Shown in pieces: positions 1 to 64,000 of a stretch of DNA of 64,000 nucleotides (the stretch's first letter is position 1; the number at the start of each line of letters is the position of its first letter). The position numbers and the translations under genes are program-made. The stretch comes from Bryobacterales bacterium KBS 96 (GTDB lineage Bacteria; Acidobacteriota; Terriglobia; Bryobacterales; Bryobacteraceae): positions 3,305,304 through 3,369,303 of the forward strand of contig KB906767.1 of assembly GCA_000381625.1 (NCBI GenBank), given 5' to 3'. The notes beneath the pieces were generated by a model. It was not told the DNA's origin. It was given only the letters and a program-made list of their open reading frames with translations, and did not search any database.

Positions 1-577
1 CTTTCCGTATCGCGACGTTTCCCGCATCGTCGACCACGTTGCTCGCAATCTCGGCGGAATAGGTCTGACCGACCTTGGCCGTTTTTGAATCGATCGCGTC
101 GTTGGTCATCACGGCGACCTGAGTTCCCGACGGTATCACTATGTCGGGCTTGACGGGCGGCGGAGCGGGAGCCGGGGCGGGGGAGGAAGAAGCCTGGGCG
201 TCAGGCGATCCAGGCACAGGACGGCTTGCCATCTTCGATGGCGCGCCCTGGGAGGCCGTTGGCGGGGGAGCCGATGCCCTGCCACTGGACGATCCGAAGC
301 GAATGCTCTGGATGTCTTTGGCGTCGAACGTGCGGTTGGCCCCATTGTCGCCTCGAAACGTCATCTGGTCGCCGTTTTTTGAGACCAGAACACCGTTGTA
401 ATGGCTTCCGTCCGTCAGTGTGACAACTGCGGGCAGGTCGCTCGGGGACGCTTGGGCGGGTGACGTTTCACCGGCAGCGTTTGCCGGTTCCGCCGCCTGA
501 TTCGACGGCTGCTTGCCGCAGCTGCCCAATAGCAGAATTCCAAAAACAAGAAGTAACGAAGCGGTAGTAGTTTTCAT
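1..577 (-). CDS. Secreted lipoprotein, unknown function (C-terminus outside window)
   Basis: An open frame starts at the ATG at 577-575 and runs off the left edge, giving about 192 visible residues. The first 19 residues are a lipoprotein signal peptide ending in the lipobox LGSC, so the protein is probably an exported, lipid-anchored one. After a low-complexity Ala/Pro stretch comes a small segment (about residues 50-95) with VTLTDGSHYNGVLVSKNGDQ, which looks like a beta-strand-rich domain. A Pro/Ala-rich linker (SPAPAPAPPPV) follows, then a segment with IPSGTQVAVMTNDAIDSKTA. That last pattern recalls acidobacterial secreted proteins of unknown role; this is family memory, not a search result. 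It is divergent from the DUF3142 gene. No function is assigned. Confidence 0.75.
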   Translation of the reverse strand, partial: MKTTTASLLLVFGILLLGSCGKQPSNQAAEPANAAGETSPAQASPSDLPAVVTLTDGSHYNGVLVSKNGDQMTFRGDNGANRTFDAKDIQSIRFGSSSGRASAPPPTASQGAPSKMASRPVPGSPDAQASSSPAPAPAPPPVKPDIVIPSGTQVAVMTNDAIDSKTAKVGQTYSAEIASNVVDDAGNVAIRK

Positions 578-831
578 GTTTCCCCCAGGGAGCATTCAGC
601 TTCGGACACTCTCCAGTATGACGCTCCCGGCAATTAATTTAGCTCATTATGGAACACATCAGGCGGAACAATCGTTCAGATCGCTGTTTCGTCGAGTGGC
701 TTTCGTCAGTTCTCTCAGAGTATCGGCGCCGCCCCATCGCACGGCATCCATCCCGTAACTTACGTCCGGCGGCCGCCTTTCCACGGAACTTCCGCTCTTC
801 CAGGCTTACTCTGCTTGGAGCAAGCGATACT

Positions 832-1551
832 ATGAGACCCGTGTTCCCGAAAACCGTTGGAGTGATGGCGCTTCTGCTGCTTGGCGCCGCTTGCCGAAAC
901 GTCAAGGACCGGCTGTCAGGCTTCCCGGCCCTCGTCCTTTGCACTGAAGATGAACCCGACGATCTCAGGTTCATCGAGCCGAATCAGGCCGGCGTCGCCT
1001 ACCTGGCGAAAACCATTTACCTGCAGGATGGGAAGATTTCGCCGGTCCCGCGCGCCCAGCCATTGCAGGTCGGCCCGAACGTCCGATTGATCGCCGTCGT
1101 TCGGATTGAGCACATGGGCGGCGAACCGGCTGAACCCGGCGGGGTTTCGAACGAAATTGCGGCTGTGCTCTCGAAGAGCCAGGTTCGAGCTCTGCAGATC
1201 GACTTCGCGGCAGCCAATAAGGATCGCGATTTCTACGCAAATCTGCTTCAGGATATACACCAACGCGTCCCGCCCTCCGTTCCGGTGGAAATCACCGCGG
1301 ACGTCTCCTGGTGCGGCGCGAATAGCTGGCTCAAAGGGCTTCCGATTACTGCGGCAGTGCCGCTGTTTTATCGAGGCGGCAATCTGGCGCAGAAGCAGGC
1401 ATTTGCCGAGCCGTTGTGCCGCTCCGCCATTGGCATCGCCAGCGATCAGGCCACGCTGCCGCTGCCGGAGCATCGCCGCGTCTTTGTGTTTCAGCCTCAA
1501 CCGTGGACGCAGGCGGATTACGAGCGGGTTCTCAAAGCGTTGGGGATGTAG
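832..1551 (+). CDS. DUF3142 domain lipoprotein-like protein
   Basis: A 239-residue protein. I chose the ATG at 832 because it gives a signal sequence (MRPVFPKTVGVMALLLLG) ending in a lipobox-like GAAC; an upstream in-frame ATG at 649 would put 61 unlikely residues in front. The body carries the pattern I associate with DUF3142: LQIDFAAANKDRDFYANLL, then VEITADVSWCGANSWLKGLP, then AVPLFYRGG. The family is thought to have a TIM-barrel-like, glycosidase-related fold, but no reaction is established. It is probably periplasmic or membrane-anchored. It converges on kbl, with only 23 bp between the two stops. Confidence 0.75.
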   Translation: MRPVFPKTVGVMALLLLGAACRNVKDRLSGFPALVLCTEDEPDDLRFIEPNQAGVAYLAKTIYLQDGKISPVPRAQPLQVGPNVRLIAVVRIEHMGGEPAEPGGVSNEIAAVLSKSQVRALQIDFAAANKDRDFYANLLQDIHQRVPPSVPVEITADVSWCGANSWLKGLPITAAVPLFYRGGNLAQKQAFAEPLCRSAIGIASDQATLPLPEHRRVFVFQPQPWTQADYERVLKALGM

Positions 1552-1558
1552 AAAGCAA

Positions 1559-1589
1559 GACCTCGGAAGGCGGTTTACAGGCCGAGGTC
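1559..1589. terminator. Possible bidirectional stem-loop between convergent genes
   Basis: GACCTCGG at 1559-1566 pairs perfectly with CCGAGGTC at 1582-1589 across a 15-nt loop that contains the kbl stop codon. It sits between the ends of two convergent genes, where a shared terminator is expected. There is no T-tract on either side, so termination is inferred from position only. Confidence 0.3.
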
Positions 1590-2765
1590 CGCCTTGGCTT
1601 CCGCGAATTGAGCAAGAGCGAATTCCAGATCTTCATGGGTGTGCGCGGCCGAGATTTGCACGCGAATGCGCGCTTTGCCTTGCGGCACTACCGGATAGGA
1701 AAACCCGATCACGTAAACTCCCTTCGCGAGCAGAGCATCGGCCATGCGCGTCGCGAGCGCCGCATCGCCAATCATCACCGGCACGATCGGGTGTTCTCCC
1801 GGCGAAATGTTGAATCCAAGAGCCGCTATGCGCTCACGGAAATAGCGCGTGTTTTCGTGAAGCTTCGAACGCAGATCGGAGGATCCGGCCAGCAGATCGA
1901 GCACCGCCAGCGACGCCGAAACAATGGACGGCGCTACAGTGTTTGAAAACAGATAAGGCCGCGAACGCTGCCGCAGAAGCTCGACAATCTCTTTGCGCCC
2001 ACTGGTGTAGCCGCCGCTCGCTCCGCCCAGCGCCTTGCCGAGCGTTCCGGTGACGACGTCGATGCGCCCCTCGACTCCGCAATACTCAGGAGTGCCTCTG
2101 CCATGCTCGCCCATGAACCCGACCGCGTGAGAATCGTCCACCATCGTCAGCGCCTTGTAGCGATCGGCGAGATCGCAGATTTCCGGCAGTCTCGCGATGT
2201 ACCCATCCATCGAAAAAACGCCGTCGGTCGCGATCAGCACATGGCGCGCTCCGCCCTCGCGAGCCTCTTTTAGCTTCGCTTCGAGGTCGGCCATATCGGA
2301 ATTTCTGTACCGGAACCGGCGCGCTTTCGACAAACGAACGCCATCGATGATGCTCGCGTGATTCAGCTCATCCGACACAATGGCATCGTCGGCTTCGAGC
2401 AGCGTTTCGAATAACCCGCCGTTGGCATCGAAGCACGAGCTGTATAGAATCGTGTCTTCGGTTCCGAGAAACCGGCTGAGTTTCTCTTCGAGTTGCTTAT
2501 GAATCGCCTGTGTTCCGCAGATGAACCGAACCGAGGCCAGCCCATAGCCCCAGCGGTCGAGCGAATCTTTCGCCGCCGCCACGATCGCCGGATGGTCCGC
2601 CAGGCCCAGATAGTTGTTGGCGCACATATTCAGCACGCTTGCGCCGCCCGCGACGGAAACGCGCGATTTCTGCGGCGATTCGAGCACTCGCTCGGTTTTG
2701 TAAAGTCCTGCGTGCCGAATCTCGTTCAGCTTTGCGGTTAAGAACTGGCGTATATCGCCGTACAC
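1575..2765 (-). CDS. kbl: Glycine C-acetyltransferase (2-amino-3-ketobutyrate CoA ligase)
   Basis: This PLP-dependent enzyme cleaves 2-amino-3-ketobutyrate with CoA to glycine and acetyl-CoA, the second step of threonine breakdown. Its 396 residues match the usual length. The PLP lysine is in GTLGKALGG (Lys244), and the aspartate and histidine that hold the cofactor are in [12 protein letters not shown] (about 208-219). The glycine-rich [10 protein letters not shown] and SCFDANGG motifs of the alpha-oxoamine synthase family are present. The start is GTG, supported by GGAAGGAG about 9 nt upstream. It lies 36 bp downstream of tdh on the same strand, so the two form a threonine-to-glycine operon. 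The closest alternatives, 8-amino-7-oxononanoate synthase and 5-aminolevulinate synthase, are unlikely beside tdh. Confidence 0.95.
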
Positions 2766-2801
2766 GGTTCTATTCTCCTTCCGATTCGGGATCGGACCGG
2801 C

Positions 2802-3833
2802 TCAGGATTCGCGCCAATCGAGGATAACTTTGCCGCAGTTACCGGACTGCATTGCCGCAAACCCGTCCTCGTACTCGCGCCACGAATACCGGTGCGTGAT
2901 CACCGGGTGAATGTCCAAGCCCGATTCCAGCATCACGGTCATTTTGTACCAGGTTTCGTACATCTCGCGGCCGTAGATTCCCTTGATGGTCAGCATATTG
3001 AAGATCACCCGGTTCCAGTCGATCGCGATCTCACGATTGGGAATGCCCAGCATGGCGATCTTGGCGCCATGGCTCATATTGGCCAGCATGTCGCGAAAAG
3101 CGACCGGATTTCCGGACATCTCCAGGCCGACATCGAACCCTTCGTGCATTCCGAGTTCTTTCTGCACCTCAGGCAAAGATTTGGTTCCGGGGTCGACGGC
3201 CAGGCTTGCGCCCATTTTCCGCGCGAGTTCGAGCCGATACTTGTTCAAATCCGTGACAACCACGTGCCGGGCGCCGGCATGCCGCGCGACCGCTGCCGCC
3301 ATCAGGCCAATGGGGCCCGCTCCGGTGACGAGCACGTCTTCTCCGAGCACGGGAAACGAAAGCGCAGTATGCACGGCATTGCCGAACGGATCGAAAATCG
3401 CAGCGACGTCCAGCGGCACGCCCGGTCCATGGCGCCAGATATTGGTCATGGGAAGCGCGACGTATTCGGCGAAGGCGCCGGGCCGGTTCACGCCCACGCC
3501 TTTTGTATGAGCGCAGAGATGACGCCGCCCGGCAAGACAATTCCGGCAGCGCCCGCAGACGACATGTCCTTCGCCGCTCACGATTTCGCCGGTATGGAAA
3601 TCGATCACGTTCGAGCCAACTTCGACGATTTCACCGACAAATTCGTGCCCGATCACCAGCGGCACGGGGATAGTGGCGCGAGCCCAATCGTCCCATTCGT
3701 AGATGTGAAGATCGGTTCCGCAGATGCCGGTGAGCAGGACGCGGATCAGGACATCGTTAATTCCAATTTGCGGCTTAGGAACGTTTTCGAGCCAGAGACC
3801 GCGTTCCGCACTGCTTTTAACGAGAGCTTTCAT
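2802..3833 (-). CDS. tdh: L-threonine 3-dehydrogenase
   Basis: A zinc- and NAD-dependent medium-chain dehydrogenase that oxidises L-threonine to 2-amino-3-ketobutyrate, the substrate of the adjacent kbl product. From the ATG at 3833 it has 343 residues, close to the E. coli enzyme; the frame stays open 18 codons further but that extension looks non-native. Catalytic zinc ligands are Cys38 ([13 protein letters not shown]) and the GHE at 62-64. The four structural-zinc cysteines are in [17 protein letters not shown] (93, 96, 99, 107). The Rossmann glycines are in [15 protein letters not shown]. The protein is cytosolic. Related sorbitol or xylitol dehydrogenases are the alternative, but the kbl neighbour argues for Tdh. 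Confidence 0.95.
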
Positions 3834-3982
3834 ACTGTAATAGGCGCTCACGAAGGCAACATCGCCTGGCCACAAGCGAACTCTCATGGTAGAACGAGCG
3901 CCACAGATATCATTGACCGGCGCTTTTTGCGACCGTGCTTATGATTCCCTAAACTCAACCTCTTCTGTATCCTGAAGGTTAC

Positions 3983-4804
3983 ATGCGCAATCGCGGGCCG
4001 CAACTTTCAATCCGACTCGCCTGGCTGCTGATCCCCCTCCTTTTTGCTTGCACGGCGTTTGCTTCCATCAAGGTCGACTCGCTGAAGCCGGAAGGGTATC
4101 TGAGCGACTACGCTCGCGTGGTGGATCCGGCGGCGAAACAGAAGATCGAGCAATATTGCCATGCGGTTGACACAACACTCGGCGTGCAGATTGCGCTGGT
4201 AACGATCGATTCCCTCGACGGCCAGCCGATTGACGATTTCTCGATTCGCCTGGCGCGTCACTTCCAACCTGGCCAGAAAGAGAAAAACACAGGCGTTCTG
4301 GTGCTGCTCGCGATCAAGGATCATCAATCGCGCATCGAGGTGGGATACGGCGTGGAGCCGGACCTCACCGATGGCATGTCCGGCAGTATTTTACGGTCTT
4401 TGCGGCCGCAACTGCGGGCCAGCCAGTACGGGCAGGCGCTATTGACCGCGGCGCAGGACATCGCAACGCAGATCGCGCATTCAAGGGGCGTCGCCGCGCC
4501 GCCGGATGTGCTACCGCGCCGTCAACCCGTTGAGCGGCATTCGGGCGGCATCCCCATTCCGCTGATTATTCTCGGCATTTTTGTGCTTTTCTGGCTGCTT
4601 GGACGGGGCGGCCGAGGGGGCCGCGGCAGGGGCGGCGGGCTTCTGACGGGCCTCCTGCTGGGCAGCATGATGGGCCGGGGCTCCAGCGGTTGGGGCGGCG
4701 GAGGCTTCGGAGGATACGATTCCGGACGCGGTGGCGGCGGGGGTGGGTTCGGCGGTTTCGGCGGCGGCGGTTTCGGTGGAGGCGGCGCCTCGAGCAACTG
4801 GTAA
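3983..4804 (+). CDS. TPM-domain membrane protein with glycine-rich tail (YgcG-like)
   Basis: A 273-residue protein. A signal peptide (about 1-27, LAWLLIPLLFACTAFA) leads into a TPM domain (about 36-165) carrying GYLSDYARVVDP, NTGVLVLLAIKDHQSRIEVG and YGVEPDLTDG. A membrane segment follows (about 190-205, PLIILGIFVLFWLLG), then about 65 residues made almost only of Gly, Arg and Ser. That makes a periplasmic TPM domain with one C-terminal anchor. Some TPM members have been reported as phosphatases or in photosystem repair; the role in this branch is unknown. AAGG lies 5 nt before the ATG. The next genes encode a nucleotidyltransferase-like protein and LemA; TPM and LemA proteins are often neighbours, and this spacing fits one operon. 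Confidence 0.85.
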   Translation: MRNRGPQLSIRLAWLLIPLLFACTAFASIKVDSLKPEGYLSDYARVVDPAAKQKIEQYCHAVDTTLGVQIALVTIDSLDGQPIDDFSIRLARHFQPGQKEKNTGVLVLLAIKDHQSRIEVGYGVEPDLTDGMSGSILRSLRPQLRASQYGQALLTAAQDIATQIAHSRGVAAPPDVLPRRQPVERHSGGIPIPLIILGIFVLFWLLGRGGRGGRGRGGGLLTGLLLGSMMGRGSSGWGGGGFGGYDSGRGGGGGGFGGFGGGGFGGGGASSNW

Positions 4805-4828
4805 CGGTGGCAACGACGGAGGCTTTGC

Positions 4829-5539
4829 ATGGAACAGCAACTCAGTAATCTGGTCGAGCGTTTGAAGAAAACTTTCGGTGACCGGCTGATTTCCGCCGTA
4901 CTGTACGGCTCGGGCGCGGTCGGGGACTGGAACGCGAAGGCCTCCGATTTGAATGTGCTTTGCGTGCTTGAAAGAATTTCGGCGCATGAACTGGGCGAAT
5001 CCGAGCCTGTGTTTCGCTGGTGGCGCGAGCAGGGGAACCCGGCGCCGCTGCTGATGAGTGGCGAGGAAGTACGCACTTCGACCGATTGCTTTCCAATGGA
5101 ATTCCACGACATGAAGGCGCACAGGCGCGTTCTGCATGGAACCGACGTCATTGCCGATATCGAAATAGACCGTTCGTTCTATCGCGCTGAAGTGGAACAC
5201 GAACTCCGCGCGAAATTGTTGCGGCTGCGTCAGAAGGCCACGGAAGTGTTGTCAAAAGAGGATGCCCTGCTACGGCTGCTCGCCGATTCTCTTTCGACAT
5301 TCTGTGTACTCGGCCGCCACGCGCTTACGTTGAAGGGCCGCGAGACCCGTTTCCGCAAGCAGGAAGTAATCGCCGATCTCGAAAAGGTGCTCGGCATCCC
5401 TTTCGACGGATTTTCAACCATTTTGCGCATCCGGGCCGATGGTAAGGCATCGGAAGGAACGGGCGCTGTCCTATTATTTGAAAAGTACCTGAAAGAAATA
5501 GACGCGCTGATCCGGTTTGTGGACCAGATTGACCGGTAA
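4829..5539 (+). CDS. Nucleotidyltransferase-fold protein
   Basis: A 236-residue cytosolic protein with a GGAGG ribosome site 7 nt before the ATG. Residues about 20-50 read VLYGSGAVGDWN, then ASDLNVLCVLE, which is the GS...D-x-D signature of the polymerase-beta-like nucleotidyltransferase fold. The second carboxylate is Asn (SDLN), so activity may be reduced or rely on another acid. The C-terminal half is helical (KLLRLRQKATEVLSKEDALL), like the substrate-binding helices of this fold. It sits between the TPM and LemA genes with short gaps, so it is probably co-transcribed with them. The substrate is unknown; an antibiotic-type or regulatory nucleotidyltransferase cannot be separated from sequence alone. 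Confidence 0.75.
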   Translation: MEQQLSNLVERLKKTFGDRLISAVLYGSGAVGDWNAKASDLNVLCVLERISAHELGESEPVFRWWREQGNPAPLLMSGEEVRTSTDCFPMEFHDMKAHRRVLHGTDVIADIEIDRSFYRAEVEHELRAKLLRLRQKATEVLSKEDALLRLLADSLSTFCVLGRHALTLKGRETRFRKQEVIADLEKVLGIPFDGFSTILRIRADGKASEGTGAVLLFEKYLKEIDALIRFVDQIDR

Positions 5540-5584
5540 GCAAAACGCCATAGCGCGATCGTTCGTAACGGGGAGACAGTTGAT

Positions 5585-6151
5585 ATGAAGGGTGCACTCA
5601 TTGTCCTGGGCGTAATCGTCCTGGCCGCCATCGTAATAGGAGGCTATCTGTTCGGCGTAAAAAACGACTTGGTGCGCGAGCGGAACGATATTCAAGGCAA
5701 GTGGGCGCAAGTCGATAACGATTTGAAACGCCGCGCCGACCTGATTCCGAACCTTGTCGAAACGGTGAAAGGTTACGCGAAACAGGAGCAATCCGTGTTC
5801 GGAGAAATTGCGGAAGCCCGTTCGCGCCTGTTGAACGCATCCAACCCGCAGCAGGAAATCGCGGCCAACAACCAGTTGAGCGGGTCTCTGGGCCGATTGC
5901 TGCTGCTCCAGGAAAACTATCCGGATCTGAAATCGAATGAGAATTTCCTGCGGCTTCAAGACGAGCTAGCGGGCACGGAAAATCGCATCGCCATCGCGCG
6001 GCGCGATTATAACGAGGCGATTACGAAATACAATACCGATCTCGAAATCTTCCCGCGGAGTTTCGCCGCCAGTCTGTTCGGCTTCCAGCGCAACGATGCA
6101 TACTTCAAGACGACCGAGGAAGAAAAGAAAGTGCCCTCGGTGAAGTTTTGA
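5585..6151 (+). CDS. lemA: LemA family protein
   Basis: A 188-residue protein with one N-terminal membrane anchor (LIVLGVIVLAAIVIGGYLFG, about 5-24) followed by long helices. The LemA signature is clear: WAQVDNDLKRRADLIPNLVE, then TVKGYAKQEQSVFGEIAEAR, then ENYPDLKSNENFLRLQDELAGTEN in two adjoining pieces, and finally YNTDLEIFPRSFAASLFGF. The ATG is preceded by GGGGAG. LemA proteins are membrane proteins of unclear function, often encoded beside TPM proteins as here. Length and motif order match the family with no sign of damage. Confidence 0.92.
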   Translation: MKGALIVLGVIVLAAIVIGGYLFGVKNDLVRERNDIQGKWAQVDNDLKRRADLIPNLVETVKGYAKQEQSVFGEIAEARSRLLNASNPQQEIAANNQLSGSLGRLLLLQENYPDLKSNENFLRLQDELAGTENRIAIARRDYNEAITKYNTDLEIFPRSFAASLFGFQRNDAYFKTTEEEKKVPSVKF

Positions 6152-6183
6152 CGGGAACCCGCGGCGCGAGCTTTGTTAAAGGT

Positions 6184-6205
6184 GAGTCGCTGACATTCCC
6201 GGCTC
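6184..6205. repeat. Degenerate half-copy of the REP-like element at 11376-11466
   Basis: This 22-bp stretch matches the right arm of the inverted repeat at 11445-11466 at 18 of 22 positions and shares the terminal TCCCGGCTC. It lies in the 113-bp gap between lemA and the aldehyde dehydrogenase gene. It is most likely a decayed relic of the same repeat family. Confidence 0.4.
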
Positions 6206-6264
6206 AGCTTCAGGATTTGCGGCCAAAATATGACATGCTTTCTTGCGACTATGGTTGTTGAACC

Positions 6265-7707
6265 ATGAAACGATTCGATAACTACATTGACGGGCAATGG
6301 GCCGGCGGCTCGAAGACATTTGAGAATCGCAATCCAGCCAACACCGATGAAGTGGTCGGCGTCTTTACTGCCGGCGAGAGCGCCAGCATGGAAGCCGCCG
6401 CAAACGCCGCGGAGACCGCTTTTCCAGCGTGGTCCCGGCTGGCGGGCCCGGCGCGCGGAAATTATCTTTACAAAGTGGCCGACCTGCTCGACCAGCGCTT
6501 CGAACAGATTTCAGAAGACATGACTCGCGAGGAGGGCAAGACCCTTCCCGAATCGAAGGGAGAAGTGCGGCGGTCCATCAACATCTTCCGATATTTCGCG
6601 GGTGAAGGCTCGCGGTTTCCCGGTATGCTGGTCCCTTCCGAGCGGGAGCGCGTACACATGTTCGCGCTGCGAAAGCCGCTGGGCGTCGTCGGGCTCATCA
6701 CGCCCTGGAACTTCCCGAGCGCCATCCCGGCGTGGAAGCTTGCGCCCGCGCTGATCTGCGGCAATACGGTGGTTCTCAAGCCCGCATCGGCGGCTCCGCT
6801 CAGCGCGTGGCGGATTGTCGAAGCCTGCCACGATGCCGGAATTCCGAAAGGCGTCGTCAACTTTATTGCGGGCAGCGGGGGATCGCTTGGAACGGCTCTG
6901 CTGAATGCCAAACCGTTGAAAGGCGTCTCCTTCACTGGTTCCACCGAGATCGGCCACTGGCTACACGGCGAAGCGAGCAAGCGCCGACTGCGGATTCAAC
7001 TCGAAATGGGCGGCAAGAACCCCACGATTGTGCTTGCGGACGCCGATTTCAAGAGCGCCGTCGAGAATACGGTGAACGCCGCTTTCTTTTCGACCGGACA
7101 GAAATGCACGGCCACCAGCCGCGTGATTGTGGAAGAAGCGATCTACGACCGGTTCCTTGAAGCGCTGATCGAACGGACGCGCCAGTTGAAAGTCGGCAAC
7201 GGGATGGACTCCGGCATACAGATCGGTCCGGCGATCGATCAGAAACAGCTCGAAACTAATATCCGCTATTGCGAGATCGGCACCAAGGAAGCAGGGGCCC
7301 CGGTGGTCGGCGGGCGCCGCCTCACGGGGGGCGCGTACGACAGAGGCTATTTCTTCCAACCGACGATTTTCGCGGACGTGACTCCCGATATGCGCATCGC
7401 CCAAGAGGAAATATTCGGCCCCGTGCTCTCGGTTATTCGCGCGAAAGACTTCGAGGACGCGCTGCGAATTGCCAATGATATCCCGTTCGGCCTTTCGTCC
7501 TCCATTCAAACGACGAACCTCAGCCGCGCTTTTGATTTCATTTACGGCGCGCAAGCGGGGCTTTTGACAGTGAACCTGCCAAGCGCCGGCGTCGAATATC
7601 AATTGCCGTTCGGCGGCACGAAAGAATCCAGCTTCGGGCCCAAAGAGCAAGGCCCCGCGGCGATGGAATTCTATAGCGATCTGAAGACTGTTTATCTCAA
7701 ATACTGA
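6265..7707 (+). CDS. Aldehyde dehydrogenase, probably 2-oxoglutarate semialdehyde dehydrogenase
   Basis: An NAD(P)-dependent aldehyde dehydrogenase of 480 residues. The fold markers are all present: PWNF at 147-150, FTGSTEIG at 223-230, general-base Glu247 in LEMGGKNP and nucleophile Cys281 in STGQKCTATSR. The C-terminus has EEIFGPVLSV and the PFGG motif. The gene for a fumarylacetoacetase-fold enzyme resembling 2-keto-3-deoxy-pentonate dehydratase starts 3 bp after its stop. That pairing suggests the substrate is 2-oxoglutarate semialdehyde, giving 2-oxoglutarate at the end of the oxidative (Weimberg-type) pentose route. The specificity is inferred from this neighbour; succinate-semialdehyde dehydrogenase is the main alternative. 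No strong ribosome site precedes the ATG. Confidence 0.88.
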   Translation: MKRFDNYIDGQWAGGSKTFENRNPANTDEVVGVFTAGESASMEAAANAAETAFPAWSRLAGPARGNYLYKVADLLDQRFEQISEDMTREEGKTLPESKGEVRRSINIFRYFAGEGSRFPGMLVPSERERVHMFALRKPLGVVGLITPWNFPSAIPAWKLAPALICGNTVVLKPASAAPLSAWRIVEACHDAGIPKGVVNFIAGSGGSLGTALLNAKPLKGVSFTGSTEIGHWLHGEASKRRLRIQLEMGGKNPTIVLADADFKSAVENTVNAAFFSTGQKCTATSRVIVEEAIYDRFLEALIERTRQLKVGNGMDSGIQIGPAIDQKQLETNIRYCEIGTKEAGAPVVGGRRLTGGAYDRGYFFQPTIFADVTPDMRIAQEEIFGPVLSVIRAKDFEDALRIANDIPFGLSSSIQTTNLSRAFDFIYGAQAGLLTVNLPSAGVEYQLPFGGTKESSFGPKEQGPAAMEFYSDLKTVYLKY

Positions 7708-7710
7708 CTC

Positions 7711-8577
7711 ATGCGACTAGCCCAGATTCGTCAAGGCGACCGCCTTGTTGCTGTCATTGTGGAAAATCGGAACGCGCGCCTGAAAGGCTCCTGGGGTGTG
7801 CGGCCGGTATCGGAACCGTGGAGTCTGGTGGAGGTTATCCAGCGCGCCGAAGCATCCGGCCAGAGCCTTTCTGAGTTCGTGCTGAGCCATGCTTCGTCGC
7901 CGATCGAAGCCGAGCTCGCCATTCCAATTTCACCGGCGGAAGTGTGGGCTGCCGGCTGCACTTACGAGGCGAGCTCGTCGTTTCGCGACGCCGAGCATGG
8001 CACGCGTGAGGGCTTTTACGCTCAGGTTTACGGCGCGGAACGCCCCGAAATCTTCTTCAAGGGCACGGCGCGACACTGCGTGGGACACCGGGGCGGCATC
8101 GGAATCCGCAGCGATTCGAAATTTACCGCTCCCGAGCCGGAACTGGCCGTTATTCTCAATTCGCAAGGGGAGGCGCTTGGCTACACCCTTGCCAACGACG
8201 TATCGGCCTGGGACATCGAGCGTGAGAATCCGCTGTACCTGCCGCAATCGAAGGTGTACACGGCGTGTTGTGCTTTGGGGCCGGTGATCGTCACGTCGGA
8301 CGAATTGCAAGATCCGTATTCGTTGACACTGACGTGCCGGATTGAGCGGGGCGCGAAGACCATCTTCGAAGGCTCGACATCGACCTCCCGTATGAACCGC
8401 AAGATTGAAGATATCGTCGCCTACCTGCGCCGGTGCAATTCCATTCCAGGCGGAACCGTCCTTTGCACCGGGACCGGGATCATCGTGGAAGAATCAGCGG
8501 CGCTGGAGCCGGGGGACTGCGTAACAATCGAGTGCGCCGCCATTGGCACGCTCTCGAACCCCACGGGGATCGTGTAG
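7711..8577 (+). CDS. FAH-family hydrolyase, probably 2-keto-3-deoxy-pentonate dehydratase
   Basis: A 288-residue protein of the fumarylacetoacetase fold. The metal-binding acids are expected in APEPELAVIL and LANDVSAWDIE; a lysine-rich loop IFFKGTARHC lies between about 113 and 122. The C-terminal GTVLCTGTGIIVEES and LEPGDCVTIEC are typical of the family. FAH-fold enzymes cleave or dehydrate 2-oxo acids. Because the gene is 3 bp behind a semialdehyde dehydrogenase, I infer dehydration of 2-keto-3-deoxy-arabinonate or -xylonate to 2-oxoglutarate semialdehyde. The upstream sugar dehydrogenase and sugar-acid dehydratase are not in this window. A fumarylpyruvate-type hydrolase is the alternative. 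The protein is cytosolic. Confidence 0.82.
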   Translation: MRLAQIRQGDRLVAVIVENRNARLKGSWGVRPVSEPWSLVEVIQRAEASGQSLSEFVLSHASSPIEAELAIPISPAEVWAAGCTYEASSSFRDAEHGTREGFYAQVYGAERPEIFFKGTARHCVGHRGGIGIRSDSKFTAPEPELAVILNSQGEALGYTLANDVSAWDIERENPLYLPQSKVYTACCALGPVIVTSDELQDPYSLTLTCRIERGAKTIFEGSTSTSRMNRKIEDIVAYLRRCNSIPGGTVLCTGTGIIVEESAALEPGDCVTIECAAIGTLSNPTGIV

Positions 8578-8585
8578 TCGCGGAC

Positions 8586-9944
8586 GTGACCGATGTTCTC
8601 ATCCTGGGCGGCGGAATCTCCGGTCTTGCTTCAGCCTATTTCCTTTCGCGGCGCGGCATCGCTTCCACAATTGTCGAAAAGCAGCCTCGCCTGGGCGGCC
8701 TAATCCGAACGGACGCCGTTCAGGGCTGCGCGCTCGAAGCCGGTCCCGACAGCTATATCGCGGCAAAGCCGGCAGTCACCGAACTCGCTGAACAGATACC
8801 GGGCTTAAGCGAAGAAGTTATCGGCGCAAATGAGGACAACCGGAGGATTTTCTTGGTAAAAAACGGCGGCCTTGTCCCTATGCCGAAAGGCATGGCGATG
8901 ATGGTTCCAGCCGACATGCGCGCCGCGTTGGCTTCTCCTCTGTTCGGCGCTTCGACGAAACAGCGCTTTCTCCGCGAACGCCATCAGAAAGCTCGTGAGC
9001 GGACCACGGATGTTTCCATCGCCGAATTTGTCCGAGACCACTTCGACGACGCCGTGTTGGACATGGTAGCCGAGCCACTGCTAACCGGCGTCTACGGCGG
9101 CGATGCCAGAAACTTAAGCGCTGCAAGCGTGCTCCCGCGGTTTCTGGAATATGAGCGCCGCTATGGCAGCCTGATTCGCGCGGTGCGCAGCGAACGTAAG
9201 CAGCAAACGGGCAGCCTCTTTCTCTCGTTCCGCCACGGCATGCAGACGCTGACGGATGCGATTCATCGCGCGACTTCCCCAGCGGCCACAGTAGTTTCCG
9301 GAGAGGCGACCGCCATGGAACACGATTCGCGCGGGTGGCGCGTTCGGGTCAACAACGGCTGGGGAACTTATCGCCGCGTCATTATTGCTTTGCCGGCGCC
9401 CTCCGCCGCGCGCATTTTAGAACGAGCCGATGTGGAACTTACCTCCGAACTGGCGCAGATACCCTACTCTTCGGCTATCACCGTAGTCGTTGTTTACCGC
9501 AAGGCATCGATCGATCACCCTCTCGATGGCTTCGGTTTCCTGGTTCCGCGTCCGGAGCGGCGTCAGCTTGCCGCGTGTACCTGGATCAACACGAAATTCC
9601 CGAACAGAATCGCGGCAGGCTACATAGCGCTAAGAGGATTCATCGTGGGCCAGGATGCCGAGGGCCTGATGCTCGGTGGCGACGAACAGATCCTATCAGT
9701 AGTCAAACGGGAGTTTGCGAGGCTTATGGGAATTGACGCCGAACCGACCTTTCACACTCTTCACCGCTGGCCGGCTTCGATGCCGCAATACGTTGTCGGG
9801 CACAATGCGCGTCGTAATCGAATACAAAAACTCGTTGCCGCGCACCCTGGACTCGCTCTTGTTGGAAATGCGTATGAAGGCGTGGGAATTCCCGATTGCC
9901 TACGTCTCGCCCGGATCGCCGCCGAGAGCATCGTTTTACCGTGA
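8586..9944 (+). CDS. hemG: Protoporphyrinogen / coproporphyrinogen oxidase, HemY type
   Basis: An FAD-dependent oxidase of haem synthesis, 452 residues from the GTG at 8586. The frame is open further upstream inside the previous gene, but that part encodes a basic, non-homologous stretch. The FAD dinucleotide motif is at the very N-terminus (VLILGGGISGLASAYFL), followed by VEKQPRLGGLIRT and GPDSYIA. The C-terminal half has SAITVVVVYRK, HRWPASMPQYVVGH and LVGNAYEGVGIPDC, all typical of the HemG/HemY group. It follows the FAH gene by 8 bp and is probably co-transcribed, although the pathway is unrelated. Whether it acts on proto- or coproporphyrinogen cannot be told from sequence. Confidence 0.9.
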   Translation: MTDVLILGGGISGLASAYFLSRRGIASTIVEKQPRLGGLIRTDAVQGCALEAGPDSYIAAKPAVTELAEQIPGLSEEVIGANEDNRRIFLVKNGGLVPMPKGMAMMVPADMRAALASPLFGASTKQRFLRERHQKARERTTDVSIAEFVRDHFDDAVLDMVAEPLLTGVYGGDARNLSAASVLPRFLEYERRYGSLIRAVRSERKQQTGSLFLSFRHGMQTLTDAIHRATSPAATVVSGEATAMEHDSRGWRVRVNNGWGTYRRVIIALPAPSAARILERADVELTSELAQIPYSSAITVVVVYRKASIDHPLDGFGFLVPRPERRQLAACTWINTKFPNRIAAGYIALRGFIVGQDAEGLMLGGDEQILSVVKREFARLMGIDAEPTFHTLHRWPASMPQYVVGHNARRNRIQKLVAAHPGLALVGNAYEGVGIPDCLRLARIAAESIVLP

Positions 9945-9947
9945 GCG

Positions 9948-10529
9948 TTACTTCCGGCGGGCGACCGCCGCGGCCGGATTGACGTCGATACGGCTCACAT
10001 GATTGGGCAAGGCGAACGGCTTATTAATCACCGCATTCGGGTAATGCGGAGTGACAAAATTCTGAATGAGCATATCCAGCGTTGAACCGCTTACTTCAAC
10101 GTCCGCTATGGACACCCGGGACGGATGCACGGTCATTTTTCCTCCGCCGGAAGTAATATCCGCCGAAACACTTACTTCGCGTTGGCCCTTCAACATCTTC
10201 GAAACCAGCCAGTTTGAGGAGGAACCGCTTTGCCCTCGTAGTTGTTCGAGCTTATCGAAATCGACAAGCGCCGTTGCCGTGGCGGCGCCGCTCGCCAGGT
10301 GAAGTTGCGGCTTCGACAAGACGCCCGGTAGGTTCCGATTCGCCTGTTCCATTCCGAGCGCGATCAACTCAGGTACGCTAAACGCGATCGCGCCGCTGGA
10401 AGGCCAACGATTCTTTTGAATCGCGGTTACTTTTTGATTTGCCGAGTTAAGAGATCCGGCCGGCATCGCGGCTTCTATCACCAGCACGGCAGCTATTAAA
10501 ACGGGGAGAAATCGAAGAGAATATTGCAT
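9948..10529 (-). CDS. Secreted protein of unknown function
   Basis: A 193-residue protein from the ATG at 10529, with a clear signal peptide (MQYSLRFLPVLIAAVLVIEA). The mature part has alternating polar and hydrophobic strands: GAIAFSVPELIALGMEQ, LHLASGAATATALVDFDKL, KGQREVSVSADITSG, VHPSRVSIADVEVSGS. That looks like a lipid-binding or beta-clam fold such as DUF2993, but the likeness is weak. It converges on hemG with a 3-bp gap and is divergent from the SYLF gene, 82 bp away, so those two may share a control region. No function is assigned. Confidence 0.7.
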   Translation of the reverse strand: MQYSLRFLPVLIAAVLVIEAAMPAGSLNSANQKVTAIQKNRWPSSGAIAFSVPELIALGMEQANRNLPGVLSKPQLHLASGAATATALVDFDKLEQLRGQSGSSSNWLVSKMLKGQREVSVSADITSGGGKMTVHPSRVSIADVEVSGSTLDMLIQNFVTPHYPNAVINKPFALPNHVSRIDVNPAAAVARRK

Positions 10530-10611
10530 GTCTGAACTTTTAACTATCAGACGTCTACAATGCGGGTGGGATTGCGCAGGAATTAAGCGATCCCTGAGGA
10601 GGATCATTTCT

Positions 10612-11286
10612 ATGAAAAAGTTTGTTGTATTGCTGCTCTCGGCTTTCGTGGCGGCGCCCGTTTTTGCCCAAAGCGAGGCAGCGCAGCGACTTCAGTCCGC
10701 TACGGAGGTAATGCGTCAAATCATGCAGACGCCGGATAAGGGCATTCCTCAGGATCTGCTTTCGAAGGCTGCTTGCGTTATCGTGATTCCCAACATGAAG
10801 AAGGGCGGATTTATTGTCGCCGCCAAGTACGGACGAGGCTTTTTCTCCTGCCGTAAAACGAGCGGCGTGGGCTGGTCGGCGCCCGGCGGCGTTCGGGCGG
10901 AAGGCGGCAGCTTCGGATTCCTGATCGGTGGAGCCGAAACCGATGTGGTCATGCTCGTAATGAATCGCGAGGGAGCAAACAAGCTGCTGAAGAGTCAATT
11001 CACGCTCGGCGGAGACGCTTCGGTGGCCGCTGGTCCGGTCGGGCGCGACTCCTCCGCAATGACGGATGCGATGATGCACGCGCAGATTCTGACCTACTCG
11101 CGCCAGCGCGGCGTATTTGCAGGCCTATCACTCAGCGGCTCTACTCTACGAGAGGACAATGAGGCGAACAAGGCGCTCTATGGGAGCGACATAAACAACA
11201 AGACCATTGTTATGGGACACGTGAAAGCGCCCGCAGCAGCACAAGGCTTCCTGAATGTGCTGAATAAATATTCTTCCCGCAAGTAG
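10612..11286 (+). CDS. SYLF (Ysc84-type) lipid-binding domain protein
   Basis: A 224-residue protein with a signal peptide (MKKFVVLLLSAFVAAPVFA) and a GAGGAGGAT ribosome site just upstream of the ATG at 10612. The SYLF domain fills the rest: GIPQDLLSKAACVIVIPNMK, GGFIVAAKYGRGFFSCR, WSAPGGVRAEGGSFGFLIG, DVVMLVMNREGANKLL and LGGDASVAAGPVGRD. This domain binds phosphoinositides in eukaryotic Ysc84/SH3YL1; in bacteria these are small exported proteins of unclear role, probably periplasmic and membrane-associated. An excellent Rho-independent terminator follows 25 bp after the stop, so the gene is probably monocistronic. Confidence 0.9.
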   Translation: MKKFVVLLLSAFVAAPVFAQSEAAQRLQSATEVMRQIMQTPDKGIPQDLLSKAACVIVIPNMKKGGFIVAAKYGRGFFSCRKTSGVGWSAPGGVRAEGGSFGFLIGGAETDVVMLVMNREGANKLLKSQFTLGGDASVAAGPVGRDSSAMTDAMMHAQILTYSRQRGVFAGLSLSGSTLREDNEANKALYGSDINNKTIVMGHVKAPAAAQGFLNVLNKYSSRK

Positions 11287-11310
11287 CTAACGTTTCATTT
11301 TCAGCGAAGC

Positions 11311-11345
11311 CGCCATCCGGCCCTTCAGGCTGGGTGGCGATTTTT
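11311..11345 (+). terminator. Rho-independent terminator of the SYLF gene
   Basis: CGCCATCCGGCC at 11311-11322 pairs over all 12 positions (two G-U wobbles) with GGCTGGGTGGCG at 11328-11339 around the loop CTTCA, followed by ATTTTT. Strong stem, short loop and a U-tract right after the stop codon make this a textbook terminator. Confidence 0.85.
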
Positions 11346-11375
11346 GTTATGAGTGGCGCGGCAACGCCCGAATCT

Positions 11376-11466
11376 GAGCCGGTAGCGTAAGCGATCCAAG
11401 ACGAACCGTGGCGGTTCGCTTCGATCCGTTCGAGCTTCGCTGTTGGGTCGCTTACGCTCCCGGCTC
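11376..11466. repeat. REP-like imperfect inverted repeat
   Basis: The arms at 11376-11397 and 11445-11466 are 22 bp long and reverse-complementary apart from two mismatches. The core is AGCGTAAGCGA on the left and TCGCTTACGCT on the right, with GAGCCGG/CCGGCTC at the outer ends. The spacer carries a smaller hairpin (CGAACC / GGTTCG, 11402-11418). It lies in the gap between the SYLF terminator and modA. It could be a repetitive extragenic palindrome or a small mobile relic. Confidence 0.6.
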
Positions 11467-11514
11467 GGTTTCAAACGTTACGGCCAATAGCCGAGGTAGT
11501 GGGGATGCGACACC

Positions 11515-12279
11515 TTAATGGCGCACAACAGGGGAGAGTCCGTGGGCTCTAAGGACGCTGGCGCCCGCCGGGCTTTGCAGGAAAGCCAGGAACTCCCGGG
11601 CGAGGCTCGCTTCGTGAGACGCCGCGACAACCCCGCCTTTCTGAAGGATGGGCTGGTGCCAGTTTTCGGGAATCGCCTGGACACCTGGACGCTTCACCAT
11701 GAGCGAGTAGGCGGTCAGCACCACGTCGGCATTGCCGCTATCGAACATCTGAAGCGTTTGCCGGACATTTTCCCCAAAGACAATCTTGGGACGGAGTTTG
11801 GCCCATAGGCCGGCGTGCTTAAGCGATTGCTGTGCGGCGAGCCCATAGGGCGCCAGCTTGGGATTGGCTAGCGCGACGAAGCGAACCCAATTCTGAATCA
11901 AATCGTTGATGTCATGGAGTTTGTGGTCACGCCAAAGCGCCGCCAACTGGCCATGGGCATAGACCACCGCAGTGTCCGGCAGAATTTTGCGGTTCGAAGC
12001 CAATTGGTCGATATAGGCCGCATTGGCGGACAAGAATACATCGTACGGGGCCCCGTTGGCGATCTGCTGCCGGAGCGCGCCGCTGGCCGCAAAAACGAAC
12101 CGAACGGAATCATTGCGGTGAGTACGCTGGAAAGAGTTAGTCAGATCACGTTCAGCGCTGGCTAGATCGGAGGCGGCCGCAATGGTCAGGGAGGCGGAGT
12201 GGCCCAGTCCGGCAAAAGCAAGGGTGACGGAAATACCTACAAAAAATCTTTGAAGGCAAGTTGACAACCTAAGGCTCAC
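11515..12279 (-). CDS. modA: Molybdate ABC transporter substrate-binding protein
   Basis: A periplasmic oxyanion-binding protein of about 254 residues from the GTG at 12279. No ATG lies close to the signal peptide, so the start is uncertain, with a TTG at 12267 also possible. The signal sequence is followed by the family opening LTIAAASDLASAERDL, then FVFAASGALRQQIANGAP, YDVFLSANAAYIDQLA, VALANPKLAPYG and VFGENVRQTLQMFDSGNADV. No modB or modC gene is present on either side, so it would need permease partners from elsewhere. Its 5' end overlaps the predicted dnaK promoter on the other strand, so the two divergent genes compete for the same DNA. Confidence 0.85.
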   Translation of the reverse strand: MSLRLSTCLQRFFVGISVTLAFAGLGHSASLTIAAASDLASAERDLTNSFQRTHRNDSVRFVFAASGALRQQIANGAPYDVFLSANAAYIDQLASNRKILPDTAVVYAHGQLAALWRDHKLHDINDLIQNWVRFVALANPKLAPYGLAAQQSLKHAGLWAKLRPKIVFGENVRQTLQMFDSGNADVVLTAYSLMVKRPGVQAIPENWHQPILQKGGVVAASHEASLAREFLAFLQSPAGASVLRAHGLSPVVRH

Positions 12280-12289
12280 ATTCGATAAT
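12261..12289 (+). promoter_or_regulatory. Sigma-70-type promoter for dnaK
   Basis: TTGACA at 12261-12266 (perfect -35), a 17-bp spacer, and GATAAT at 12284-12289 (5 of 6 to the -10). It ends 77 bp before the dnaK ATG and overlaps the predicted modA start. No clear HspR site (CTTGAGT-N7-ACTCAAG) is visible near it. Confidence 0.7.
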
Positions 12290-12326
12290 GGACATGTGCT
12301 AAATGCTAGCCGATCATTGCGGGCTT

Positions 12327-12338
12327 GGCGCATGCGCC
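12327..12338. promoter_or_regulatory. Perfect 12-bp palindrome in the dnaK leader
   Basis: GGCGCATGCGCC is a perfect palindrome with no loop. It lies about 30 bp downstream of the predicted dnaK transcription start and 28 bp before the ATG. Position and symmetry suit a repressor site, but it does not resemble HAIR or CIRCE elements. Confidence 0.35.
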
Positions 12339-12366
12339 CCGAATGCATTGGCGGAGGAATCATCAC

Positions 12367-14286
12367 ATGAGTAAGATTATCGGAATTGACCTCGGAACCA
12401 CGAATTCGGTTGTCGCGGTCATGGAAGCCGGACAGCCGGCGGTGATCCCGAACCAGGAAGGTGGTCGAACCACGCCCTCGGTGGTGGCTTTCACCAAGAG
12501 CGGAGAGCGCCTGGTTGGCCAAGTTGCGAAACGGCAGGCCGTCACAAACCCGGAAAACACCATTTATTCGATCAAGCGGTTTATGGGCCGCCGCTTCAAT
12601 GAAGTCAGCGAAGAGATGAAACTGGTTCCCTATAAGGCCGTCGCGGGCGAAAACGGCGATGCCCGCGTGGAGATCCAGGGGAAGAAGTATTCGCCGCCCG
12701 AGATTTCGGCGATGATTCTGGGCAAGTTAAAGGAAGCGGCGGAAGCCTATTTGGGCGAGAAGGTCACGAAGGCCGTGATCACCGTGCCAGCCTACTTCAA
12801 CGATGCCCAGCGCCAGGCGACGAAAGATGCCGGCCAGGTTGCGGGGCTCGAGGTGATGCGAATCATCAACGAACCGACAGCGGCCGCGCTCGCCTATGGT
12901 CTCGATAAAAAGAAAGATGAGACTATCGCGGTCTACGACTTCGGCGGCGGTACGTTCGACATTTCGATTCTCGAAGTGGGCGACGGCGTAGTGGAAGTGA
13001 AGTCAACCAACGGCGACACGCACCTTGGCGGCGACAACATCGACCAGCGCGTGATCGATTGGTTAATCCAGGAGTTCAAGAAGGATCAGGGCGTGGACGT
13101 TTCCAAGGACCAGATGGCCTTGCAACGTTTGAAAGAGGCGGCCGAGAAAGCGAAGATCGAGCTATCGACACTGCTCGAGACGGAAATTAACCTCCCATTC
13201 CTGACGGCAGACGCGAGCGGGCCAAAGCACCTGACCATTAAACTGACGCGCGCGCGGTTCGAACAGATGATCGACGATATTCTGCAACGTAGTGTCGGAC
13301 CGTGTAAGCAGGCGCTTCAGGATGCCGGGGTTACCCCGCAGCAGATCGACGAAGTTGTGCTGGTCGGCGGGTCGACGCGTATGCCGAAAGTGCAGCAAAT
13401 GGTTCGGGATCTTTTTGGCAAAGAGCCGAACAAAAGCGTGAACCCGGACGAAGTAGTTGCGGTGGGCGCTGCGGTACAAGGCGGCGTTCTGGGCGGCGAA
13501 GTGAAAGACGTGCTGCTGCTTGATGTAACTCCGCTATCGCTTGGTATTGAGACGCTTGGCGGCGTATTCACGAAACTGATCGAGCGCAATACAACGATTC
13601 CGACCCGGAAGAGCGAAGTATTCTCGACCGCGGCCGACAGCCAGACGTCGGTGGAAATCAAGGTCTACCAGGGCGAGCGTTCAATGGCTCGCGATAACCG
13701 GATGCTGGGCGTGTTCCAGTTGGTCGGCATCCCGCCGGCTCCGCGCGGCGTTCCGCAGGTGGAGGTAACGTTTGACATCGACGCGAACGGAATCCTGAAC
13801 GTCACGGCAAAAGACCGCGCCACGAACAACGAACAGAAGATCACCATCACCTCTTCGTCCGGCTTGAGCAAGGACGAGGTGGAGAAGATGGCCCGCGATG
13901 CCGAATCCCACGGGGCGGAAGACCGGAAGAAGAAAGACGAGATTGAGGCGCGAAACCGAGCCGACTCGATGGTCTACAACGTTGAAAAGATGCTGAAAGA
14001 ACATCGCGACAAAATCTCGGACGACGACGCAAAGAACGTGGAAACGGCAGTTGAGGACGTGAAGAAGGCCATGGCGGAGGGCGGTTTCGAAGCGCTGAAC
14101 AGCGCGACCGACAAACTGACCCAGGCGAGTCACAAGCTGGCCGAAGCGATGTACAAATCGCAGAGCGCCGGCGGTCCGAACGGCGCGGCCGGTCCTACTC
14201 CGGAGGCCGGTCCGGAATCGGCACAGGAGAAGCCTAAGGACGACGTTGTCGATGCCGAGTTTGTCGACGTCGACGATAAGAAGTAA
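12367..14286 (+). CDS. dnaK: Molecular chaperone DnaK (Hsp70)
   Basis: The ATP-dependent Hsp70 chaperone, 639 residues from the ATG at 12367, which has a GGCGGAGGAAT ribosome site. The ATPase domain shows [48 protein letters not shown] and [17 protein letters not shown]. The substrate domain starts near [17 protein letters not shown] and the lid ends in a Gly/Pro/Ala-rich tail and the conserved [15 protein letters not shown]. It is the first gene of dnaK-dnaJ-hspR and uses a strong housekeeping promoter. HspR-type repression is expected from the operon content. It is complete and has the normal length. Confidence 0.98.
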
Positions 14287-14321
14287 GCGCCGCCTTTTTT
14301 GGATAGCGGTGGAAGAGAGGG

Positions 14322-14347
14322 ACGGCGGCTGGATCTTCAGCCGCCGT
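14322..14347 (+). terminator. Hairpin between dnaK and dnaJ (attenuator-like)
   Basis: ACGGCGGCTG at 14322-14331 pairs perfectly with CAGCCGCCGT at 14338-14347 around a 6-nt loop. The run that follows is only TTCTG, so it should be a leaky terminator or a processing/stability hairpin rather than a full stop. It would leave less dnaJ than dnaK message. Confidence 0.6.
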
Positions 14348-14366
14348 TTCTGACATGGGGAGATGT

Positions 14367-15533
14367 ATGCCTGCCAAACAGGATTATTACGAAACGCTGG
14401 GCGTGGCGCGTTCGGCCGATGCGGACGGTGTTCGCAAAGCGTACCGGCGCCTCGCCCGCAAGTACCATCCCGATCTGAATCCTGGCGACAAAGCGGCCGA
14501 AGAGCGGTTCAAGAAAGTTCAGGAAGCCTATGACGTTCTGAGCGATCAGAAGAAACGCCAAGTCTACGATCAATACGGATTCTATTCCGAAAACGTGCCG
14601 CCACATCCGGGCGCGGGCAACGGACAGGGAGGGATGGGCTTCGGCGGTTTCGATTTCAGCGAATTTCAAAAGCAGGCCGGTACGAAAGCGGGAGGCGCGG
14701 GCGCCGAGAATTTCGAAGAGGGCGGTTTTGGATTCCGCGATATCTTCAGTCAGTTTTTCGGCGGCAAGAAAGGCCACGCGCAAGCTCCGGAACGGGGCGC
14801 GGATCTCGAATATGGATTGAATGTCGATTTCTGGCAGGCGATCAAGGGCACGCAAGTGCGCCTGAATATCTCGCGCCAGGAAACATGCGAGACGTGCGGC
14901 GGCACAGGTTCGGCCGGTGGCAATGTGGCGGTGTGTCCCGAGTGCGATGGAACCGGAACGGTGACGCAGATGGCTGGCGCGATGAAGTTCAATTTACGCT
15001 GCCAGCGCTGCGATGGAACCGGGCGGCTCAAGAACGTTTGTCCGACGTGTCGTGGCGAGGGCCGTACCTCGCGAGCCGACTCGGTGGAAGTCCGCATCCC
15101 GCAAGGAGTGGCGAACGGGACGAGGCTGCGCGTTGCGGGTAAAGGCAATGCCGGCACGGAAGGCGGCCCGGCCGGCGATCTTTACATAACAATCCGCTTA
15201 GAAGAGCACCCGTTTTTCAAGCGGGACGGCGACAATATTCAAATTCAGGTGCCGTTGACGGTCTCCGAAGCTGGCCTTGGCGCCAAGATCGAGGTTCCGA
15301 CTATCGATGGAAGAGCGCTGTTGAAGATTCCGCAGGGAACGCAAAACGGACAAAAGTTCAGGCTGCGTGAAAAGGGCGTCTTCAGCGCGCGCAAGAATAC
15401 CCGCGGAGACGAGATTGTGGAAGTGGTGCTGAAGGCGCCCGACATTCACGACGAGCGCACACGCGAGTTGCTGCGCGAGCTGGCACAGGCGCAACCCGAG
15501 GACGTGAGGGCCGATATCTGGCGAAAGGTGTAG
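14367..15533 (+). CDS. dnaJ: Co-chaperone DnaJ (Hsp40)
   Basis: A 388-residue type I Hsp40 that stimulates DnaK ATPase and delivers clients. From the ATG at 14367 the J domain has [20 protein letters not shown] and the essential HPD at 34-36 (KYHPDLN). A Gly/Phe-rich linker follows (about 85-125). The zinc domain has four repeats: [24 protein letters not shown] and CPTCRGEG. The C-terminal substrate domain has [20 protein letters not shown] and [19 protein letters not shown]. The gene lies 80 bp after dnaK with a strong hairpin in the gap, and 19 bp before hspR. The four zinc repeats distinguish it from CbpA. Confidence 0.96.
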
Positions 15534-15552
15534 CGACGCGGAGAAGTATCCC

Positions 15553-15987
15553 ATGAACAAAAGCAAGAGCAAGGCCGCCTACATGATTTCGGCAGTGGCC
15601 GAACGATACGAGATTCATCCGCAGACCCTTCGTCTCTATGAGCGCGAAGGGCTCCTGGCGCCATCTCGCAGCGAAGGGAACACGCGCCTTTATACCGACG
15701 ACGATCTGGACCGGCTGGAAGTAATTCTGAAGCTGACCCGTGAACTGGGCGTGAATCTCGCCGGCGTCGAGATCATCCTGAACATGCGCGAAAAGATGGA
15801 AGCCATGCAAAAGCAGATTGAGAACTTCGTAGCCAATTTGAACCAGGAATTCGAGCAGCAAGCCAGGGAGCCGCGCCTGGACGACAAGTATTCATTGATT
15901 CCGGTAATTCAGATGACGCCGCTCACTCCTTCACCGCGAACGGAAGCGAGACGAGGCGGCGAAAGCCGGCGCAAACAGGGGCGATAG
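15553..15987 (+). CDS. hspR: MerR-family heat-shock repressor HspR
   Basis: A 144-residue regulator with a MerR winged helix at the N-terminus: MISAVAERYEIHPQTLRLYE, then REGLLAPSRSEGNTRLYT and DDDLDRLEVILKLTRELGVN. A coiled-coil segment follows (about 75-105, MREKMEAMQKQIENFVANL), then a basic Arg/Gly-rich tail. MerR proteins that close a dnaK-dnaJ operon and have this opening are HspR, which in actinobacteria and others represses the operon with DnaK as co-repressor. The same feedback is inferred here. No canonical HAIR operator is visible upstream of dnaK, so the site may have diverged. Confidence 0.9.
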   Translation: MNKSKSKAAYMISAVAERYEIHPQTLRLYEREGLLAPSRSEGNTRLYTDDDLDRLEVILKLTRELGVNLAGVEIILNMREKMEAMQKQIENFVANLNQEFEQQAREPRLDDKYSLIPVIQMTPLTPSPRTEARRGGESRRKQGR

Positions 15988-16001
15988 AACCGGACCGCCG
16001 C

Positions 16002-16024
16002 GGGTGAGGCCATGCCTGCCCCTA
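16002..16024. repeat. Degenerate copy of a GGGCGAG...CTCGCCC palindromic repeat
   Basis: GGGTGAGGCCATGCCTGCCC followed by CTA parallels the element at 36634-36656. Both share GAG, a central CATGCCT and CCCCTA, and both lie just after a gene end. This copy has lost part of its symmetry. Confidence 0.4.
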
Positions 16025-16054
16025 CAAGCCCGGTGAGAGAATAGCGGAAGATTC

Positions 16055-17746
16055 TTGCGCTACCGCTTTTCACCTGCCTGCGGAATGGTGCTGGGGCTTG
16101 CTGCTTTGGCAGCGGCGGCAGGTCGCTCCGGCGTGGGGCATCTTCCCGTTTTCACCGACATTACCGCCACAAGTGGCGTACGATTTCACAACGAAAACTC
16201 CGCTACGCCGGAAAAGTACCTGATCGAGACGATGACTGGCGGCGTCGCCATGATCGACTACGACAACGACGGCTGGCCCGACCTGTTCTTCGTTAACGGC
16301 GCACGCATTCATCCTGGGCAAAAAGACAGCGAGCCCGCCGACAAAAATGATCCACGCTATTGGAACCGCTTGTATCGCAATAACCACGACGGCACATTTA
16401 CCGATGTGACGGAGAAAGCCGGCGTTCAGGGCCGCGGCTTCGGCATGGGCGTGGCCGTGGGCGACTTTGATAACGATGGGTTCGACGATCTGCTGGTGAC
16501 GAACTTCGGCGGCGTGATCCTGTATCGCAACAACCGCGACGGCACATTCCGCGATATTACCGCGCAGTCAGGGCTCGGGAACGTTACCGGATGGACTTCG
16601 AGCGCCGGCTTCTTCGATTACGACAACGACGGGCGACTCGATCTGTTCATCGGACGCTACGTCGAGTGGAACTACTCAAAAAATATCTGGTGCGGCTCGC
16701 GCGTCGAGGGCGGCCGTTCGTACTGCCACCCGGATAATTTCAAGCCTATTGCAAACTACCTTTTCCATAACAACGGCAACGGCACATTTGCCGACGTGAG
16801 CGTGGCAAGCGGCATTGCCGCCAGCCGCGGCAAGGCGCTAGGCGTGGCATTTGCCGATTTCAATAACGACAACCGCCTCGACATTGCCGTGGCCAACGAC
16901 TCGATGCAGCAGTTCATTTTTTTGAACCAGGGCGGCGGCCGTTTTGCCGAACGCGCCGTTCCGCTCGGCGCCGGTTATACGGACGACGGCAAAGTGTTCG
17001 CCGGGATGGGCATCGACGCTGCGGACGTCGACGACGACGGCTATACCGATATTGTCACCACGGCGCTATCGAACGAGACGTACGCCTACTTCCGTAACGA
17101 TCGCGGCAAGGGCTTCGATTACGACACGCCGACCACACGGCTCGGCGAATTGACGCGCCTGCTCGGCGGATGGGGCATGCGCATTTTCGATTACGACAAT
17201 GACGGCACGAAAGACCTGTTCTTCGCGAACAGCCATGTGATGGACAACGTCCAAAAGATGCAGCCGCACCTCGAGTACCGCCAGCCGCTGCTCTTGTTGC
17301 GCCAGGTAAACCGGCGCTTTATCAATGTGTCCGGCGAAAGCGGTCCGGTTTTCAAAGAGAAATGGGCCAGCCGCGGCGCGGCGTTCGGCGATCTCGACAA
17401 CGATGGCGATATCGATATTGCGATTTCCGTCTGCGGCGGCGCCGCACATATTCTACGCAACGATGGCGGCAATGATAACGGGTGGATTGGCCTGATTCTG
17501 CGCGGTGTCCGGTCCAACCGCGACGGTATTGGCGCGCGCGTAAAACTCACAACCGCGTCGGGGCGTGTGGAATACGGCATGGTCACCACCACCGCCAGTT
17601 ATCAATCGGCGCAGGACAAACGGTTACTCTTCGGTCTCGGCGCCGAACGTGCGGTGTCGCGCGTTGAAATTACCTGGCCCGACGGCCACGTGCAGACCGT
17701 CGAGCACCCCTCCGCCGGCCGTTACGTCACGATTATTGAGAAGTAG
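16055..17746 (+). CDS. CRTAC1-family FG-GAP repeat protein with ASPIC/UnbV domain
   Basis: An exported 563-residue protein. I take the TTG at 16055, which has GGAAG 6 nt upstream and gives a full signal peptide; an ATG at 16085 would leave only a short one. About seven calcium-loop motifs of the FG-GAP/VCBS beta-propeller occur through about residues 65-455: DYDNDGWPD, DFDNDGFDD, DYDNDGRLD, DFNNDNRLD, DVDDDGYTD, DYDNDGTKD and DLDNDGDID. The C-terminus (about 475-563) is an ASPIC/UnbV domain with NRDGIGARVKLTT and WPDGHVQTVEHPSAGRYV. The role is unknown; the architecture suggests a calcium-stabilised extracytoplasmic binding protein. Its 3' end overlaps the convergent TPR gene by 14 bp. Confidence 0.92.
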   Translation: MRYRFSPACGMVLGLAALAAAAGRSGVGHLPVFTDITATSGVRFHNENSATPEKYLIETMTGGVAMIDYDNDGWPDLFFVNGARIHPGQKDSEPADKNDPRYWNRLYRNNHDGTFTDVTEKAGVQGRGFGMGVAVGDFDNDGFDDLLVTNFGGVILYRNNRDGTFRDITAQSGLGNVTGWTSSAGFFDYDNDGRLDLFIGRYVEWNYSKNIWCGSRVEGGRSYCHPDNFKPIANYLFHNNGNGTFADVSVASGIAASRGKALGVAFADFNNDNRLDIAVANDSMQQFIFLNQGGGRFAERAVPLGAGYTDDGKVFAGMGIDAADVDDDGYTDIVTTALSNETYAYFRNDRGKGFDYDTPTTRLGELTRLLGGWGMRIFDYDNDGTKDLFFANSHVMDNVQKMQPHLEYRQPLLLLRQVNRRFINVSGESGPVFKEKWASRGAAFGDLDNDGDIDIAISVCGGAAHILRNDGGNDNGWIGLILRGVRSNRDGIGARVKLTTASGRVEYGMVTTTASYQSAQDKRLLFGLGAERAVSRVEITWPDGHVQTVEHPSAGRYVTIIEK

Positions 17747-18800
17747 CAGATTTTAGGATGGCGGCAACCTTCGGCTGGCGGTCTTCCCGCGCCTTGGTTT
17801 CGTGGAACAAATCCATCTGGCGCCGTGCTTCCTCGGGCTTCCCCGCCCTCCGCAGCAGCAGCGCAAGACGGTAATGCGGTTCGGAAAGGGATCTATCCAT
17901 CGCAATCGCTCGCCGCAGCAGTTGCTCGGCACGTTGGGTGTCGCCACGCGGCGCAAGCATCTCGGCAAATAGCGTCAGCTCATGCGGCTCCGGGCACTTC
18001 GCTACAGCTTCCTCGATGGTCGCCAGCGCCTTCTGCTCGTCACCGCGCTGCCGCAGCAGTTTCGCCAGGCTCAGGTAGGCCCAAGCATACGGCTCACCTC
18101 GCTGCTTGCTCAATTGGATGGCGCTCCGGTAAAGCGCCAGAGCAGTATCCGGGAAATGGAGCGTTTCGGCGCTCAGGCCGAGATAGGTTTGCACCTTGTA
18201 GTCGCCCGCATCCAGTTCAAGCGCGCGTCGTAGCCAGTACGCCGCCTGATCCGCCAGATTCGCCTCGTAGAAGAGCCGCCCTAGATAGTAACGCGACTTC
18301 TCGTCGGACTTGTCGAGCGACACGGCCTTCAGCCAGGCGTGATACGCGCCGTTGTAGTCCTTGAGTTCCAAGTCCGCCAATCCGAGTCCGCGATAGGCGT
18401 CTGTGTACGAGGCGTTCAACGCGATGGCGCGCGCGAAGGTTTGCCGCGCCGCATCAAACTCCCGCTCGAAAAATTGCGCGTTGCCGAGGTAATACCAGGC
18501 CCGCGAGTCGTTCGGATATTGTTTCACGTAAGGATTGAGTTCGTTTAGCGCCGCGCGCCATTCTTCCAGATGCTCGTGACACATGGCGATTGAAACCGGC
18601 AGAAACGGCGCGCGCTCACCGGCTTGCCGCGCGAGCTGAAATTCGCGTAACGCTCCCCGCCAGTCGCCTGTCTTTGTCATCTGTTGAGCTACGTCGAGGT
18701 GGGCCGCGTGAGCCAGCGCCGCCGAAAGAAACACGACGAGCACGCAGCGGCGGAACTCCCGGCCGAGGCTGCCCGTGCTCTTCGATGAACCGCGAGTCAC
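17733..18800 (-). CDS. Exported TPR-repeat protein
   Basis: A 355-residue protein that starts at GTG 18800 and has a signal-like segment (CVLVVFLSAALAHAAHLD, about 19-36). Almost all of the rest is tetratricopeptide repeats, recognisable by units such as RAWYYLGNAQFFEREFDAAR, TDAYRGLGLADLELKDYNGA and KSRYYLGRLFYEANLADQAA. TPR arrays are protein-docking scaffolds. It lies between the CRTAC1 gene (convergent) and the receptor gene (same strand, 163 bp upstream), and CRTAC1 proteins are commonly found beside TPR proteins in this phylum. It could be transcribed with the receptor. No catalytic domain is visible. Confidence 0.88.
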   Translation of the reverse strand: MTRGSSKSTGSLGREFRRCVLVVFLSAALAHAAHLDVAQQMTKTGDWRGALREFQLARQAGERAPFLPVSIAMCHEHLEEWRAALNELNPYVKQYPNDSRAWYYLGNAQFFEREFDAARQTFARAIALNASYTDAYRGLGLADLELKDYNGAYHAWLKAVSLDKSDEKSRYYLGRLFYEANLADQAAYWLRRALELDAGDYKVQTYLGLSAETLHFPDTALALYRSAIQLSKQRGEPYAWAYLSLAKLLRQRGDEQKALATIEEAVAKCPEPHELTLFAEMLAPRGDTQRAEQLLRRAIAMDRSLSEPHYRLALLLRRAGKPEEARRQMDLFHETKAREDRQPKVAAILKSATSQ

Positions 18801-18963
18801 TATCCAGCCTCAGTTGATTTTCGAAACATCGTCGCTGCCGATGGTGGCGCTGGCACTCGTGTCCGCCACGGCGAGATTCCTCTCTGCACAGCGCCTCTCG
18901 TGCAAACTGCAGGCTGAGGGTCTGCGCTGCCAATTTAAGAGCGATATCACCCTATCACAGACG

Positions 18964-21900
18964 TCAGAAGTTGATGCGGGCCGTGAATTGCACGATGCGC
19001 TGCGCGTTAATTGTACCGTTCACCACGCCGAAGTTCGAATCGTTCGGCGCCGTGTCCGGAATCGAGAAAATGTGCCGGTTGAAGGCGTTCAGCAACTCGG
19101 CCTTGATCTGGAACGTGGCCGCTTCTTTAATCCGGAAATTGCGTATGATGCTGAAATCTTCGTTCAGGTAGTCGGGCGCCCGGGCATCGCCGTTGTTCCG
19201 CGGGTAATTGCCAAGGACGTAGGCTCCGCCTCGCGCTTGTTGCGCCGTGACACTGCTGCCGGCCGCGACCAGTTCCGAGTTCGGGTCGGCGAATGCGCAG
19301 CCCGCCTGCCCGCTGTACTGGCACGTGGGATTAAAGTAGCGCTGCGTGAAGGGATTAAATGTTCCGTTTTGGACAGCTTCGCTCAACGGCGAAACGCCCG
19401 GTACGCGATTAAATCGGATGCAGTTATCCCAACCTGGAATACCGATACCGCAGCCAAAGGAAATCGGCACGCCCGTCTGATACCGCAGCACGGTCCCGAT
19501 TTGCCAGCCGCCTAGAATGGCCGAAGCAAAGGGGTTCTGGTTCAACAGGGGCTTGCCTCTGCCGAAGGGCAGTTCGTAGAGCGCCGCGGCCGTGAACATA
19601 TACGGAACGTCCTGGCTGCTGAGGGCTTTCTCCCCGTCAAGATCGCCGGGATTTTGGATCTGCGAGATGCCACCGTTGATGCCTGGCAGGATGCTATCGG
19701 CGTCCGTCAGGCTCTTCGACCACGTGAAGGATGCCTGCAGGCTCAAGCCCGCGCTAAACCGCCGCTCCAGCGTGGCTTGCAGCGACTGATAGGTCGACTG
19801 CCCGATGTTCTGCAGCACGTCGGTGTAAATGTAACCGAACTGGGGGAATGGTCGCAACGCCTGTTGCACGTTCACGCCGGAGCCCCAATCCTGGAAAAAG
19901 GCCGGGTAAGGCGATCCAACGCCCAGAGAATTCTGCGCCACCGGCTGGTTCAACGCCGTCCCGAGCTGAAACGCGCTCAACGGAATGTTGTTTACGTTCA
20001 TGATGGCCGAGCGCAGATTCTGAGCGCGTTGCCCAACGTAACCGACGGTCGCCACAGTGTCCTTCGACACCTGTCCCTGGATCTGGAAGCTCCAGCTCTG
20101 AATGATGCCAGGCTGCCCGAACCGCGGCTGAATGTAATTCGGATTACCGCGGTTCACCACCGAGGGGTCAATGAAGGGCGGTCGCGCGAACGCAGGAAAA
20201 CCGCTGTCCCAGTTGAACGCCGGCGAAAACGCGTCGGGCGTTGTGAAATTCGGAGTGGCCGAAAAGCCCTGGACCTGGCTGCCGCCGAAATCGGTGTACT
20301 GCAGCGGTGAGTATAGAATGCCATAGCCGCCGCGAATCACGATGCGGCCTCCGTGCGGATTGTAGGCGAAGCCAAGACGCGGTCCAAAATCGTGGAATTT
20401 TGTGTCCGCCCACCGTGCGCCGCAGTTGCAGTTTGTGCCGAATATCATTGCGCCGGGAAGATTGCCTGCGGCGGGATTGGCGGCAGTGGGGCTAAAATTC
20501 GATGTATCGTTGTGCGATTCCACGCGCGGCACATCGACGTCCCAGCGCAATCCCAGGTTGAGTGTCAGATGCGGCGTCGCCTTCCAGTCGTCCTGTATGA
20601 ATGCGCCGTAATATTGGAAGGTCCAGCGCGGCACGTGCCCCTGCACCACGGCGTCGGCGTTATTCAGGTCTCCCAGCAGAAAGCTCGCGACGCCGTTGCC
20701 ACTCAAGCCGTTTAGCGCCGCGGTTGCCGCCGTCTGGCTGCGGCCAAAATGATACGTTCCGGTATCGGTGTCGAATGCGTAGGTGCCATACAATTGGTTG
20801 CGGAAATCGAAGCCGAATGTGAAACTGTGATTCCCACGTACCCACGTCATGGTGTCGTTGAACCGCTCGCCGTTATCCACGTTCGCATCCGCGTTCGCGC
20901 GCCCGATCTGCGGCACGCCCTCGCCCATCGTCACAATCGGGAACTCCACGCCCGACACCCCGCCGAGGCCCAGCCGCGAGGCCCAATCGAAATTCCCCTT
21001 GATGGCCTGTTGCGCGCCGTTGGTGTAATTCTGGCTGTTCGTGCGGTTATAGCCGATCACCAGGTGGTTCAGCAGCGTCGGCGAAATGATGTAATCCCAG
21101 CCCGCGCGCCCATAGTGGGTGATGAAATCCTGGTTCCATCCGTTCGAGTCGGCCACGCCCGGAAACGTGTATGTGCCATTACCGGCATACCGCGCATTCT
21201 CGCGAGAGTCGTACATTCCGAACAACTTGCTTTTATCCGAGATGTTCTGGTCGATGCGAATGGTGTACGTCGTGTTGTAGAGAGGGGTCGAGCTGGCCAG
21301 CGCATAGTTGATGCCGCTCGCCTGCGCCGGAATGTTGGGCGCCGGAAGATAGCTCAGGAAATTGGTCGAGACTCCCGAAATCCGCGAAGCCGGAATGCGG
21401 TTGCCCGGAAACGGCGTGCGGCATGGCACTCCAGTCGGTCCAATCACCGTCGTGTTGGGGTCGAAAATCTCGCCCTGATAGACGTTGCTGCCGTTGCATG
21501 GATTAGCGCCCACCATGGTGTTGGTCAGAACGTTCGAAAAGTCGCCCTGCCGTTCAGCATCGGTCGGAACGATACTTGTGTTCGTGCCTCCGATATTCTG
21601 CCGGTATTGTTCCCAATTAAAGAAGAAAAACGTGTGATCGCGCCCGTTGAAGACCTTGGGAATCCACACGGGGCCGCCAAGGTTCACACCGTAGTCGTTC
21701 TTTTTGTCCACGGGACGCGCGTACTGGGCGCGGCAACTGGAATCGCCCGGCGCGCACTGTGCGAGATTGCCGTTGTTGAACCACGAGTTCGCATTCAGAT
21801 CCTCGTTCTGCAGAATGTCGTAGGCCGTGCCGTGAAATGTGTTTGTGCCGGATTTCGTCGTGAACGTTTCAATTGCGCCGGTAGTGCGCCCGTACTCGGC

Positions 21901-22638
21901 GGGAATGGTTGAGGTCAACACTTTAAATTCCGAAATGGCTTCGACCGAGGGAGCCGCTTCGTCGAACGACGAACCGTTTTCGGTGCGGAGAATGCTGGCG
22001 CCATCCAACAGCACATCATTTCCGAAGTTCTGTCCGCCGCCTATCTTCGAAATAAAAATACCGTTATTGCTGTTGGCGGTGCCTGGTCCGGCGGTGCCCG
22101 GCGCAAGGAACACGAACGCTTCCGGCGAGCGCAGAGCGCCAACGCCACCTAGCGCAAGCGGCAACTCCACCACCTGACGCGACGTGATCACAGTGCCCAC
22201 ATCGGAGCTTTCCGTTTGGATGCGTGTCGTGTTGGCCGCTACCGTCACGGTCTGCGAGGCCTGGCCCACCTGGAGCGTGATCGTGACGGCGGTGGTATTA
22301 GCGATTTGCACTTGCACGCCAGTCTGCGTTACGGTTTGAAAGCCGGTGTGCGACACCTTGACGTCATAGAGCCCGATCTGCAGTGAACTGAAACGAAAAT
22401 AGCCGTTTCCTCCGCTCGTCGAGCTAAGCGTGGCATGCGTCGCTTCGTTCGTGACGGTAACCTGCGCGCCCTCCACCGATGCGCCCGTCGGATCCACAAC
22501 CGTCCCGGCAAGAATGCCTTCGTTCGTCTGTGCGAGGACCTGCCGCGGGATGGCGATCATCAGTGCGGCAATGAGGGGAAAAACAAAAAGCCTTTTCAGG
22601 AAGAGCCGCACTAGACCGGCGGCGTTCAATGCGTACAT
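18964..22638 (-). CDS. TonB-dependent-receptor-like outer-membrane protein with carboxypeptidase-regulatory domain
   Basis: A 1224-residue outer-membrane protein. I chose the ATG at 22638 because GGGAG lies 7 nt upstream and a possible operator at 22680-22691 would otherwise be inside the gene; the frame is open to 22713. After a signal peptide comes a carboxypeptidase-regulatory fold (about 40-120: EGILAGTVVDPTGASVEGAQ, GYFRFSSLQIGLYDVKVSHT). A plug-like segment follows (TRIQTESSDVGTVITSRQVV), then a long beta-barrel with large loops. It ends in aromatic Phe (RIVQFTARINF), as outer-membrane barrels do. Proteins of this OAR/CarboxypepD_reg type are expanded in acidobacteria and are thought to take up polymers. 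No TonB or transporter gene is nearby, and the ligand is unknown. Confidence 0.92.
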   Translation of the reverse strand: MYALNAAGLVRLFLKRLFVFPLIAALMIAIPRQVLAQTNEGILAGTVVDPTGASVEGAQVTVTNEATHATLSSTSGGNGYFRFSSLQIGLYDVKVSHTGFQTVTQTGVQVQIANTTAVTITLQVGQASQTVTVAANTTRIQTESSDVGTVITSRQVVELPLALGGVGALRSPEAFVFLAPGTAGPGTANSNNGIFISKIGGGQNFGNDVLLDGASILRTENGSSFDEAAPSVEAISEFKVLTSTIPAEYGRTTGAIETFTTKSGTNTFHGTAYDILQNEDLNANSWFNNGNLAQCAPGDSSCRAQYARPVDKKNDYGVNLGGPVWIPKVFNGRDHTFFFFNWEQYRQNIGGTNTSIVPTDAERQGDFSNVLTNTMVGANPCNGSNVYQGEIFDPNTTVIGPTGVPCRTPFPGNRIPASRISGVSTNFLSYLPAPNIPAQASGINYALASSTPLYNTTYTIRIDQNISDKSKLFGMYDSRENARYAGNGTYTFPGVADSNGWNQDFITHYGRAGWDYIISPTLLNHLVIGYNRTNSQNYTNGAQQAIKGNFDWASRLGLGGVSGVEFPIVTMGEGVPQIGRANADANVDNGERFNDTMTWVRGNHSFTFGFDFRNQLYGTYAFDTDTGTYHFGRSQTAATAALNGLSGNGVASFLLGDLNNADAVVQGHVPRWTFQYYGAFIQDDWKATPHLTLNLGLRWDVDVPRVESHNDTSNFSPTAANPAAGNLPGAMIFGTNCNCGARWADTKFHDFGPRLGFAYNPHGGRIVIRGGYGILYSPLQYTDFGGSQVQGFSATPNFTTPDAFSPAFNWDSGFPAFARPPFIDPSVVNRGNPNYIQPRFGQPGIIQSWSFQIQGQVSKDTVATVGYVGQRAQNLRSAIMNVNNIPLSAFQLGTALNQPVAQNSLGVGSPYPAFFQDWGSGVNVQQALRPFPQFGYIYTDVLQNIGQSTYQSLQATLERRFSAGLSLQASFTWSKSLTDADSILPGINGGISQIQNPGDLDGEKALSSQDVPYMFTAAALYELPFGRGKPLLNQNPFASAILGGWQIGTVLRYQTGVPISFGCGIGIPGWDNCIRFNRVPGVSPLSEAVQNGTFNPFTQRYFNPTCQYSGQAGCAFADPNSELVAAGSSVTAQQARGGAYVLGNYPRNNGDARAPDYLNEDFSIIRNFRIKEAATFQIKAELLNAFNRHIFSIPDTAPNDSNFGVVNGTINAQRIVQFTARINF

Positions 22639-22679
22639 GGCCAACTCCCGAAATCCTTCTAAAGACCTTTTTGTGGTGT

Positions 22680-22691
22680 GTAAACGTTTAC
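22680..22691. promoter_or_regulatory. Perfect 12-bp LacI-type operator palindrome
   Basis: GTAAACGTTTAC is a perfect palindrome with the central CG typical of LacI/GalR-family (cre-like) operators. It is 41 bp upstream of the receptor start and 56 bp upstream of the probable start of the divergent TPR gene, so one regulator could control both. Confidence 0.5.
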
Positions 22692-22746
22692 CCGTCCACA
22701 ATGGAATGGTCATATCGTAGATTTCTATTAAGGCCAGGAGTTACCG

Positions 22747-24150
22747 ATCGAAGCTCAAAAAAATTCGCGTGCGCATCCGCTTGTCGCGTTTTCCGGCTAT
22801 CTTGCCGTTTGTCTATGCGCTGCCGCCTTTCTCGTCGTCCTATGCCGGCCGGCGCCTGCGGCCGGCATAGTTGAGCAGCAGGCGATGCAATTAATCCAAA
22901 GCGGGCGAGTCGCGGATGCCATTCGCGTGCTTCGACAAGCGCTTACCCGCAAATCTTCGGATGTCGGCCTCTGGAACTTGCTCGGCATTGCCGAAAGTGA
23001 GCAGGGACACATGCCGGCCGCGCTCGCAGCCTTCCGGAAGGGCATTGCGCTTGCTCCCCACTCGCCCAGCCTCTACGAGAACATCGGACTGCTTTACTAC
23101 CGCACAGCCGATTACCGCGAAGCCGAGCGGGCGCTGGCAAAAGCCGTCGAGTTGGGGAGCGAGAAGCCGGAAGTGCGCTTCAGCCTGGCCGCTTCCCGCA
23201 TCCAGAACGGCAAGCCGGGCGAGGCGCTCGACGAACTTCGCGCGCTCGAACCCGCTCTCGGGCAACGCGGCGAATATTGGACCGAGCGCGGCATGGCCGA
23301 ACTGAATGCGGATGCGGCCGCCGCGAGCGGAAGCTTCGACCGCGCGCTCGCGATTACACCTGGTGATGTCCGCGCCCTGAACGGAGCCGCTTGGGCGGCA
23401 GAAAAGCGGAACAAGGACGAGGAGGCGCTAAGTCTCCTGATTCGTGCGCGTACCGCGGCGCCGCACGACGTGCCCACGCTTCTGCATTTCACGCTCGTCT
23501 GCCTACGGCGCGATCTCGGGCCCGACGCGGTGGCGGCCGCCGAAGAGGCGCACCGGCTCCAACCGAAGAACGACGCCGCTCTTTATCTGCTTGCGCGCGC
23601 GGAAATTGCGGTGGAAAAGTGGCAGGGCGCGTACGATCTGTTTGAACAGTTCTCGCGCCGCGTTCCTGCCTACCCGCTTACCTGGTTTGCGCTCGGCTGG
23701 CTTGACGAAAAGCTCGACCGGCCGACTCATGCGCGCGCCAACCTGGAGCACTGCCTTTCGCTCGCGCCGAAGCTGGCCGACGCGCGTTATGAACTCTCGC
23801 AGGTTTATCTCAACGATGGCGACGAGGCAAAAGCCACGGATGAGTTGAACGCTATCATCCGCCAAAACCCGCGACATGCAAAAGCCAACTCCGCTCTAGG
23901 AGAAATACTGATGCGCCACGGCGATTTTGCCGCCGCCGAGAGCCAGCTAGAGACCGCGATCCATGAGGATCCCAACCTAAGCGCCGCACATCATCGCCTC
24001 TCGAAGCTCTATTACCGCGAGGGCCGCGCAGCGGATGGCGAACGAGAACGAGAAATCGCCGCGCGCCTCGCGGCGCACGAGCGTGAGGGGCGCAAGCTGC
24101 AGCTTATGCTGGCCGAGCCTGAAGGCAGCCCGGCCCCGGCCAGAAAGTGA
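22747..24150 (+). CDS. Exported TPR-repeat protein with unusual start
   Basis: A TPR protein whose first in-frame ATG is at 22885, but the frame is open back to a stop at 22729 and encodes a hydrophobic signal or anchor (YLAVCLCAAAFLVVL) before that ATG. No ATG, GTG, TTG or CTG occurs in that stretch. An AGGAG at 22736-22740 sits 6 nt before an ATC at 22747, giving 467 residues; an indel in the A7 run at 22757-22763 is the other explanation. TPR units fill the rest (VGLWNLLGIAESEQGHMPAA, PSLYENIGLLYYRTADYREA, AHHRLSKLYYREGRAADGER). It is divergent from the receptor gene and belongs to the same CRTAC1/TPR locus. Confidence 0.8.
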   Translation: MEAQKNSRAHPLVAFSGYLAVCLCAAAFLVVLCRPAPAAGIVEQQAMQLIQSGRVADAIRVLRQALTRKSSDVGLWNLLGIAESEQGHMPAALAAFRKGIALAPHSPSLYENIGLLYYRTADYREAERALAKAVELGSEKPEVRFSLAASRIQNGKPGEALDELRALEPALGQRGEYWTERGMAELNADAAAASGSFDRALAITPGDVRALNGAAWAAEKRNKDEEALSLLIRARTAAPHDVPTLLHFTLVCLRRDLGPDAVAAAEEAHRLQPKNDAALYLLARAEIAVEKWQGAYDLFEQFSRRVPAYPLTWFALGWLDEKLDRPTHARANLEHCLSLAPKLADARYELSQVYLNDGDEAKATDELNAIIRQNPRHAKANSALGEILMRHGDFAAAESQLETAIHEDPNLSAAHHRLSKLYYREGRAADGEREREIAARLAAHEREGRKLQLMLAEPEGSPAPARK

Positions 24151-24260
24151 ACTGAAGTTTAGCGTTGCACGGTGACGCGGCGCTTGTGCCGTTTCGGAAC
24201 CGTTTTCCAGATCGGGTCCCGGTCTGAAACACAGCCTTCGGTCCATTTCGAACATTTCTC

Positions 24261-24287
24261 TAAAGTTTGTTTTGGCGCTGTCGAAAT
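24261..24287 (+). promoter_or_regulatory. Sigma-28-like promoter
   Basis: TAAAGTTT at 24261-24268 matches the sigma-28 (FliA/WhiG) -35 consensus exactly. After an 11-bp spacer, GTCGAAAT at 24280-24287 matches GCCGATAA at five of eight positions. The downstream gene encodes a sigma factor of that same family. Confidence 0.45.
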
Positions 24288-24310
24288 GTTTGACAGCGTA
24301 TGGGTCGCGC

Positions 24311-24379
24311 TAAGTACTTGCGTCCTGAGGCCGTTCGGACACGAAGGCGGCGTTCCGGGTTGCCAGGGACTAAGTACTT
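24311..24379. repeat. Two AAGTACTT palindromes 60 bp apart
   Basis: TAAGTACTT occurs at 24311-24319 and again at 24371-24379, preceded in both by C. The core AAGTACTT is a perfect 8-bp palindrome, extended to TAAGTACTTA in the second copy. The spacing is exactly 60 bp. Paired sites between a promoter and its gene suggest a DNA-binding dimer or an RNA element. Confidence 0.4.
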
Positions 24380-24473
24380 AAAACCAGCCGCACCAAGTGG
24401 GCGAACGGATGCACTTAGGCCTGTGTACGAGCCGCTTGCGGATCAGCGCAGCGGCAACAGGAAGAAGGAATCC

Positions 24474-25229
24474 ATGGCAGCTAGCGCCACCAGAACCGCT
24501 CCCGCAAAGGACCTCGTCCACCGCGACGATTTGATTCTGAATCATCTTTCGCTCGTGACGGCGATCGCTACGCGGTTACACGAAACGCTTCCGGTGCATG
24601 TCGATCTCGACGACCTGATTCATGCCGGCGTGATGGGGCTATTCGACGCCGCCGACAAGTACGACAGAGGAAAGCAAGTGGCGTTTCCGGCTTATGCGAA
24701 GCACCGCATCAAGGGCGCAATTCTCGACAGCCTGCGGGACCTCGACTGGGCCTCACGCGACATGCGGCGGCGGCAGAAGCAGATGGACCAGGTGACGCGC
24801 GAGTTGACGGTGCAGTTGAATCGCGAACCCGAGCAAGCCGAGGTTGCCGAACGGATGGGAGTCAGCGGAAACCGCTGGCGCCAGATGATGGTCGATTTCC
24901 GCAATATCGGGATGATCGCGTCACAGAACAACAAACATGAGCGCGAAGATCAGCCGGCGCTGGAGCCGCCTTGCGCGAACGATCATCATCCCGACCGGAT
25001 GTTCGCTCGTTCCGAACTGCGCGAGCGCCTCGGAGGCGCGATGAAGACGCTTCCCAAGCGCTACCAGCAGGTGGTTGCGATGTATTACGACGGCGATATG
25101 ACAATGAAAGAGATCGGCAGCCGGCTCGGCGTGAATGAAAGTCGCGTATCGCAGATCCACAAATCGGCGCTGGCGCGGATGCAGATAGCGCTCGAATCAA
25201 ACGGGATTCAATCGGCGGCGGTATTCTAA
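24474..25229 (+). CDS. RNA polymerase sigma factor, sigma-28 (FliA/WhiG) family
   Basis: A 251-residue alternative sigma factor from the ATG at 24474 (AAGGA 4 nt upstream). Region 2 has HLSLVTAIATRL, VDLDDLIHAGVMGLFDAADK and FPAYAKHRIKGAILDSLRDL, followed by DWASRDMRRRQKQ; the last two strings are the hallmark of the FliA/WhiG/SigB-like group. Region 3 contains NREPEQAEVAERMGVSGNRW. Region 4 has LPKRYQQVVAMYYDGDMTMK and the recognition helix GVNESRVSQIHKSAL. No flagellar or anti-sigma gene is in the window, so the regulon is unknown. A promoter resembling its own expected target lies about 190 bp upstream. It converges on nuoH with a 3-bp gap. Confidence 0.93.
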   Translation: MAASATRTAPAKDLVHRDDLILNHLSLVTAIATRLHETLPVHVDLDDLIHAGVMGLFDAADKYDRGKQVAFPAYAKHRIKGAILDSLRDLDWASRDMRRRQKQMDQVTRELTVQLNREPEQAEVAERMGVSGNRWRQMMVDFRNIGMIASQNNKHEREDQPALEPPCANDHHPDRMFARSELRERLGGAMKTLPKRYQQVVAMYYDGDMTMKEIGSRLGVNESRVSQIHKSALARMQIALESNGIQSAAVF

Positions 25230-25232
25230 GGC

Positions 25233-26414
25233 TCAGGCCATTCCCAGCAGCGCGTTTACGGCGACGCCCAGGAGGCCGATCGGAATTAGCCATTTCCATC
25301 CGAACTTCATGAGTTGGTCGTAGCGCACGCGCGGCAGAGTTCCGCGAATCCAGATCACCGCGTAAATGAATACGGAAAGCTTAAAGAAGAACCAGAAGAG
25401 TCCGGAGAGGATCGGCCGGGAAATGGGGACCAGGAAAACACAACCAATCAGCGCGAAAACCACGGTCAGCACCAGCATGATAGCGGTTTCATAACGATAG
25501 AACGAAGTCCGGGCGATCTTCACGCAGTAGGCTGCCAACGCAAGGAACGATAGCAACGGGACCACGACATCGAATGGGATAACGAGCCAGCCGACATTCG
25601 GAAACGGACTCAGCCAGCCGCCTAAAAACACGGTGACGGCGACACCCGAGATCACTAGAATGTTGCTCCATTCCGCAAGCATGTACAAAGCGAAGCGGAA
25701 TCCGCTGAACTCCGTGTGATAACCCGCGACCAACTCGGATTCGGCTTCGGGCAAATCGAACGGCGCGCGATTGGTCTCAGCAACGCCCGCAACGAAATAC
25801 ACGAAAAACGGAATAAGCATCGCCCCGTAGTTCGAGAAGAGAAACCAGGTATGCCGCGACTGCTGCGCTTTAATAAACGCGTTCAAATCCAATGTGCCGG
25901 CCACCATCACGGCCGCAAGCAAGCCGAGGCTCAAGGCGACTTCGTAGCTCACAAGCTGGGCCGCGCTGCGCAACCCGCCGAGCAGGGGATAGTGGCTGTT
26001 CGAGGCCCATCCGCCCAGAATGATGCCGAGCACGCTCACGGCGGAAACGGAGGCAATCAAAAGAATGCCCACATTGATTTCGGCAACGAATACACCGCGG
26101 CTGAAAGGCAGCACCGTGAACCCCACCAGCGCGGCAACCATGGCGAAGATGGGCGCCAGCAAAAACAGCAGCCGCTCCGCATGGGCGGGCACAATATCTT
26201 CCTTCAACAGAAATTTCAACGCGTCCGCCACCGGCTGGAGCAATCCACGCGGCCCGACGCGCATGGGGCCATAGCGCGCCTGCAAATCGGCCAGCACTTT
26301 ACGCTCGACGAGCGACATGTAGCCGATAAACAGCGGGACAATGGCGAGAATCAGGATTGTGGTGACCACCGGCGTGAACCACGGACTCGCGACAATGGCG
26401 TGCAGAGCCGTCAT
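25233..26414 (-). CDS. nuoH: NADH-quinone oxidoreductase subunit H
   Basis: The ND1-like membrane subunit of complex I that joins the quinone site to the proton pump. It has 393 residues and about eight or nine membrane helices. Signatures are VPLFIGYMSLVERKVLADLQ, YGPMRVGPRGLLQPVADALK and the acidic loop ETNRAPFDLPEAESELVAGY followed by HTEFSG. Its start overlaps the nuoN stop by 4 nt (ATGA), so translation is coupled. In the usual order nuoH stands between nuoG and nuoI; here it is last, after nuoN. The protein looks complete. Confidence 0.95.
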   Translation of the reverse strand: MTALHAIVASPWFTPVVTTILILAIVPLFIGYMSLVERKVLADLQARYGPMRVGPRGLLQPVADALKFLLKEDIVPAHAERLLFLLAPIFAMVAALVGFTVLPFSRGVFVAEINVGILLIASVSAVSVLGIILGGWASNSHYPLLGGLRSAAQLVSYEVALSLGLLAAVMVAGTLDLNAFIKAQQSRHTWFLFSNYGAMLIPFFVYFVAGVAETNRAPFDLPEAESELVAGYHTEFSGFRFALYMLAEWSNILVISGVAVTVFLGGWLSPFPNVGWLVIPFDVVVPLLSFLALAAYCVKIARTSFYRYETAIMLVLTVVFALIGCVFLVPISRPILSGLFWFFFKLSVFIYAVIWIRGTLPRVRYDQLMKFGWKWLIPIGLLGVAVNALLGMA

Positions 26415-27883
26415 TGGCCAACTCCCGAGATCCGGAATCCGAGCCGCAATACAGGCTCGGGAAACACACCGATGAAGAGCGTGAGAGCCGCGGTTGCATA
26501 GAGCGACAACCGGATACCCAGACTTGCCGCCAGAGGCTCGCGCGTTTCGGCCGGCCGCATATACATCTCGCGGACGAGCCGGAAGTAGAAGTAGAGGCTT
26601 ACGACCACGTATGCCGCGGCGATCACGGCGAGCGCATAATGCCGGGTCTCAATGAGCGCCGTAAAGATATAGTATTTCGCGAGGAAGCCGGCCGTCGGCG
26701 GCATCCCGGCGAGCGACAGCAGCAATACGACAAACAGGGCGGCATGAACCGGCCGCGTTGTCGACAGCCCCCTGAGATCGTGAAGATCTTCGCCGGCGAT
26801 GCCGTGGCGGTGGAGAGCGGTCAGCACCGTGAACGCGCCCAGGTTCATCAGCGCGTACACAATCAGATAAACATAAACGCCGCGGAGGCCCATTTGCGTG
26901 CCCGCAATGATGCCCAGCAGAATGTATCCGGCGTGTGCAATGGAGCTATAGGCAAACAGACGTTTCAGCCGATGTTGAGTCAACGCGGCGATGCTGCCGA
27001 CAGTCATGCTGGCGACGGCGGCTACGATCAGCAGCGGCTCCCATAAAGAGCGGACCGATCCGAGCGTCATGGGCAGCAGCCGCAGAATGACGGCGAAAGA
27101 GGCGACCTTGGAGGCAACCGACAAATGCCCCGTCACTGGAGTTGGGGCGCCGTCGTAAGCATCGGGCGCCCACATATGAAACGGCACCGCGGAGATTTTG
27201 AAGAGCAGCCCCGCCACGATCGTGACAACCGCAACAACGACGAATGGGTCGGATGCTCCGCGCCCGCTTACGGCCGACGAAATATCCGCCAGTTCCGTGG
27301 AACCCGCGATTCCATAGAGCAATGAAAATCCATAGAGGATAAATCCTGACGAAACGGCGCCGAGCAGCAGGTATTTCAGCGCCGCCTCATTCGAGCGCCG
27401 ATCGACGCGCGTGAAGCCGACGAGAATATAGAAGCTGATCGAGGTTAACTCGAGGCCCAAGAAGAGCGTGATCAGCTCCGAGGCGGTCGCCATGAAATAC
27501 ATGCCGGCTTGCGCGAAGAGCGCGAGACTGTAATATTCGCCGCTGTGCTCGCGAGTGATCTCCAGGAACCGGTACGATGTCAAAAACAGCAGAACGGTCG
27601 CCCCGAGCACCAGCGCGTTGGAGAAGAATCCAAGGCCGTCGAGTGTGACCGCGCCTTGCGCGCCGGTGTACTGCGAAAGGCCACCGGCGGCCAGCGCGGA
27701 CCACTGGCGCCAAAGCGAAACGCCCGTGATTGCCAAGCCGCAAAGCCCGAAGAGCATCAACCAGCGCCGGCCCCGTGGAATCCTTCGGCCCATCACGTCC
27801 AAGACGAGCGTCCCGCACGCGAACAGGCACATAACGATGGCCGGCAACAGCGTCAGCATGTCGCTGCCGGTGAATACCGGCAT
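26411..27883 (-). CDS. nuoN: NADH-quinone oxidoreductase subunit N
   Basis: An antiporter-like proton-pumping subunit of complex I (ND2), 490 residues, with about 14 helices expected. Typical segments are YFMATASELITLFLGLELTS, FLLYGFS-like packing at SSGFILYGFSLLYGIAGSTE, FKISAVPFHMWAPDAYDGAP and the lysine helix KRLFAYSSIAHAGYILLG. A conserved late motif is SLAGMPPTAGFLAKYYIFTA. Its start codon shares one base with the nuoM stop (TGATG) and its stop overlaps the nuoH start, so it sits in a tightly coupled operon. No damage is seen. Confidence 0.95.
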   Translation of the reverse strand: MPVFTGSDMLTLLPAIVMCLFACGTLVLDVMGRRIPRGRRWLMLFGLCGLAITGVSLWRQWSALAAGGLSQYTGAQGAVTLDGLGFFSNALVLGATVLLFLTSYRFLEITREHSGEYYSLALFAQAGMYFMATASELITLFLGLELTSISFYILVGFTRVDRRSNEAALKYLLLGAVSSGFILYGFSLLYGIAGSTELADISSAVSGRGASDPFVVVAVVTIVAGLLFKISAVPFHMWAPDAYDGAPTPVTGHLSVASKVASFAVILRLLPMTLGSVRSLWEPLLIVAAVASMTVGSIAALTQHRLKRLFAYSSIAHAGYILLGIIAGTQMGLRGVYVYLIVYALMNLGAFTVLTALHRHGIAGEDLHDLRGLSTTRPVHAALFVVLLLSLAGMPPTAGFLAKYYIFTALIETRHYALAVIAAAYVVVSLYFYFRLVREMYMRPAETREPLAASLGIRLSLYATAALTLFIGVFPEPVLRLGFRISGVGQ

Positions 27884-29601
27884 CAGCGCGCCTCCACCTG
27901 GATGAGGGACAAGAAAGTGGAGCGGTACAAAAGGCGTGGCGCACGATTCTTCCTGCCCGCGGACAGTTTACTGCCCGCGCCCTGCGTCAAGGCAGGAGTC
28001 GTGGGGGCCAAAGCCGGCCGCCAGCACGCTGAAGGGCTGGCCACGGTCTCTTGTGTACTCACGTTCCTGCCGGGCGGCGTGGCGGGAGAGGAATCGGCGA
28101 TTCCCGAGCGGGGATCAGGCGCCAGCCGCATAAGGATGTTTTGCACCGGCTTTTCCAAAACGGCAAACAACGGCCGGGGATAGATGCCAATTGCGAATGC
28201 GAGAAAAACCAGCGGCAGAACCAGCAAACGCTCTCTTGGAAATAGATCGCGCAAGCTCTTGTTTTCCTCTTGCTTCAGCGGACCGAGCATCGTGCGCTGG
28301 AACAACCACAGTAAATAGGCGGCCCCCAGAATCAGCCCGATTACTCCCACAACGGCCCACCACAAATTCACTTGGAAGGCGCCGGAAAGAATCGTGAATT
28401 CTCCGATGAACCCATTCAGCAGCGGCAGTCCCGCGGAGGCGAACACCGTGATCGCAAATACTGTTGCATAAAACGGCATCACTTGCGCAACGCCGCCGAA
28501 TTCGGAAATCTCGCGCGTATGCCGGCGCTCGTAGATGAACCCCACTAGCAGAAACAGCAGGCCGGTGGTGATGCCATGGTTCACCTGCTGGATCACGCTG
28601 CCTGTCAACCCCTTCGCGTTCAGGGCAAAAATACCTAACGTGCAAAAGCCCATATGGCTGACGGAGGAATAGGCGACCAGCCGTTTCCAATCGCGCTGAG
28701 TCAGACATACTAACGCGCCGTAAATAATTGCGATCAACGAGAGCGCGACCATCAGTTGTACGATCCAGGTCTGCGTGGACGCTTTCGGCAGCAAGGGAAG
28801 CGAGAACCGCAGAAAGCCATAAGTGCCCATCTTCAGCAGCAGACTTGCCAGCAAAACGGAGCCGGCAGTCGGCGCTTCCGTATGCGCATCGGGGAGCCAG
28901 GTGTGCAGCGGAAACATGGGTATCTTCACGGCAAACCCGAGAAAGAGAGCGAAAAAGATCCATTCCTCAGTGCCTGCCGGCAGATTCAGGGTCAGTAACT
29001 TCTGCAGCTCGAAAGTATAGACGCCATACTGCGCCGCGTACTGAAAATACAGAGCGAGGAAACCGAGCAGCATGAAGAGGCTGCCCAGCAGCGTATACAG
29101 GAAGAACTTGATGGCAGCGTAGCCGCGCCGCTCGCCTCCGTAAATGCCAATGAGGAAATACATCGGAATCAGCACGACGTCCCAGAACAGATAAAACAGG
29201 AACAGGTCGAGCGAAAGGAATACGCCGAGAACGCCTGTTTCAAGCAGAAGGATCATCGAGTAGAACAGCTTCGATCGATCGGTAATGGAGCGCCACGAGC
29301 ACAGGACGGCGATGGCGCTGATTAGAGTTGTCAACAGAACCATTAGCAGAGAAATGCCATCCATGCCGAGCAGATACTGCGCGCCGATGGAAGGAATCCA
29401 CTGCGCGCGTTCCATAAATTGATAGCCGCCCGCGTTGATATCAAAACGGATAATGAGGCAGAGCGAAAGCAAAAAAGTGGCGATGGAGACGGCGTTCGCC
29501 CATCCACGGATCAGCTTCCGATTTTCGGAAGGCATCGCCAGAAGGACCAGCATTCCGGCAAGCGGAAGGAAGAGAATCGAACTGAGAAGGTGAGATGTCA
29601 T
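27883..29601 (-). CDS. nuoM: NADH-quinone oxidoreductase subunit M with an extra C-terminal tail
   Basis: An antiporter-like proton-pumping subunit of complex I (ND4), 572 residues from the ATG at 29601. The conserved parts are SLDLFLFYLFWDVVLIPMYF, VKIPMFPLHTWLPDAHTEAP, WKRLVAYSSVSHMGFCTLGI and SAGLPLLNGFIGEFTILSGA. The family usually ends near ILMRLAP. Here about 77 further residues follow (encoded by about 27886-28116), rich in Pro, Ala, Ser, Thr and Arg and without membrane character. The tail overlaps a dispersed DNA repeat (27936-28045). The stop still abuts nuoN. The core should function; the tail is probably a late addition. Confidence 0.94.
   Translation of the reverse strand: MTSHLLSSILFLPLAGMLVLLAMPSENRKLIRGWANAVSIATFLLSLCLIIRFDINAGGYQFMERAQWIPSIGAQYLLGMDGISLLMVLLTTLISAIAVLCSWRSITDRSKLFYSMILLLETGVLGVFLSLDLFLFYLFWDVVLIPMYFLIGIYGGERRGYAAIKFFLYTLLGSLFMLLGFLALYFQYAAQYGVYTFELQKLLTLNLPAGTEEWIFFALFLGFAVKIPMFPLHTWLPDAHTEAPTAGSVLLASLLLKMGTYGFLRFSLPLLPKASTQTWIVQLMVALSLIAIIYGALVCLTQRDWKRLVAYSSVSHMGFCTLGIFALNAKGLTGSVIQQVNHGITTGLLFLLVGFIYERRHTREISEFGGVAQVMPFYATVFAITVFASAGLPLLNGFIGEFTILSGAFQVNLWWAVVGVIGLILGAAYLLWLFQRTMLGPLKQEENKSLRDLFPRERLLVLPLVFLAFAIGIYPRPLFAVLEKPVQNILMRLAPDPRSGIADSSPATPPGRNVSTQETVASPSACWRPALAPTTPALTQGAGSKLSAGRKNRAPRLLYRSTFLSLIQVEAR
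27936..28045. repeat. Dispersed GTGGCGCACGATT repeat, copy A (inside nuoM tail)
   Basis: It starts with GTGGCGCACGATT at 27936-27948 and contains GCCAAAGCCGGCCGCCAGCA and GCTGAAG further on. Read in reverse it parallels copy B at 33362-33480 in order: CTTCAGCG-GCTG, a CCGGC-rich palindromic part and AATCGTGCGCCAC at the end. It lies within the non-conserved C-terminal tail of NuoM. Confidence 0.45.
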
Positions 29602-29609
29602 CGACGGGT

Positions 29610-31517
29610 TCAGCGGGTCAGATAGTATCCGAGCGCAGCCAGAAGCCCAGCCACGAAAAGAAACGCATAGGTTTGCAGAAATCCTGTTTGCAGAGATCGC
29701 ACGGGAGCGGACAGAAACCCGACAGCGCCGGAACTGGACCGCACCAGGCCATCGAGAATCCAACGGTCGAACCAACGAAACACACGCGAAATCTGGCGGG
29801 CGAGCCACGCGGCGCCGTTCACCGTTTCGTCAATGATGCGCTCGTCGGCGCGGGCGGCGCCCGAAGCGGTCCTCAGGATCGTGCCATTCAAAATCTGTTC
29901 CTCATAAAGGGCGTCGATGTACCAGCGATTTCGGAGAAAATCGACAATCGGGCTGAATCGCCGGTCGAGCGCCGCGCGCCGGTCCGGGACGACCAGGTAA
30001 TAGCGCCAGGCAAGCCAGATGCCGCACGCCGCGATCACGCCTGAGGCTATCATCAGCGGCCAGGCGGACCAATCGATCAGCGGCAGCACCCAGCCTCCCA
30101 GCACGCAAAACGCGCTCAAGACATACATCGGGACCGTCATGACTGCCGGCGATTCGTGAACGGGATCGCGCGACTGCCGCGCCTCGCCATAGAAGGCAAG
30201 GAACATCAGGCGCCACGCATAAATTGCAGTCAGCAGCGATGTGAACAGTCCCACAATGAGGAATACCCATCCATTTGGCGCGTTCAAGGTCTCACCAAGA
30301 ATGGCGTCTTTGGAGAAGAATCCAGCGAAACCTGGAACAGCCGCCAGCGCCATGGACGCAATCCACATGACGCGGAACGTGGCCGGCATCTCGCGCCGGA
30401 GTCCGCCCATGTGCTTGAGATTCTGCTCGCCGTCGAGGGCATGAATCAACGATCCGGCGCCGAGAAATAACAGCGACTTAAAGAAAGCGTGCGTGAACAG
30501 GTGAAACAGGGCGGCCCGATAGGCGCCAACTCCCAATGCGACAAACATAAAGCCGATCTGGCTGATGGTCGAATACGCCAGAACGCGTTTGATGTCGTTT
30601 TCGGCCAAGGCGATACTTGCGGCGACAAGAGCCGTGATTGTGCCAATGATTGCCGTCGCCAGGCTTACTTCCGGCGCTTGGCTGAATAGAAAGCTAGACC
30701 GCGCGATGAGATAAACACCCGCGCACACCATGGTGGCTGAGTGGATGAGCGCCGATACGGGCGTCGGCCCCTCCATGGCATCGGGAAGCCAGATGTGAAG
30801 AGGAAACTGAGCGGACTTGCCCATCGCGCCGACAAGGAGGAACGATGCGGCGAGCGTGATGCTTGTGTCGCTCCAGTGCGCGGCGCTTGACGCCACACCT
30901 CCGTAGTGGGCGGTGCCCGCCTTGAGCATGAGAAATAATATGCCGAGCACCATGGCCGCGTCGGCGGCGCGATTGATGATGAATGCCTTCATGCCTGCGA
31001 CGCCCGCCTGCCAGCGGCCGTAATGGAATCCGATCAGCAGATAACTCGCGAAGCCGACGCCTTCCCATCCGGCGAACAGCAGCAGATAATTGTTCGCGAG
31101 CACCAAAATCTGCATCATTGCAACGAAAAAATTGAGCCCGCCGAAGAACCGGTACAGAGCGGCATCATGGCTCATATAAACGGTCGAGTAGATATGAATC
31201 AGCGTTCCTATGCCCGCGATCAGCAGCATGAGCTCCGCGCTCAGCGGATCGAGCAACAGTCCCCATTCGCCGCCCGCAAACCATGTCCCGCCGCGGATCT
31301 CAAAACGGTGGCCAGGCAACATGAGGGCCTGCCAGGCGCAGATTGCCGCGACCAGAAAACTGAGAGCAACAAGAGTGCTGCAAACGATGCCTGGAACGCG
31401 AGATGGCTGGTCGGGGTCGTGGTCAATGGCGCGCCCGAAGAACAGCATCAAGGCTGCTCCCAGCAGCGGTAGTCCCGGCGCCAGCCAGATGGCGGGCAGA
31501 ATGGTCGTGCCTACCAT
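29610..31517 (-). CDS. nuoL: NADH-quinone oxidoreductase subunit L
   Basis: The largest antiporter-like subunit of complex I (ND5), 635 residues, with the long lateral helix at the C-terminus. Markers are FFVAMMQILVLANNYLLLFA, GWEGVGFASYLLIGFHYGRW, GKSAQFPLHIWLPDAMEGPT, the lysine-bearing NDIKRVLAYSTISQIGFMFV and MALAAVPGFAGFFSKDAILG. The C-terminal region (RAALDRRFSPIVDFLRNRWY) corresponds to the segment leading to the lateral helix. It overlaps nuoK by 7 nt and is 8 bp from nuoM, so it is in the same operon. It is complete and of normal length. Confidence 0.95.
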   Translation of the reverse strand: MVGTTILPAIWLAPGLPLLGAALMLFFGRAIDHDPDQPSRVPGIVCSTLVALSFLVAAICAWQALMLPGHRFEIRGGTWFAGGEWGLLLDPLSAELMLLIAGIGTLIHIYSTVYMSHDAALYRFFGGLNFFVAMMQILVLANNYLLLFAGWEGVGFASYLLIGFHYGRWQAGVAGMKAFIINRAADAAMVLGILFLMLKAGTAHYGGVASSAAHWSDTSITLAASFLLVGAMGKSAQFPLHIWLPDAMEGPTPVSALIHSATMVCAGVYLIARSSFLFSQAPEVSLATAIIGTITALVAASIALAENDIKRVLAYSTISQIGFMFVALGVGAYRAALFHLFTHAFFKSLLFLGAGSLIHALDGEQNLKHMGGLRREMPATFRVMWIASMALAAVPGFAGFFSKDAILGETLNAPNGWVFLIVGLFTSLLTAIYAWRLMFLAFYGEARQSRDPVHESPAVMTVPMYVLSAFCVLGGWVLPLIDWSAWPLMIASGVIAACGIWLAWRYYLVVPDRRAALDRRFSPIVDFLRNRWYIDALYEEQILNGTILRTASGAARADERIIDETVNGAAWLARQISRVFRWFDRWILDGLVRSSSGAVGFLSAPVRSLQTGFLQTYAFLFVAGLLAALGYYLTR

Positions 31518-31822
31518 TTCAAAAGGTCGAGATCGTCGGCGATCACCGTGCCGCGATTCCGGAACAGCGCGATCAATACTGCGAGGCCTACTGCCGCTTC
31601 GGCTACGGCGACGGCCATCACCGTCAGCACAAAAATCTGCCCCTGTATTTGAGCGTGCATGCGCGAAAAAGCGGCCAAGTTGATGTTCACGGCGTTAAGG
31701 ATCAACTCGATGGACATGAGGATGACGACAATGTTGCGGCGCAGCAGCACGCCAACGGTTCCGATGACGAGCAGGAGCGCGCTCAATACAAGGTAGTGGA
31801 TTGGTGAAATCGCGTGAAGCAT
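31511..31822 (-). CDS. nuoK: NADH-quinone oxidoreductase subunit K
   Basis: A small complex I subunit (ND4L), 103 residues from the ATG at 31822, with three membrane helices. It contains YLVLSALLLVIGTVGVLLRR, the conserved acidic helix VVILMSIELILNAVNINLAA and a second glutamate in VAVAEAAVGLAVLIALFRNR. Both glutamates belong to the proton path. It lies 10 bp from nuoJ and overlaps nuoL. Confidence 0.95.
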   Translation of the reverse strand: MLHAISPIHYLVLSALLLVIGTVGVLLRRNIVVILMSIELILNAVNINLAAFSRMHAQIQGQIFVLTVMAVAVAEAAVGLAVLIALFRNRGTVIADDLDLLKW

Positions 31823-31832
31823 CGTGTTCGGC

Positions 31833-32333
31833 TTACTGCGCTTTCCGGGTTTGCCCCATCCAGACCGCTCCGATAATCGCAACCAGCAGGACGATAGAGG
31901 TCAACTCGAACGCAACAAGATAGTGCGAGAACAAGACGTCGGCCAGCGCCTCGGTATTCGGCGGTAATGTAGCAGCCGGCGCCGTTTCGGGCAGGTTCCC
32001 GCGGCACAGCAGAAACAGCAATTCCGCCGCGAGCCCCAGTCCCGCAAGCATCACCACGGGCCAGCTCTTCCTGAATTGGCGCACTCGCGCAGCCGCTTCG
32101 AGATTCACCAGCATGATGACGAACAGAAACAGCAAAACAACGCCGCCCACATATAAAATCAATTGGGCTACGAACAGGAATTCGGCCCCGAGCAACAGGA
32201 AAATACCCGCCACTCCGAGCAGCGAAACGACCAGGCATACGGCGCTCATCACAGCATTGCGCCGCGTAATCGTAAGAATGCCGCCGCCGAGCACAAGCAC
32301 ACTGAAGAAGTAGAACAGCAGGACGTCAATCAT
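31833..32333 (-). CDS. nuoJ: NADH-quinone oxidoreductase subunit J
   Basis: A complex I membrane subunit (ND6), 166 residues from the ATG at 32333; the frame is open upstream into nuoI but that is overlap, not protein. Signatures are FFSVLVLGGGILTITRRNAV, LLLGAEFLFVAQLILYVGGV and VLLFLFVIMLVNLE. The C-terminal helix is FELTSIVLLVAIIGAVWMG. The gene starts 5 bp after the nuoI stop, so it is within the operon. Confidence 0.93.
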   Translation of the reverse strand: MIDVLLFYFFSVLVLGGGILTITRRNAVMSAVCLVVSLLGVAGIFLLLGAEFLFVAQLILYVGGVVLLFLFVIMLVNLEAAARVRQFRKSWPVVMLAGLGLAAELLFLLCRGNLPETAPAATLPPNTEALADVLFSHYLVAFELTSIVLLVAIIGAVWMGQTRKAQ

Positions 32334-32338
32334 GAGGA

Positions 32339-32794
32339 TCAGTGCTCGTATGTCAAGGGCCGGGGACCCTCTTCGAGCATCTGCCGGTCCCAGATGAGGC
32401 CTTCCCGCGAGTAGCTCGCCAGTTCGAAATCCTGCGTAAGCTCCAGCGCGTCCACCGGGCACGCGTCCTCGCAGAGGCCGCAGAACATGCAGCGGGAGAG
32501 GTCGTAGGTGAACGTCGTCAGTACTTTGTGCTTGGTTTGCGGATCGCGCTCGCTTCCAACCAAAATCAGCTTTTCCGGACAGGCAATAGCGCAGAGATCA
32601 CAGGCAATGCACATAGTGTCGCCGGTATCCGGATTAATGTTCAGGCGCGGCGCTCCGCGGTAACGCTCGGCGACCTCGGGCCGCTCCTCCGGATACTGCT
32701 CAGTCGCGATGTTGCTTGGCCTCTGTTGCCGGAACGTGACGCGCAGACCTGCAAGCAGGTCCAGGAGCAGAAGTTTGTGGATCCATTTCTTCAT
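32339..32794 (-). CDS. nuoI: NADH-quinone oxidoreductase subunit I
   Basis: A 2x[4Fe-4S] ferredoxin-like subunit of complex I that passes electrons toward the quinone site, 151 residues from the ATG at 32794. The two cluster motifs are CIACDLCAIACP and CMFCGLCEDACP. The stretch RYRGAPRLNINPDTGDTMCI is typical of NuoI, as is the C-terminal FELASYSREGLIWDRQMLEE. It is the first gene of the nuo set in this window. Upstream subunits A-G are absent here, so the complex must be completed from another locus. Confidence 0.95.
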   Translation of the reverse strand: MKKWIHKLLLLDLLAGLRVTFRQQRPSNIATEQYPEERPEVAERYRGAPRLNINPDTGDTMCIACDLCAIACPEKLILVGSERDPQTKHKVLTTFTYDLSRCMFCGLCEDACPVDALELTQDFELASYSREGLIWDRQMLEEGPRPLTYEH

Positions 32795-33024
32795 TGTGGT
32801 CGCGGGCCACAGGCACACCAGCCGCTCAACGGCATGCCCATACCGGAATCCGGCGCTCTAAGGAAATGCGGGTGGGGTATGAATGCCCGGGGAACAACTT
32901 CTAATTACATGGTAGCGGGTCGGCCGGAAGCGGGCGAGGAGAATACATCCAACGGCAACTACCGTTACTCAATAGGGTTTATGGACATCTTTCCGGAACC
33001 GGAGAAATCCAAGCGGTGGGAGTG

Positions 33025-33354
33025 TTAGCCCGGGCCCGTGCCGGAGGCCGCTTCGCTCTGTCGTTCGCCCTCTTCGGCGGCGTCGGCGCCACCGGCAACC
33101 GCTTCGGCAAGCACCTGACGCGCCTGGTCGGCCCGCTCGCGCGCAACCAGCACCTCGAAGGGGACACTTGGAATTTGCGAAAAGCCGTTAATAATCGCGT
33201 CGATACCGGCGGCTGTCAAAACGCTATGAATGCCGACGGCCTCCATCTCGGCGCTCGGGCCCATTCCCGACCAGATCACTTCGGCGTCCATGTTATGAGA
33301 GGGGTCGGCGTGGGCAAATTCATCCTCTGCACGATCAGCCATATTCATGAGCAT
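33025..33354 (-). CDS. DUF2007-like small protein
   Basis: A 109-residue cytosolic protein. The core VIWSGMGPSAEMEAVGIHSV, then LTAAGIDAIINGFSQIPSVP, then FEVLVARERADQARQVLAEA has the layout of DUF2007: a helix that follows a Gly-Pro turn, a strand with Asn-Gly, and the final V-ARE-ADQAR-L helix. This family is called putative signal-transducing protein, without experimental role. The tail is acidic and Gly/Ala-rich. The start could be any of three nearby ATG codons and no ribosome site decides between them. It lies alone, about 165 bp from mqnD. Confidence 0.65.
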   Translation of the reverse strand: MLMNMADRAEDEFAHADPSHNMDAEVIWSGMGPSAEMEAVGIHSVLTAAGIDAIINGFSQIPSVPFEVLVARERADQARQVLAEAVAGGADAAEEGERQSEAASGTGPG

Positions 33355-33361
33355 ACCGCGC

Positions 33362-33480
33362 GGGTTAAAAAATTGTGGCGTGCGCTTCAGCGCGCTGCGG
33401 TGAACTTCAGTTCCCTCGCTTCCGCTTCCGTGAACTGCCGGCTAAAGGCCGGCGGCAGCACGACAAATTGTGCGCCACGG
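33362..33480. repeat. Dispersed GTGGCGCACGATT repeat, copy B
   Basis: An intergenic element with AAAATTGTGGCGTGCGCTTC near the left end and AATTGTGCGCCAC at 33466-33478 on the right. The middle has GCTTCAGCGCGCTGCGG and a self-complementary CCGGCTAAAGGCCGG. It lies between mqnD and the DUF2007 gene. It matches copy A (27936-28045, inverted) in order of motifs and shares its right end with copy C at 39013-39025. Confidence 0.45.
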
Positions 33481-33519
33481 CCGATCAGCTGAGTGGATCT
33501 CTCCAAGCGAAGTAGGGCG

Positions 33520-34359
33520 CTACCCGATGACTTCCAACTCGACTTTATTAGGGATCAGCCCTGCTTCGAAACCGAGATCCAGTAGTTTCTGGGCCGCTTT
33601 CGGAACGATATCGCCACCATCCACCGTGTAGTGATTCACGTACATGCCGACGAACTGTTCGGCCAGTGGCGCCTCGAGATCGCGCGCAAACTGCATGGCG
33701 TAATTCAGCGCCTCGTCGGAATGATCGAGCGCATATTGAATGCTCTCGCGCATCAGCCGGCAGCACTCGTTTTTTACATCTAGCGGGAGATCGCGCCGCA
33801 AGGCATTGCCACCCAAGGGCAGAGGTAAATCGTATTTCTGTTTGAACCAGCGGCCCAGGTCGATCACGTTATGCAAACCGCCGCGGCCGTAAGTGAGCTG
33901 CCCCTCATGAATCACAAGGCCGCCATCCACCTGATGCTCGGACACGGCGTCGAGAATCTGGTCGAAGGGGATCACCACCGGCTCAAAATCGGGCTGAAAC
34001 AGTTTCAACGCCAGGAAAGCCGTTGTCATAGTCCCCGGCACGGCGATCTTCTTACCTTTCAGATCCTCGGGACTAAAGGGGCGAACACTTACGACCATGG
34101 GACCGTAGCCATCACCGATGCTGGACCCGCTAGCCATCATCAGATATTTATCCGCCACATAAGGATAGGCGTGATAGGAAATCGCGGTTAGCTCATATAC
34201 GCCCTGCGCCGCCTTACGATTCAGCGATTCAATATCGTCTAAAACGTGCTTGAATGTGACCAGTTTGGAGCGGATCTTCTTGGTCGCAAGCGCGTAGAAC
34301 ATGTACGCGTCGTCCGAATCCGGACTGTGCGCGCATACTATTTCACTGAAAGAACCCAT
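33520..34359 (-). CDS. mqnD: 1,4-dihydroxy-6-naphthoate synthase-like protein (MqnD family)
   Basis: A 279-residue protein with the periplasmic-binding-protein fold used by the soluble enzymes MqnA and MqnD. Features are CAHSPDSDDAYMFYALATKK at the N-terminus, GPMVVSVRPFSPEDLKGKKI, VPGTMTTAFLALKL and the hallmark VIHEGQLTYGRGGLHNVIDL, which resembles the histidine-containing loop of MqnD. MqnD makes 1,4-dihydroxy-6-naphthoate from cyclic dehypoxanthinyl futalosine in futalosine-type menaquinone synthesis, consistent with menaquinone use by complex I. No signal peptide is present, which argues against a transport binding protein. MqnA is the closest alternative, and no other mqn gene is nearby. 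Confidence 0.82.
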   Translation of the reverse strand: MGSFSEIVCAHSPDSDDAYMFYALATKKIRSKLVTFKHVLDDIESLNRKAAQGVYELTAISYHAYPYVADKYLMMASGSSIGDGYGPMVVSVRPFSPEDLKGKKIAVPGTMTTAFLALKLFQPDFEPVVIPFDQILDAVSEHQVDGGLVIHEGQLTYGRGGLHNVIDLGRWFKQKYDLPLPLGGNALRRDLPLDVKNECCRLMRESIQYALDHSDEALNYAMQFARDLEAPLAEQFVGMYVNHYTVDGGDIVPKAAQKLLDLGFEAGLIPNKVELEVIG

Positions 34360-34409
34360 ATAAAGCGGGTGAGCAAACTAAGTGTAGCAAAGCGTTTGAG
34401 CTTGCCCGC

Positions 34410-35117
34410 TCAGGCGTCCAGGATAGCTTGCAGTTCTATCGCCAGCTCATCCATGGCTTTTTCGAGAGCGGCAAAGGCGCGTTTCGAGCGTGGCGCATCG
34501 CCGGCCGCCGTTGCTTTTTCCAATACGGCGGCACAACGCTGCGCCCGCGCCGCGCGCAGGCTGCCGAGCGCTCCTTTCAGGGAGTGCGCAAGCGGCGAGG
34601 CGTTCTGGGCATCGCCGTCATCGAGAATCGTCCGGATACTGTGCAACTGTCCAATGGAATCTTCGAAAAAGAGCCCAACGATTTCGCGGATTAGCGCTTC
34701 GTCTCCGCCCATCTGGTTACGGAACTCGACCGGATCGAAGACGGGCAGCGCCTCTGAAGCTGCATCGCGGCGGAGATCCGCCTCTTGATACACACGCAGG
34801 ATCTCAGCAGCGAGATCCTGTTCAGGAACCGCCGCGGAGATCGCGAGCCCTTCACCGGCCGCCGAGTTATCGCCCCAGGTGACCAGCACTGGCGCCGCGC
34901 CATTTCTTTCAGAAATTTCGAACGTGAGGAGCGAGCCAAGACTGTTCGTTGCCGAAGTAAGCAAGACGACGTCGAACTGCCCCAGGGCCAGCGCCGACAT
35001 AGCCTCGTCGCGCGTCGCAACGGTCACGACGTCAAGATTACCGGACGACAGCGAGGCCGCAATCCGGACGGCACGGCGAGGATCGTTCTCTACAAGCAGC
35101 AGTTTCAGAAATGTCAT
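34410..35117 (-). CDS. Degenerate receiver domain fused to HPt domain
   Basis: A 235-residue phosphorelay protein. Residues about 1-115 have a receiver layout (LKLLLVENDPRRAVRIAASL at the first strand, FDVVLLTSATNSLGS at the third). The phosphoacceptor aspartate is missing: the position after VVLL is Thr. Residues about 125-235 are a histidine-phosphotransfer helix bundle with the active histidine in PLAHSLKGALGSLRAARAQR, preceded by GGDEALIREIVGLFFEDSIG. The likely role is to pass phosphate through the HPt, with the receiver as a docking or dimer module. It is divergent from comF; no sensor kinase is in the window. Confidence 0.85.
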   Translation of the reverse strand: MTFLKLLLVENDPRRAVRIAASLSSGNLDVVTVATRDEAMSALALGQFDVVLLTSATNSLGSLLTFEISERNGAAPVLVTWGDNSAAGEGLAISAAVPEQDLAAEILRVYQEADLRRDAASEALPVFDPVEFRNQMGGDEALIREIVGLFFEDSIGQLHSIRTILDDGDAQNASPLAHSLKGALGSLRAARAQRCAAVLEKATAAGDAPRSKRAFAALEKAMDELAIELQAILDA

Positions 35118-35301
35118 TTTGCGGGTCTCTTACGATTATTCGAAGGTAGTGCGAGAAATGGTCCGAACACGACACCTTTATTTTGTTGTACACTGTCAAT
35201 TTAGCGGGGGGTGAGTCTTCCCTAGTCCCTCTACCCACGTAACTCAAGCGCATTCGGTTCCTGCCGCGCTAAAGTTTTTATCGGCGCGGTGCATCGGTCT
35301 G

Positions 35302-36081
35302 TTGTTTCCAGACGATTGCCGGGTTTGCGCAAAACCCCTCCGGAACATCTCTCGCATCCCGGTTTGTCCCGCCTGCCTCGCCGCGCCACGTCCTCTTGTG
35401 GCAGATCGTTATTGTGAAGTGTGCCAGTCTCCCTTCGTGGAATCGTATCCGCTGGATGGACACGATATCTGTGGTACCTGCCGTAAGGGTAAGCCCAACT
35501 TCGACGCGACTTACTCCTACGGCAGTTACGATGGCCCCCTCCGTCAGTTAATCCGTCTTTTCAAATACTCCCGAATTGAGAGCTTGTCAAAACCGCTCAG
35601 CCGGCTTATGGTGCGCGCGATTCCTCGCCATCTTAGTTTCGACCTAGTGATGCCCATGCCGATGCACTGGTACCGGCAATGGCGCCGCGGTTTCAACCAG
35701 GCCGAGCTCCTTGCCCGCCCGGTTGCACGGCAATACGGAATGCCGCTTTCTCGTCACTTGCGGCGCGTGCGCCTGGGAAAGGTGCAAGCCGGATTGGGCG
35801 CAGAGGCTCGCCGCGAGAACCTGAAACGAGCATTTCGCGTGAAGCGAACGGACGAAATCTCCGGCAAGAAGATACTGCTCATCGACGATGTTCTGACCAC
35901 CGGTTCCACGCTCCGGGCCGCGGCTGCCGCCTTGAAGGCGGCCGGCGCGGCGGAAGTCGTGACTTTGACGCTGGCGCGCGTAGCGCGCCAGGACACCGCC
36001 GGCCGATTATCGGGGCAGCGTTTTGAGCCGGACCTTGCGATGAGCCAGGTTTCATCCGAAGGACCGTGCACGGAGGGATAA
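35302..36081 (+). CDS. comF: ComF-family phosphoribosyltransferase
   Basis: A protein of about 259 residues. The N-terminal zinc-ribbon-like part has four cysteine pairs (CRVC, CPAC, CEVC, CGTC). The middle has ATYSYGSYDGPLRQLIRLFK and VMPMPMHWYRQWRRGFNQAE, and the C-terminus has the PRPP loop ILLIDDVLTTGSTLRAAA. ComF proteins are linked to DNA uptake and recombination; the reaction is not settled. The start is weak: TTG at 35302 is the first standard codon before the Cys pairs, with no ribosome site, and the frame is open further upstream without an ATG. An HNH nuclease gene starts 3 bp after the stop, which suggests a DNA-processing operon. Confidence 0.9.
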   Translation: MFPDDCRVCAKPLRNISRIPVCPACLAAPRPLVADRYCEVCQSPFVESYPLDGHDICGTCRKGKPNFDATYSYGSYDGPLRQLIRLFKYSRIESLSKPLSRLMVRAIPRHLSFDLVMPMPMHWYRQWRRGFNQAELLARPVARQYGMPLSRHLRRVRLGKVQAGLGAEARRENLKRAFRVKRTDEISGKKILLIDDVLTTGSTLRAAAAALKAAGAAEVVTLTLARVARQDTAGRLSGQRFEPDLAMSQVSSEGPCTEG

Positions 36082-36084
36082 CGA

Positions 36085-36624
36085 ATGACGGGTACGGATC
36101 GACTTCATAAGCCAGTGCTTGTCTTGAATGCAAGCTACGAGCCAATCAACATCTGCGCGGCCCGGCGCGCCTTGGTGCTGATTTTGAAAGGCGTCGCACT
36201 GGCGGAAGAACTGGCGCCCGCGCAGGTCCATTCAGCGAGACAGGCGTTGAACGTGCCTTCGGTAATCCGGCTGCTGGAATACCGGCGCATCCCGCACCAG
36301 ACACGGGCGCTATCGCGCAAAAACATTCTGATGCGCGACCGCTATATGTGCCAGTATTGCCAGCGCGTGCTGCCATCCGGCGAGATGACGCTCGATCACG
36401 TGATCCCGCGATCCCGCCACGGCGAGACGGCGTGGGAGAACCTGGTGGCCTGCTGCCATTCCTGCAACAATCGAAAAGGTAACCGGACACCCGAGGAAGC
36501 GGGCATGAAGCTATTGCGCCTGCCTCGACCGTTCAGCTTGCACACCAGCCGGCATTTAATGCGGCTGCTCGGCCGCGGCGAAGATCAATGGCGCAAGTAT
36601 CTGTTCTTTTCGGAGGAGAACTAG
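36085..36624 (+). CDS. HNH endonuclease
   Basis: A 179-residue protein. The zinc and catalytic core spans about 90-140: [20 protein letters not shown], then [20 protein letters not shown] and [15 protein letters not shown]. This gives the C-x2-C ... DHV-P-S-GG/E ... N-V ... C-x2-CN-RKG-RTPEEA pattern of the HNH group next to McrA, with the conserved His of DH. The N-terminal part ([20 protein letters not shown]) is typical of a widespread housekeeping-type HNH family. The gene follows comF by 3 bp. It could act in DNA repair or recombination; no restriction partner is nearby. It converges on infC across a small palindrome. Confidence 0.9.
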
Positions 36625-36633
36625 CGAGCCAGA

Positions 36634-36653
36634 GGGCGAGACATGCCTCGCCC
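36634..36653. repeat. GGGCGAG-ACATGC-CTCGCCC palindrome between convergent genes
   Basis: Seven-base arms GGGCGAG (36634-36640) and CTCGCCC (36647-36653) flank a 6-nt loop. It lies in the 43-bp gap between the ends of the HNH gene and infC. It may serve as a shared terminator or be a palindromic repeat; a degraded copy is at 16002-16024. Confidence 0.5.
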
Positions 36654-36667
36654 CTATAGAAAATGGC

Positions 36668-37285
36668 CTATTGCGGCTGTGCCTGTGCGGCGGGAGTTTG
36701 CGGTTGATTCTCCCTGGCTTTCTCGGCCTTTTCTTTTTCCTTCACCGTCTTTGAAGGACTGATAATTACGTGGGCGTTGCGGCCTTCAAGCTTCGGCTGT
36801 CCGTCAATCTGACCGACACCCGACAGATCTCCGGCAAACCGGAGAAGCAGTTTCTTACCAAGATCGACGTGAGCGATCTCGCGCCCGCGGAACTGCACGA
36901 CGGCTTTCACACGATTGCCTTCCTTTAAGAAGCGGATCGCGTGGTTCTTCTTGAACTCGTAATCGTGGTCATCGGTGTTTGGGCGGAATTTCAACTCCTT
37001 CACCTGGATGACGTGTTGCTTCTTCTTGGCTTCGTGCTGGCGCTTCTTCTGCTCGTATTGCCATTGGCCGTAGTCCATTGCCTTGGCAACGGGCGGGTCG
37101 GCGGTAGGGCTGACGAGAATCAGGTCAAGGCCTAAGTCCTGCGCCTTGCGCACGGCGGCGGGAGTCGGCAGCACTTCCACGCTGCCGTCCGGAAAGACAG
37201 CGCGAACTTCACGCGCCCGGATCGCCTCATTTACGTTTTCGCGGATTCTTGGCCGGCGTGGTGGGTAACCTCTTGGTGGATACAT
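36668..37285 (-). CDS. infC: Translation initiation factor IF-3
   Basis: A 205-residue factor that binds the 30S subunit and controls start-codon choice. The N-domain begins with NEAIRAREVRAVFPDGSVEV and ends in DYGQWQYEQKKRQHEAKKKQ; the C-domain has VIQVKELKFRPNTDDHDYEF and NRVKAVVQFRGREIAHVDLG. A 16-residue Pro/Arg-rich leader (MYPPRGYPPRRPRIRE) and an Ala/Gln-rich tail are extra. The start is an ATG at 37285, not the AUU used for autoregulation in E. coli. The usual followers rpmI and rplT are absent: the next gene downstream is convergent. Confidence 0.95.
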   Translation of the reverse strand: MYPPRGYPPRRPRIRENVNEAIRAREVRAVFPDGSVEVLPTPAAVRKAQDLGLDLILVSPTADPPVAKAMDYGQWQYEQKKRQHEAKKKQHVIQVKELKFRPNTDDHDYEFKKNHAIRFLKEGNRVKAVVQFRGREIAHVDLGKKLLLRFAGDLSGVGQIDGQPKLEGRNAHVIISPSKTVKEKEKAEKARENQPQTPAAQAQPQ

Positions 37286-37523
37286 GCGGCCTAACGGAGT
37301 GCGCCTAAGCGCGGGGGGAATGTGGATGGAATCAAACGCTATACCTGTCTATTAGTCTACAGGATTTAATACGGCCCGTGGGAGGAGTCTAGAATATCTG
37401 CGGGGTGGGAGTAGCGGCCGGAACGCGGGAGTAGCACGCCAAGCATGCGAAAGTGGGCCCGCTGGCGGAAATCACAATCCCATTCGATAAGATCGAGGGT
37501 TCGAATTGCCACCACACCGACCT

Positions 37524-38987
37524 ATGAACAAGCTCGATGCTCACGTTGCTTCCCCAAAACCGACTCGCCGCCGGATATTGCAGGGCGCTACCAGGGCTGC
37601 TGTTGCGGCAGCCGCTTCTACACTGATGCCCCCGAATATGCGGCGGGTGCTGGCGCAAGAGGCCCCAAGGCCCGTTTCGCTTCGCGACATCAAACATGTC
37701 GTTCTTCTGATGCAGGAAAACCGGTCTTTCGATCATTACTTCGGAACACTGGCGGGCGTGCGCGGGTTTGGCGATCCGGAGGCTCTGAAATTGGCTGACG
37801 GCCGGCCGGTTTTTTATCAGCCGGATGAGGTGAACCCGAACGGCTATCTGTTGCCTTTCCACCTGGACACTCATTCAAGCAGCGCCCAAAAAATCCCTTC
37901 GACGAGCCACGCCTGGTCGGTGCAACACGAGGCGTGGAACGGCGGCCGCATGGACAAATGGCTGCAAGCTCATCGCAAAGCGGACGGATTACATGGTCCG
38001 TACGTGATGGGTTATTACACGCGGAACGATATTCCATTCCAGTTCGCTTTGGCGGACGCTTTCACGATCTGCGATGGATACCACTGCTCTTTGATGGGAC
38101 CTACCTTCCCCAATCGCATGTACTGGATGACCGGCATGATCGACCCGGACGGGCTGAACGGCGGTCCTATCATCAGCAACAAAGTGCCGCTGGGCGGGTA
38201 TACCTGGACCACATATCCTGAGCGGCTGGAAAAAGCAGGCATCAGTTGGAAGGTTTATCAGCAGGACGATAACTACGGGTGTAACATGCTGGCAAACTTC
38301 AAACAGTTCCAACAGGCTACCAAGGGATCGCCGCTTTATGACAAGGGCATGGCGCGCGGCGCGGAAGGCCAGTTCGAGTACGATGCCATCCACGATAAGT
38401 TGCCCACGGTTTCCTGGATCATACCGACCAGCTACCAATCGGAGCATCCAGATTACATGCCGGCCGACGGCGCCGCATTCGTAGCAAGCAAAATCGACGC
38501 GATCGCGGCGAATCCGGACGTATGGGCAAAGACCGCGTTTATCCTGGATTACGACGAAAACGACGGCATCTTCGATCATGTGGCGCCGCCCGTTCCTCCC
38601 GAAGGCACCCCTCATGAATTTGTGGACGGAGTTCCCATCGGAGGTGGATTCCGGGTGCCGTGCATCATCATTTCTCCGTGGACGACCGGGGGTTGGGTGT
38701 GCAGCGAAACGTTCGATCACACATCGGTGCTTCAGTTCCTGGAAGGATTCACCGGCATTCGTGAACCGAACATCAGCGATTGGCGCAGGCACACCTTTGG
38801 GAATCTGACATCAGCTTTCCGCTTTCAGGATGCGAAAACGGAGCCGCCCCTATTGCCGGATACGAGTGGCATGCTGACCCTGGCCAAATACGCATCCGCC
38901 AACCTGCCGAAACCCATTCTTCCAGGAGACGATCAGCATCCGCCGAAGCAGGAGAGCGGCCGCCGGAAACGCATTTCAAGGAAGTGA
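37524..38987 (+). CDS. Tat-exported phosphoesterase, phospholipase C / AcpA family
   Basis: A 487-residue protein with a twin-arginine leader (PTRRRILQGATRAAVAAAAS). The catalytic opening IKHVVLLMQENRSFDHYFGT is the ENRSFDHYFG metal/nucleophile motif of non-haemolytic phospholipase C and acid phosphatase AcpA. Later parts include SLMGPTFPNRMYWMTGMIDP, WIIPTSYQSEHPDYMPADGA and FILDYDENDGIFDHVAPPVP with the D-END-GIFDHV metal site. It should act in the periplasm or outside on phosphodiesters or phosphomonoesters; which one cannot be decided. A second, diverged member follows 86 bp downstream of its stop, under its own promoter. The ATG at 37524 is preferred to a TTG at 37506. Confidence 0.9.
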   Translation: MNKLDAHVASPKPTRRRILQGATRAAVAAAASTLMPPNMRRVLAQEAPRPVSLRDIKHVVLLMQENRSFDHYFGTLAGVRGFGDPEALKLADGRPVFYQPDEVNPNGYLLPFHLDTHSSSAQKIPSTSHAWSVQHEAWNGGRMDKWLQAHRKADGLHGPYVMGYYTRNDIPFQFALADAFTICDGYHCSLMGPTFPNRMYWMTGMIDPDGLNGGPIISNKVPLGGYTWTTYPERLEKAGISWKVYQQDDNYGCNMLANFKQFQQATKGSPLYDKGMARGAEGQFEYDAIHDKLPTVSWIIPTSYQSEHPDYMPADGAAFVASKIDAIAANPDVWAKTAFILDYDENDGIFDHVAPPVPPEGTPHEFVDGVPIGGGFRVPCIIISPWTTGGWVCSETFDHTSVLQFLEGFTGIREPNISDWRRHTFGNLTSAFRFQDAKTEPPLLPDTSGMLTLAKYASANLPKPILPGDDQHPPKQESGRRKRISRK

Positions 38988-39012
38988 TCCGCGACGGAAA
39001 AGGCGCGCGCTG

Positions 39013-39025
39013 AATCGTGCGCCAC
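39013..39025. repeat. Dispersed GTGGCGCACGATT repeat, copy C (end only)
   Basis: AATCGTGCGCCAC is the exact reverse complement of the left end of copy A (27936-27948) and matches the right end of copy B except for one base. The preceding GCGCGCGCTG also resembles copy B. Only the end of the element is recognisable. Confidence 0.35.
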
Positions 39026-39037
39026 ACGTCACATAAA

Positions 39038-39065
39038 TTGAAACAGTGGATCAATTTCGTACAAT
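39038..39065 (+). promoter_or_regulatory. Sigma-70-type promoter directly in front of the second phosphoesterase
   Basis: TTGAAA at 39038-39043, a 16-bp spacer, and TACAAT at 39060-39065. The -10 box ends only 8 bp before the ATG at 39074 and no ribosome site is present, so the transcript should be leaderless or nearly so. Confidence 0.55.
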
Positions 39066-39073
39066 GACCGAAT

Positions 39074-40696
39074 ATGCGGAGCCTGCCCCTCTCTCTTGTG
39101 TGCGGTTTATCTATCCCCTTTCTGGCAATGGCGGTCTGGGGACAAAGGGCCAATCAGCCGGAACCACCAGCGCCAGCAACCCCGATTCACCATGTGGTCG
39201 TGATATTTCCCGAAAATATCTCATTTGATCACTATTTCGGAACATATCCGCACGCTAAAAATCCGCCCAACGAACCCAAATTTGTCGCGGCGCCCAATAC
39301 GCCGATGGTGAACGGATTAAGTTCCGCATTGCTGACTCGCAATGCAAACGCCGCGAATCCGGAGAACGGCCGGGGGGCGGTCAATCCGTTTCGGCTGAAT
39401 CGTTCTCAAGCCTCCACTGCGGACCAGGATCACGATTACACAGCGGAACAACTGGCTTTTCACGCCGGATTGATGGATCTGTTTCCAAAATCAGTGGGCA
39501 AAGGGAATCCTCCCAAGGGAGACCAGACCTCTCCCCTGAACACGACGGGGCTCACGATGGGGTATTTCGATGGCAATACGGTAACCGCCATGTGGAATTA
39601 CGCTCAGCGTTTTTCGATGAGTGACAATTCGTTCGGGACGAATTTCGGGCCATCGACGCCCGGAGCGATCAACCTGGTATCGGGACAAACGAATGGAGTA
39701 ATCGATATTCGTAACGGGAAGGGCGGCCTAGCCGATGGGGGGAACGGTTCCTATACTCTGATCAGCGATCCCGATCCGGTGGGCGACGTTTGCTCCGCGA
39801 CGACGCGCATGCTTGTTTCCATGGGCGGCGACAATATCGGCAATCTTCTAGACGACGCCAACGTTACGTGGGGATGGTTTAGCGGCGGCTTCGATCTCAC
39901 CGTGACGAACAAAAACGGCACGACGGGTTGCAAGCGATCGACTGTCTCTCCGATCAGCGGCAAGGTGGTTCCCGACTACCTGCCGCACCATGAACCTTTC
40001 CAGTACTATCGTTCGACCGCCAATCCAACTCACGCGCGTCCATCGTCGGTTCAATCGATAGGTCACAGCGGCGACGCAGCGAACCACCAATACGACGTAC
40101 ACGATTTCTTCGACGCCGTCAAAGCGGGGAATTTCCCGGCCGTCAGCTTCCTTAAAGCTCCGTCTTATCAGGACGGCCACGCCGGCTACTCCAATCCGCT
40201 AGATGAGCAGGAGTTCCTGGTTCAAGTGATGAATTTTCTTCAAAGCACTCCGGAATGGAAGAACACTGCCGTAGTGATCGCATACGACGATTCCGACGGC
40301 TGGTACGACCACCAGATGAGCCCGATTGTGAATCAGTCGAGCGGCAGCAGGGATGCACTTGTTGGACCCGGTAGTTGCGGAAACGGAAACAGCGCGTTGC
40401 CCGGCATTGACGCTTCCAATCCCCATGCGCAAGGCCGCTGCGGATTCGGCCCGCGGTTGCCTATGATGGTTTTATCGCCCTGGGCCAAGGTGAACTTCGT
40501 CGACCACAGCCTGACCAATCAGGCATCTGTCATCACGTTTATCGAAGACAATTGGCTCGGGGGGAAACGGCTGGGCAGGGGATCATTCGACGGCATCTCC
40601 AATTCCATCACTGGAATGTTCGACTTTAAGAGCGCGCCCCGAAAGCACAAGCTGTTCCTTAATGAGAAAACGGGCGAGGTGACGTCGCGCAAATGA
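39074..40696 (+). CDS. Exported phosphoesterase, phospholipase C / AcpA family
   Basis: A 540-residue protein with a Sec-type signal peptide (LPLSLVCGLSIPFLAMAVWG). The active-site opening is IHHVVVIFPENISFDHYFGT, diverged from its neighbour (ENIS instead of ENRS). Further parts are AWNYAQRF-like packing at TAMWNYAQRFSMSDNSFGTN, SFLKAPSYQDGHAGYSNPLD and VVIAYDDSDGWYDHQMSPIV, which holds the metal aspartates and DH. It has a loop region (about 70-130) not seen in the first copy, so substrates probably differ. A promoter ends 8 bp before the ATG. A multicopper oxidase gene follows 24 bp later and is probably co-transcribed. Confidence 0.9.
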   Translation: MRSLPLSLVCGLSIPFLAMAVWGQRANQPEPPAPATPIHHVVVIFPENISFDHYFGTYPHAKNPPNEPKFVAAPNTPMVNGLSSALLTRNANAANPENGRGAVNPFRLNRSQASTADQDHDYTAEQLAFHAGLMDLFPKSVGKGNPPKGDQTSPLNTTGLTMGYFDGNTVTAMWNYAQRFSMSDNSFGTNFGPSTPGAINLVSGQTNGVIDIRNGKGGLADGGNGSYTLISDPDPVGDVCSATTRMLVSMGGDNIGNLLDDANVTWGWFSGGFDLTVTNKNGTTGCKRSTVSPISGKVVPDYLPHHEPFQYYRSTANPTHARPSSVQSIGHSGDAANHQYDVHDFFDAVKAGNFPAVSFLKAPSYQDGHAGYSNPLDEQEFLVQVMNFLQSTPEWKNTAVVIAYDDSDGWYDHQMSPIVNQSSGSRDALVGPGSCGNGNSALPGIDASNPHAQGRCGFGPRLPMMVLSPWAKVNFVDHSLTNQASVITFIEDNWLGGKRLGRGSFDGISNSITGMFDFKSAPRKHKLFLNEKTGEVTSRK

Positions 40697-40720
40697 AGAG
40701 CGGCACGGCAATCTGGAATT

Positions 40721-42355
40721 GTGACACGGCGCGAATTTCTTTTTTATAGCGGCTTCGCGGCCCCCCTAATAGCGAAGCAGGGCGGCGATTCCGGCGCTGC
40801 TTTACTCGACCCCGCCAAGTTACGGAAATTTGTAGATCGCCTCTCTATTCCTCCTACAGTAAAGATCGGCGAGTATAGGGCGCATCCGCACGACCCTGCA
40901 AAGAAGATCCCTTATCACCGCCTCCGCATGCGACAAGTGGAAAGCAAAGTTCATCGCGATTTGCCATCTACGCGCTTTTGGGGATTTGAATCGTCGTCAC
41001 CCGGGCCCACCATTGAGGCTCGCAGCGGCGAACCGTTGCTGGTTGAATGGCAGAATGATTTGCCGCAAGAACATTTTCTGCCGATCGACCACTCGCTTCA
41101 CGGCGCGGGACGTGATGTTCCCGCTGTCCGCACTGTGATTCACCTTCACGGCGGCCGGGTACCGCCCGAAAGCGATGGCTATCCGGAGTGCTGGTTCCAG
41201 CCGGGCGGCTCGTCGCTTAGTTTCTATCCCAACAGTCAAGACGCTACGATGCTCTGGTATCACGACCATGCCATGTCCATCACGCGACTGAACATTTTCG
41301 CGGGACTTCTAGGCCTCTACGTCATACGAGACGAGTTTGAAGATGCATTGAATCTGCCGAAAGGTGAATTCGAACTCCCGATTATTCTGTGCGACCGGTC
41401 CTTTCAGCCGGACGGTCAACTTTGTTATCCGGTATCGGACGATCCTCAGCACTTATGGATACCGGAATTCTTCGGGGAAGCCATTCTGGTGAACGGAAAA
41501 CTTTTCCCCTACGCTGAAGTGCAGCCTCGCAAATATCGCCTTCGTGTTCTCAACGCATCGAACAGCCGGTTTTATTACCTTTCATTCTCGAATGGGCAGC
41601 CACTGCGGCAAATCGGTTCGGACCAGGGACTGCTACCAAAGCCGGTTGAAGTGAAAACCCTGACTCTGGCGCCGGCCGAGCGGGCCGATCTCATTGTAGA
41701 TTTCGGCGGCTACCACGGCCAGAACGTCGTTCTGAACACCGATACGTTCGCCGTAATGCAATTTCGCGTGGGAAATAGCGCGAATTCCGGCGCCAGCGAA
41801 ATACCGCCGGCGCTGCGGCCGGTTGTGAAAATTCCGGAGCGGCAGGCTGTGAGAACCCGGCGACTCACTCTAACGGGTCCGCCGGACGACGACGACCCGA
41901 CCGCAATGGCGGTTCCGATGCTACTAAACAACTCTCTCTGGAGCGATCCGGTCACCGAAAATCCGACTCTCGATACCGTCGAGATTTGGGAACTTGTCAA
42001 TCTTACCGATGATTCTCATCCGATTCATCTCCACCTGGTTCGCTTTCAAATTCTGGATCGGCGGCCGTTCGACATGTTTCTGTATTTCAACGAGCGTAAA
42101 GTCCGGTACACGGCGCCTGCCGTTCCGCCCGACGCGAATGAAGCGGGATGGAAGGACACCGTAAGAGCCGATCCTGGCGTGGTGACCCGCATTATTGTTC
42201 GTTTTGAGGGCTTCGCCGGACGCTACGTCTGGCACTGCCACGTGCTTGAGCACGAAGACAACGAAATGATGCGTCCCTACGACGTGGTGAAACCCACGCA
42301 TTCACAGGATCAAGGCGTAGTTCGGGGCGTCCAGGCAGACCTCATCGCCGATTAA
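40721..42355 (+). CDS. Multicopper oxidase (CotA / bilirubin-oxidase-like)
   Basis: A 544-residue secreted oxidase starting at GTG with a Tat-like leader (MTRREFLFYSGFAAPLIAK). All four copper motifs are present: VIHLHGGRVPPESDG, MLWYHDHAMSITRLNIFAG, DDSHPIHLHLVRFQILDRRP and YVWHCHVLEHEDNEMMRPYD, whose final Met is the expected axial type 1 ligand. Length and motif spacing fit the CotA/bilirubin oxidase branch that oxidises phenolics or pigments; metal oxidation is also possible. It lies downstream of two phosphoesterases on the same strand. No copper-resistance genes adjoin it, so a role in extracellular organic-matter oxidation is only a suggestion. Confidence 0.93.
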   Translation: MTRREFLFYSGFAAPLIAKQGGDSGAALLDPAKLRKFVDRLSIPPTVKIGEYRAHPHDPAKKIPYHRLRMRQVESKVHRDLPSTRFWGFESSSPGPTIEARSGEPLLVEWQNDLPQEHFLPIDHSLHGAGRDVPAVRTVIHLHGGRVPPESDGYPECWFQPGGSSLSFYPNSQDATMLWYHDHAMSITRLNIFAGLLGLYVIRDEFEDALNLPKGEFELPIILCDRSFQPDGQLCYPVSDDPQHLWIPEFFGEAILVNGKLFPYAEVQPRKYRLRVLNASNSRFYYLSFSNGQPLRQIGSDQGLLPKPVEVKTLTLAPAERADLIVDFGGYHGQNVVLNTDTFAVMQFRVGNSANSGASEIPPALRPVVKIPERQAVRTRRLTLTGPPDDDDPTAMAVPMLLNNSLWSDPVTENPTLDTVEIWELVNLTDDSHPIHLHLVRFQILDRRPFDMFLYFNERKVRYTAPAVPPDANEAGWKDTVRADPGVVTRIIVRFEGFAGRYVWHCHVLEHEDNEMMRPYDVVKPTHSQDQGVVRGVQADLIAD

Positions 42356-42374
42356 GCAGCTTACGTTTGCATTC

Positions 42375-42403
42375 TTGACAAACGACGCTACGCGAGCCAT
42401 ACT
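42375..42403 (+). promoter_or_regulatory. Sigma-70-type promoter for padR
   Basis: TTGACA at 42375-42380, a 17-bp spacer, and CATACT at 42398-42403, 25 bp before the padR ATG. A perfect -35 with ideal spacing supports separate transcription of the padR-permease pair. Confidence 0.6.
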
Positions 42404-42428
42404 TTCCTAGACATCTGGGTAAGCGGTT

Positions 42429-42752
42429 ATGGCTAAGGATACTCTTCAAGGCACGCTCGACCTTCTGGTTCTGCAAACGCTCGCGCGCGGCGAGCAACAC
42501 GGCTACGGCATCGCGTGTCATATCCTTACGGCGTCGGATAATCAGCTTCGAGTGGAAGAAGGATCTCTATACCCGGCCCTTCGTCGAATAGAATCCGCCG
42601 GTCTGATCAAAGCCGAGTGGAAGCGCAGCGAAAACAATCGACGAGCTCGCTACTACCACCTGACAACCACGGGAGCGAAGCGGCTCGCACAAGAAATGAA
42701 GACCTGGCGAGACCACACTGCGGCAGTTGCGGCCTTTTTGAAGTTCGCTTAA
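42429..42752 (+). CDS. PadR-family transcriptional regulator
   Basis: A 107-residue winged-helix repressor. It opens with TLQGTLDLLVLQTLARGEQH followed by GYGIACHILTASDNQLRVEE, then the wing GSLYPALRRIESAGLIKAEW and KRSENNRRARYYHLTTTGAK. This is the short single-domain PadR form typical of acidobacteria, nearly always placed before a large FtsX-type permease. Here the permease ATG is 11 bp beyond the stop. It probably represses this pair in response to a small molecule, as PadR proteins do elsewhere. A strong promoter lies just upstream. Confidence 0.94.
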   Translation: MAKDTLQGTLDLLVLQTLARGEQHGYGIACHILTASDNQLRVEEGSLYPALRRIESAGLIKAEWKRSENNRRARYYHLTTTGAKRLAQEMKTWRDHTAAVAAFLKFA

Positions 42753-42763
42753 GGGGATCGGCG

Positions 42764-45364
42764 ATGCTCCGCCAGCTGAGGAACTTGTTCCGCTCGAAGA
42801 GGCTTGACGCCGATATTCGGGAGGAGCTTGAATTTCACCGTAGCCAGACGGCCGGGCCATTCGGCAACGTCACGAGCATTCAGGAGCAAGCGCGAGAGGC
42901 AAGCACAATTGTCTGGCTTGAAACGCTGCTGCAAGACATTCGCATCGCGTTCCGCCTGTTGCGGCGCGCTCCTTCACTCACCGGAATCGCCCTGCTGTCG
43001 ATTGCGTTAAGCGTGGGCGCGACAGCGGTGGTGTTTACCGCAGTCAAATCCGTGCTTCTCAATCCGCTGCCGTACGCGCATATCGGGGAACTCGTACAGA
43101 TTCGCACCGACTTCGCAGGCGCCGCACCATCACATGGGGATTGGGTCTTCTGGAACGACACTCAGGAGATTATCCGGCGCACGCGCACGCTCCAATCTGT
43201 TGGAATTTATCGCAATGCTGTTTTCGATCTGGGAGGCGGCCCTTCCACTCCGCCGGAAGCGCTCTACGGTCTTCGGGTGACGGCGAGTTTGTTTCCAACT
43301 CTCGGCGTATCGCCGATGCTCGGGCGCAACATTCTTCCCGAGGAGGACCAACCCGGGCATGCTGAAGAAGTGATTCTGAGCTACGGTTTGTGGGCTCGCC
43401 GCTTCAACGCCGACCGAAACATCGTAGGACAGACTGTGCGGATTAACAGGCGCAACTGCCTGGTGATCGGAGTGATGCCGGCGGATTTCAACTTTCCGCT
43501 GCATAGATCCGCGACTCGCAGTCCCGCGCCATACGTGCAATTTTGGGCCCCGCTGCATACCGGCGGCGCCGGCGCCACAACCGGCGGTCTGGGAGCGGTC
43601 GCTCGACTGCGTCCGGGTGTTTCGCTGGCAGAGGCTCAGCAGGATTTAGCGTCGATCAGCGCCGCCCTCGCCCGCGAGTTTCCGGGCACGAATCGCGACC
43701 GCACTCTTCGCATGGGGTTGCTATGGAACCGAACTGTAGGACGCACGCGCAATGCTCTCTGGTTCCTGATGGCTGCGGCCTTGCTCTTTCTGCTGATCGG
43801 ATGCGCCAACGTCGCCAATCTGCTGCTGGCGCGCGGCATTGTCCGGCAGCGTGAACTATCGGTACGGATGGCGATTGGCGCGGGCCGCCTCCGCATTGTC
43901 CGTCAATTGCTGACCGAAAGCTGTGTACTGGCATTGCTTGGCGGACTGGGCGGTTACCTGTTGACGGCAATGGCATGGAACGTTCTGCCCGCAATCGCTC
44001 CGTCGAGCATTCCGCGATTAGCGGCGTCACGCGCGGACTGGAGCGTATTTGCTTTCGCCATCACGCTTGCTCTGGCGAATGGCATCCTGTTCGGAATCGC
44101 ACCTGCTCTTCGCTCTTCCGGCTCAGCGAAGCACCCGGCGCTGCAAAATTTCGCTACGCGGGTCGCCGCCTCCGGAAAGCAAGACCGGACTCGTGCCGCG
44201 CTGGTGATCGGAGAAGTGGCGATCACGGTGGCGATGGTGCTAATCGGCGGCCAATTGCTGGGAAGCTTCATTGGCTTGATTCGAACCGATCCTGGGTTTG
44301 AAGCGAGTCGAATTCTAGCCTCCGTCGTTCTTCCCGAGCACGAACGCTACAGAACGCCCGAAGAGCGAGGAGACGTGTACAAACGCTTTCTTGAGACCGT
44401 TCGCGCCATTCCAGGCGTGGAAAGCGCCGGAACCGTCGACGCGCTACCGTTCAGCGGCGAGAATCACGGAGGATTTATCAGCGCCGGCAAATCCGCGGCA
44501 ACCGAGCCGAACGGTGGACGGATTGCCGAGATAGATATCGTTGGCGATCAATATCTGCAAACTTTGGGGGTTCACCTTGCCGCAGGCCGCTGGTTTCGTG
44601 AAGAGGACATGAAGGAATCGAGCAATGCGGCTATCGTGAACGATGCCGCCGCCAGATCTCTGTGGCCGGGAACCAGCGCCATCGGAAAACAAATCTGCGT
44701 CGATTGCACGCCGGAACACCCAAGCAATTGGAAGCGCGTGATCGGGGTTGTTTCGACTGTCCGACATGCCGATCTCGACGCCCGACCGGGGTGGAATGTC
44801 TATTTGTCGGCGGGGGCGCTGAGCAACGCGGATTTTCTGGTTGTGAGAACCAATCGCCCTATGGGCGAAATGGAAAAGGCGGTGCGGCGCGCAATTTTCA
44901 GCATCGATCCGGATCAGCCCGTCCTACTCAGCGCTTCCATGCAATCGCTTATCTCCGATACCGTCGCGGAGCGGCGCTTCGTTATGAGCTTGCTGGCTGC
45001 CACGGCCTGCCTCGCGCTTCTGATGTCTATCGCGGGCATCTACGGCGTGGTCTCGTATACAACATCGCGCAGAACCCAGGAAATCGGAATTCGCATGGCG
45101 CTCGGAGCGACTCGCAGCAGTGTCCATGCCCTGTTATTCCGTCAAGGTTTCTTCGCAGTTGTGATCGGACTCGCGGTGGGAGTTGGCCTGACGGCGGTGT
45201 TGCTGCATGTGCTTCGCGGCGTGATTGCAGGAGTGGGAGCGGGGCTGGCGGCGAATTTTTGGATAACGGCATGCCTGGTCGCAATAACTGCAGCCATGGC
45301 CTGTTGGATTCCGGCGCGCCACGCGACCAAAATCGACCCGATGCGCGCGCTGCGGGAGGAGTGA
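42764..45364 (+). CDS. Acidobacterial-type FtsX/MacB-like ABC permease
   Basis: An 866-residue membrane protein from the ATG at 42764 (AAGGGG upstream). The N-terminus has the helix RLDADIREELEFHRSQ, then GNVTSIQEQAREASTIVWLE and DIRIAFRLLRRAPSLTGIAL. Two repeats of MacB periplasmic domain plus FtsX membrane domain follow; the first FtsX block is ALLFLLIGCANVANLLLARG and the last has SIAGIYGVVSYTTSRRTQEI, then GIRMALGATRSSVHALLFRQ. There is no ATPase domain, so a separate MacB-type ATPase is needed. The family is linked to export or mechanotransmission, but substrates are unknown. It is co-transcribed with padR and ends at a hairpin with a T5 run. Confidence 0.94.
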   Translation: MLRQLRNLFRSKRLDADIREELEFHRSQTAGPFGNVTSIQEQAREASTIVWLETLLQDIRIAFRLLRRAPSLTGIALLSIALSVGATAVVFTAVKSVLLNPLPYAHIGELVQIRTDFAGAAPSHGDWVFWNDTQEIIRRTRTLQSVGIYRNAVFDLGGGPSTPPEALYGLRVTASLFPTLGVSPMLGRNILPEEDQPGHAEEVILSYGLWARRFNADRNIVGQTVRINRRNCLVIGVMPADFNFPLHRSATRSPAPYVQFWAPLHTGGAGATTGGLGAVARLRPGVSLAEAQQDLASISAALAREFPGTNRDRTLRMGLLWNRTVGRTRNALWFLMAAALLFLLIGCANVANLLLARGIVRQRELSVRMAIGAGRLRIVRQLLTESCVLALLGGLGGYLLTAMAWNVLPAIAPSSIPRLAASRADWSVFAFAITLALANGILFGIAPALRSSGSAKHPALQNFATRVAASGKQDRTRAALVIGEVAITVAMVLIGGQLLGSFIGLIRTDPGFEASRILASVVLPEHERYRTPEERGDVYKRFLETVRAIPGVESAGTVDALPFSGENHGGFISAGKSAATEPNGGRIAEIDIVGDQYLQTLGVHLAAGRWFREEDMKESSNAAIVNDAAARSLWPGTSAIGKQICVDCTPEHPSNWKRVIGVVSTVRHADLDARPGWNVYLSAGALSNADFLVVRTNRPMGEMEKAVRRAIFSIDPDQPVLLSASMQSLISDTVAERRFVMSLLAATACLALLMSIAGIYGVVSYTTSRRTQEIGIRMALGATRSSVHALLFRQGFFAVVIGLAVGVGLTAVLLHVLRGVIAGVGAGLAANFWITACLVAITAAMACWIPARHATKIDPMRALREE

Positions 45365-45389
45365 GGCGGCCGGAATGTCGGGCCTTTTT
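45364..45389 (+). terminator. Probable Rho-independent terminator after the permease
   Basis: AGGC at 45364-45367 pairs with GCCT at 45382-45385, with two more C-G pairs inside after a 2-nt bulge, and is followed by TTTTT. The stem is short but overlaps the stop codon of the permease, where a terminator is expected. Confidence 0.45.
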
Positions 45390-45461
45390 GTTGCTTCATC
45401 AGACCCCGACACGAGTCTCGAGGCAGCAGCCTAAGAATCCGCGCCACTCACTCCCGCATTC

Positions 45462-45689
45462 CTAACTATCGGCTTTTGCGGCGCTTCCGGTTCCGGTGGG
45501 ACGGCTGCCTCTAAATGATGGCGCGGATTTACCTGCGTCGAATCCAGCCCTGCGAGAGCTATCGGGCCGACTCGCTTCACGCGCGGCCTGAATCTGTTCC
45601 GGCGTCCTCACATCCGGCTCCGATTGTTTAACGTGTTTCTTCGCGCGGGCTACCTGGCGTTTGTGCCGCTTCTCTAATCTCTTGTCCAT
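45462..45689 (-). CDS. Small basic hypothetical protein
   Basis: A 75-residue, strongly basic protein: MDKRLEKRHKRQVARAKKHV, then KQSEPDVRTPEQIQAAREAS and a Ser/Arg/Gly-rich tail. It has no signal peptide or membrane segment. The N-terminal helix is amphipathic and Lys/Arg-rich, suggesting nucleic-acid or ribosome contact, but nothing identifies it. It is the only reasonable reading frame in the gap between the permease and the GMC oxidoreductase. A clear ribosome site is missing. Confidence 0.5.
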   Translation of the reverse strand: MDKRLEKRHKRQVARAKKHVKQSEPDVRTPEQIQAAREASRPDSSRRAGFDAGKSAPSFRGSRPTGTGSAAKADS

Positions 45690-45734
45690 GATGTATAGTC
45701 TCGCAAGTTTTAGGGAAAATCGCGAAATACGGCT

Positions 45735-47381
45735 TTACACGTTGCCGCGGCGCATCTCGCCGGCCATATAGTCGGTCGCGCGCCAGGCAAGGGCAAGGAT
45801 GGTCAGTGTGGGATTCTTTTCCGAAGCCGTTGTGAACGCCGATCCATCGACCACGAAGACATTCTTAACATCGTGCATCTGGCAGAAGCCGTTCAGCGCG
45901 GAGAGCTTTGCATCGTCTCCCATGCGGCACGTGCCATGTTCGTGGATGGCGCTGCCGTTCGGCTCCAGGTGGCCCCGTTCAAACGGTATGATCTCCGCTT
46001 TCGCCGCGTGCAGAATTTCGAGCATTGTGTTGTACATGTCCTTCGACATGCGGCGCTCGTTTTCGCCCACGCTATAGGCGATTCGGGACACCGGCACGCC
46101 ATACCGGTCCAGCGGCGAGCCTTTTACGGTAATGCGATTTTCCGCTTTGGGTATTGCTTCGCCGAAAGGATGCAGCGCCAGAACAGCCGGGTAGCGATCC
46201 TTCACTGCCTTCTTGAAATCCAGCCCGAAGCCAGGGATGGTTTTCGCATAGGAGAGATCCGTTTGCGCGCCCGTGTACCAAAACTGGCAGCCGAAACCTC
46301 GAAGATAATCGCGCTTCCGGCCGTCGCGATGGTTGAATCGCGGCATGTAGATGTGGGCGCCGCCGATGCCGTCGTCGTTATAGACTTTACCGCCTATCAA
46401 TTCCGGTGCGAAGCCGCGCATGGTGAAGCGAATTTGCTCGGAAAGATAGCGGCCCACGACATCGGACGAATTGCCGAGGCCATTGGGAAACCGGTGCGAG
46501 CTGGAATTAAGGAGAATGCGAGTGGAATCGACACACGAAGCGGCAACGACGACCCGTTTCCCGAGAATCCGATGCTCTTCTTTGGTATAGCGATCGAAGT
46601 ACTGCACACCGTTCGCAAGGCCGCGGTCGTCAACGAGAACGCGGGCTACAACGGCATTATTGACGATATTCAGCCGCCCGGTTTTCAGGGCAGGTTCGAG
46701 CAAATAGTCGGACGAGTTGAAGAAGGCGCCGACGTCGCAACCACTGCCGCACGCTCCGCAATAGTGGCATTTCGTGTGGCCATTGTAATTTTGCGTAAGG
46801 ACGGCGCGGCGGATGGGGACAACGCCAATTCCCAGGCTACCGGCCGCTTTCCTGATGATGTACTCGCCACAACGGAGAGGTGGCGGCGGCAGGAAATACT
46901 TACTGCCGGGCAGCGAATCCTGATCGTCATCGCCGCCGCAGACGCCGATGAGTTGATCCACCTTGTCGTAGTAGGGTTCGATGTCCTTATAGCGTATCGG
47001 CCACGGAATTTCCCAACCATCGCGCAGCGGCCCGGCGAAATCAAGATCGGAGTAGCGCAGGCTAACTCGTCCCCAGATATTCGTTTTGCCGCCGCGACCC
47101 CACACGCGGGTTAGCGCGAAGTTCTGCCCAAGAGGAGTGATGTAGGGCTGCTCAACCGGATCGAGGACAATCGGCGGCGGCTTTTGGCCTGCGTCGAGAC
47201 GCTGCTGCCACTCCCACGGCTTCACGTGCGTCCAGAACTCGCTCCGGCTAAACTTCCGGCCGGCATCGAGCATCGTAACGTTGACGCCCTGGCGCGTGAG
47301 ATTCCACGCGGCCATTCCGCCTGCCGCTCCGCTGCCGATTATGAGGACATCATGAACTTGAGGACTGGCCTGGACTTGCAT
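45735..47381 (-). CDS. GMC-family oxidoreductase (FAD-dependent)
   Basis: A 548-residue flavoenzyme from the ATG at 47381. The FAD site is [20 protein letters not shown], followed by [10 protein letters not shown]; the flavin loop is [20 protein letters not shown]. The C-terminal catalytic region reads [20 protein letters not shown], then [20 protein letters not shown], with the catalytic His-Asn pair expected there. A cysteine-rich insert [17 protein letters not shown] (about 228-244) could bind an iron-sulfur cluster. The gene for a gluconate-2-dehydrogenase-3-like small subunit is immediately upstream (1-bp gap), so the pair probably forms a membrane or periplasmic sugar or alcohol dehydrogenase. 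The substrate is not known. Confidence 0.92.
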
Positions 47382-47382
47382 A

Positions 47383-47955
47383 TTAACTGTGGTGCTCGGG
47401 ATGATCGCAGCCGGGAAAGCTCGCCAGATACGTGTTGCCATGCCAGCCCAACTCGGTTTTTAGGCCGGCCTCGGTCTTGTAATAAGCGTCGATGGTCATA
47501 TCCTTCACAACCGCAAAAAAACTGCCGAGGGAAGAATTAGTATCGAGGCTCAACGGCGTCAGCAGCATGATCTGTTGTTCTTCGGAAAGCGCCGTAAAGT
47601 CCTTTCCGTAACTGTCGGAGGCGAGCGCGTTCAGGTCGGCGATGCCGGCCCGGTAAACTGTCCCGCGCGACGGGTCTGCGACGATAGCTTTGTCGATCAG
47701 AAGAGCCACGCCTGCATCCTTAGCTCCGGGAGTATCCGAGCGAGGGATGATGCGCTCGCTCAGCGCCTCGATCACGCGAAATTCGGCGGGTTGAAAGAAG
47801 GTAGGCTGCGACGGAACCGGGACTTTAATAGCGGGCCCGGCATGCAGATGGCCGGGCTGATCTCCGACCTCTTTGGTTTCCTGGGCCGAGGCCAGCGCGG
47901 GCATGGCCCCCGAGGCGATCGCGAGAATACGGAGGGCGTCTCTACGGGTATTCAT
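47383..47955 (-). CDS. Gluconate 2-dehydrogenase subunit 3-like protein
   Basis: A 190-residue exported protein with a twin-arginine-like leader ([20 protein letters not shown]). The body matches the Gluconate_2-dh3 family: [20 protein letters not shown], then [20 protein letters not shown], then [20 protein letters not shown] and [20 protein letters not shown] at the end. This family chaperones or co-exports the flavin subunit through the Tat pathway. The gene directly precedes the GMC oxidoreductase gene. Its start overlaps the stop of a small upstream frame by 4 nt (ATGA) and has no ribosome site of its own, so it may depend on translational coupling. Confidence 0.9.
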
Positions 47956-48167
47956 AGCGGAATTGAAGCCTCAGTATACTCTCGCATAATCGGGCGTATG
48001 CTGGACAGCTTACACCCTGGCGTGGCGGTCGCACGAAACAAAAGGAACACGCCGGCAATCACAAATACGTACAGGGTGAGTCCCGCTAAATGCCGCCCGA
48101 CGAGAATCCCAAAATCATCAATGGATTCGTGGGGCCCGGGATTCACAACAGCGCGGGCGATGCCCAT
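47952..48167 (-). CDS. Possible small membrane protein upstream of the GMC operon
   Basis: A 71-codon frame whose stop overlaps the next start as ATGA (47952-47955). It encodes one hydrophobic helix (LTLYVFVIAGVFLLFRATAT), a plausible membrane anchor for the dehydrogenase. Its first half overlaps the start of the divergent YihY gene, which weakens the case; a shorter form starting inside the frame is possible. I cannot identify it. Confidence 0.3.
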   Translation of the reverse strand: MGIARAVVNPGPHESIDDFGILVGRHLAGLTLYVFVIAGVFLLFRATATPGCKLSSIRPIMREYTEASIPL

Positions 48168-49136
48168 CGCTATCGAAAGCCTTTAAAAGACATACGGTGG
48201 CGGGATATTCGTTCACTACTCGGCGAGAGCGTCGGGAACTGGAACCGCCATAACGATACACGCCTGGGCGCCTCTCTGGCATTTTATAGTCTGCTTTCAG
48301 TGGCCCCGCTGGTGCTTTTACTGGCAAGCATAGCCGGTCTGGTATTCGGCCATAGAGCGGCAGCGCGAGCGATCGTGCGCGACGCCCAGGCGACGGTCGG
48401 GCCGGTAGGCGCCCATGTCATCAGAGACTTCCTCCTGGGCTCTCATACGAAGGCTCACGGAATCGTGGCTGGCATCGTCAGCCTGGTCACGCTCTTCTTC
48501 ACCGCTTCCGGCGTGCTCATCGAGCTACGTAATGCCCTGAATACCGTCTGGGATATCCCTAGTCCGCCTATCAATGGCCTGCGCTATTTCGTTATCTATA
48601 TCAAGCAACGGCTCGTTTCTTTTGCGATGGTCCTCGCACTCGGTTTTCTGCTGATCGTCTCGCTCGCCATCACCACGTTTATTGCGTCGCTCGGCACGTT
48701 TTCCGGTTTGCGACTTCCTGGCGCCGCGTTGCTGCTGCAAATAGCCAATGCATTGGTCTCCTTTGTAGTGATTTCCGGTGTGTTCGCGGCCATCTACAAG
48801 ATAGTGCCTGATGTCCATCTGCAATGGCGCGATGTGGCTTTGGGAGGCGCGGTCACTTCCCTGCTGTTCACCATGGGTAAGCTGCTTCTTGGCCTCTATT
48901 TGGGCCGCGCTAGTTATACTTCGATCTACGGCGCCGCCGCTTCGATCGTAGTCGCCATGGCCTGGGTCTATTATTCAAGTCAGATTTTTTTCCTAGGCGC
49001 GGAATTCACGCGTAGCTTTGCCGAACGCTATGGATCGCAGCCGAAAGCTCCGAAACAACGGGCGGTGAAGCTCGCCGCGAATACCTCTTCACAAAAGCGA
49101 CCAGAGAATAGCATTCCTCCAGAGACACGCGTCTGA
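48090..49136 (+). CDS. YihY/UPF0761 (BrkB-like) membrane protein
   Basis: A 348-residue inner-membrane protein with about six helices. Family markers are GASLAFYSLLSVAPLVLLLA at the first helix, SLVTLFFTASGVLIELRNAL, NTVWDIP, VFAAIYKIVPDVHLQWRDVA and a late YTSIYGAAASIVVAMAWVYY, then SSQIFFLGAEFTRSFAERYG. These match the YihY/BrkB group once annotated as ribonuclease BN; no enzyme activity is now accepted for it, and the role is unknown. The C-terminal tail is basic and Ser/Pro-rich. The start is the ATG at 48090 with a modest GGGTGAG upstream. It is divergent from the GMC operon. Confidence 0.92.
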   Translation: MPPDENPKIINGFVGPGIHNSAGDAHRYRKPLKDIRWRDIRSLLGESVGNWNRHNDTRLGASLAFYSLLSVAPLVLLLASIAGLVFGHRAAARAIVRDAQATVGPVGAHVIRDFLLGSHTKAHGIVAGIVSLVTLFFTASGVLIELRNALNTVWDIPSPPINGLRYFVIYIKQRLVSFAMVLALGFLLIVSLAITTFIASLGTFSGLRLPGAALLLQIANALVSFVVISGVFAAIYKIVPDVHLQWRDVALGGAVTSLLFTMGKLLLGLYLGRASYTSIYGAAASIVVAMAWVYYSSQIFFLGAEFTRSFAERYGSQPKAPKQRAVKLAANTSSQKRPENSIPPETRV

Positions 49137-49504
49137 CGAAAAGTAATTGCCGTGCGGTATCCCGCGACGTTCGCTTCCCTAAGATGAAATATCTCAATTT
49201 GCTAGTTACGGCAAGCGCCCTATCGTCGGCCGGGATTCCCATGACGCGGGCGTCGGCGGAGTTTCCTTCCACCTGCCTGCAGTGCGCCGAGGGCCTAGCC
49301 ACTTCATAAATCGGAATCGGACACGATGATTCCTAGCGTTAGTGCGTCTGAGATACCATCGACCATCATCCGGCACTGCTGAAGACATTCGATAAAGCGG
49401 CTGCCACTCCGTTGAAGACGTCCGCTCCCTCACGGGCGCGGTTCGGTGCAGGTAATCGGACGTCTTTATCCGATTCCGCGGCCCGCCGGGTGATGGGCAC
49501 TCCA
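49137..49504. other. 368-bp gap with a 10-bp inverted repeat and no gene
   Basis: No convincing coding frame is present between the two convergent genes. AAGACGTCCG at 49415-49424 and CGGACGTCTT at 49457-49466 form a perfect inverted repeat separated by 32 nt. No T-tract adjoins it. I see nothing else in this gap. Confidence 0.5.
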
Positions 49505-50188
49505 CTAGACTGCCAATTCGCCTTTGTAGGTCATACGGGCCAAATCGAATTTGACTTTCACGCTCAGCAGTCCCATCGTGGTGGCGAAGGTGACGCTCTT
49601 TGCCTGCGAGAGATCCAAAAACTGATTGAGGAATCCGAAAAGAACGGAGGATGTATCGTTGGGGTCTTGCCGGATGATTCCGGGTTGTGCAGCATCTTGC
49701 CCTCTCACTTGCAGATACGTCGTTTCTTTGAGGGGAGCGTACGCATCGGCGCTGTCCGATCCTTCGCCGTGACCGGAGACGACCGGAAGTCCGGAGACGC
49801 CGATCACGTAATGCTGGACAAAATCGGACGGAAGCTGAACCTTCAATGCCAATAGTATGGGTTTTGCGCTCACCCATGTCACGATGCCGGGGAATTTGGG
49901 CGAGTTGGCCGACGGGTTCGAGGATGCGCTTGTCCGGCCCCTTCGTCCGCCACCGCCGCGGCGTCCGCCAGCACCGGACGATTGCGGCGAATAACTTTTC
50001 ACTTCGGCGGTAACCGGTTTGGCCCAAGGCGAGTCGGTGGTCAGTTGCTGTATCTCAGCTTTTGACCACTCCGACGGGTCTTCTTTGTTCCAGAAAGCGA
50101 AGGATTTTGCCGGGAACAGGCGGGTAGGAACGAGTATCAGTGGTGACGCTGCCATGAGCTTTAGACCGGCGCGCCTGGAGAAAATCAT
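49505..50188 (-). CDS. Exported hypothetical protein, acidobacterial type
   Basis: A 227-residue protein with a basic signal peptide (MIFSRRAGLKLMAASPLILV). The mature N-terminus has FWNKEDPSEWSKAEIQQLTT followed by DSPWAK, a string I associate with acidobacterial proteins of unknown role; a Gly/Arg-rich linker (about 73-86) follows. The rest is a beta-rich segment (PGIVTWVSAKPILLALKVQL, SSVLFGFLNQFLDLSQAKSV, TFATTMGLLSVKVKFDL). No catalytic residues stand out. It is probably extracytoplasmic. It converges on the YihY gene across the 368-bp gap. Confidence 0.75.
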   Translation of the reverse strand: MIFSRRAGLKLMAASPLILVPTRLFPAKSFAFWNKEDPSEWSKAEIQQLTTDSPWAKPVTAEVKSYSPQSSGAGGRRGGGGRRGRTSASSNPSANSPKFPGIVTWVSAKPILLALKVQLPSDFVQHYVIGVSGLPVVSGHGEGSDSADAYAPLKETTYLQVRGQDAAQPGIIRQDPNDTSSVLFGFLNQFLDLSQAKSVTFATTMGLLSVKVKFDLARMTYKGELAV

Positions 50189-50337
50189 ATTCTGCTACGT
50201 TGCTTTTGACGATTTGCGTCTCGGCGGGGTTGCCAAATTCGGCGGGATCGTAATGATGCGAAAACGTGCTACGCTGGCGCGTATCGCTCGATCCAGGTCA
50301 GCCTGAATGCGAGTTGACCTGCGCGGAGGATTATCCC

Positions 50338-50700
50338 ATGGCGACGCTTTCAAGGATTGCGCCGGAAATCCCAGTTTCCGATTTACGCGGATCGATTGAA
50401 TATTACGAGCAGAAACTCGGTTTCCGGCTTGTCATGGAGATGCCCGACGGAGACTACGCAATCGTCGAGCGGGATGACATTACGATTCATCTGTATCGGG
50501 CCGATATTGGCAGCCGTTCACCCGTGGGCATACATATTTTTACGCAGGAGCTCGAAGAGCTACACGCGGAGCTTCAGCAGCGTGGAGCTCGTGTATCGCA
50601 GGGGATCGTACGCAAGCCTTGGGGAAATCGGGATTTCCGTGTGAACGATCAGTCGGGAAACGAGATCAAGTTCACAGAGCCGCTGCGCGAGGAGGCATGA
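50338..50700 (+). CDS. VOC-superfamily (glyoxalase/bleomycin-resistance-like) protein
   Basis: A 120-residue single-domain protein starting at ATG 50338 with a strong GCGGAGGA ribosome site. It has two beta-alpha-beta-beta-beta units: APEIPVSDLRGSIEYYEQKL followed by GFRLVMEMPDGDYAIVERDD and ITIHLYRADIG, then GIHIFTQELEELHAELQQRG and FRVNDQSGNEIKFTEPL. The His of ITIHLY and the Glu near the end (NEIKF) are in the usual metal or ligand positions. Many such proteins bind antibiotics of the bleomycin type or act as dioxygenases or lyases; the exact role cannot be told. It is monocistronic. Confidence 0.9.
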   Translation: MATLSRIAPEIPVSDLRGSIEYYEQKLGFRLVMEMPDGDYAIVERDDITIHLYRADIGSRSPVGIHIFTQELEELHAELQQRGARVSQGIVRKPWGNRDFRVNDQSGNEIKFTEPLREEA

Positions 50701-51109
50701 CGTAGGGCCATCGTGGCGACTGTTGCCGAGAAAATAGACGCTTGTCGGCAGGAACGTATGTGAACTCCATTTCGCGCTAACTACTTGAGAAACTAGGTTG
50801 GCTTTTGCCCATTGGGCAATATGCCTTGACGCATACGACACCTCATTCAAGTAATTAGCGGATCGCGAGATCGAGATCGATCAATAAGTCAGGCCGAGTG
50901 CCCGTCTCCTCTGTGCCATTTGAGCAAGACTCGTCGCGATTTATCGCCCCCCTTTCGGGCGCTTACCGCCGATGAGCAGCGAGCCTCTGAGCTTAGCAAG
51001 TGATCCGTTCACGGCATATGGGAAGCACATTGAGACCAGCGGAGGAGTATTCGACGAACTCACCCAAACCCGGCAGATATACTAAAACGTGAAAACGAGA
51101 TCAAGGGCG
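50701..51109. other. 409-bp gap with a long cruciform-forming element
   Basis: No coding frame stands out. The arms 50776-50788 and 50847-50859 (GCTAACTACTTGA versus TCAAGTAATTAGC) are complementary at 12 of 13 positions. A second stem TTGCCC/GGGCAA with an ATT loop sits inside at 50805-50819. TATACT at 51078-51083 may be the -10 box for the outer-membrane gene that follows. Confidence 0.5.
50776..50859. repeat. 84-bp nested inverted-repeat element
   Basis: Outer 13-bp arms (one mismatch) enclose a 58-bp interior with its own 6-bp stem and 3-nt loop. This could be a structured RNA, a cruciform site or a small non-autonomous element. It has no T-tract and no strong attC signature. Confidence 0.45.
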
Positions 51110-52441
51110 ATGCATTTGCAGTATTTCGGGCAGCGAAGCATCCGGGCAGTAGAAAGAATCTGGTCTGTATTCCAACGAAATTCGTTGCGACTAGCGAGCT
51201 GTTTATGCCTGCCGGTCGTAACAACGATTTGCCTTGCGCAGGTCGTGTTCGCACAGCAGGTGCTAACCTGGCGCGAGACTCAAGATAAATTCCGAACTAG
51301 TAACCCGATTTTATTGGCAGGGCAAGTGACAATTGACGAGTCACGCGCCGACGAGATCACGGCAAATCTCAGGCCAAATCCCAATTTGAATCTTGCCTGG
51401 GATCAGTTTACGCCATTTACCGGCAATCCATACCGGCCAATTTCACAATCCTACCTATTGGGGAGTCTGGATTACCTGCACGAGCGCGAACACAAGCGCG
51501 AGCTACGGCTGGCGAGCGCACAGAAAGCGACGGCCATTTCCGCATCGGCCCAATCGGATCTGGAACGGAGCTTAATGTTCAACTTGCGCGACGCTTTCGT
51601 CCGCGTACTTCTGGCGAAGGCTGTACGGCAGATGGCCCGAGCCAACCTCGATTACTACGATCAGGAAATTGCAATCAGCCAAAGCCGCCTCAAGGCCGGC
51701 GACATTTCAACGGTCGATTTCCAACGCGTGGAACTACAGCGAGTCCAATTTGAATCGGACTTGGCAACAGCGGAAGTTAATTTGCGGACGGCAAAAATCG
51801 ATCTATTGACGCTTCTGCGAGACCCGGTTCCGGTGGATCAATTTGACGTCTCGGAGGCCTTCGATTTTAGGGAACCGGTGATTGCGCTGGACGACCTTCG
51901 AAAGCTGGCCATAAATAGCCGGCCGGACCTTGAGGAAGCTGAACAATCGCTGGAGAAAGCGAGAACCGATCACCGGCTTGCGATCGCCAATGGCTCCTCA
52001 GATCCGACATTCAGCGTGGATGTATCTCACCAGCCTGCTCCGCTGAATACATACGTGGGCGTCAGCGTCAGCATTCCACTACGGATTTTCGACCGGAATC
52101 AGGGTGAGAAATTACACACGTTGCTCGATATTCAGCGGAATGAAAAGCTGGTCGACGCCACTGAGCTGACCGCCCTTCACGACGTAGATTCCGCATACGC
52201 CGCGCTGGAAAGTACGCTCAAACTGCTACGTCCGTATAAAGCTAAGTACCTGAAAGAAGCGCAGGGCGTGCGATCTTCGGTATCGTTTGCCTATCTGCAT
52301 GGGGGCGCATCACTACTCGACTTCCTGGATGCACAGAAGAGTTATCGCGACACGGAGCTAAACTACCTGAATTTGGTAGGCGCCTATTTTTCCGCCGCCA
52401 ATCAACTAAATTTTGCAGTCGGCCACGAAGTAATCCAGTAA
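51110..52441 (+). CDS. TolC/CzcC-family outer-membrane efflux protein
   Basis: A protein of about 443 residues that forms the outer-membrane channel of a tripartite pump. I favour the ATG at 51110, because a TATACT box at 51078 would put transcription start near a GTG at 51089, the longer alternative. A signal region ends near VVTTICLAQVVFAQQ. The paired OEP repeats are SNPILLAGQVTIDESRADEI and RPDLEEAEQSLEKARTDHRL, with long coiled helices such as DYYDQEIAISQSRLKAGDIS. RLKAGDIS and the late LHGGASLLDFLDAQKSYRDT are typical of CzcC/CusC proteins. The gene points toward the pump genes (convergent) instead of following them, with 29 bp between the stops. Confidence 0.9.
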   Translation: MHLQYFGQRSIRAVERIWSVFQRNSLRLASCLCLPVVTTICLAQVVFAQQVLTWRETQDKFRTSNPILLAGQVTIDESRADEITANLRPNPNLNLAWDQFTPFTGNPYRPISQSYLLGSLDYLHEREHKRELRLASAQKATAISASAQSDLERSLMFNLRDAFVRVLLAKAVRQMARANLDYYDQEIAISQSRLKAGDISTVDFQRVELQRVQFESDLATAEVNLRTAKIDLLTLLRDPVPVDQFDVSEAFDFREPVIALDDLRKLAINSRPDLEEAEQSLEKARTDHRLAIANGSSDPTFSVDVSHQPAPLNTYVGVSVSIPLRIFDRNQGEKLHTLLDIQRNEKLVDATELTALHDVDSAYAALESTLKLLRPYKAKYLKEAQGVRSSVSFAYLHGGASLLDFLDAQKSYRDTELNYLNLVGAYFSAANQLNFAVGHEVIQ

Positions 52442-52470
52442 GAGAGCCAACTATTGTTCAACTCTTGAGG

Positions 52471-55400
52471 TCAGACCTGTAATACGTCATTCCTCCGGGC
52501 GACAAGTATATAAAGTACAGGCGCCAAAAAGATCGATAGGAAGAGCCGCGAGATCATGCCGCCGACAATTACAATTGCGAAAGGTCTCTGCGAATCGCTC
52601 CCGATCCCCGTGGACATAGCCGCGGGCAACAGGCCGAAACAAGCCACCAGCGCCGTCATCGCGATTGGCCGGAGACGCAGCACCGAGGCTTCAAGGGTCG
52701 CGGTCATGGGATCTTTTCCTTCCAGCCGCAGTTTGTTTATGAAGGAGTAGAGAATCACACTGGTTTGCACCGCCAAGCCCATTAGCGCCACGAATCCAAG
52801 CATGGACGAGACACTGAAGGTAGTTCCCGTCATGCGGAGGGCAATCAATCCGCCGACCGGTTGGGTAATTAGCACGCTGAAAAAGATAATGAGCGGAAAC
52901 TTCAAGTTGCCATATAGAGCGAACAGGATTAGCAAGATCAATAGCACGGTAAGCGGCAGAATTATCTTCATTTGGGCCATCGACGACAGATAGTCCTGAT
53001 ACTCTCCGCCCCAATCGAACTTATAGCCAACTGGCAGTTTGACATTTTGAGCCACCTTCGCGCGTGCTTCTCCAACCGCGCTAGCGAGGTCCCGGCCGTC
53101 AACGCTGAACTGTACTCCGATGTATCTCGAATTGGCTTCCCGGTAGATCATCGACGCCCCATTTTCAACGTGTATATCGGCGAACTGGCTCAATGGAAGA
53201 TGCTGCCCTCCGGGCGTGGTGATTAACAGGTTCTTAATCGCGTTTTCGTTTTGCCGGAATGGCTCCTGCATTCGTACAATAAGGTCGAATTGCTCCTCTC
53301 CCTGAATGACTTGGGTCGCTGCGGTTCCTCCGAGTGCAGTCTCAATCAACGTATTGACGTCGCTTACATTCAAGCCATAGCGCGCGATCTTGGCCCGGTC
53401 TGGTTTGATGGTCAGGCTAGGCTGCCCTAATTCCCGGACGATCACGATGTGAGTAATGCCGCGCACGTGCGAAAGGATATCTCTCGCCTGTTCCGCTTTT
53501 TGCTCCAGCGTCTTCAAATCGGGGCCGAAAATCTTAACTGCCAGCAAGCTTTTCAATCCGGTCTCGGCTTCGTCCACGGCATCCTCGGCGGGTTGGGTGT
53601 AGTTGAAAATGATCCCTGGAAATGCGGAAAGCTTCTTCTGGAGCGCCCTAATCAGTTCCGGCTTAGTACGAATATTGTGGCGCCAGGACACATCGTCATA
53701 GGGCCGCAACCCAACATAAAACTCATTATTGAAGAATCCGGTCGGATCGGTCCCGTCGTCGGGCCTCCCTAATTCATTCGCAACGGTCGTCACCTGGGGA
53801 AAGCTCAGCAGGATATCGCGGATTTGTGGTGAAAGCTTAGATGCTTCCTCAAAGGAGATTGTGTATGGCGTGGTGGCGCGGACCCACAGCGCTCCTTCGT
53901 CAAGGTGCGGCATGAACTCGGCGCCGATACCTGGAATCAATAGCAGCGAAGCAAGAAAAATCGCCAGGCAGACGATCACTGTCAGTGCTCGACGACGCAG
54001 ACACACCGCGAGCATCCTGCCGTAAAAATCCCGAATCCGGTCATAGAGTCTGAGTTCGGGTTCATGCACACGCGTACGCAAGAAGTATGCGCAGAGCACC
54101 GGCAACAACGTCAGGGCGCAGATAAGCGAGCCGATAAGCGCGAAAATCATCGTATCCGCCATGGGCCGGAAGAGCCGCCCCGAGGGGCCGGTCAGCACAT
54201 AGATCGGAAGATATCCCGCGATGATTACGGCAATGGCATAGAAGATGGGCCGTTCTACATCACGCGCCGCCGAACGGATAACCTCAAACAGGTTATAGTT
54301 CTGGCCGTGCCTCGCCGCTAACTCGCGGAAAATATTCTCCACCATCACTACAGCGCCATCAACGATGATTCCGAAGTCGATTGCTCCAATTGACAGGAGA
54401 TTCGCGGGGATTTGACTGCGATCGAGGCAGATGAAGGCGAACAGCAATGCGAACGGAATCGTCACCGCGACAATTAGCGCGGTGCGTACGCTGAAGAGCA
54501 TCAAACCGAGGATCACCAGCACCAGGATCATGCCGCGGGCCAGATTCCGTTCCACGGTGCGGGTCGTCTCTTCAATCAAATAGCTACGGTCGTAATAGGG
54601 AACCACCTTGACGTCTCGCGGCAAGACGTGCCGGTTGAGTTCGTCCGTCTTCTCTTCGACTCGCTTCAGAATTACTTGCGCCTGCTCGCCGACGCGCATC
54701 AGGATGACGCCTTCCACGGCTTCCTCCTGCCGCATGTACCCAAATTGCCCAAGCCGCACGGCGTGGCCGATCTGCACTTTGGCAACGTCATGCACATAGA
54801 CCGGGATGCCATTGTGCATCGCCAGCACGACATTTCCTATATCCGCTGTATCTCTGACCAATCCGAGTCCGCGAATGTAATAGATCTGGCCGCCTTGTGA
54901 GTAAAAACCGCCCCCCGCATTGGCATTATTCGCGCTAAGCTGTTGCTGCACCTGCGCGACTGAAATACCGTAAGTAAGCAGCTTGTTCGGATCGAGCAGC
55001 ACCTGGTACTGCATGGTCGTGCCGCCAAAACTCGAGTCGTCCGCCACACCTGGTATTGAACGGTATGCCCGGGCGAGCAACCAATCCTCGATAGTCTTCA
55101 GCTCCTGCGGGGTTCGGTCCGGGCTCTGCAGAACATATCGATAGATCAATCCGCTCGGACTGTACAGGGGAGAGAGGCTCGGCGTAACACCTGCAGGCAT
55201 CGCGGCATTGGCAATCCGCTCGAAGGCCTGCTCCCGCACGAAGTAGGGATCGGCGCCATATTGAAAGTTCATCTGAAGCGACGAAAGGCCATACAACGAA
55301 ATAGATCGCAGCGATTCCAGACGCGGAATGCCGTTCATCTCGATTTCAACGGGAATTGTGATCAGCCGCTCGACTTCCTCCGCCGCGTGTCCGGGCCATT

Positions 55401-55554
55401 GGGTGATAATTTCAACGTGCGGCGGCGAAAGGTCCGGATAAGCATCGATTGGCAATCTCTGGAAGGCAATCGCGCCCCAGATCATCAGTGCGAGTGAGGC
55501 AATGACGATCAAGAAGCGTTGCGAGAGAGCAAACGAGACTAGGCGTGAAATCAT
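52471..55554 (-). CDS. czcA: Heavy-metal efflux RND pump (CzcA-like)
   Basis: A 1027-residue RND proton antiporter with twelve expected helices and two large periplasmic loops. The fourth-helix charge motif reads AIDFGIIVDGAVVMVENIFR; the DFG-x3-DGAV-x3-EN form is that of CzcA-type Zn/Co/Cd/Ni pumps, not of the Cu/Ag CusA type. Other markers are QWPGHAAEEVERLITIPVEI, GTDPTGFFNNEFYVGLRPYD and FVALMGLAVQTSVILYSFIN. The adaptor gene lies 11 bp upstream on the same strand, so the two form an operon. A TolC-like gene converges on it. Substrate metal is inferred from the motif and should be tested. It is complete and of normal length. Confidence 0.93.
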   Translation of the reverse strand: MISRLVSFALSQRFLIVIASLALMIWGAIAFQRLPIDAYPDLSPPHVEIITQWPGHAAEEVERLITIPVEIEMNGIPRLESLRSISLYGLSSLQMNFQYGADPYFVREQAFERIANAAMPAGVTPSLSPLYSPSGLIYRYVLQSPDRTPQELKTIEDWLLARAYRSIPGVADDSSFGGTTMQYQVLLDPNKLLTYGISVAQVQQQLSANNANAGGGFYSQGGQIYYIRGLGLVRDTADIGNVVLAMHNGIPVYVHDVAKVQIGHAVRLGQFGYMRQEEAVEGVILMRVGEQAQVILKRVEEKTDELNRHVLPRDVKVVPYYDRSYLIEETTRTVERNLARGMILVLVILGLMLFSVRTALIVAVTIPFALLFAFICLDRSQIPANLLSIGAIDFGIIVDGAVVMVENIFRELAARHGQNYNLFEVIRSAARDVERPIFYAIAVIIAGYLPIYVLTGPSGRLFRPMADTMIFALIGSLICALTLLPVLCAYFLRTRVHEPELRLYDRIRDFYGRMLAVCLRRRALTVIVCLAIFLASLLLIPGIGAEFMPHLDEGALWVRATTPYTISFEEASKLSPQIRDILLSFPQVTTVANELGRPDDGTDPTGFFNNEFYVGLRPYDDVSWRHNIRTKPELIRALQKKLSAFPGIIFNYTQPAEDAVDEAETGLKSLLAVKIFGPDLKTLEQKAEQARDILSHVRGITHIVIVRELGQPSLTIKPDRAKIARYGLNVSDVNTLIETALGGTAATQVIQGEEQFDLIVRMQEPFRQNENAIKNLLITTPGGQHLPLSQFADIHVENGASMIYREANSRYIGVQFSVDGRDLASAVGEARAKVAQNVKLPVGYKFDWGGEYQDYLSSMAQMKIILPLTVLLILLILFALYGNLKFPLIIFFSVLITQPVGGLIALRMTGTTFSVSSMLGFVALMGLAVQTSVILYSFINKLRLEGKDPMTATLEASVLRLRPIAMTALVACFGLLPAAMSTGIGSDSQRPFAIVIVGGMISRLFLSIFLAPVLYILVARRNDVLQV

Positions 55555-55565
55555 TCCAAACAGGC

Positions 55566-56741
55566 CTATTGATAGCTATTGGCGAACTGCAGAAACACGC
55601 TGCCTTCCGAAACCACTTCTTCGCCTTCCTTTAACCCGCTTTGTATCTCCACATTGCCGTTCTGTTGCGCGCCCACAGCCACGGACCGCCGCGCGAATTC
55701 GCGAGGCCGCACTTCTACATATACGAAAGGTTCGTTTTCCGAGTCGTGCAGCACCGCAGACACTGGGACGCTGAGGATATTCTTTTTCGTCTTGGTATGG
55801 ATCACTGCCTCAAGGTACATATCTTTCTTCAGAAGATCTCCAGGATTTCGGGTGAGAATGCGAACCGGAGTTGTGCGAGTATCCGGATCCACCATGGCTC
55901 CGACATACGAAACGGCGCCGTGAAATGTCTGGGCAAATGAGGAATTCGTTTCCACCACTGCGTCGCCCACGCGCACCAACGGCAGGTCGCGATCGAAAAT
56001 GTGACCTTGGACCCAAACCGTCGAAGTGTCGCTCAGGACAAAGCAGGTCGTGACTCCTGCCTGAATCAACTGGCCGGGCATGACTAATTTCTGCACCACT
56101 GTGCCGGCGATTGGAGCGCGTAGGGCCAGTTCAGGGCTAATTGGAGCCGATTGCCGTTCGGCGGCGTTCAGTTCTTGCGGCGTAATCGCGAAGATCTTCA
56201 GTGCCTGCAGGCTGTTCTGAACGTCGGTCGCCGCCTCGTTGTAATCTGCCTGTGCGCTCTCTACGTCTTTCACAGCGGCGGCTCCGTGAGCCAGCAGTTC
56301 CTTTTCGCGATCAAGAGCCTTCCGCGTCAACTCCTGCTGGTCTCGCGCTTTCTTGTACGTCGCGATCGCATTTGCGATATCGGGACTGGACACATAAAGC
56401 AGCGGATCTCCAGCCCTTACGTGCGATCCATAGTCGACGACAATGCGAGTGATAGGGCCAGTTACCTGTGTGATCGCTTGGGTAGTGCGATCCGCGTCCC
56501 AATCCACGGTGCCCGTAGTTTCGATGTTGATTTGCCAGATGGCGCGCTGCACCGGCCCGATGCGCAGGTGTGGAAGCTGTTCCGGCGACACGGTGAACAG
56601 GCTAGCCTTCTCCGATTGGGCCTCGCTCGGGAGATTGCTCTCGGCGACTTGTCCCCGTCCGCAACCCGCTTGGACCAAGGTCACGACGAGCAACACAACG
56701 CATGCTGATATGGATCGGTTGACCTTCGCCCAACCGTTCAT
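55566..56741 (-). CDS. czcB: RND efflux periplasmic adaptor (CzcB-like)
   Basis: A 391-residue membrane-fusion protein from the ATG at 56741; the longer open frame to 57020 is not protein-like. The N-terminal signal ends in VQAGC, a lipobox-like site. The hairpin and lipoyl parts are GPITRIVVDYGSHVRAGDPL, then LYVSSPDIANAIATYKKARD, then RAPIAGTVVQKLVMPGQLIQ. The beta-barrel has STVWVQGHIFDRDLPLVRVG, and the C-terminal part ends with QSGLKEGEEVVSEGSVFLQF. It links CzcA to the outer-membrane channel. The gene precedes czcA by 11 bp. The family is clear; the metal is inferred from the pump. Confidence 0.92.
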   Translation of the reverse strand: MNGWAKVNRSISACVVLLVVTLVQAGCGRGQVAESNLPSEAQSEKASLFTVSPEQLPHLRIGPVQRAIWQINIETTGTVDWDADRTTQAITQVTGPITRIVVDYGSHVRAGDPLLYVSSPDIANAIATYKKARDQQELTRKALDREKELLAHGAAAVKDVESAQADYNEAATDVQNSLQALKIFAITPQELNAAERQSAPISPELALRAPIAGTVVQKLVMPGQLIQAGVTTCFVLSDTSTVWVQGHIFDRDLPLVRVGDAVVETNSSFAQTFHGAVSYVGAMVDPDTRTTPVRILTRNPGDLLKKDMYLEAVIHTKTKKNILSVPVSAVLHDSENEPFVYVEVRPREFARRSVAVGAQQNGNVEIQSGLKEGEEVVSEGSVFLQFANSYQ

Positions 56742-57180
56742 GCCAGTACTGTCGTCTCCGGATTCACCTGCATTAGCTCGCTTCTGATCATATATCGAGA
56801 GTTTTTGATCGATGGAATATCCAGTAATCGCGCGGGTTTTGCAAGACGATTTCGATAAGCGCCGTCGAGAATCGCAGATGGCGGAGATTTTTTGGTTCGG
56901 ATATTCCGAGCCGAAGTCTTCGACGCGCCAAGTCGCGGGTTGGTTACGTAAAAGCCCGGTTGGAGGCCCTTGGAGTGAAAATGGGCCACAGCCGCGGAAG
57001 CGATGCTTTCGGTGGGACAATCTAGGCGAGCGAATGTTATACGCGATTTTCGTGCGACTTGTGGAGCATCGGCAACTCGTAAATGCGCGCTGACAAGGAC
57101 GACGACCCCGTGGATTCCGGTCTCGTCGAGTTCCGTAAGCTGATGGGCAATCTCACCCTTGCCAAAGAGGGAATTGCAAG
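56742..57180. other. 439-bp divergent gap with a decayed permease leader
   Basis: This lies between the czcB start (minus) and the second permease (plus), so both promoters should be here. No complete gene is seen. From 57095 the plus strand encodes, out of frame with the permease, LVEFRKLMGNLTLAKEGIAR, which resembles the N-terminal leader of acidobacterial permeases such as the one at 42764. I take this as a remnant separated from the permease by a single-base loss near 57180. Confidence 0.5.
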
Positions 57181-59634
57181 ATGTGGACGCTTCGACAATT
57201 GAATTGGATCGGCGGCGACGCGCGTCACGCGCTTCGAGGTTTGCGGCGTAGCCCTGCATTTACGTTCGTGGCAGTCGCTTCACTAGCGCTCGGTATTGGC
57301 GCCAACACGGCCATTTTTTCCTTCGTAAACGCTATTCTGCTAAAGCGGCTCCCCGTTTCCGAACCAGAACGTCTGGTCACCTTCGCCCAGACATACCGCG
57401 GCAAGCACTCCGGAATGATCTTGCCTTTGAGAGCCGTTGATGACCTCGCGAAGCGAGATCCCGCGCTGAACGGCGCCTTTGGCTGGTTTACGACGCCCAT
57501 CAATTTCTCTGCGGGCGAGATGGCCCAGTGGATCAATGGCGAGATCGTTACAGGCCAGTATTTTCGAACTCTCCAAGTGAAACCGGCAATCGGACGGCTG
57601 TTGAACGAGGATGACGTTCGGGATGCAACCGCGAACCCGGTGTGCGTCCTCAGCCACGGGTTCTGGCAGCGCGAATTCGGCGGCGATCCTCACGTGGCTG
57701 GGCGAAACATGTTCCTGAATGGGCACGCCTATCGCGTTATCGGAGTCGCCGCGAGCGGCTTTTACGGCGCTCAACTACAGCACCGTTTCGATGTCGCGGT
57801 TCCCGCAACGCGGATTGGGGATTTTATGCCGGTCTTTAGCGGCGCTTCCGGCGCGGATAGGCTGAAAGCAATGTCGTGGCTGGTTCCGATGGCCCGGCTT
57901 AGCCCCGGTATCACCAGAGCCGAGGCACAGCAGCAGACGCAACTGCTTTTAGGGCAGATCGATTCAAGGAAGCAAACGAACTTACGCCTGGAGGATGGGA
58001 GTCAAGGACTCAACGCCATGCGATCGGCATTCGGCCGTCCGTTGCTCGTGTTGATGGGGGTGGTTGCCGTAGTGTTGCTTGTGGCTTGCGCCAATCTCGC
58101 CAACTTGCTGCTTGCCAGGGCACAAGCGCGCTCTCGGGAGTTCGCAGTGCGCCTTTCGCTTGGCGCGTCCAGGGCCAGACTCATCCGCCAGTTGCTCGTG
58201 GAGAGTTTGCTGTTGGCCGCTGCCGGCGGCATCGCGGGCGTGGCCCTTTCGTTCTGGATCGGCAGCACTTTAGTCGCGTTTTTAAACACGGGCCGGTCCG
58301 CGGCATCGGCGCCGCACATAACGCCAGACGCCCATGTCCTCGCATTTTCCATTTTCTTGACGTTTGCGACAGCGATCCTCGTCGGGTTGCTCCCGGCGTG
58401 GCAGGCTACACAGCCCGATCTTGTGCGCGGCCTGAAACAAGAATCGACCACGGGTGGCCGTGCAAGGCATGCGCGGTTACGCGGAAGTTTGGTCGTGATT
58501 CAAATCGCGTTGTCGCTGGTGGTTCTTTTTGCAGCGGGTCTGCTGACGCGGACTTTGCGAATGCTGGCGACTGTAGATCTTGGATTCCAGCCGGATCAAG
58601 TGATCGCATTGAACGTCGACCCCGCCGCAAATGGCCATTCCGCTGCCGAAGCTTCGACCATTTTCGACGAGCTATTGGCGCGCGCACGCAAGTTGCCGGG
58701 CGTGAAGGCAGCGAGCCTCGCCGCCAGCACCCCAAACGGTTCAATGGCGATATCAATGAGCGTTGATGTGCCCGGCTATACCTCCAAGCCGGTTCGGGGG
58801 GACACCGTCGTTAATTTCAACTTCGTTAGTCCGCGCTATTTCGAGACATTAGGACAGCATTTCCTCCGCGGCAGAGATTTCGATGGAGGAGACAATCAGA
58901 ATAGCCGGCAAGTCGCCATTGTGAACGAGAAATTCGTTCGGCATTACTTTGGAGGCCGAGATCCGGTCGGACGGGAATTCCGGCAAGGCGGAGACGCGGT
59001 GGCGATTGTAGGTGTCGTGGCGGACGCGCGTGACTACGGCATAAGAAACGGCGCCGAGGACACCGTATATATACCCGAGAAGCAAGGCCCGGCATCCAGG
59101 TTGACGCTCCTGGTACGAACCGAGCATGATCCGCGGAAGATCATTCCTTCGTTAGTTGGGATCGTTGGAAGCATCGACCGGCGCATGCCTGTCTCCTCGA
59201 TACACACGCTGGATACGGACGTGGAAGCGGGACTTTCAACCGAACGGATCCTCGGCTATCTTTCGACATTATTCGCGGCGCTTGCCACGTTGCTCGCCGG
59301 CATCGGACTGTATGGAGTGCTTGCCTATTCAATCGCGCGCCGCACGCGTGAGATCGGAATCCGGTTCGCAGTTGGAGCGCAAAGGCGTAATGTTGCCAGC
59401 CTATTTGCGCGAGAAAGTTTGACCTTGGTGCTTATCGGCCTGTCTATCGGCGGCCCGCTGGCTGTTGTCTCGGCGCAGGCCATAAAAAGCTTGGTCTTTG
59501 GCATTGCCGCGAACGATCCACTCACGCTGATTATGAGTGTTGTTGTACTCGTACTTGCGGCGCTCCCGGCTACGGCGATTCCGCTTTGGCGCGCCACACG
59601 GTTGGACCCAATGGTTGCTTTGCGATGGGAGTGA
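57181..59634 (+). CDS. Acidobacterial-type FtsX/MacB-like ABC permease, N-terminally truncated
   Basis: An 817-residue membrane protein of the same family as that at 42764. It starts at MWTLRQLNWIGGDARHALRG, then LRRSPAFTFVAVASLALGIG and ANTAIFSFVNAILLKRLPVS. The first FtsX block is VVAVVLLVACANLANLLLAR and the last is AGIGLYGVLAYSIARRTREI, then GIRFAVGAQRRNVASLFARE. The usual N-terminal helix (D-x-ELxFH) is missing in frame, and a leader remnant lies just upstream in another frame. No PadR gene and no ATPase gene are adjacent. It is probably expressed from the start at 57181, since the whole membrane core is intact, though GGGAATTG is the only ribosome-like site. Confidence 0.9.
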   Translation: MWTLRQLNWIGGDARHALRGLRRSPAFTFVAVASLALGIGANTAIFSFVNAILLKRLPVSEPERLVTFAQTYRGKHSGMILPLRAVDDLAKRDPALNGAFGWFTTPINFSAGEMAQWINGEIVTGQYFRTLQVKPAIGRLLNEDDVRDATANPVCVLSHGFWQREFGGDPHVAGRNMFLNGHAYRVIGVAASGFYGAQLQHRFDVAVPATRIGDFMPVFSGASGADRLKAMSWLVPMARLSPGITRAEAQQQTQLLLGQIDSRKQTNLRLEDGSQGLNAMRSAFGRPLLVLMGVVAVVLLVACANLANLLLARAQARSREFAVRLSLGASRARLIRQLLVESLLLAAAGGIAGVALSFWIGSTLVAFLNTGRSAASAPHITPDAHVLAFSIFLTFATAILVGLLPAWQATQPDLVRGLKQESTTGGRARHARLRGSLVVIQIALSLVVLFAAGLLTRTLRMLATVDLGFQPDQVIALNVDPAANGHSAAEASTIFDELLARARKLPGVKAASLAASTPNGSMAISMSVDVPGYTSKPVRGDTVVNFNFVSPRYFETLGQHFLRGRDFDGGDNQNSRQVAIVNEKFVRHYFGGRDPVGREFRQGGDAVAIVGVVADARDYGIRNGAEDTVYIPEKQGPASRLTLLVRTEHDPRKIIPSLVGIVGSIDRRMPVSSIHTLDTDVEAGLSTERILGYLSTLFAALATLLAGIGLYGVLAYSIARRTREIGIRFAVGAQRRNVASLFARESLTLVLIGLSIGGPLAVVSAQAIKSLVFGIAANDPLTLIMSVVVLVLAALPATAIPLWRATRLDPMVALRWE

Positions 59635-59668
59635 TTGGACTGAAGCCCGACAAGAGTTCCTTATCTTC

Positions 59669-59710
59669 TACTATGTGGCTCTCTACGAATACTATGTGGC
59701 TCTCTACGAA
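59669..59710. repeat. Perfect 21-bp tandem duplication
   Basis: TACTATGTGGCTCTCTACGA plus A occurs twice back to back (59669-59689 and 59690-59710). The second copy contains the stop codon of the glycoside-hydrolase-like gene on the minus strand. A recent slippage duplication seems likely. Confidence 0.8.
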
Positions 59711-61194
59711 AGTCTCAATTGCCGGATTGCCGTTCCTGCGCCCGCGAGATTGGTTAGCTTCATTTCGGAGTATTTTCGTGACAGGATGACGCCATCGGGG
59801 CCTCCATGGAATGCCGCAAGCACCGCATCTTCCGTGCCTTTCGGCGTGGATTTGCTATGGTCCGCTGCTGTCGGAATATCGATATCGATGCCGGGCAACA
59901 GCAATGTCTTGGCGCCGGCCAGGCCCGCACGAGCGCGCTTGGTTTCTCGCAATACATAGTCGCTTGAAAAGCCAGTATGGGGAATCCGATCATAAGTTCC
60001 TTCATCACCATACCCGAGGATGCGGTAGTGGAACTGAAGCAACTCGTTCGGTGGCACGTCTTCGTATTGGGTCTTGCTCACACTATTGATGTAGCTCGCC
60101 ATCCGTTCACCGGCACAATCGTGATACATGACAATTTTCAAGAAATCGGAGTAAGGCGCAATCCGCTGCAGGTCCTGTTCGGCACGATAGACGGGGCTGA
60201 ATGAATTATTGTGCCAAATATGCCACCCAACACCCATGTCCGGCTTAATCGATTTGATCTTCTTATATATCGCCTGATACGTTTCGCGTAAACTGTCGTG
60301 CCACAGGTTCTCCCAGGCCAGTAGTTCCGGGTATGTCAACATCAACCGCCAGAGTTCCACGTAATAGCCATCTACTGGACGCTTTCCTGAGCGCGCCGCG
60401 CGAACGAACTTCTCAAGCTCCAGAAATCCACTCTGGGCGCGCTCGACACGGATACCTTCGCCAGCAGCTTTCTTCTTACAAAAATCGCAGAAGCACGTCA
60501 CGCGGCCGGGATCTCCCGTTCTGCCGCCATGGTGAGAGCCCAGCGCATTAGCAAACGCACCCTGGCGTTCGGATCCCCACATGATGCCGTCGAGATCCCA
60601 CGATCGTGAGTAATCTTCTACTAGAGCAAGCAGAAAATTTCGATAACCTGGGTTATTCAGGCATAGGGTCGACCTGTTGCGGCCGTGGAGATCTCGTTCC
60701 TGTAACTGTTGAATGCCAGGAATATCAGGCCGAAAAACATCTTCAAACCAAGCGATGTTCTTCATCCCGCGCTTTCGCGAAGCGGGAAGTACCTGTTCGA
60801 ACACGTCAAAGGAACCGAGGTCCGGTGCCCGGAGATTCTTCAGCGGGGTGTCAGCGTAGTACTGCGAGTGGAGGGCGGCATAACTGCCACCGTGAAACGT
60901 GCTGGTGTCGTATTCCTGTTTCCCATGATCCGGCAGAGGTTGTCCTGGGACCTGCCGCCCTGCTATGCCACGTCCATAGGTGAACGCAGCGATAAATAAG
61001 GTATTGACGGAGGCTTTACTTTGCAAGTTGTCCAGAACGGGATCGACACCTTCGTCTGCAAAAGATACGGCCCCGATCTGGATGCCGACCGTCTTCTTCG
61101 GATTCGCCGATTGTGTCTGGCCTTGGGTGACCGCGGCAGAGGCCAGCGCTCCAGTCGATTGTAGAAAAAAATCGCGTCGTGTTGTTTCAGACAA
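59704..61194 (-). CDS. Tat-exported glycoside-hydrolase-like protein
   Basis: A 496-residue protein. The start is TTG at 61194: GAGGTGG lies 6 nt upstream and the leader LSETTRRDFFLQSTGALASA is a twin-arginine signal. The body has a TIM-barrel look: VNTLFIAAFTYGRGIAG, RKRGMKNIAWFEDVF, SWDLDGIMWGSERQGAF, CFCDFCKKKAAGEGIRVERA and KPDMGVGWHIWHNNSFSP. The GIMWGSE and GWHIWH segments hold plausible catalytic acids. The C-F-C-D-F-C cluster resembles the FCxxC motif of several acidobacterial and planctomycete hydrolases. It overlaps the upstream hydrolase gene by 8 nt. Substrate unknown; assignment to a CAZy family needs a search. Confidence 0.75.
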   Translation of the reverse strand: MSETTRRDFFLQSTGALASAAVTQGQTQSANPKKTVGIQIGAVSFADEGVDPVLDNLQSKASVNTLFIAAFTYGRGIAGRQVPGQPLPDHGKQEYDTSTFHGGSYAALHSQYYADTPLKNLRAPDLGSFDVFEQVLPASRKRGMKNIAWFEDVFRPDIPGIQQLQERDLHGRNRSTLCLNNPGYRNFLLALVEDYSRSWDLDGIMWGSERQGAFANALGSHHGGRTGDPGRVTCFCDFCKKKAAGEGIRVERAQSGFLELEKFVRAARSGKRPVDGYYVELWRLMLTYPELLAWENLWHDSLRETYQAIYKKIKSIKPDMGVGWHIWHNNSFSPVYRAEQDLQRIAPYSDFLKIVMYHDCAGERMASYINSVSKTQYEDVPPNELLQFHYRILGYGDEGTYDRIPHTGFSSDYVLRETKRARAGLAGAKTLLLPGIDIDIPTAADHSKSTPKGTEDAVLAAFHGGPDGVILSRKYSEMKLTNLAGAGTAIRQLRLS

Positions 61195-63316
61195 GCGCAG
61201 CCACCTCGTAATCCGCCACTGCCGGAATGGTAAACTCCACCGTCCGTCCATTTTTGACAAAGGGAACGTCTCTTCCGGCGCGCAACAATTTCACTCGCGA
61301 AATATCGGCGCCAGACGGCAATGTCATGCGGATCTTCTGGGCGCCCAGCGGGTAGGGATGAGTAAACCAGCCTCGCATCATCTCAGGATTGTTATAGTTC
61401 AGAACGTGAACGGCAAAGCCCGGCTGGGTTCTCCACGCGAATAGCTCGACCATGCCCTCACCGGCCACTACAACTGGCGCTGCTTCTTGTATCATCCAGC
61501 GGATTGAATTCACAAGCAAACGACTGAGGTCTGGATTCTGCGATCTCCAGTAAGCCCGGTCAATATCGCCAGGAAAATAAACCGTGCGGCTTGAGCCTTG
61601 TTGGCGCAGAACAATGGCCGGCTGATCCGTGTGCTCCACACGAGGATAGACCATCTCGGGCGGAAACGCAGGAAATGGCGGGATGACTGTCAGAACCGCG
61701 TCCTGCACCGGCGCTAGAGGTACGTAATATTCGGCAAATGGCAGTAACTTCGTATTCTCAAACCCGCTAAGAATCGGATGGGGACGCTCGATACGGGCAT
61801 AGGCAGCGTTTCCATTGGGGCCAACGCGCTTTGCTGCGACCTTGGCGCCAAACAAATCGGAGAGAGCCCAGTCAGACCGGGGGTTCGAGCTTTCGTCGTA
61901 AAAACCGGTCTCAAACGTGGCAAGCAGAGATCCACCGCGGCTAGCATAATCGCGCAGTTGAGCACATTGCGTGGAGCTCAACAGCGCGGCGTTGGGCAGG
62001 ATGAGAGCTTTATACTTAGCGAGCGTCTCGGGCCCGAGGTCATCTTCATGAACAAAGTCAAACAGGAAGCGTCCGTCCAGAAGAGCTTTGTACATTCCCT
62101 GTAAGAACTCGGTAGCATCCCGGCCGCCGGGCGGTTGATAAAACGCGTTCGTGCGCTGAGAAAACACAACGCCTAAGGTGGCGATTGAATGGCGATTAGT
62201 GAAGTGCGCCTCATTTGCGGCGATCCATTGGAAAAAATCCCGGCCCGTTTTCTCCCATCGGTGATCCTCGGGCTTGCCGCCCAACCAGTGATACCAAGGC
62301 GTCATACCGCTGGCCGTGGTCTGCGCCATCCACATGGTCGCCTCCAGCGGAGCTTTTGACGTGTGGCGCCAGAGCGGAGAGGTATTGGCATAAGAGCCTG
62401 TCACGTTAGTAATCGTACGGCCCTTCATAACCGCCTGCGCGACGCGGCCCTGCTGCGCGCAATCCCAAATAGGAGTTTCGCGGGACCGGCCCTGATGATC
62501 GGCATTAAACCAGCCGGCCACGCCCGCAATCCGGCTCAGATTCGTGACCGCGCGAATGCCGCCGCCCAGATTGCCGACATAGACGCTGTCCCACTTCTTC
62601 TGTTTCGCCGTGCTGTCCCATAGCTTCCAGACATCGAGGACTCTGGCCAGGTGCTGCTCATAGCCTTCCGGAGTCGATGGATCCGCAAGTTTCCGGCACG
62701 CTTCGCAATAGCATTTCGGCGGTCTGCCGGTGCTTGGCCATCCATTCGTAAAGAACCCATCCACATCATAAAGCGAATTCACTTCGCGAATAATTGCCGG
62801 CATCTGCTCCGTGAAATAGGCGGAGTACATGCAGGTTTTATAAAGCCATGGGGATTCCGGGCTCGTGACCGGGTTCCCATCGCTGGTCCGTTCAACCCAT
62901 TCCGGATGCGCCTTGTAGGCTTCTTCGTATACGTAATTGCAATCGAGCCGGGCAACTACCCGGATCTTTGCTGCCTTGGCGGCCTTGGTGAAATCGCCGA
63001 AGAGATCGTGCCCGTCTAAGAACTGGCTGCGATGGTGATACGGGATTTTAGTCGGATAGAACGCCATGATGCCGCCGGCGTTCAGCAGGAGCGCGTCCAG
63101 CTTGAGACTTGACCAGTAGTCGACCCACCAACCAATGTCCAATTCGATGGGGTCGCGCTCGTTGAAGTTTGTCTGGCCGCAGCGCCGCATCGTTGCGTAC
63201 CAAGGTGTGCGTTCCGCATTTTGCCGATCTGCTCCAAACAGATGCGGCGTGAGCGCCGTTGCTGACACGATGCTAACGGCTTCGCGCCGCGTCATTTTAT
63301 TTGTCGATTCGTTCAT
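61187..63316 (-). CDS. Tat-exported glycoside-hydrolase-like protein (GHL6 / GH42-like)
   Basis: A 709-residue protein from the ATG at 63316 with a twin-arginine leader (MTRREAVSIVSATALTPHLF). The N-terminal barrel has DALLLNAGGIMAFYPTKIPY, VARLDCNYVYEEAYKAHPEW and DVDGFFTNGWPSTGRPPKCY with CEACRKLADP, as in the hypothetical glycosyl hydrolase 6 group. A middle domain (about 410-600; LILPNAALLSSTQCAQLRDY and ASRGGSLLATFETG) resembles the GH42 trimerisation fold. A C-terminal beta-sandwich carries FAVHVLNYNNPEMM. It precedes the second hydrolase, whose start overlaps its stop, so both products are made together and probably act on the same polymer. The substrate is unknown; the family is by resemblance. 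Confidence 0.82.
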   Translation of the reverse strand: MNESTNKMTRREAVSIVSATALTPHLFGADRQNAERTPWYATMRRCGQTNFNERDPIELDIGWWVDYWSSLKLDALLLNAGGIMAFYPTKIPYHHRSQFLDGHDLFGDFTKAAKAAKIRVVARLDCNYVYEEAYKAHPEWVERTSDGNPVTSPESPWLYKTCMYSAYFTEQMPAIIREVNSLYDVDGFFTNGWPSTGRPPKCYCEACRKLADPSTPEGYEQHLARVLDVWKLWDSTAKQKKWDSVYVGNLGGGIRAVTNLSRIAGVAGWFNADHQGRSRETPIWDCAQQGRVAQAVMKGRTITNVTGSYANTSPLWRHTSKAPLEATMWMAQTTASGMTPWYHWLGGKPEDHRWEKTGRDFFQWIAANEAHFTNRHSIATLGVVFSQRTNAFYQPPGGRDATEFLQGMYKALLDGRFLFDFVHEDDLGPETLAKYKALILPNAALLSSTQCAQLRDYASRGGSLLATFETGFYDESSNPRSDWALSDLFGAKVAAKRVGPNGNAAYARIERPHPILSGFENTKLLPFAEYYVPLAPVQDAVLTVIPPFPAFPPEMVYPRVEHTDQPAIVLRQQGSSRTVYFPGDIDRAYWRSQNPDLSRLLVNSIRWMIQEAAPVVVAGEGMVELFAWRTQPGFAVHVLNYNNPEMMRGWFTHPYPLGAQKIRMTLPSGADISRVKLLRAGRDVPFVKNGRTVEFTIPAVADYEVAALV

Positions 63317-63422
63317 GAGATTTCCGGTCACCAGGATATCCGGGCCACGGATCAAAATGAACGCAGATGTCGTCAGGTGGCCCGGTTCAGAAATCCAATA
63401 GCGATTGTAGACTGACTCTTCG

Positions 63423-64000
63423 TTAGGTCAACCTTGTTTTGGGACACAATTTTTGTAACCGGTGCTGGAGCCGTTCGACCCTGCTTTGCCAATGACGGCT
63501 CGTATTATCGATGTTCTCTCGCAACCTGGAGAGCTCCTCTTTCAACTCCGAGATTCTTTCATCTCGCGCCACCGACAGGGCAATTGGCGCCCCAAATCCA
63601 TGCTCAACCAACGACAAGGCGATTTCTTTCCTCGCGACCGGACCGAGCCGCCGGGTTGCCTTGGAAAAATCGTGCTCAAGCAAGCCACGGACGGTGTTGC
63701 AGGCCGCTTCCCGTAGCGCGTTTCGCACACGTACGGACAGCGCGCTAAGTGTTCGATCGGAGAATCGAGTGTGAGTTGCCCGTGCATTCGCTCGCCAGCC
63801 GTCGCGAGTTCTAGATCCCGATCCACACGCGATAAGAGAGCTCCCACTTTAAACCGTGATAAACCCGTATCGCGGCTAATTTTCCGAATCGTCCGGCCAT
63901 CCCGTACATGCGCCACAAAAAGCCGCCACGAATCTTCTTGAATGAAACAGGGCGGCTTATCTTCGAGCGTGCGGAGATGCCTTTCCCGGAGTACGGTAAT
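63423..64000 (-). pseudogene. Frameshifted HTH plus RNA polymerase alpha-CTD-like protein (N-terminus outside window)
   Basis: One protein is spread over two frames. The upstream part, open to the window edge, has EDSWRLFVAHVRDGRTIRKI and SRDTGLSRFKVGALLSRVDR, a helix-turn-helix. It continues with LTLDSPIEHLA. The rest is in another frame: LSVRVRNALREAACNTVRGL, then ATRRLGPVARKEIALSLVEH, then a coiled-coil tail (ISELKEELSRLRENIDNTSR). Joined, PIEHLA-LSVRVRNAL...RRLGPVARKEI reads like the helix-hairpin-helix of the RNA polymerase alpha C-terminal domain, keeping the Arg and Asn that contact UP-element DNA. Two extra bases in the GCGCGC run near 63740-63745 would explain the break. It is either a pseudogene or a sequence error. 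Confidence 0.65.

Follow-up and report, generated by a model that had tools for sequence, protein, structure and literature searches.

In the RNA polymerase holoenzyme the C-terminal domain of the alpha subunit (alphaCTD) and region 4 of sigma contact one another at upstream promoter DNA (excerpt of PMC4496709). R265 and N268 bind DNA in the E. coli alphaCTD (excerpt of PMC11434276), and roles in UP-element DNA contact by alphaCTD are ascribed to N294 and K298 (excerpt of PMC7822876); a second alpha subunit has been described in Francisella (excerpt of PMC3294249). Among the matches listed in a search of the openly licensed PMC literature, none described a stand-alone HTH-alphaCTD protein, and a description may exist elsewhere. 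The second alpha subunit of Francisella bears a CTD; the locus reported here likewise gives its genome a second gene with an alphaCTD, and differs in that the Francisella protein assembles into the polymerase as an alpha subunit. The plasmid repressors KorA and ArdK, which to our knowledge carry no alphaCTD, were a further point of comparison for the HTH.

The window (the whole stretch of DNA that was analysed, 64,000 nucleotides of the soil acidobacterium Bryobacterales bacterium KBS 96) ends on the right within a frame-shifted gene for a sigma4-like HTH, an alphaCTD and a coiled coil (63423..64000, minus strand; assigned by Pfam and relatives), the ATG of which lies beyond the window. Frame A runs from this ATG, 15 bases past the window end (position 3319 of the own locus, L003), to a stop at window 63542, and the stop codon of frame B is at 63423-63425, both frames being on the minus strand. 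Frame A holds, on the same strand, an HTH resembling sigma-70 region 4 (63806..63943, residues 25-70 of the frame; alignment with relatives) and the first part of the alphaCTD (LDSPIEHLA, 63743..63769; Pfam and alignment); the reading frame changes at a GCGCGC run (63740..63745, minus strand); frame B, minus strand as well, holds the remainder of the alphaCTD (LSVRVRNAL...LVEHGF, 63594..63740; Pfam and alignment, with the fold taken from the model of the relative L011) and a predicted C-terminal coiled-coil helix (63447..63563, minus strand; aligned to L011 residues 148-191). Joined, frames A and B give a protein of 196 aa. The gene is read here, at a probability of about 0.55, as a frame-shifted member of a family whose intact members are dimeric DNA-binding regulators that adjust the adjacent ammonium-uptake genes.

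The original prediction had taken the two overlapping frames for one gene split at the GCGCGC run. Both frames are present as it described, extension to the right of the window supplied the start codon of frame A, and a search for intact orthologues returned relatives that do not hold two separate frames: in the alignment the junction is continuous and in a single frame in all nine other family loci. Because these nine loci are unbroken at the junction, the window sequence is taken as one gene, shifted by mutation or by assembly error; the window copy represents a single ancestral reading frame and, as assembled, cannot yield the whole protein, be it by real loss or by an error of assembly. 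In codon-usage scoring (training set, 400 kb of the own genome; independent of homology) frame A was preferred before the junction (2.1 vs −15.4 and −30.6) and frame B downstream of it (−2.9 vs −30.2 and −26.5), both preferred scores being near zero in absolute terms; a Viterbi run over the 400 kb of the own genome did not call the gene. Compared with L011, both window halves differ chiefly at third codon positions (30/23/64 and 48/22/67), and a weaker third-position lean was seen with L012 (39/36/68 and 53/35/66); a third-position excess in both halves would be expected had each been coding through most of its past. The Viterbi scan gave 18 frame changes in the 400 kb around the gene, several of them plain gene overlaps. 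One of the 18, outside the window, splits a conserved carbohydrate phosphorylase gene across two frames at a GCCGCC repeat (G000:C1, ~3423410), and this split may reflect residual indel errors in the own assembly.

The presence of an alphaCTD in the joined sequence was borne out by the Pfam search: the joined protein scored 27.2 bits (E 3.3e-6) with RNA_pol_A_CTD (PF03118; curated cut-off 23.8), and neither half passed alone (frame A, no Pfam family up to E 10; frame B, 16.9 bits with RNA_pol_A_CTD). The same family was matched at E up to 1 by 10/10 members (best 2.7e-8), with L011 at 31.2 bits, above the cut-off. The top PDB profile matches were RpoA (best E 3.2e-12); the match to PDB 8vd6 had an E value of 5.7e-9, yet no single stretch passing. 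Residues 80-145 of the L011 model superimposed on solved alphaCTDs with Z up to 9.6 (rmsd 2.1 over 65 residues). In the alignment the equivalents of R265, N268, G296 and E302 are invariant in 10/10 members, G296 and E302 likewise having roles in the E. coli alphaCTD; at the N294 position all ten carry another residue (R, G or Q), and the K298 equivalent is present in six of the ten. The likeness to the RpoA CTD thus comprises the fold of L011, a Pfam score above the cut-off and the four invariant equivalents. The differences are that the five members compared share 24-29% identity with the CTDs of RpoA from related bacteria, that the family is 2-3 residues shorter before G296, that it is without alphaNTD, and that the domain sits on a different protein.

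The alphaNTD was not among the Pfam matches of the joined protein, nor among the best 25 of the 41 families matched by the members. The NCBIfam RpoA models gave the joined protein and the members 11-28 bits vs cut-offs of at least 227.8, and the own genome has a separate rpoA (363-codon open frame, CTD 101 bits). The window protein is not an RNA polymerase alpha subunit: no assembly domain is among these matches and a separate rpoA is present. For all ten members there was also a partial match to the NCBIfam model for PglW, the BREX kinase (best 1.5e-7, well short of the cut-off); these partial matches suggest an alphaCTD-like stretch in PglW.

For the HTH, Sigma70_r4 (PF04545) was matched at E up to 1 by 5/10 members (best 1.5e-4), PF08281 by 2/10 and the NCBIfam sigma70-ECF model TIGR02937 by 6/10 (best 3.4e-5). 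L011 scored 19.6 bits with Sigma70_r4 (cut-off 24.1), and its TIGR02937 match was also under the cut-off. The joined protein of the window had no Pfam HTH match up to E 10, and the HTH is called for this copy because of the HTH of its relatives. The likeness to sigma-70 is confined to region 4 (PF04545, PF08281 and TIGR02937): region 2 was not among the best 25 of the 41 Pfam families matched by the members, and KorA and ArdK fit the HTH structure equally well. Judged by their sigma matches among these 25 families, which are region-4-like only, the family members are not sigma-70 factors.

L011 was modelled with AlphaFold (6 sequences, mean pLDDT 77.3, pTM 0.39); the model placed an HTH at residues 27-69 (block pLDDT 84-92), the alphaCTD helices at 87-137 (block pLDDT 63-81) and a single long helix at 148-191 (block pLDDT 74-93 over 151-190). 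Sigma region 4 (Z 7-8) fitted the modelled HTH about as well as did KorA/ArdK, the plasmid repressors with a similar HTH fold (Z ~8); HTH Z values of 7-8 lie in the range where chance similarity is frequent. Foldseek, queried with the whole L011 model, found no match at E 0.001. An intact member consists of an HTH like sigma-70 region 4, an alphaCTD paralogue and a coiled coil, and lacks a polymerase-assembly domain; the predicted combination of HTH and alphaCTD without alphaNTD is in this way backed by Pfam, by the intact relatives and by the structure model.

With the joined protein as query a match was obtained in 5/101 genomes, the own genome included. A profile search of the order gave strong matches in 9/257 genomes (10 loci), and any match in 223 of the 257; the weak ones (E 1.2e-8 or worse) were assigned to RpoA CTDs from the length of the ORF, some of them lying in frames of other lengths, and from four of six such other-length loci inspected an RpoA CTD was recovered. 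At E 1e-10, 4/399 genomes of the class sample matched (own included, all of one bacterial family) and 2/396 of the phylum sample (own genome and the RpoA of G877); outside the bacterial family of Candidatus Solibacter no family member was found at this threshold in the 399 + 396 sampled genomes. The searches scored the best 8 (class and phylum samples) or 12 (order) first-look candidates per genome, so that misses are possible. In the genomes searched, the protein family is small and rare and is found only in the family of Candidatus Solibacter within Acidobacteriota. Seven of the ten loci come from metagenome bins labelled Acidobacteria, Acidobacteriia, Bryobacterales, Terriglobia or Candidatus Solibacter. 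A phage or plasmid origin was considered and rejected: there was no phage match, the plasmid match was one RpoA, 0/43 viral-contig candidates were confirmed, and PHROG matches reached E 0.014 at best.

HTH, alphaCTD and coiled coil are open in six copies (L011, L012, L014, L015, L016 and L070). L013 has a TAA just ahead of the HTH, L017 has no HTH, and L071 is a 156-codon open frame without recognisable HTH, its TAG being the C-terminal stop; in all three the frame for alphaCTD and coiled coil is still open and has an ATG ahead of the alphaCTD. The ratio dN/dS (Nei-Gojobori) was ~0.26 for L011/L012 (dS 1.5) and ~0.23 for L014/L015 (dS 1.1), and by this measure both intact pairs are under purifying selection.

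In the own genome a PII gene precedes the family gene on its strand, separated from it by a 77-codon ORF; genes for a BBP2 porin and for an ammonium transporter follow on the opposite strand, and this nitrogen-gene context lies mostly right of the window end. The 77-codon ORF (L003 3353-3583, minus strand, also right of the window) had no Pfam match. At least one of Amt, BBP2 porin and PII occurs at 10/10 loci (Amt 7, BBP2 porin 7, PII 4, with the PII gene of L012 at 8897-9232); an amino-acid permease, a PP2C phosphatase and a Ser/Thr kinase occur together at four loci and a glutamine synthetase at one. Neighbours were assigned by Pfam for the own genome, L014 and L016, and by BLAST clustering or by eye for the others. 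The nearest nitrogen gene is divergent from the family gene at six loci and on the same strand at four. With 2 Amt matches (E up to 1e-40) in the 6.69 Mb of the own genome, the nearness of Amt at 7/10 loci is far above chance, with the reservation that the loci are not independent. On the other side of the gene, within the window, a GHL6-type glycosidase gene (61187-63355) is in its first part 99% identical to a copy at G000:C1:2158695-2159025 and beyond; the similarity ends near window 63331, so that a recent duplication has one of its edges ~90 bases away from the alphaCTD gene.

An imperfect palindrome of the AATAGAWAWTWTCTATT type (17-19 bases) was found upstream of the family gene at 5/10 loci, and copies also stand upstream of amt/porin at L013, L014, L015, L017 and L070 (five loci used as seeds). 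The exact pattern gave 21 sites in 12 of 25 chosen genomes, 1-3 per genome, versus one for the pattern reversed as a control; a single exact site lies in the own genome, in the PII-porin gap (L003 4206, ~900 bases past the right end of the window). Most palindrome sites are at amt, PII, porin or family genes, and three sites without such genes within 1.5 kb were seen (G014, G059 and G230 C70). At 7/30 Amt loci the palindrome score was 21.8 or more, all seven in genomes without a strong family match, and the exact pattern occurs in five genomes without one (G222, G257, G230, G269 and G044); G028 and G275 have the protein and are without the exact pattern. The palindrome was consequently rejected as proof of an operator of the family protein, there being sites near nitrogen genes without the protein and, in G028 and G275, the protein without the exact pattern. 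It is probably bound by a nitrogen regulator of wider reach, and the family gene itself may be part of the regulon of that regulator.

From domain content and neighbourhood, the family is probably a local regulator of nitrogen uptake. An intact member would dimerise through the coiled coil, its HTH would bind the major groove of promoter DNA and its alphaCTD the minor groove, and the bound dimer would adjust transcription of the neighbouring amt, PII and BBP2 porin genes, the targets and the direction of the effect both being presumed. In a more specific and rather doubtful version, the dimer would act as a promoter module free of polymerase, reading the UP element and the −35 region of nitrogen-uptake promoters and either competing with RNA polymerase or preparing the site for it. 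The original prediction further proposed that such a protein could recruit or imitate RNA polymerase at UP elements; of the DNA-contact residues that bear on this proposal, the R265 and N268 equivalents are present throughout, N294 is replaced and K298 is present in six of the ten. A small protein with both domains and no polymerase would be a natural test of regulation by free modules, and the family would be a handle on nitrogen control in Acidobacteriota.

Other roles for the intact protein were weighed against this regulator. It could be an anti-polymerase decoy, a candidate occupant of UP elements and −35 sites, or of the alphaCTD-binding face of activators, which without polymerase would cause local repression. 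The protein does hold both modules that touch upstream promoter DNA in the holoenzyme, with no alphaNTD among the matches listed, and by eye an AT-rich stretch beside a possible −35 precedes the gene at five loci; this stretch, however, is part of the palindrome that is present in genomes without the protein, and a decoy function is considered unlikely. It is similarly improbable that alphaCTD and coiled coil are the working core, serving as adaptor or co-regulator for another nitrogen regulator, with the HTH dispensable. The open alphaCTD-coiled-coil frames kept by L017, L071 and L013, in which the HTH is missing, unrecognisable or separated by a stop, speak for such a core; against it, the HTH is in open frame in 6/10 copies, whole-protein dN/dS is well below 1 in the two pairs tested, and the HTH-less changes sit in metagenome bins and may be errors.

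The state of the window copy admits further explanations besides that of a frame-shifted member of a working family. Programmed frameshifting could make the joined protein from frames A and B, both of which are open around the GCGCGC run; the nine other loci, in which the junction lies in one frame, led to rejection of this mechanism, no slippery heptamer was seen at the site by eye, and it is regarded as most improbable. The window copy could also be a pseudogene of a family decaying in the lineage. A clear lesion in 2/10 copies (the window frameshift and the TAA of L013), loss of the HTH in two more (L017 and L071) and the limitation of strong matches to 9/257 genomes speak for decay; dN/dS values of ~0.23-0.26 in two pairs of intact copies and a nitrogen-locus neighbourhood constant at 10/10 loci speak against it, and general decay appears unlikely.

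An alphaCTD outside RpoA was also met in a Planctomycetes protein (L026 9554-10498), which shares the LSVRARNAL motif with the family; it differs in that TPR replaces the HTH and in having two alphaCTD copies. The first of these copies is 42% identical to the RpoA of the own genome vs 28-32% to the family, and the Pfam search gave 138 bits for the alphaCTD plus TPR repeats. Similar two-alphaCTD Planctomycetes proteins were seen by eye at L024 and L027 (3/19 Planctomycetes loci inspected).
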